A DNA stretch of 16,301 nucleotides from an uncultured Gilliamella sp. (lineage in GTDB: Bacteria; Pseudomonadota; Gammaproteobacteria; Enterobacterales; Enterobacteriaceae): positions 1 to 16,301 of the forward strand of contig CALYQY010000052.1 in NCBI GenBank assembly GCA_945291235.1, in the 5' to 3' direction. The position numbers and the translations under genes were made by a program. The notes beneath the pieces were generated by a model. That model had not been told where the DNA came from. It saw nothing but the letters and a program-made list of their open reading frames with translations, and did not search any database. Each line of letters begins with the position of its first letter. The stretch's first letter is position 1. Below, in pieces: positions 1 through 16,301 of this stretch.

Positions 1-71
1 CCTCTCACACTACACCCATAATAATGAGGTAGCGAAGTATACGCTTTTATGCAAAGATTCTCAAGTATTAT

Positions 72-93
72 CTTATTTTATGCGAAAAATAAG
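72..93. repeat. Small inverted repeat upstream of the lysR-type gene
   Basis: Perfect 8-bp arms (CTTATTTT / AAAATAAG) flank a 6-nt loop. The repeat lies about 100 bp before the LysR start, where a regulator could bind, but it is AT-only in its arms apart from one C/G pair and could be chance. No gene is visible in 1-191. Confidence 0.3.
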
Positions 94-127
94 TAGCGAC
101 AAGGTAAATTTAAATAATCGACAAATA

Positions 128-155
128 TTGTGTAAATCTAAAATTCTCCTATACT
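128..155 (+). promoter_or_regulatory. Possible sigma-70 promoter of the LysR-type gene
   Basis: A TATACT -10 hexamer (150-155, 5 of 6 to consensus) lies 16 bp after a weak TTGTGT -35 (128-133). Transcription would start near 162, about 30 nt before the start codon at 192. The -35 is poor, so this is a weak call. Confidence 0.35.
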
Positions 156-191
156 GTCTTGGGCACAGATCAGTTAAGAGAGTTTGATGAC

Positions 192-1091
192 ATGAATCTA
201 AAACAATTAAAGTACTTTCAGGTACTGGCTAAAACACAACATTACACATCAACATCAGAATATTTCTCCATTAGCCAACCTAGTTTAAGTCATTCAATTT
301 CAGAACTTGAAAAAGAAGTAGGAATCAAACTGTTTCAAAAACGAGGGCGCAATGTCGAACTGACAAAAGAGGGTAAGCAGTATCTAACTTATGTAGAACA
401 AGCTTTAAGCGCCTTGTCAGAAGGTGAACAATTTGTTAGAGAGCTAACCAGCGTTTCGCATGGGCATATCGGGCTAGCTTTCATCTATTCTATAAGTACC
501 AATTACATGCCAAAAATCATTAAAGCTTTCTTAGATCAACCGGACAATAAAAATATTACTTTCTCATTTTATGAAGGAATGTCACAAAATATTATTGAAG
601 GGTTGAAAGCAAAAAAATATGAAATTGCGATCTGTTCCCGTTTGCAAGATGAACCCGATGTTCATTTTCAAAAATTAACTAAACAAGAACTGGTGTTTAT
701 AATTTCTAACGATCACCCGTTATCGAAACGTAAAAAACTCGATTTAAAAGATCTGATTAACGAACCGCTAATCTTATTTACCGAAAGAAGTGGAATGAAA
801 AATGTCGTTGATGAGATGTTATATAAAACAGGGGTAAAACCCAATATAGCTTGTCGAGTAGAAACCGAAGGTGCCATGATGGGATTAGTTTCAATCAATT
901 ATGGTATCGGTATTATGCCAAGAGTGTTGATACCTGAAGAGTTTAACGTAACGCTGGTGCCGATGAGTAAAAACTATCAAAAAAGAGATATCTTTATTGC
1001 CACCATGGAAAACAGACCACTTTTGCCTGCGGCACAAAAATTTTACCACTTTTTAATCGAACATAGCGATGATGCAATCTTTGGCCGGTGA
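192..1091 (+). CDS. LysR-family transcriptional regulator
   Basis: A 299-aa LysR-type regulator. Residues about 3-62 form the winged helix-turn-helix, with the family pattern LKQLKYF followed by SQPSLSHSISELE and a wing ending LTKEGK. Residues about 90-295 form the periplasmic-binding-protein-like effector domain. ATG 192 is chosen because it begins the canonical LTTR N-terminus and has a purine-rich AGAGAG site upstream; an in-frame TTG at 159 would add 11 unconserved residues. The gene is co-directional with, and 288 bp before, a shikimate/quinate dehydrogenase, with a 34-bp inverted repeat in the gap. LysR proteins such as QuiR control shikimate/quinate use in some Firmicutes, so a role sensing shikimate or quinate is inferred from context only. 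The effector cannot be read from the sequence. Confidence 0.9.
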   Translation: MNLKQLKYFQVLAKTQHYTSTSEYFSISQPSLSHSISELEKEVGIKLFQKRGRNVELTKEGKQYLTYVEQALSALSEGEQFVRELTSVSHGHIGLAFIYSISTNYMPKIIKAFLDQPDNKNITFSFYEGMSQNIIEGLKAKKYEIAICSRLQDEPDVHFQKLTKQELVFIISNDHPLSKRKKLDLKDLINEPLILFTERSGMKNVVDEMLYKTGVKPNIACRVETEGAMMGLVSINYGIGIMPRVLIPEEFNVTLVPMSKNYQKRDIFIATMENRPLLPAAQKFYHFLIEHSDDAIFGR

Positions 1092-1124
1092 TAGCCAATA
1101 ATTAACAATATTGCAGGTAGCATC

Positions 1125-1167
1125 AAATCAGATTGATTTTATTTGGCACAAATGCCAAATAGAATCA
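1125..1167. repeat. Large inverted repeat between the LysR gene and the dehydrogenase gene
   Basis: Two 15-bp arms (1134-1148, TGATTTTATTTGGCA; 1153-1167) match at 14 of 15 positions and flank CAAA; the core ATTTGGCA/TGCCAAAT is perfect. The left arm also takes part in a smaller overlapping palindrome (1125-1130 with 1134-1139), so two hairpins would compete in RNA. No T-run follows on either strand, so it is not an ordinary terminator. A LysR operator or a stem protecting the lysR mRNA 3' end is more likely. Confidence 0.6.
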
Positions 1168-1326
1168 GGCTACGATCATCGCCTTGCAAGTCAGAAAATT
1201 TTCAGTCAATAAGTCGGAATAATTATTTTTTATATATTAAACATATTGTTATAAAACAAAACATTAACTGTATCTATAAATTAAGAAAAAATGATTTAAT
1301 TTTATAATAAATATGCTTTAATACTC

Positions 1327-1356
1327 TTGATAAAGATTTTATTTATTCGCTTTAAT
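1327..1356 (+). promoter_or_regulatory. Possible promoter of the dehydrogenase gene
   Basis: TTGATA (1327-1332) and TTTAAT (1351-1356) each match consensus at 5 of 6 positions, separated by 18 bp. Transcription would start near 1363, just before the AAGGAG site at 1369. A perfect TATAAT also occurs at 1303-1308 with a weaker -35, so the true promoter is uncertain in this very AT-rich gap. Confidence 0.3.
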
Positions 1357-1379
1357 TTTCTAACTTTCAAGGAGATTAT

Positions 1380-2210
1380 ATGAGCCAGTTCACGCCATAT
1401 AGCATATACGGCATTATCGGTTATCCTTTAGGGCATAGTATGAGCCCACTAATTCATACGACATCATTTCAAGATTATGGCATTCCAGCAGTTTTAGTCC
1501 CATTTCCTACCCCACCAGAAGAAATTGCAACTCTGTTTAAATCGGTCAGATTACTTAATATAAGGGGATTATGTGTCACCATTCCACATAAGCAAACAAT
1601 TATCCCTTATTTAGATGAAGTAACTGAACATGTAAAAAAAGCTGGGGCAGCAAACTTAGTTTATTGGGATGGCGATAAGCTTTGTGGTGATAACACAGAT
1701 ATTGTTGGCTTTATGCAGCCCCTTGAACAGAAAAAGTTACCACCAGAGTATAAAAAAGTTTTATTACTTGGTGCCGGTGGCGCAGCGCGTGCCGCTGTGG
1801 TTGGATTGCATGATCTAGGCTATACCGATATCACTGTTACCGATATTGTAACCGATCTACCAGAAGCTTTAGCCAAAGAGTTCAACCTCAAGGTTGTTGC
1901 CTGGGAAGATCGTCATAAAGTTGAAGCACAAATTATTATTAACTCAACGCCGCTAGGAATGAAAGGTAAATTTGAAGATCAAACACCTTACGAACAAGAT
2001 TGGTTTAAAGGCAAAGGTGTGGCTTATGATATTGTCTACACCCCTTATAATACAAAATTCCGACAAGCAGCAGAAAAAGCTGGCTGGGACTCGATATCAG
2101 GGCGTGAAATGTTTATAGGTCAAGCAAATGCGCAATTTAAAATTTGGACAGGAAAAGACCTTTCTGAAAAAGCCAAACAAGCGGTCATCGATGCTTTAGC
2201 TGAAAAATAG
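1380..2210 (+). CDS. Shikimate/quinate dehydrogenase (AroE/YdiB family)
   Basis: A 276-aa cytosolic dehydrogenase that interconverts shikimate and 3-dehydroshikimate, and possibly quinate and 3-dehydroquinate. Visible substrate-site residues are S20/S22 (GHSMSP), catalytic K71 (VTIPHK), N92, catalytic D107 (GDNTD) and Q248. The Rossmann glycine loop is GAGGAA at 131-136. At the end of beta-2, where E. coli AroE has Asn-Arg-Thr and a second Arg that hold the NADP 2'-phosphate, this protein has D155, I156 and L160. In known NAD-dependent quinate/shikimate dehydrogenases an Asp in this region contacts the adenosine ribose, so NAD preference is inferred. The AAGGAG site at 1369 fixes the start. 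The neighbours (LysR, YdiL-like, AroL, two YdiM/YdiN-type MFS) suggest an accessory, possibly catabolic copy rather than the housekeeping aroE. Confidence 0.9.
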   Translation: MSQFTPYSIYGIIGYPLGHSMSPLIHTTSFQDYGIPAVLVPFPTPPEEIATLFKSVRLLNIRGLCVTIPHKQTIIPYLDEVTEHVKKAGAANLVYWDGDKLCGDNTDIVGFMQPLEQKKLPPEYKKVLLLGAGGAARAAVVGLHDLGYTDITVTDIVTDLPEALAKEFNLKVVAWEDRHKVEAQIIINSTPLGMKGKFEDQTPYEQDWFKGKGVAYDIVYTPYNTKFRQAAEKAGWDSISGREMFIGQANAQFKIWTGKDLSEKAKQAVIDALAEK

Positions 2211-2221
2211 ATCAAAAAAGT

Positions 2222-2250
2222 ATGCATCAAACCGCATTTGTTTGGTGCAT
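2222..2250. repeat. Hairpin between the dehydrogenase and ydiL genes
   Basis: An 11-bp stem including one G-U pair (left arm 2222-2232, right arm 2240-2250) with a 7-nt loop lies 11 bp after the dehydrogenase stop. On the + strand it is followed by AATAATAAA rather than a T-run, so it is a poor intrinsic terminator. It may stabilise or process mRNA, or serve as a binding site for the YdiL-like protein encoded 109 bp downstream. Confidence 0.5.
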
Positions 2251-2358
2251 CAATAATAAATTTATACACTTCACTCTAGGTGTTTAGTTCAACTATTGAA
2301 AAATAAATAGGGTGTTAGCGAGTTGTATAAATGAAAAATGTTATCAAAAGGAGTCATT

Positions 2359-2712
2359 ATGACCAATTTAGAATTACAGGCATATCGTCGTTTTCTGATG
2401 TTAAAAGTGCCAGAGGCAAGTGAATATATTGGTAAAACGGATGCTAGCACATGGCATGAATGGGAAAACGGTTCAATACCTGTGCCGGAATCGGTGGCAA
2501 ATGCCATGCAAGAACTGAAAAAATTGCGAAGTGACAAAATCAATATCATCATTAATAGCATTAATGATCGCGTCGGTAGCAATACGATTCGTTATTTTAT
2601 GACTTATGCCGAGTTTAAAAAGGTCAATCCCGATCTTGACGTTATTCAATGGCGATTGCACCAATCCATAGCCACTGAGCTCTATTTTCGTGGCTTAGAA
2701 AAGCTGTGCTAA
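2359..2712 (+). CDS. ydiL: YdiL-like helix-turn-helix protein (Aca2/YdiL family)
   Basis: A 117-aa protein similar to E. coli YdiL from end to end. The shared signature is an N-terminal ELQAYR segment, a WHEWENG recognition-helix region (about residues 33-40), an RVGSNTIRYF segment, and a C-terminus ending LEKLC where YdiL ends LERLC. The fold is a small lambda-repressor-type HTH plus a dimerisation part; the related Aca2 proteins repress anti-CRISPR operons. The start at ATG 2359 follows a strong AAAAGGAG; an in-frame ATG 21 bp upstream would lie before that site. In E. coli ydiL also adjoins ydiM, ydiN and ydiB, so the locus association is conserved. The target and ligand are unknown; no anti-CRISPR gene is visible here. 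Confidence 0.85.
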   Translation: MTNLELQAYRRFLMLKVPEASEYIGKTDASTWHEWENGSIPVPESVANAMQELKKLRSDKINIIINSINDRVGSNTIRYFMTYAEFKKVNPDLDVIQWRLHQSIATELYFRGLEKLC

Positions 2713-2755
2713 TTGGCAACCATAATAGGATATAGCAGATTATAAAAATCAACGA

Positions 2756-2773
2756 TGTAAACTTTAGTTTACA
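2756..2773. promoter_or_regulatory. TyrR box (strong) upstream of aroL
   Basis: TGTAAA-CTTTAG-TTTACA matches the TyrR consensus TGTAAA-N6-TTTACA at all 12 defined positions. E. coli aroL is TyrR-regulated through several boxes, so site and gene agree. The centre lies about 160 bp before the aroL start. Confidence 0.85.
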
Positions 2774-2840
2774 AAATTGAGCATTTCATTTTGTGATTAA
2801 TTTAAATAAATTCATAACGTTAAATATTTATCAAATAAAA

Positions 2841-2858
2841 TGTAAAATAAATGTTGCA
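2841..2858. promoter_or_regulatory. Second, weak TyrR box upstream of aroL
   Basis: TGTAAA-ATAAAT-GTTGCA matches 10 of 12 defined positions and keeps the invariant G and C separated by 14 bp. Its centre is 85 bp (about eight helical turns) from the strong box, which suits cooperative binding of a strong and a weak box. AT-richness makes a chance match possible. Confidence 0.5.
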
Positions 2859-2924
2859 AAATGGCAAGTGAATCACTAGCATAGTTAGCATATTGTGAGA
2901 TCTGTATATCTAAAAGGACACAAA

Positions 2925-3437
2925 ATGAATAATACAATTTTTTTAGTTGGTGCAAGAGCCGCAGGCAAAACCACGATGGGAAAGATGTTAGCCAACAAGT
3001 TAGCGTATTCTTTTATTGATACAGATTGTCATCTACTTGAAACCACACAAAAAACCGTTGCTGAAATAGTTGAAAAAGAGGGTTGGGAAGGCTTTCGTGC
3101 AAGAGAGAGCCAAGTACTTGTTGATACAACAAAGCCCAATCGTGTTATTGCAACTGGCGGGGGAATGGTACTGGCTGATCATAATCGAGATTTTATGAAA
3201 GAAAATGGCATTGTGATTTTTCTTTCTGCGCCAGCTGCAACGCTAGCGGCTCGTTTAATGAAAGACCCAAATGTTGCCCAGCGCCCCTCTTTGACAGGTT
3301 TATCGATTGTTGATGAAATGGAAAAAGTATTAGCTGACCGCTTACCACTCTATCATGATGCAGCACATCATGTTATCAATGTCGATCAGGATGAAAGTCA
3401 GATTCTCGCTCAAATATTAACAGTATTACAAAATTAA
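2925..3437 (+). CDS. aroL: Shikimate kinase II (AroL type)
   Basis: A 170-aa P-loop kinase that phosphorylates shikimate to shikimate-3-phosphate with ATP, a step of the chorismate pathway. Visible features are the Walker A GARAAGKT (9-16), the magnesium/shikimate DTD (32-34), R58 in FRARE, the GGG loop (78-80), lid R120 (RPSL) and R139 near the adenine. TVAEIVE, GFRARE and VIATGGG match E. coli AroL rather than AroK. E. coli AroL has 174 aa. ATG 2925 is chosen because an AGGA site lies just upstream and the protein then starts like AroL; a GTG at 2895 would add ten residues. The gene has its own TyrR-boxed upstream region and a terminator after it, so it is probably a separate transcript from the dehydrogenase and ydiL genes. 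Confidence 0.93.
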   Translation: MNNTIFLVGARAAGKTTMGKMLANKLAYSFIDTDCHLLETTQKTVAEIVEKEGWEGFRARESQVLVDTTKPNRVIATGGGMVLADHNRDFMKENGIVIFLSAPAATLAARLMKDPNVAQRPSLTGLSIVDEMEKVLADRLPLYHDAAHHVINVDQDESQILAQILTVLQN

Positions 3438-3469
3438 TATTAATCATCATTCTTATCATGATCATTATT

Positions 3470-3500
3470 AAAAATGCCGCCTAAACGTGGTATTTTTTTT
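3470..3500 (+). terminator. Rho-independent terminator after aroL
   Basis: An 11-bp stem with two G-U pairs (left arm 3470-3480 ending TGCCGC, loop CTAAAC, right arm from 3487 starting GTGGTA) runs into eight T residues at 3493-3500. It starts 33 bp after the aroL stop. The rest of the 294-bp gap to the next gene is AT-rich with no firm promoter; a CRP half-site-like TGTGA lies at 3616. Confidence 0.85.
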
Positions 3501-3731
3501 GATAATAAAAAAGAATAGATTTTACTAATCTTATAAAATAATTTTATGTATAAGAATAATTCTTGCGCAAAAACATGCTATTTTTTTTATAAATAGTTTA
3601 AAATCTATAAATAAATGTGACGCAGGTTAAATTTTAGCAATAAATTTGTACTTATCGCTTTCAGATTAATATTGATACTTGTATATTGAATGTAGTTAAA
3701 GTTTTCAATTTTAAAATATGGAGTATTACCA

Positions 3732-4931
3732 ATGGATAATCGAAAGGTCAATTCATATGGAATTGTCGGTTCAATTTATGCTAATTATATTATTCAAAGT
3801 ATTGCGCTGATAGTAATAATGCAATTCTCCCTAGATCTGTTTACCCAACTCAATGCCGATCTTGTTGATCTTGGCTATATCGCTTCCGGTATTGGAATTG
3901 GTAAGATAGGTCTAATGTTTATTGGCGGGTTATTATCAGATAAATTTGGGCGAAAACTGTTTATCTTATTAGGTATGAGTTGCTATGCCATTTTCTTTAT
4001 CGGCATGACTTTTTGTACTAATATTCATGTCGCCTTTTGTTTAGCTATTGCAGTCGGTGCCGGAAACTCATTTTTAGATACCGGTTCAATGCCGGCATTA
4101 ACGGAATGTTTTCCTAATTCGGCAGGCTCAGCAAGCGTACTGATTAAAGCATTTATCTCAATTGGTTCTTTAGTCCTTCCTTTTATTGTCACATTTTTTC
4201 ATTCCAATCACATATGGTATGGCTGGGCATTTTGGGGTTTCACTTTTTATCTCTTAATTAATTGCTTATTAATACTCCCGCAAAAATTTCCGCATAAAGA
4301 CACCGCTATCAAAGGGAGTAAAGGTTCAGGGGACTATTTTAAAGCTACGCCTCGATTTGAAATTGAAGGCATTTTATTAACGCTGATGGGATTTACCACC
4401 ACAGCAACTTTCGTTGTTATCTTACAGTGGTTACCCACTATCGCAATGAAAAGCGTAAATATGTCTGATGATGACGCCAACCTGCTGATTAGCTGTTACA
4501 GTACGGCTTCGATCATTTCGGTTTTTGCAACAGCATTTATCGTAAAACGATTCTTAAAACCGATCTTTTGTATCATTATATTGCCGGCGCTATCTGCCAT
4601 TGTTCTGATTTTATTTTATTTCAATATTTCACCATTAATGTGCCTTATTGCCGCTATCGGCATGGGCTTTACTGCTGCTGGTGGCGTATTGCAACTCACA
4701 CTGGTTGTGATGCAGCAAATGTTCCCAACCCGTAAAGGATTAGCGGTCGGTTGTATGTACACCTTTAGTGGACTGACTTTCGTTGTTATACCACGTATTG
4801 TACCGAAACTGGCAATGACTAACGTTAGTTACGCAATTTTGCTCGACTTTTTTATCGCTATGTTAAGTGTCATTTTAGGATCGATTGTTTTTTATCGGTT
4901 TAAAAAAGTTATTGATATCAACAAAATATAA
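3732..4931 (+). CDS. MFS transporter, YdiM/YdiN-like (first copy)
   Basis: A 399-aa inner-membrane major facilitator with about 12 hydrophobic segments. MFS motif A reads GGLLSDKFGRK at 65-75, followed by a signature helix with GAGNSFLDTGSMPALTECFP, which mirrors E. coli YdiN (ANSALDTGGYPALMECFP). The C-terminal half has GFTAAGGVLQL, also found in the next gene and close to the YdiN version. GGAG at 3720 supports ATG 3732. The E. coli homologues adjoin the quinate/shikimate dehydrogenase gene ydiB, and here the dehydrogenase and aroL lie upstream, so uptake of shikimate, quinate or a related cyclic acid is plausible. The substrate is not shown by the sequence. It probably arose by duplication together with the next gene. 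Confidence 0.88.
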   Translation: MDNRKVNSYGIVGSIYANYIIQSIALIVIMQFSLDLFTQLNADLVDLGYIASGIGIGKIGLMFIGGLLSDKFGRKLFILLGMSCYAIFFIGMTFCTNIHVAFCLAIAVGAGNSFLDTGSMPALTECFPNSAGSASVLIKAFISIGSLVLPFIVTFFHSNHIWYGWAFWGFTFYLLINCLLILPQKFPHKDTAIKGSKGSGDYFKATPRFEIEGILLTLMGFTTTATFVVILQWLPTIAMKSVNMSDDDANLLISCYSTASIISVFATAFIVKRFLKPIFCIIILPALSAIVLILFYFNISPLMCLIAAIGMGFTAAGGVLQLTLVVMQQMFPTRKGLAVGCMYTFSGLTFVVIPRIVPKLAMTNVSYAILLDFFIAMLSVILGSIVFYRFKKVIDINKI

Positions 4932-4962
4932 ATCGCAAAAAGAGACAAAATTACAAAATACT

Positions 4963-4996
4963 CGCCTACTTTTGTAATAAAAACTCAGGCGTTTTT
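4963..4996 (+). terminator. Possible attenuator-like terminator between the two MFS genes
   Basis: CGCCT (4963-4967) pairs with AGGCG (4987-4991), followed by five T residues; an inner TTTT/AAAA pair helps. A perfect 9-bp inverted repeat, ATTACAAAA (4950-4958) with TTTTGTAAT (4970-4978), overlaps it and would hold CGCCT in its loop, so the two folds exclude each other. The stem is short, so the terminator is weak. It may reduce read-through from the first transporter into the second. Confidence 0.45.
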
Positions 4997-5022
4997 ACAT
5001 AATTTATATAGGAAGTAAATAG

Positions 5023-6303
5023 ATGAAGAATAAATATTTAGGCACAGCGGTTTGTATGTATATGAACTATTTTGTGCATGGAATGGGCGCAATCATTCTT
5101 GGTTTAAATATTGACTATTTAGCCGCGCAATTTAATCCGCAAGTAGCGTATCTGTTTAATATCGCTAAAGATGCACTCACGCCCGATCAGCTGAGCCAAA
5201 TTGGTGAGGCAAAACAGAGTGTTTACAACGTGATGATGGGATTAGGTGTTGGTCGTTTACTCGTGTTATTTGTCATGGGAACATTATCAGATAAGTATGG
5301 ACGTAAACCATTTATTGCCTTAGGTGGATTATTTTATATTGGCTTCTTGCTTGGCATTTTATTTAGCCCTAACGCTGATATTGCGTTCTTGTTTGCCGTA
5401 TTAGGCGGTATTGCCAACTCAACACTTGATGCAGGTACATACCCGGCATTAATGGAATCATTCCCGAAATCACCGGGATCGGCTTCTATTCTCACTAAAG
5501 CGGCGATTGCCGCTGGTCAATCGGTTTTACCGTTAATTATGGGGATTATTATGGCAAGTCAGGGGTATTATGGTTGGTCATTTATCTTCTGCTGTGTTGT
5601 TCTGGCTTTAAATGCGCTAATCGTGCTTAAAATGCCATTCCCTAACCATAAAATTACCCCAGAAGAGGAAGTAAAAGACTTGCAAACCATTGAAAAAAAT
5701 CCTGCAACATTGAAACAGAATTCAAATAGAATGATCGAAGGAATCTGTTTTATTGTCATTGGTTTTACCTCAACGGCAACATTTTATTTAGTCTCTTCTT
5801 GTTTGAAAGATTTTTCACAAACGGTTGCAGATATGGATGCCGCAGGTGCCGTTAAAGCTTTTTCTGCGTATGGTATCGGTACACTTGCTAGCGTCTTTTT
5901 AACATCAATTTTAGTTAAAAGCTTAATTAGACCTGTTTATATTGTGGTGCTCTATCCGTTACTGTCTACCTTTATGCTGATCGCCCTGTATTCTTATCCG
6001 ACCCCAATGATGTGTATTGTCGGCGGGTTTGTGCTTGGATTTACCGCAGCAGGCGGCGTATTACAATTGGCACTCACCACTATGGCGGAGTTTTTCCCGT
6101 CCGGTAAAGGTAAAGTATTGGGTATTTTCTTTACCTCTTCAAGCTTTGCCACCATGGTTATTCCATTTATAATCGGCTGGGTATCAACGATGTATGGTTT
6201 GCGTTACGTTATGCTTACTGATGCCTTCTTTGCCGGTTTAGGAACGGTAATGGCGCTGATTGTGCTGATGCGTTATCGTAAAACTTTTAATGTGACAAAA
6301 TAA
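5023..6303 (+). CDS. MFS transporter, YdiM/YdiN-like (second copy)
   Basis: A 426-aa inner-membrane major facilitator, clearly a paralogue of the preceding gene. The N-terminus (YMNYFVHGMG, 13-22) matches E. coli YdiM (YFNYLVHGMG) closely. Motif A is GTLSDKYGRK (86-95), and NSTLDAGTYPALMESFPKSPGSA also follows the YdiM/YdiN pattern. Compared with the first copy it carries about 23 extra polar residues between the first two membrane segments (roughly 37-66), on the periplasmic side by standard MFS topology. GGAAG at 5011-5015 precedes ATG 5023. The gap to the first copy is 91 bp and a strong terminator follows. A substrate related to shikimate or quinate is inferred from the neighbourhood; the extra loop may give it different specificity. 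Confidence 0.88.
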   Translation: MKNKYLGTAVCMYMNYFVHGMGAIILGLNIDYLAAQFNPQVAYLFNIAKDALTPDQLSQIGEAKQSVYNVMMGLGVGRLLVLFVMGTLSDKYGRKPFIALGGLFYIGFLLGILFSPNADIAFLFAVLGGIANSTLDAGTYPALMESFPKSPGSASILTKAAIAAGQSVLPLIMGIIMASQGYYGWSFIFCCVVLALNALIVLKMPFPNHKITPEEEVKDLQTIEKNPATLKQNSNRMIEGICFIVIGFTSTATFYLVSSCLKDFSQTVADMDAAGAVKAFSAYGIGTLASVFLTSILVKSLIRPVYIVVLYPLLSTFMLIALYSYPTPMMCIVGGFVLGFTAAGGVLQLALTTMAEFFPSGKGKVLGIFFTSSSFATMVIPFIIGWVSTMYGLRYVMLTDAFFAGLGTVMALIVLMRYRKTFNVTK

Positions 6304-6403
6304 GCAAAATATTCACGCTGAAATAGGGGTGACAGAGAATTGTATTTAGTTGATCATAACTATATTTGCCACCACTATTTAAAATAATTTCTATTATCTC
6401 AAT

Positions 6404-6436
6404 AAAAAAGCACACCACAAAAAAGGTGTGCTTTTT
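6404..6436 (+). terminator. Rho-independent terminator after the second MFS gene
   Basis: AAAAAAGCACACC pairs with GGTGTGCTTTTT around an ACAAAAAA loop. The A-run and T-run make it potentially bidirectional. It closes the shikimate/quinate block about 100 bp after the stop; the rest of the 325-bp gap before argA holds the ARG boxes and no gene. Confidence 0.88.
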
Positions 6437-6577
6437 AACTATTGGTAATGTAACCTTATTTCACCTTTAAACATTATCCAGCCTGAACTTTGCCGAATTT
6501 CATCGCCCTTTGCTACCGCTAAGTTAGCAATGAATATTGTCTATATTTTAACAAATATTACTTGCTAATCCGCTAAA

Positions 6578-6595
6578 AATAAATAAAAATACACA
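6578..6595. promoter_or_regulatory. ARG box 1 (ArgR operator) upstream of argA
   Basis: This 18-mer matches the ARG-box consensus wnTGAATwwwwATTCAnw at all but two defined positions (G to A and T to A). It is exactly 3 bp from box 2, the canonical spacing for ArgR hexamer operators. Confidence 0.75.
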
Positions 6596-6598
6596 AAA

Positions 6599-6616
6599 TC
6601 TGAATAAATATTCATT
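6599..6616. promoter_or_regulatory. ARG box 2 (ArgR operator) upstream of argA
   Basis: The core TGAATAAATATTCA (6601-6614) matches the E. coli ARG-box consensus at every defined position. It ends 12 bp before the argA start codon, so bound ArgR would block the promoter or leader. This implies arginine repression of the first arginine biosynthesis step. Confidence 0.92.
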
Positions 6617-6628
6617 TTGGTGGTTGTA

Positions 6629-7960
6629 ATGATGAAAGAAAGAACAACTGAATTAGTTGAAGGGTTAAGGCATAGCGTCCCTTATATCAATGCACATCAT
6701 GGAAAAACGTTTGTTATTTTATTAACCGGCGCTGTTCTAAAAAGTAATAATTATTCAAGTATCATTAGCGATATTGGTCTACTGTATAGTCTGGGCATTA
6801 AACTGGTCATTGTTAACGGCGCTCGTAATCAAATTGATGAATCACTAAAACAACACAATATCGAACCGAAATACTATAAAAACACCCGCATCACCGATGC
6901 TCCCACCCTTGACATCGTCAAACAGGTCACCGGGCTATTACAGCTTAATATTACCGCCAGTTTATCGATGAGCTTGAATAATACCCCGTTGCAAGGTGCG
7001 CATATTAATGTGGTAAGTGGTAATTTTGTCATTGCCCAGCCACTCGGTGTTGATGACGGCATTGATTATTGTCATACCGGTAAAATTCGCCGGATTAATG
7101 GTGAAGCGATTGATGAACAATTAAATCGAGGCTCGATTGTTTTATTAGGACCGGTGGGAGTTTCTGTAACCGGTGAGAGTTTTAACTTAGCATCAGAAGA
7201 TGTCGCAGCAGAGGTTGCCATTCGACTAAAAGCCGATAAGCTGATTAGCTTTTGTGCCGAACAAGGTGTGCTTGATGAACAAGGGCATGTTATAACTGAT
7301 CTGTTTCCAATCGATGCCGATAATTACGTCGATCAAAAAGCGTTACAAGGAAAACACTTATCGAGTGAAGCTCGCTTTTTACGTGCAGCGTCGAAGGCTT
7401 GCCGTAATGGTGTACGGCGCAGTCATTTAGTGAGTTATCTGGTTGATGGCTCGATTTTACAAGAGTTATTCTCTCGGGACGGGATTGGAACGCAAGTTGC
7501 CATGGAACACTCCGAACAAGTTCGCCAAGCAACCATTAACGATATCGGTGGCATCCTAGAGCTGATACGCCCACTGGAAGAGCAAGGCATTTTAGTTAAA
7601 CGCTCAAGAGAACAATTAGAGATCGAAATTGATAAATTTACCATAATCGAGCGGGATAACATGACAATTGGGTGCGCTGCGCTTTATCCATATCTGGATG
7701 AAAAAATGGGTGAAATGGCTTGTGTTGCCATTCATCCACAATATCGTAACTCCTCACGAGGCGATCTGTTAATTGAAAAAATCGCTGAAAGTGCTAATCG
7801 TTTAGGATTAGAGAAAATCTTTGTTTTAACAACCCGCAGCATTCATTGGTTTAGAGAAAAAGGCTTTAATCCTGCTCAAGTCGATGATTTACCGATTAAA
7901 AAGAAACAGTTGTACAACTATCAGCGTAATTCCAAAATTTTAATGTTAGATATTTTATAA
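6629..7960 (+). CDS. argA: Amino-acid N-acetyltransferase (N-acetylglutamate synthase)
   Basis: Makes N-acetylglutamate from acetyl-CoA and glutamate, the first step of arginine biosynthesis. The 443-aa length equals that of E. coli ArgA. Residues about 1-290 form the amino-acid-kinase-like domain (GARNQID at 64-70; [19 protein letters not shown] at about 113-131), the arginine-sensing part. Residues about 297-443 form the GNAT acetyltransferase domain, with [10 protein letters not shown] and a QLYNYQR tail as in E. coli. The first-strand loop reads LLTGAVL where E. coli has MLGGEAI, a small divergence in a part not needed for acetyl transfer. ATG 6629 is chosen for the match to the E. coli start (M-x-KER); ATG 6632 is equally possible, and GGTGG at 6619 serves both. 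Tandem ARG boxes lie directly upstream and a strong terminator follows, so it is a single-gene unit. Confidence 0.96.
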
Positions 7961-7972
7961 TTGCCTCAACCC

Positions 7973-7999
7973 AAAGTCCGCTTCGGCGGACTTTTTTTT
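7973..7999 (+). terminator. Rho-independent terminator after argA
   Basis: AAAGTCCGC, a UUCG tetraloop, GCGGACTTT and a run of eight T residues, 12 bp after the argA stop. This is a textbook intrinsic terminator. It sits between argA and the convergent PTS gene. Confidence 0.96.
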
Positions 8000-8056
8000 A
8001 CCTAGCCAATGGCTAATTGATACAATGAATATAGGCTAAATGGCGCACCTATAATA

Positions 8057-9310
8057 TTAATGAAACAGTTTCATCACTCCTTCGGTTAGCAGTGAAAGCG
8101 TGGTAAAATCCGGATCGGCAAAAGTGACCCCTTCAACCCCTAAAAAGGCGAAAAGTGGTAATGCTAAAGCCGGTAAAATACACAATAATAACCCATTGAT
8201 AAACGCCGCAATTATTGCACCTATCGCCCCGCCGGTTGAATTACCAAAAATAGCTGCCGTTCCGCCAGTTATAAAACTTGCCATAATTCCTGGAATAATA
8301 ATGGGTAAACCAATAAAAGGAAAAATCACCACGCAAGCCACTTCAGTAAAAAAGCTGACGATAAACCCGACCAACACACAGTTTGGCGCTTTATCAAACA
8401 ACACCATAGGATCAACGGCTGGCACACAACCGGGCGCAACAACTTGTGCAAAGCCTTTAAAAGCCGGAATAATCTCTTCGGTAAAAATAGCCACCCCTTT
8501 TTTAGCAATATATAAACCGCCGGCAAAAATAGCTGACTGCTCCAAAGCAAAAATAATAAAGGTATTATTCTTCAATATCTGTTTTAAATATTCCGGTTGT
8601 GAAAATAATCCAGAGAGGCACAACAAAATAAACATCGTGATAAAAGTTGCCACATCAGCTTGCCTTAAGAAGCTAAAACGGTCGTTAATTTTAATCTGCT
8701 CAATATCGTTTTTGGCATTGCCAATTAACCGACCACTATAGGCGCCAATCAAGTAAGAAATAGTGCCGGCATGCGCTATGCAATAATCGTTATGGCCAAT
8801 AATTTTTTGGCTAAATCGAGAGAGCAAAGTAGGAAATATTGCCATATAAAACCCAATAATTATGGCACCAGAAGCCACGATAATCACACCGTCATAGCCC
8901 ATACCTTTAAGCACCGCAGTATAGGAAAATGCCATAAACAAAATGAGATGCAGCGATAAATAGATCGATTTAAACCGTGTGAAACGGGCTAATAACAAGT
9001 TAATAATCATGGCAAAAAATAAGATAAATGCCGCACTTGCGCCCAAAGACTCCATTGTTAAGGCAGTGATAGCTTCATTACTCGGTACTACGCCATGCAT
9101 GCCAAATGCGTGGGTAAACATATTACTAAACATCACCAATACGCCACCAAGTATCTTGCCACCGGTCTTAATTAAGACAAATCCAATAAAAGATAACAGC
9201 GTTCCGGTAATAATCTTCGATAATTTAGCCCGTTGTAAAACTAAACCGATAAAAGCGACTAAAGCGATAATAATCGCAGGTTGCCCAAAAATATTTAAAA
9301 ATAGGTCCAT
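8057..9310 (-). CDS. PTS EIIC permease, UlaA/SgaT (ascorbate/galactitol) family
   Basis: A 417-aa polytopic membrane protein (E. coli UlaA has 465 aa), nearly all hydrophobic segments. Family marks are a cytoplasmic IAHAG segment (178-182, as in UlaA SIGHQQ), PGCVPAVDPMVLFDKAPN (293-310, as in the UlaA PGAVLAID...APNAV segment), and IIPGIMASFITGGTAAIFGN further on. It should translocate and deliver a sugar or sugar acid for phosphorylation by EIIB. No EIIA, EIIB or catabolic gene is adjacent, so it is an orphan that must use partners encoded elsewhere; the substrate is unknown and L-ascorbate should not be assumed. ATG at 9310 follows an AGGGAG site. A CRP-box promoter lies upstream. Confidence 0.85.
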   Translation of the reverse strand: MDLFLNIFGQPAIIIALVAFIGLVLQRAKLSKIITGTLLSFIGFVLIKTGGKILGGVLVMFSNMFTHAFGMHGVVPSNEAITALTMESLGASAAFILFFAMIINLLLARFTRFKSIYLSLHLILFMAFSYTAVLKGMGYDGVIIVASGAIIIGFYMAIFPTLLSRFSQKIIGHNDYCIAHAGTISYLIGAYSGRLIGNAKNDIEQIKINDRFSFLRQADVATFITMFILLCLSGLFSQPEYLKQILKNNTFIIFALEQSAIFAGGLYIAKKGVAIFTEEIIPAFKGFAQVVAPGCVPAVDPMVLFDKAPNCVLVGFIVSFFTEVACVVIFPFIGLPIIIPGIMASFITGGTAAIFGNSTGGAIGAIIAAFINGLLLCILPALALPLFAFLGVEGVTFADPDFTTLSLLTEGVMKLFH

Positions 9311-9346
9311 ATACTTACTCCCTAAACAATATTGAAACTAAAATTT

Positions 9347-9352
9347 ATTATA
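9347..9352 (-). promoter_or_regulatory. -10 element of the EIIC gene promoter
   Basis: A perfect TATAAT on the minus strand, 37 bp before the start codon. Counting from it, transcription starts near 9340. The -35 region (9370-9375) reads CAACTA on that strand, unlike consensus, which fits a promoter that needs an activator bound at the CRP box. Confidence 0.6.
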
Positions 9353-9370
9353 ATTAAAACATTGTTTTGT

Positions 9371-9392
9371 AGTTGTGTTAGGGATCACAATT
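9371..9392. promoter_or_regulatory. CRP box upstream of the EIIC gene
   Basis: The core TGTGT-TAGGGA-TCACA (9374-9389) matches the CRP consensus TGTGA-N6-TCACA at 9 of 10 defined positions. Its centre (9381.5) lies about 41.5 bp before the start predicted from the -10 element, the class II activation position. Carbon-catabolite control of this PTS gene is therefore likely. Confidence 0.7.
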
Positions 9393-9693
9393 TAACGAAA
9401 GTAAGCATCAAAATGTTACAGTGCGACACTAAACAACCGGTTATAAGCTGAAACTCATTGCGACAAAAAACAATCGCAATGATTAAAAATCGTTGAGACT
9501 AGGTTACCTTGCTTTGTTATTTGGCAAGGTGTGGAGAGTGGGAAGACCTTTTTTATAGAATAATCATAAAAATCAAAAGACTAATTTTTCAGGAGGAGTT
9601 CTTAAAAGATGAGTTGTGTGTTAGAGAGAAAAACAGTTAGAAAATTGAACGATTGAAGTTTTTTGGAAAAAGCTGTATTAGGCGACAAAATAT
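9393..9693 (+). other. Gene-free stretch with nested hairpins and a strong Shine-Dalgarno
   Basis: This noncoding stretch holds three structures. Hairpin A has 9-bp perfect arms (9455-9463 / 9474-9482). Hairpin B has 7-bp perfect arms (ACCTTGC 9506-9512 / GCAAGGT 9524-9530). The right arm of B can instead pair through AAGGT with ACCTT at 9546-9550, which runs into six T residues (9549-9554). Then an AGGAGGAG site (9591-9598) precedes ATG 9609 and only 15 codons to a TGA at 9654-9656. The peptide is not recognised. This resembles a 5' leader with an attenuator, but the next gene, mutH, is on the opposite strand. It may be the remnant of a lost gene or a small RNA locus. Confidence 0.35.
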
Positions 9694-10365
9694 TTAATCG
9701 TTGATGACACAATTGAGGATTTGTCGGGTAAATGCTTTTTTTAGATAAAAGCCTCTTGGTCGGGTTAATATTATTTGCCCGTGTTCGCCAATTGCTTGGG
9801 TTAATGCTTTGCCGTTAGCCGCTTTCGGTCTAATTTGCAAATAAGTGCCATAACGGGCTGTAATTTTTTCAACTTGTCCTAGAGCAATCATATCCATTAA
9901 TTCTTGCCAATCTTGTTTAAGTTGCTGTTCCTGCTCGGCAGTGGGTGTCCATAAGATAGGGTGGCCGACTTTACGTTCAGCAAGGGGAATGGATCTTTCA
10001 CCTTCGATTGGGATCCAAAGGACTTTATTAAGTTTATATTTTACGTGGCTGGTTTCCCAAATAACGCCGTAATTTGCCATGAGCGGTGTGACACTGACAA
10101 AGGTGGTCTCTAACGGTTCACCTTGTTTATCAACCGGAATGGTTTTAAGCTCGATGCCTAAGTCGGCAAAATCCTGCTGTGCTTTACTGCCGGCATTCGC
10201 TCCTAAAAATGTTTCAAGCAAATTACCCACCCAACCTTTTTGCTTGTTTAAATTAGCGGGAATTACAATATTTAAATATTGTGCTATTTCACCAAAGCTG
10301 TAGCCGGCAACCAGTTTGGCTCGATTTAGTAATTCTTGTTCATTTTTGGGAAAAAACAGTGTCAT
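9694..10365 (-). CDS. mutH: DNA mismatch repair endonuclease MutH
   Basis: Nicks the unmethylated strand at hemimethylated GATC sites when activated by MutS and MutL. The 223-aa protein (E. coli 229) carries the full active site: E51 (GNLLE), D65 (QQDF), E72 and K74 (IELK), and K111 (YKL), the positions of E. coli E56, D70, E77, K79 and K116. [35 protein letters not shown] and RGFYLKK match the E. coli protein closely. The start is set at ATG 10365 ([10 protein letters not shown] start, as in the family); a longer reading would need a TTG inside a perfect inverted repeat. A functional MutH implies Dam methylation in this organism. It follows the FMN-dependent oxidoreductase gene, 73 bp downstream of its stop. 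Confidence 0.95.
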
Positions 10366-10395
10366 AAAGCAATTCTTACCAGCGAACGGATTAAA

Positions 10396-10418
10396 CACAG
10401 TCAATTATATTGACTGTG
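10396..10418. terminator. Perfect hairpin between the oxidoreductase and mutH genes
   Basis: CACAGTCAAT (10396-10405), a 3-nt loop and ATTGACTGTG (10409-10418) form a perfect 10-bp stem, 20 bp after the oxidoreductase stop on the minus strand. Only three T residues follow in that direction, so termination would be weak. It could also be an operator or leader hairpin for mutH, whose start is 30 bp away. Confidence 0.45.
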
Positions 10419-10438
10419 AATCGTAAAAGAAAGGCTTA

Positions 10439-10987
10439 TTAGCTTAGCTTTTCAATCCAACTGGCATAACTATTAATAATTTGTGAAAGGAATGCTTTGG
10501 TTTTTTCGCTAATATTACCGTTTTCATCAAAAGCAGTATTGATATTGCCGATATACGCTTCAGGCTGTTGTAAGGTAGGCATATCAAGAAAGACTAAAGA
10601 TTGACGTAGTTGATGATTAGCACCAAAACCGCCGATCGCACCTTGTGATACGGAAACCACCGCCGCAGGTTTTTTCGCCCAGGCATTTTTACCATAAGGG
10701 CGAGAGCCAACATCGATCGCATTTTTAATTACTGCCGGTAATCCACGATTGTATTCCGGTGTGACAAAAATGACGCCTTGGCAATCGGTAATTTCTTGAC
10801 GGAAAAGGGTATAAGAAGCGGGAGGGTTGTCGGTATCGATATCTTCGTTATATAACGGCAGATCGCCGATCTCAATGATTAATAGTGATAAAGAAGGTGG
10901 GGCAATTTGTTGTAAAACTTTAGCAACTTTTAAGTTGTACGAATCTTTACGTAGACTTCCAACCAATACAGCAATTTTTTTACTCAT
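10439..10987 (-). CDS. NAD(P)H-dependent FMN reductase, ChrR/YieF-like
   Basis: A 182-aa flavodoxin-fold oxidoreductase. The FMN phosphate loop is GSLRKDSYN (10-18), the second flavin loop is TPEYNRGLPAVIKNAID (76-92), and SQGAIGG (114-120) contacts the isoalloxazine side. These match E. coli ChrR/YieF (188 aa), a soluble quinone and chromate reductase, including HQLRQSLVFLD where ChrR has HLRQILVFLD. The likely role is two-electron reduction of quinones or other electrophiles. ATG 10987 is chosen because AAGGGG precedes it; an in-frame GTG at 11020 lies in the hairpin upstream. It sits between dps and mutH in the same orientation, a set consistent with oxidative and DNA-damage protection. 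The exact substrate is not determined. Confidence 0.88.
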   Translation of the reverse strand: MSKKIAVLVGSLRKDSYNLKVAKVLQQIAPPSLSLLIIEIGDLPLYNEDIDTDNPPASYTLFRQEITDCQGVIFVTPEYNRGLPAVIKNAIDVGSRPYGKNAWAKKPAAVVSVSQGAIGGFGANHQLRQSLVFLDMPTLQQPEAYIGNINTAFDENGNISEKTKAFLSQIINSYASWIEKLS

Positions 10988-11010
10988 TTGTCGACCCCTT
11001 AAATTTGAAT

Positions 11011-11034
11011 TAAGAGACACAAATGTGTCTCTTA
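11011..11034. repeat. Perfect hairpin between dps and the oxidoreductase gene
   Basis: TAAGAGACACA and its complement flank a 2-nt centre, giving an 11-bp perfect inverted repeat 30 bp after the dps stop and 23 bp before the oxidoreductase start. On the minus strand only a short TTAATT follows, so termination would be weak. It could limit read-through from the abundant dps mRNA, stabilise it, or bind a regulator. Confidence 0.55.
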
Positions 11035-11064
11035 TGGGTTGTAATAATTGAGCATAATACTTTT

Positions 11065-11619
11065 TTAGTGACCAGATGAATCAAGTCGACGACCGGTTTC
11101 AAATAAGAACCATGCACGGCGTTCAGCTTGGTCAATCCACTCTTCAATCAAGCTTGCTGTTGCTGAGTCGTTATATTTATCACAAATATCATGAGCAACA
11201 CGCATGCGCTCGGTGAGTTTAATATTATCTTGGCAAAGTTCGGCAAGCATATCAGACGGTTCAACAAAATCAGCATCATTATCAGAAATACTTTGTAATT
11301 TTGAGATATGGCCGATTGAGCGTAATGTCGTACCACCTAATTTACGTACACGTTCTGCAATAGGGTCTGTCATTGCAAATAATTCTTCACCATGATCATC
11401 TAACATTAAGTGGTAATCACGGAAATGTGGTCCACTGACATGCCAATGGAAATTTTTAGTTTTTAAATAAAGGGCAAATACATCTGCCAAAACGGAATTC
11501 ATTGCGCCGGAAATATCTCTTGATGCTTTTTGCCCTAAATCAGTTGGAAACAAAATTGCTTTTTGTTGGAGCCTTTTTGCAGAAGTCGTACTTTTGGTAC
11601 TTTTAGTGCTTTTAGCCAT
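11065..11619 (-). CDS. dps: DNA starvation/stationary-phase protection protein Dps
   Basis: A ferritin-like dodecamer subunit that oxidises Fe(II) with hydrogen peroxide, stores iron and protects DNA. The 184-aa protein contains the inter-subunit ferroxidase residues H58, H70, D74, D85 and E89, aligned with E. coli H51, H63, D67, D78 and E82 (FHWHV, YHLMLDD, DPIAER). The N-terminal tail is rich in lysine, serine and threonine (KSTKSTKSTTSAKR, 3-16), like the flexible tails that bind DNA in E. coli Dps. ATG 11619 follows an AGAGGAG site. The oxidoreductase and mutH follow in the same orientation, separated by hairpins. No clear OxyR or sigma-S element could be assigned upstream. Confidence 0.95.
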   Translation of the reverse strand: MAKSTKSTKSTTSAKRLQQKAILFPTDLGQKASRDISGAMNSVLADVFALYLKTKNFHWHVSGPHFRDYHLMLDDHGEELFAMTDPIAERVRKLGGTTLRSIGHISKLQSISDNDADFVEPSDMLAELCQDNIKLTERMRVAHDICDKYNDSATASLIEEWIDQAERRAWFLFETGRRLDSSGH

Positions 11620-11750
11620 ATTAGATTCTCCTCTAAATTTATAATAAAAACGCTTTGTAGTATCAAATTACGCTAACTATGAAGCAAAGTCCAATAAAAA
11701 ACAGCTATTGTTGACTATCACTGCTATTTTAGCAATCTATGAATCTGTAA

Positions 11751-11848
11751 AACTTTTAAAGTTAACTTTTGTTTTAAATATTTTCTTTCAAAATAAAAGA
11801 AAATATTTCAAAATGTGACAAAGTTAAAAGTTTTTGATTTTTAAAGTT
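11751..11848. promoter_or_regulatory. Operator-like repeat cluster upstream of srlA
   Basis: The hexamer AAAGTT or its complement AACTTT occurs at 11751, 11758, 11764, 11820, 11827 and 11843; the first three build the palindrome AAAGTTAACTTT (11758-11769). Between the clusters lies a perfect 13-bp inverted repeat, AAATATTTTCTTT (11776-11788) with its complement at 11796-11808. Part of it, TATTTTCTTT, recurs before srlR (15203-15212). These are candidate SrlR operator elements, though AT-richness inflates such matches. Confidence 0.45.
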
Positions 11849-11856
11849 GTTACTAT
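11814..11856 (+). promoter_or_regulatory. Possible CRP-dependent promoter of the srl operon
   Basis: An extended -10, TG-T-TACTAT, lies at 11848-11856. A one-sided CRP site, TGTGA-CAAAGT-TAAAA (11814-11829), is centred about 41.5 bp before the start expected near 11863. Only the left CRP half-site is good. E. coli srl is CRP-activated, so the arrangement is plausible. Confidence 0.45.
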
Positions 11857-11887
11857 TCCTTCGAAATTTAACTCAATAGGAGACAAT

Positions 11888-12436
11888 ATGATTGATGCAA
11901 TTTCGTTTGGAGCCGAATGGTTCATAGGTTTATTCCAAGAGGGCGGCAAAGTGTTTGTGGGCATGGTAACAGCCATTTTGCCATTGTTAATTTCGTTACT
12001 CGTTGTGATGAATGCGCTAATTAAATTTATTGGGCAAGATCGGATTGAGCGTTTAGCGCAAGCTTGTGCCGGTAATCCGATTTCACGCTATCTGTTATTA
12101 CCTTTAATTGGCACATTTGTATTTTGTAATCCAATGACATTAAGTTTAGGTCGCTTTATGCCAGAGTTTTACAAGCCAAGTTATTATGCAGCTTCTTCCT
12201 ATAGTTGCCACTCCATGAATGGGCTATTTCCCCACGTTAATCCCGGTGAGCTGTTTGTCTATTTAGGGATTGCCGCTGGTTTAACCCAATTAAATCTTCC
12301 ATTAGGACCGCTAGCGGTTAGCTATTTTCTTGTTGGTCTTGTCACTAACTTCTTTAGGGGTTGGATAACTGACTTTTGTACTGCCATTTTTGAGAAAAAA
12401 ATGGGTATCAAATTAGACAGAAAAGTTCATCTCTAA
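11888..12436 (+). CDS. srlA: PTS glucitol/sorbitol EIIC component SrlA
   Basis: Membrane subunit of the sorbitol-specific phosphotransferase system, which takes up D-sorbitol as sorbitol-6-phosphate. The 182-aa protein (E. coli 187) begins with an amphipathic [10 protein letters not shown] segment followed by membrane segments near 22-46, 68-90, 120-135 and 138-157. The family-typical [20 protein letters not shown] lies at 79-98. ATG 11888 follows AGGAG at 11878-11882; an upstream in-frame TTG at 11834 lies in the promoter region. It is the first gene of srlA-E-B-D-gutM-srlR and works with SrlE, whose C-terminal half supplies the remaining membrane part. Confidence 0.94.
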
Positions 12437-12470
12437 ATATTTATCAATCATTATAAGAAGGAATACAACA

Positions 12471-13478
12471 ATGGCTAAATTTATTCGAATTGAAAAAGGC
12501 GAAGCGGGTTGGGGTGGCCCTTTAGAATTGCCGGTTATTGCAGGTAAAAAAATTGTGTATATCGCCGCCGGTACAAGACCAGCAATTGTTGACACATTAG
12601 TAGAATTAACCGGCTGGGAAGCTATCGACGGTTTTAAAGAAGGCGAGCCGGCAAAAGAAGAGATCGGGGTTGCTGTCATTGATTGTGGCGGTACCTTGCG
12701 TTGTGGTATCTACCCTAAAAATCGCGTACCTACAATTAATATTCATGCCACCGGTAAATCCGGACCTTTAGCGCAATATATTGTGGAAGATATCTATGTG
12801 TCGGCAGTCAAACCCAATAACATCCAACTGATTGAAAAGCAAAGTGATGCGGCACATCACGCATCAGCTAATCCGCCAATCATAGATGAAGAGCAAAAAT
12901 CAACCGACTATAAGCAATACGACAGCAGTAAAAAAATCACCGAACAAAGTGACGGTCTGTTAGCCAAAATCGGGATTGGTATGGGATCGGGGGTAGCGGT
13001 ATTTTTCCAAGCTGGCCGTGACACGATAGATACCGTATTGAAAACAATACTGCCTTTTATGGCATTTGTTTCGGCGCTTATTGGGATCATCATTGCCTCC
13101 GGACTCGGTGACTTTATTGCCCATGGTTTAGTGCCTTTGGCAAATAATCCGATAGGGTTAATCATTTTAGCGTTGATCTGCTCATTCCCACTACTTTCAC
13201 CATTTTTAGGACCCGGCGCCGTTATTGCGCAAGTGATTGGCACCTTAGTTGGCGTTCAAATTGGACTGGGTAATATTCCGCCTCATTTAGCATTACCGGC
13301 ACTGTTTGCCATTAATGCTCAAGCGGCATGTGACTTTATACCGGTTGGCTTATCGCTAGCGGAAGCTAAACAAGATACCGTTCGTGTTGGGGTACCTGCT
13401 GTTTTAGTCAGCCGTTTTCTGACCGGCGCACCAACGGTACTTATTGCATGGGCAGTCTCGTTTTTTATCTATCATTAA
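12471..13478 (+). CDS. srlE: PTS glucitol/sorbitol EIIB(C) component SrlE
   Basis: A 335-aa two-part protein. Residues 1-about 120 form the cytosolic EIIB domain, which receives phosphate on a cysteine; candidates are C72 and C78 in [12 protein letters not shown]. Residues about 122-162 form a polar, charged linker, and about 165-335 a membrane domain with several hydrophobic segments and the motif [17 protein letters not shown]. coli SrlE has 319 aa; most of the excess appears to lie in the linker. AGAAGGA precedes ATG 12471, 34 bp after srlA. It passes phosphate from SrlB to sorbitol during transport with SrlA. A 102-bp gap containing a hairpin separates it from srlB. Confidence 0.94.
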
Positions 13479-13493
13479 ATGGTATGAACAAAA

Positions 13494-13518
13494 GCACGGG
13501 GATGAATTTCATCCCTGC
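13494..13518 (+). repeat. Intra-operon hairpin between srlE and srlB
   Basis: GGGATGA (13499-13505) pairs with TCATCCC (13509-13515) around ATT, extended by an outer GCA/TGC pair across a 2-nt bulge. No T-run follows. It probably protects or processes the mRNA between the membrane and soluble PTS genes. Confidence 0.6.
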
Positions 13519-13580
13519 TAAAAGTAGTGGAAAAAATAGAAATTTTTGGATTAAGAACTTACAAATAAAGAAGGTTAATA

Positions 13581-13949
13581 ATGTCTAATGTTATTTATCA
13601 TTCAAAAATCGATCTAATCGGTGAATTTGCTCAAGAAGCGTTAGCTGACGGTATGTTAATTCTGTTTAAAAATGGCGCGCCGGCAGATTTGGCGGATTAC
13701 TGTTTTGTGCATAGTCATGACGATTTAAAACACGATCTGCAAGTTGGGCAAACACTCCAATTAGGCAAGCACCTTTATCACATCACAGCTGTTGGCGATG
13801 TCGCTAACATCAATTTTCGTCAATTGGGTCACATCACATTAAGATTTGACGGTAGTAGCCAAGCGGAATTACCCGGAACAGTACATGTAAAAGGCGACAT
13901 ACCCGCTCAACTTTTTGTGGGTGATGAAATTAGCATTGTAAATAATTAA
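13581..13949 (+). CDS. srlB: PTS glucitol/sorbitol EIIA component SrlB
   Basis: The soluble 122-aa EIIA subunit (E. coli 123) that carries phosphate from HPr to SrlE. The phosphorylation histidine is H44 (or H46) in YCFVHSHDDL, matching E. coli EYCFIHCHGEL, where the first His is the site. GAPADL before it and GHITLRFDG and PGTVHVKG in the C-terminal half are family signatures. AGAAGG at 13570-13575 precedes ATG 13581. srlD starts 10 bp after its stop, indicating tight coupling. Confidence 0.95.
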   Translation: MSNVIYHSKIDLIGEFAQEALADGMLILFKNGAPADLADYCFVHSHDDLKHDLQVGQTLQLGKHLYHITAVGDVANINFRQLGHITLRFDGSSQAELPGTVHVKGDIPAQLFVGDEISIVNN

Positions 13950-13959
13950 GGAATATAAA

Positions 13960-14739
13960 ATGAAACAAGTTGCAGTTGTTATTGGTGGCGGGCAAACGCT
14001 AGGGGAATTTTTAAGCCTGGGGATTGCTGATGCCGGTTATAAAGTGGTTGTTGCGGATTTAAATTTAGATAATGCTAACAAAGTGGCCGAAGCAATTAAT
14101 CAAAAACATGGTGCAGGTACGGCACAAGGATTTAAGGTTGATGCCGGCAATCAAGAATGTGTCGTTAAACTGGCGCAAGATGTCGATAATACCTTTCATC
14201 GGGTTGATTTAATTGTCTATAGTGCAGGGGTGGCCAAAGCGGCACCAATTACCGATTTTAGTTTAAAAGATTTTCAACTGTCGGTTGATGTCAATCTAAC
14301 CGGCTATTTTCTATGTGCACGTGAATTTGCTAAATTGATGATAAAACACAAAATAGCCGGCCGCATTATTCAAATCAACTCAAAATCAGGAAAAGTCGGC
14401 AGCAAACATAATTGCGGATACAGTGCGGCTAAATTCGGTGGGGTGGGATTAACTCAATCGCTAGCGCTCGATCTGGCTGATTATGGCATTACGGTCAATT
14501 CACTGATGTTAGGCAATTTACTCAAATCGCCAATGTTCCAATCATTGATCCCGCAATATGCGAAAAAATTAGGTATTGCCGAAAGCGAAGTTGAGCAAGT
14601 CTATATTGACAAAGTGCCACTCAAAAGAGGATGTGATTATCAAGATGTGTTAAATGTATTACTGTTTTATGCCAGCGATAAAGCCTCTTACTGCACCGGG
14701 CAATCTATTAATATTACTGGTGGACAAGTGATGTTCTAG
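13960..14739 (+). CDS. srlD: Sorbitol-6-phosphate 2-dehydrogenase
   Basis: Oxidises D-sorbitol-6-phosphate to fructose-6-phosphate with NAD, feeding glycolysis. It is a classical short-chain dehydrogenase of 259 aa, the same length as in E. coli. Visible are the glycine-rich loop GGGQTLG (9-15), D33 at the end of beta-2 (NAD preference), YSAG (87-90), the catalytic triad S141 (INSKSG), Y154 and K158 (YSAAK), and a C-terminal GQSINITGGQVMF. The start follows AAGGA, 10 bp after srlB. A strong hairpin lies after its stop, before gutM. Confidence 0.96.
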   Translation: MKQVAVVIGGGQTLGEFLSLGIADAGYKVVVADLNLDNANKVAEAINQKHGAGTAQGFKVDAGNQECVVKLAQDVDNTFHRVDLIVYSAGVAKAAPITDFSLKDFQLSVDVNLTGYFLCAREFAKLMIKHKIAGRIIQINSKSGKVGSKHNCGYSAAKFGGVGLTQSLALDLADYGITVNSLMLGNLLKSPMFQSLIPQYAKKLGIAESEVEQVYIDKVPLKRGCDYQDVLNVLLFYASDKASYCTGQSINITGGQVMF

Positions 14740-14751
14740 TTAAAATAGCGC

Positions 14752-14777
14752 GCGAAAGCAAAACCAATTGCTTTCGC
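14752..14777 (+). repeat. Intra-operon hairpin between srlD and gutM
   Basis: GCGAAAGCAA (14752-14761) and TTGCTTTCGC (14768-14777) form a perfect 10-bp stem with a 6-nt AACCAA loop, 12 bp after the srlD stop. No T-run follows, so it is unlikely to terminate strongly. It would slow 3' decay of the srlAEBD part and so lower the relative output of the regulators gutM and srlR. Confidence 0.7.
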
Positions 14778-14813
14778 CGCATCTATTTACCTTGCTTATC
14801 AACGGAGATCACC

Positions 14814-15179
14814 ATGAATATGACAACAACCTTAATTGTGCTGGCTTTTATTGCATGGTGCACCCAAATTGTGTTTAGCTGGGTGCAGATTCGACGTTTC
14901 AATCAAGCATTTTTAGCCATGAAAAAGGGCACTTATTTGGGTGTCGGTCGTAGTCAAACCAAACGCTTTAAACCTAGAGTGTTAATTGCTTTATCATTAG
15001 ATGAAAATCAAGTAGTTATCGACTCTGTTATCATGAAGGGCATTACCGTTTTTGCTTTACCAAAAGCGATGAGCGATTTACATGGCTTATCGATCACTCA
15101 AATCGATCCAATACAATACTTTCCAAACGATCTTGCCTCACAAAGTGCATTACGTGTCGCCCTTACTGCAAATAATTAG
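14814..15179 (+). CDS. gutM: Glucitol operon activator protein GutM
   Basis: A 121-aa protein matching E. coli GutM (119 aa), which activates the sorbitol operon by an unclear mechanism. It has one hydrophobic N-terminal segment (about 6-24), so it is probably membrane-anchored. The rest is soluble, with the family motifs VGRSQTKRFKPRVLIALSLD (44-63) and MKGITVFALP. GGAG at 14804-14807 supports ATG 14814; ATG 14820 is the only alternative. It lies between srlD and srlR, as in E. coli. Confidence 0.92.
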   Translation: MNMTTTLIVLAFIAWCTQIVFSWVQIRRFNQAFLAMKKGTYLGVGRSQTKRFKPRVLIALSLDENQVVIDSVIMKGITVFALPKAMSDLHGLSITQIDPIQYFPNDLASQSALRVALTANN

Positions 15180-15222
15180 TAATAAACTTTTATTATGAAA
15201 AGTATTTTCTTTTATTTTAAAG

Positions 15223-15228
15223 TATAAT
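15223..15228 (+). promoter_or_regulatory. Possible -10 of an srlR-proximal promoter
   Basis: A perfect TATAAT lies 52 bp before the srlR start in the 101-bp gutM-srlR gap, with no good -35. The upstream TATTTTCTTT (15203-15212) also occurs in the inverted repeat before srlA, so autoregulation by SrlR is possible. Confidence 0.3.
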
Positions 15229-15280
15229 AAGTTTCGAAATAAGTTCTTATATCTGCTAATAATGATGATGGAATCTAAGC

Positions 15281-16060
15281 ATGAAGGTAAAGCAAAGACA
15301 AACTGCAATTTTAGAGTATCTGCAAAATCATGGGCAAGTAAGTGTTGATCAATTGGTTGCCCATTTCCAAACGACCGGTACAACCATTCGTAAAGATCTT
15401 ACCCAACTGAATGAAAGTGGTTTAGTTTTAAGAACTTATGGCGGTGCTATGTTAAATCGGGAGATTGGCGATCGAGCCATTGACCATAAAACTTACATCA
15501 ATACCGCCGCAAAAAAGGCGATAGCAGCCGAAGCGGCTAAACTAATTCATGAAGGTGATTCAATTATTTTTGATGCCGGTAGCACCGTGGCACAGATGAT
15601 CCCCATGTTAGCCCAATTTAATAATCTCACTATTATGACTAACAGCTTACATATGGTAAATGAGCTGGTGGCGAATGATAACGATCAAACTATTATCCTA
15701 ACAGGTGGCACCTTTCGCCGTAAATCAGCCTCTTTTCACAGTAATAATGCTTCAGCGATTGCCGCTTTTGAATCCTATACTTTTGATAAACTGTTTATGG
15801 GGGCTGACGGTGTAGATTTGGTCGGTGGCGTGACAACCTTTAACGAAAGCTATCATGGTAGTGTTGCGATGAGTAAAGCCGCTGCTAAGTTAATTTTACT
15901 TGCCGATTCTTCAAAATTTGGCCGCCGTAGTCCCAATGTGGTGTGTGATTTAAGTGCGGTTGATACCATTATTACCGATGATAATTTAGATGATAAATAT
16001 TATGATGCCCTTGTTGAGCGAAACATCAAAGTTATCAAAGTTAAGGTCGCTGATAGTTAA
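15281..16060 (+). CDS. srlR: DeoR-family repressor of the sorbitol operon SrlR (GutR)
   Basis: A 259-aa regulator (E. coli 257) that represses srl genes in the absence of sorbitol or its phosphate. The DeoR-type winged HTH covers about residues 5-56 ([27 protein letters not shown]). The sugar-phosphate-binding domain follows, with [43 protein letters not shown] and [10 protein letters not shown], all shared with E. coli SrlR. It begins at ATG 15281 with only a weak Shine-Dalgarno (GATGGAA, 15267-15273), consistent with low expression. It closes the operon in the window; the gutQ gene that follows in E. coli is not seen in the remaining 241 bp. Confidence 0.95.
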
Positions 16061-16149
16061 CGGCGTAGTGTAGTTGTTCTTTTTTATAGCTTATTGATAA
16101 GCCAAATACGTGCATGCGACTATTTATTGCGGGTTTGGTTACCATTACC

Positions 16150-16251
16150 GTTTTTTACTTAAACACCTATGTTTTCTGAAAGTTCTTGTCGAGGTTTTGT
16201 GTTTTTTGCTTAAACGCCTATATTTTCTGAAAGTTTTTGACAAGGTTTTTT
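16150..16251. repeat. Two tandem copies of a 51-bp repeat
   Basis: Unit 1 (16150-16200) and unit 2 (16201-16251) are adjacent, equal in length and identical at 44 of 51 positions. Shared blocks include CTTAAAC, CCTAT and TTTTCTGAAAGTT. The 51-bp period is a multiple of three and the minus strand is open across both units, but with no good start codon, so coding is doubtful. The rest of the region after srlR (16061-16149, 16252-16301) shows no gene or clear terminator. Confidence 0.8.
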
Positions 16252-16301
16252 AATTTAGTTAAAAGTTGTGGGTTTTTAGTCCGCAGGTTTCGGACGCTGT
16301 T

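Follow-up and report, generated by a model that had tools for sequence, protein, structure and literature searches.

An Orbaceae locus in which core chorismate-pathway genes are interleaved with putative quinate/shikimate uptake genes

Gene content and transcription units

The window, the whole 16,301-nucleotide stretch of Gilliamella (Orbaceae) DNA analysed here, contains a lysR gene, a gene for an AroE-family dehydrogenase, ydiL, aroL and genes for a YdiN-like and a YdiM-like MFS transporter (mfs1 and mfs2), in this order.

192..1091, + strand: LysR-type regulator, QuiR-like, accessory set (Pfam LysR_substrate and HTH_1)
1272..1281, + strand: candidate regulator site ATCTATAAAT 5' of aroE, a lead only
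1380..2210, + strand: AroE-family shikimate dehydrogenase, core set, not YdiB (TIGR00507)
2362..2712, + strand: YdiL-family HTH protein (PF08965 Aca2_YdiL, 119.6 bits)
2756..2773, + strand: predicted TyrR box 5' of aroL (12/12 matches)
2854..2882, + strand: promoter-like pair TTGCAA-17-TAGCAT for aroL, found by eye
2925..3437, + strand: AroL, shikimate kinase II, core set, probably its own transcription unit (NF002988, 237.4 bits, cut-off 161)
3470..3497, + strand: terminator-like hairpin 3' of aroL (-14 kcal/mol; z -4.1 for 3455-3505)
3603..3612, + strand: candidate regulator site ATCTATAAAT 5' of mfs1, a lead only
3732..4931, + strand: mfs1, YdiN-like MFS transporter, accessory set (PF07690; 37% to E. 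coli YdiN, its best E. coli match)
5023..6303, + strand: mfs2, YdiM-like MFS transporter, accessory set (PF07690; 39% to E. coli YdiM, its best E. coli match)
6399..6445, + strand: terminator-like hairpin 3' of mfs2 (-20 kcal/mol; z -6.3 for 6395-6450)

The gene order and families given in an earlier note on this DNA were confirmed by Pfam and NCBIfam scores and by E. coli matches, as was its statement that ydiL, ydiM, ydiN, ydiB and aroD lie together in E. coli (K-12). The window shares the YdiL family and the YdiM- and YdiN-like transporters with that locus, and in G002, G039 and G041 the block continues with ydiB and aroD. ydiB is, however, missing from the window locus, aroD is not adjacent to the window genes, the two adjoin each other elsewhere in G001, a genome other than the source assembly, and the window has another, AroE-type dehydrogenase gene and aroL interleaved and a LysR gene leading.

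A single operon from lysR to mfs2 was thought unlikely, because aroL has a conserved promoter region and is followed by a hairpin, and because the six genes are separated by gaps of 91 to 294 bp. The promoter-like pair lies in a stretch that is conserved in the alignment; neither this pair nor the hairpin 3' of aroL appeared in the output of the generic promoter and terminator scans, which did not outperform shuffled sequence (26 promoter-like sites vs 27.1 expected, and 4 terminator-like sites vs 4.6 expected). With a home-made terminator search, hairpins were found 3' of 18 of the 40 aroL copies (7/120 in shuffles), 10 of 35 mfs1 (5/105), 6 of 16 mfs2 (1/48), 7 of 29 ydiL (5/87) and 9 of 40 aroE copies (8/120). 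No Rfam family reached its gathering score in the window. Two sets of genes appear to be interleaved here, a core set of the aroE-family gene and aroL and an accessory set of lysR, mfs1 and mfs2, in place of a single salvage module that has a kinase to itself.

The dehydrogenase and the control of aroL

The earlier note counted the window dehydrogenase among the families of the E. coli ydi locus. It does belong to the same superfamily as YdiB, but its identity as YdiB was rejected: it is 29% identical to E. coli YdiB and 30% to E. coli AroE, and it scored 105 bits against the YdiB model NF009390 (cut-off 349) and 208.7 bits against the AroE model TIGR00507 (cut-off 200.2). Its proposed role as a YdiB-type entry enzyme was likewise not borne out; the true YdiB of G001 (402 bits) adjoins aroD, 2.2 Mb along the contig from the locus (about 0.6 Mb if the contig is a circle). 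The suggested search for a second aroE and aroK found that G001 encodes AroK (by best match), YdiB and an SdhL-type protein besides. The window-type AroE is present in 42 of 44 Orbaceae genomes, and among the 39 good ones (at least 90% complete and at most 5% contaminated) it is the sole AroE-family member found in all, YdiB being missing from six and the SdhL type from G042. Lys71 and Asp107, which we take to be the catalytic residues, are invariant in AroE alignment A2. The window enzyme is probably the biosynthetic AroE.

At the position of the NADP motif of E. coli AroE, the window enzyme has an acidic residue, which suggests the use of NAD and a possible catabolic role. The enzyme could then be a catabolic quinate/shikimate dehydrogenase, with the SdhL-type protein or YdiB serving biosynthesis, and the position of its gene is consistent with this: immediately after lysR in the window, divergent from mfs1 in G042 and G043, and adjoining other catabolic-looking genes in G044. 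We nevertheless regard a catabolic enzyme as unlikely, because the window-type AroE is the one family member that all 39 good genomes keep, and because it stays when the transporters and YdiB go.

The predicted TyrR box 5' of the window aroL is perfect, with 12/12 matches to TGTAAA-N6-TTTACA, a strong box being one with at least 10/12 matches (PMC4374768). This level was reached by 36 of 40 aroL copies, and 35 of 40 have a box within one mismatch. Upstream of the other genes, a box within one mismatch was found in 0/40 aroE, 0/35 mfs1, 0/16 mfs2, 0/15 lysR and 1/26 ydiB copies; among the controls, E. coli aroL was positive and five other E. coli genes were negative. The aroL copies without a good box are those of G007, G015, G022 and G026, three of them from genomes without the transporters and YdiB, and the aroL of G042 also has no good box. 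Across G001 the pattern is not enriched (one palindromic site vs three for a reversed control pattern), and the case rests on the position and conservation of the box. G001 encodes a TyrR homologue, which scored 495.7 bits against NF008085, below the cut-off of 576 and matched from model position 102, and 95.1 bits against HTH_TypR (cut-off 30). It is likely that a separate promoter region and TyrR-type control serve aroL, and in most relatives the box stays with this gene. TyrR boxes lie upstream of the AroL gene here and in E. coli, where the neighbours differ (aroL-yaiA-aroM vs ydiL-aroL-mfs1 in the window).

Linkage and loss among relatives

Linkage in relatives, on which the earlier note had staked its reading, was found: of 21 related loci, 20 have aroE, ydiL and aroL together and L015 ends after ydiL, and mfs1 adjoins aroL in 17 of 21, being missing from L002, L007 and L008, while L015 ends before it. 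The linkage of aroE, ydiL, aroL and mfs1 is not due to chance. In three genomes from other genera, all the genes of the locus sit in a single block that also holds ydiB, aroD and additional redox genes, and a second copy of the block has entered some Gilliamella.

The YdiM/YdiN-type transporters and YdiB are both present in 37 of the 44 Orbaceae genomes and both absent from 7, with no discordant genome (33 and 6 if counted over the 39 good genomes). YdiB was confirmed in 35 of the 37 genomes, in 27 by the YdiB model and in 8 by best match to the YdiB of a fetched locus; for the other two, G012 and G034, the comparison of the 44 genomes is the only source. G033-G037 fall outside the good genomes; G033 (67% complete), with an AroK-type match and none for AroE, AroL, AroD, YdiB or the transporters, and G037 (81%), without a window-type AroE, are also outside the 42-row AroE tree. 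On this tree, the six absences among good genomes represent four separate losses, in each of which both were lost (sign test p 0.125, too few for significance alone). Order-wide, where at most four candidates per genome were scored, 31 of 394 genomes have the transporters, 32 have YdiB and 31 have both, few of them outside Orbaceae (4 with the transporters and 5 with YdiB); in the odd genome, G376, which has no transporter, YdiB lies at the edge of a contig. AroE, AroL and AroD are kept in all six good genomes without the transporters and YdiB, and AroL and AroD are each present in 39 of 39. For instance, G003, the sister of G002, has lost the transporters, YdiB and the TIM-barrel gene and keeps aroE, ydiL, aroL and aroD, along with a lysR remnant and a broken aldo/keto reductase gene; G040, the sister of G041, keeps aroE, aroL and aroD.

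Under the reading of the earlier note, one dedicated module would import its substrate, dehydrogenate it with the window enzyme and phosphorylate it with its own kinase on the way to chorismate. The QuiR-like regulator fits this, as does the adjacency of aroE, aroL and mfs1 in most Gilliamella as well as in G002, G038, G039 and G041. We consider such a module quite improbable, since AroE and AroL persist in the six good genomes, aroL appears to be under its own TyrR-type control, the window enzyme is not YdiB, and aroL is broken or absent in the acquired blocks of G024 and G007, which keep mfs1, ydiB and aroD. The link to quinate/shikimate uptake and the linkage in relatives stood, the former supported by the QuiR-like regulator and by the concordance of transporters and YdiB; the window dehydrogenase as entry enzyme and aroL as the module's own kinase did not, the latter in view of the promoter region, the terminator-like hairpin and the retention of aroL described above. 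To place aroL in a salvage route from linkage alone is a tempting inference, which is corrected here.

Within the block acquired by G004, G017, G035 and G037, aroL travels with lysR, mfs1, mfs2, ydiB and aroD, an observation in favour of the earlier note. A purely separate aroL leaves this co-travel, and its adjacency to mfs1 in most Gilliamella, unexplained.

The regulator, the transporters and the proposed pathway

The solved structure closest to the LysR effector domain is that of Listeria QuiR, which was crystallised together with shikimate (PDB 5TED, Lmo0488; 170.8 bits over residues 89-291, 76 of 203 residues identical; next entry 85.1 bits). The product of lysR is thus QuiR-like, and it may sense shikimate or a related compound. 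The likeness to the Listeria system extends to the relatives' YdiB, whose best solved match is 3tnl, presumably a Listerial structure (391.5 bits, and 378.4 for E. coli YdiB), and to their TIM-barrel gene, for which Lmo2234 is the top match among solved structures (44.9 bits). In Listeria, the quinate/shikimate genes are reported to be under QuiR (Prezioso 2018, as cited in PMC11602165, PMC7837296 and PMC9973260). In contrast, the Orbaceae block has aroL with predicted TyrR-type control, and the TIM barrel of the relatives matches QuiC weakly (33-34 bits, cut-off 1200); no 3-dehydroshikimate dehydratase was found among the window proteins scanned with family profiles. In fetched loci, within which lysR, SDR and OYE were scored, mfs1 and ydiB are present without lysR in many genomes, and thus do not need it. 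ATCTATARAT, a candidate LysR operator found post hoc and a lead only, is uneven: of seven native Gilliamella loci with lysR, four (G001, G012, G028 and G032) have an exact copy at -129 to -135 of mfs1 and a fifth (G029) has one with a single change, whereas in the four intact acquired blocks it lies between mfs2 and the TIM-barrel gene.

Published proposals for the cargo of YdiM and YdiN include a shikimate by-product, isoprenol and copper (PMC10588857, 2023). The section of this paper on the subfamily reports linkage to shikimate-pathway genes, most often ydiB, aroD and aroK. The Orbaceae transporters also adjoin such genes; Orbaceae, the co-loss with YdiB, the LysR regulator and TyrR control of aroL are outside that section. 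The paper also reports that E. coli ydiM is needed for active bo3 oxidase and suggests copper transport, which counts against quinate import. The transporters might accordingly be exporters, or carry copper, isoprenol or a shikimate-pathway by-product, the link to YdiB reflecting dehydroshikimate or quinate overflow; during shikimate production in E. coli, quinate arises from YdiB as a by-product, as PMC8788726 relates. We give this little credence, because a QuiR-like regulator heads the locus, because the block holds further catabolic-looking genes, and because deletion of ydiN raised the shikimate yield 1.3-fold, which its authors read as less re-uptake (PMC8788726).

The explanation that we consider likely is that the locus represents the remains of a more extensive quinate/shikimate block of Orbaceae, one that mixes accessory genes for uptake with genes of the core chorismate pathway; this explanation draws on sequence evidence for the families, the co-loss, the conserved linkage, the TyrR box and the second block copy. 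AroE would form shikimate from 3-dehydroshikimate, and AroL would phosphorylate shikimate to shikimate-3-phosphate, with aroL transcribed separately and adjusted by TyrR to the aromatic amino acid supply. The regulator would sense shikimate or a relative, and mfs1 and mfs2 would most likely import quinate and/or shikimate for AroD and YdiB. The latter is the quinate/shikimate dehydrogenase whose gene adjoins aroD away from this locus, and together the two enzymes may convert quinate to 3-dehydroshikimate. This could proceed to chorismate through AroE and AroL/AroK, or be used by other enzymes where extra genes exist.

No paper on this Orbaceae locus was recognised in our searches of licensed PMC papers, which is no proof of absence, and the available part of a 2024 survey of 95 Gilliamella genomes reports neither a biosynthesis nor a transport gene for quinate in the seven quiA genomes (PMC11325843). 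YdiM and YdiN have no agreed cargo, and the strict co-occurrence and co-loss with YdiB, together with the QuiR-like regulator, make the question testable in a small laboratory. The locus also bears on the use of pollen quinate by bee gut bacteria, which deplete quinate according to excerpts of PMC5726620. More tentatively, and with considerable doubt on our part, Orbaceae gut symbionts may carry a transferable, QuiR-like-headed block for pollen quinate/shikimate, with the MFS importers and YdiB plus AroD as the entry, and with the TIM-barrel, SDR and BaiCD-like flavoenzyme taking dehydroshikimate to a reduced or dehydrated product as a redox outlet at low oxygen. Since core aroE, aroL and aroD are interleaved in such a block, its decay would leave these three genes behind; if this were true, a substrate would be assigned to YdiM and YdiN, which are orphan transporters in E. 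coli.

Core and accessory genes of the locus

The order and families of the six genes (lysR, an aroE-family gene, ydiL, aroL, the YdiN-like mfs1 and the YdiM-like mfs2) are as the earlier note had described them, by annotation, family scores and matches to E. coli. With the YdiL of the window, 21 related loci were retrieved, 19 from Gilliamella and two from Orbaceae bacteria, which assigns the window to Gilliamella or a near relative. Genome-wide statements refer to the nearest genome compared, G001, which stands in for the source assembly, and to its relatives; G001 has 57% of sampled 31-letter words in common with the window and a 100% identical mfs2. Genomes with a completeness of 90% or more and a contamination of 5% or less were considered good, and 39 of the 44 Orbaceae genomes qualify.

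MFS genes of the YdiM/YdiN type were found in 37 of these 44 genomes and YdiB in exactly the same 37. Both are absent from G033 (67% complete) and from six good genomes, G003, G015, G022, G026, G031 and G040, the last with one weak MFS match (24%) that was left uncounted. On the AroE tree (42 rows), the six represent four separate losses, with both gone every time, four pairs being too few for significance (sign test, p 0.125). Among 394 genomes of the order, MFS was found in 31, YdiB in 32 and both in 31, and outside Orbaceae in four, five and four, respectively. AroE, AroL and AroD were each kept in 39 of 39 good Orbaceae genomes.

The whole block is a single stretch in G002 and G039: lysR-aroE-aldo/keto reductase-ydiL-aroL-mfs1-mfs2 (inverted)-TIM (a TIM-barrel gene)-ydiB-aroD-SDR-OYE (a BaiCD-like flavoenzyme gene, which in G039 extends past the end of the fetched stretch). 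G041 has this block minus the aldo/keto reductase. The block of G001 is split, with TIM-ydiB-aroD-SDR-ABM-OYE located 2.2 Mb away on the contig from the window-type part (about 0.6 Mb on a circular contig); in G029 and G030 aroE still lies about 10 kb or less from ydiB. G003, sister of G002 in the AroE tree, retains aroE, ydiL, aroL and aroD, together with a lysR remnant and a broken aldo/keto reductase gene; its genome is without MFS, YdiB and TIM, and SDR and OYE are gone from the fetched locus. G040, sister of G041, retains aroE, aroL and aroD. In what is close to a natural experiment, these losses sort the core genes (aroE, aroL, aroD) from the accessory ones (lysR, mfs1, mfs2).

The ydiL gene was retained in G003, lost in G040 and broken in G005 and G031; it lies near aroE-aroL in most Gilliamella loci and was not seen in the acquired blocks. 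YdiL (2362-2712) has a Pfam family in common with Aca2. At locus L147 the OYE gene (6998-9040), after ydiB-aroD-SDR-ABM, encodes a BaiCD-like protein of 680 residues (455 bits, cut-off 825). Beyond the six genes the window contains:

6635-7960: argA, next after the locus
8057-9310, minus strand: PTS EIIC gene, ascorbate (UlaA-like) type, alone between argA and mutH
11888-16060: glucitol (gut/srl) type operon, srlA, srlE, srlB, srlD, gutM and srlR, read by eye from translations

Of the 21 related loci, not all of which extend that far, 3 gave a match to the UlaA-like gene, so the argA-mutH spot is variable. By eye, the gut/srl operon is preceded by dps-, flavin reductase- and mutH-like genes.

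Shikimate dehydrogenase and shikimate kinase

The dehydrogenase of the window is 30% identical to E. coli AroE and 29% to E. coli YdiB, and narrowly exceeds the cut-off of the general aroE model (208.7 vs 200.2 bits). Its identification as YdiB was ruled out (105 bits, cut-off 349). The earlier note had proposed looking for a second aroE and an aroK elsewhere, and both searches gave matches. G001 has a true YdiB adjoining aroD (402.5 bits, cut-off 349) and an SdhL-type protein (430.8 bits on NF009202, cut-off 306). Since no other AroE-family member exceeded the cut-off in G001, the leading candidate for the biosynthetic shikimate dehydrogenase is the product of the window gene. The window type was found in 42 of 44 Orbaceae genomes and in 39 of 39 good ones, the two without it being 67% and 81% complete; YdiB is absent from 6 of the 39 good genomes and the SdhL type from G042.

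An old transfer is suggested by the best 120 of 7184 matches, where Syntrophotalea carbinolica (64%) and Pelobacter propionicus (58%) are among the nearest named non-Orbaceae relatives. Furthermore, because an acidic residue is aligned with the NADP motif of E. coli AroE, the enzyme likely uses NAD, and a catabolic role is possible. In G042 and G043 aroE and mfs1 are divergent neighbours. Another setting is seen in G044 (L103, 7805-16743), where the window-type aroE lies amid an enolase-superfamily gene, a GntR regulator, a Gfo/Idh/MocA dehydrogenase and two mfs1-like genes.

AroK-type matches accompany AroL in 41 of 44 genomes and in all 39 good ones, and therefore an AroK/AroL pair is present as in E. 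coli. Upstream of the window aroL lies a perfect TyrR box, and this is the sole perfect match in G001, where a TyrR homologue was also found:

2756-2773: TyrR box, perfect match (consensus and strong-box definition as given in PMC4374768)

Among 40 Orbaceae aroL copies, acquired ones included, scored by the best box no more than 300 bp from the longest reading frame, 35 had at most one mismatch and 36 at most two; shuffled sequence gave 3.4 mismatches on average. The other four, from G007, G015, G022 and G026, have three mismatches. Boxes with at most one mismatch preceded 0/40 aroE, 0/35 mfs1, 0/16 mfs2, 0/15 lysR and 1/26 ydiB genes. Of the genomes where aroL is located elsewhere, G043 (one mismatch) and G044 (none) keep the box and G042 (four mismatches) does not. 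The same scan in E. coli gave one and two mismatches for aroL and none within three for five other genes. A terminator-like hairpin lies 3' of the window aroL, as in 18 of 40 relatives (home-made search). Judged from these signals, aroL is its own unit with predicted TyrR-type control.

Acquired block and LysR regulator

A second block, lysR-reductase-aroL-mfs1-mfs2-TIM-ydiB-aroD-SDR, containing neither aroE nor ydiL, was found in four genomes:

L115 2602-12558, and L116, L117 and L118: second block of G004, G017, G035 and G037

OYE accompanies it in G004, G017 and G037, and the G035 contig stops before that point. In trees of YdiB, AroL, MFS1 and MFS2 (FastTree, midpoint-rooted), the second-block copies group, among the rows listed, with G002 and apart from native Gilliamella genes; the block is closest to that of another genus. 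This gene content and these trees indicate that aroL travels with the putative importers, favouring the single quinate/shikimate salvage module with its own kinase proposed in the earlier note. However, in the decayed copy of G024 and the remnant of G007 aroL is broken or gone where mfs1, ydiB and aroD stay, which counts against that proposal.

The effector domain of the LysR protein matched PDB 5TED (Lmo0488) with 170.8 bits (next entry, BenM, 85.1), with 76 of 203 positions identical, ungapped. 5TED is described as QuiR with bound shikimate (PMC11602165, PMC7837296, PMC9973260), to which the window regulator is thus homologous in this domain. In the fetched loci lysR is intact in 14 genomes, 13 of which carry mfs2; no lysR was seen with mfs2 in G008, G016 and G043 (fetched loci) or in G034, whose 20-kb locus lies outside the fetched set. 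Of the 17 genomes that have an intact mfs2, 13 also carry an intact TIM, vs 1 of the 27 others (G044); on the tree, 7.5 of 8 independent pairs on average were in the same direction (median p 0.008, range to 0.07). The motif ATCTATARAT is a lead only as candidate operator; when the window was shuffled 200 times, two or more matches arose 7 times:

1272-1281: candidate site ATCTATAAAT, upstream of aroE
3603-3612: same 10-mer, upstream of mfs1

Proposed function

Adjacency of YdiM/YdiN genes to shikimate genes, with ydiB, aroD and aroK as the most frequent neighbours, has been reported (PMC10588857). As far as literature searches go, the new findings are the core/accessory partition via co-loss, the QuiR-like regulator heading the locus, the predicted TyrR-type control that aroL has regardless of its neighbours, and the foreign second block that some Gilliamella carry.

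The MFS proteins most likely take up quinate and/or shikimate, on which YdiB and AroD would then act. Two reports support this independently: quinate is depleted on bee gut colonisation, with several members contributing (PMC5726620), and E. coli gave an about 1.3-fold higher shikimate yield once ydiN was removed (PMC8788726). The report that active bo3 oxidase needs E. coli ydiM (PMC10588857) counts against such import. The TIM barrel matched QuiC weakly (33-34 bits). In relatives with the TIM, SDR and OYE genes, there is a hint that the imported carbon may have a fate other than chorismate.
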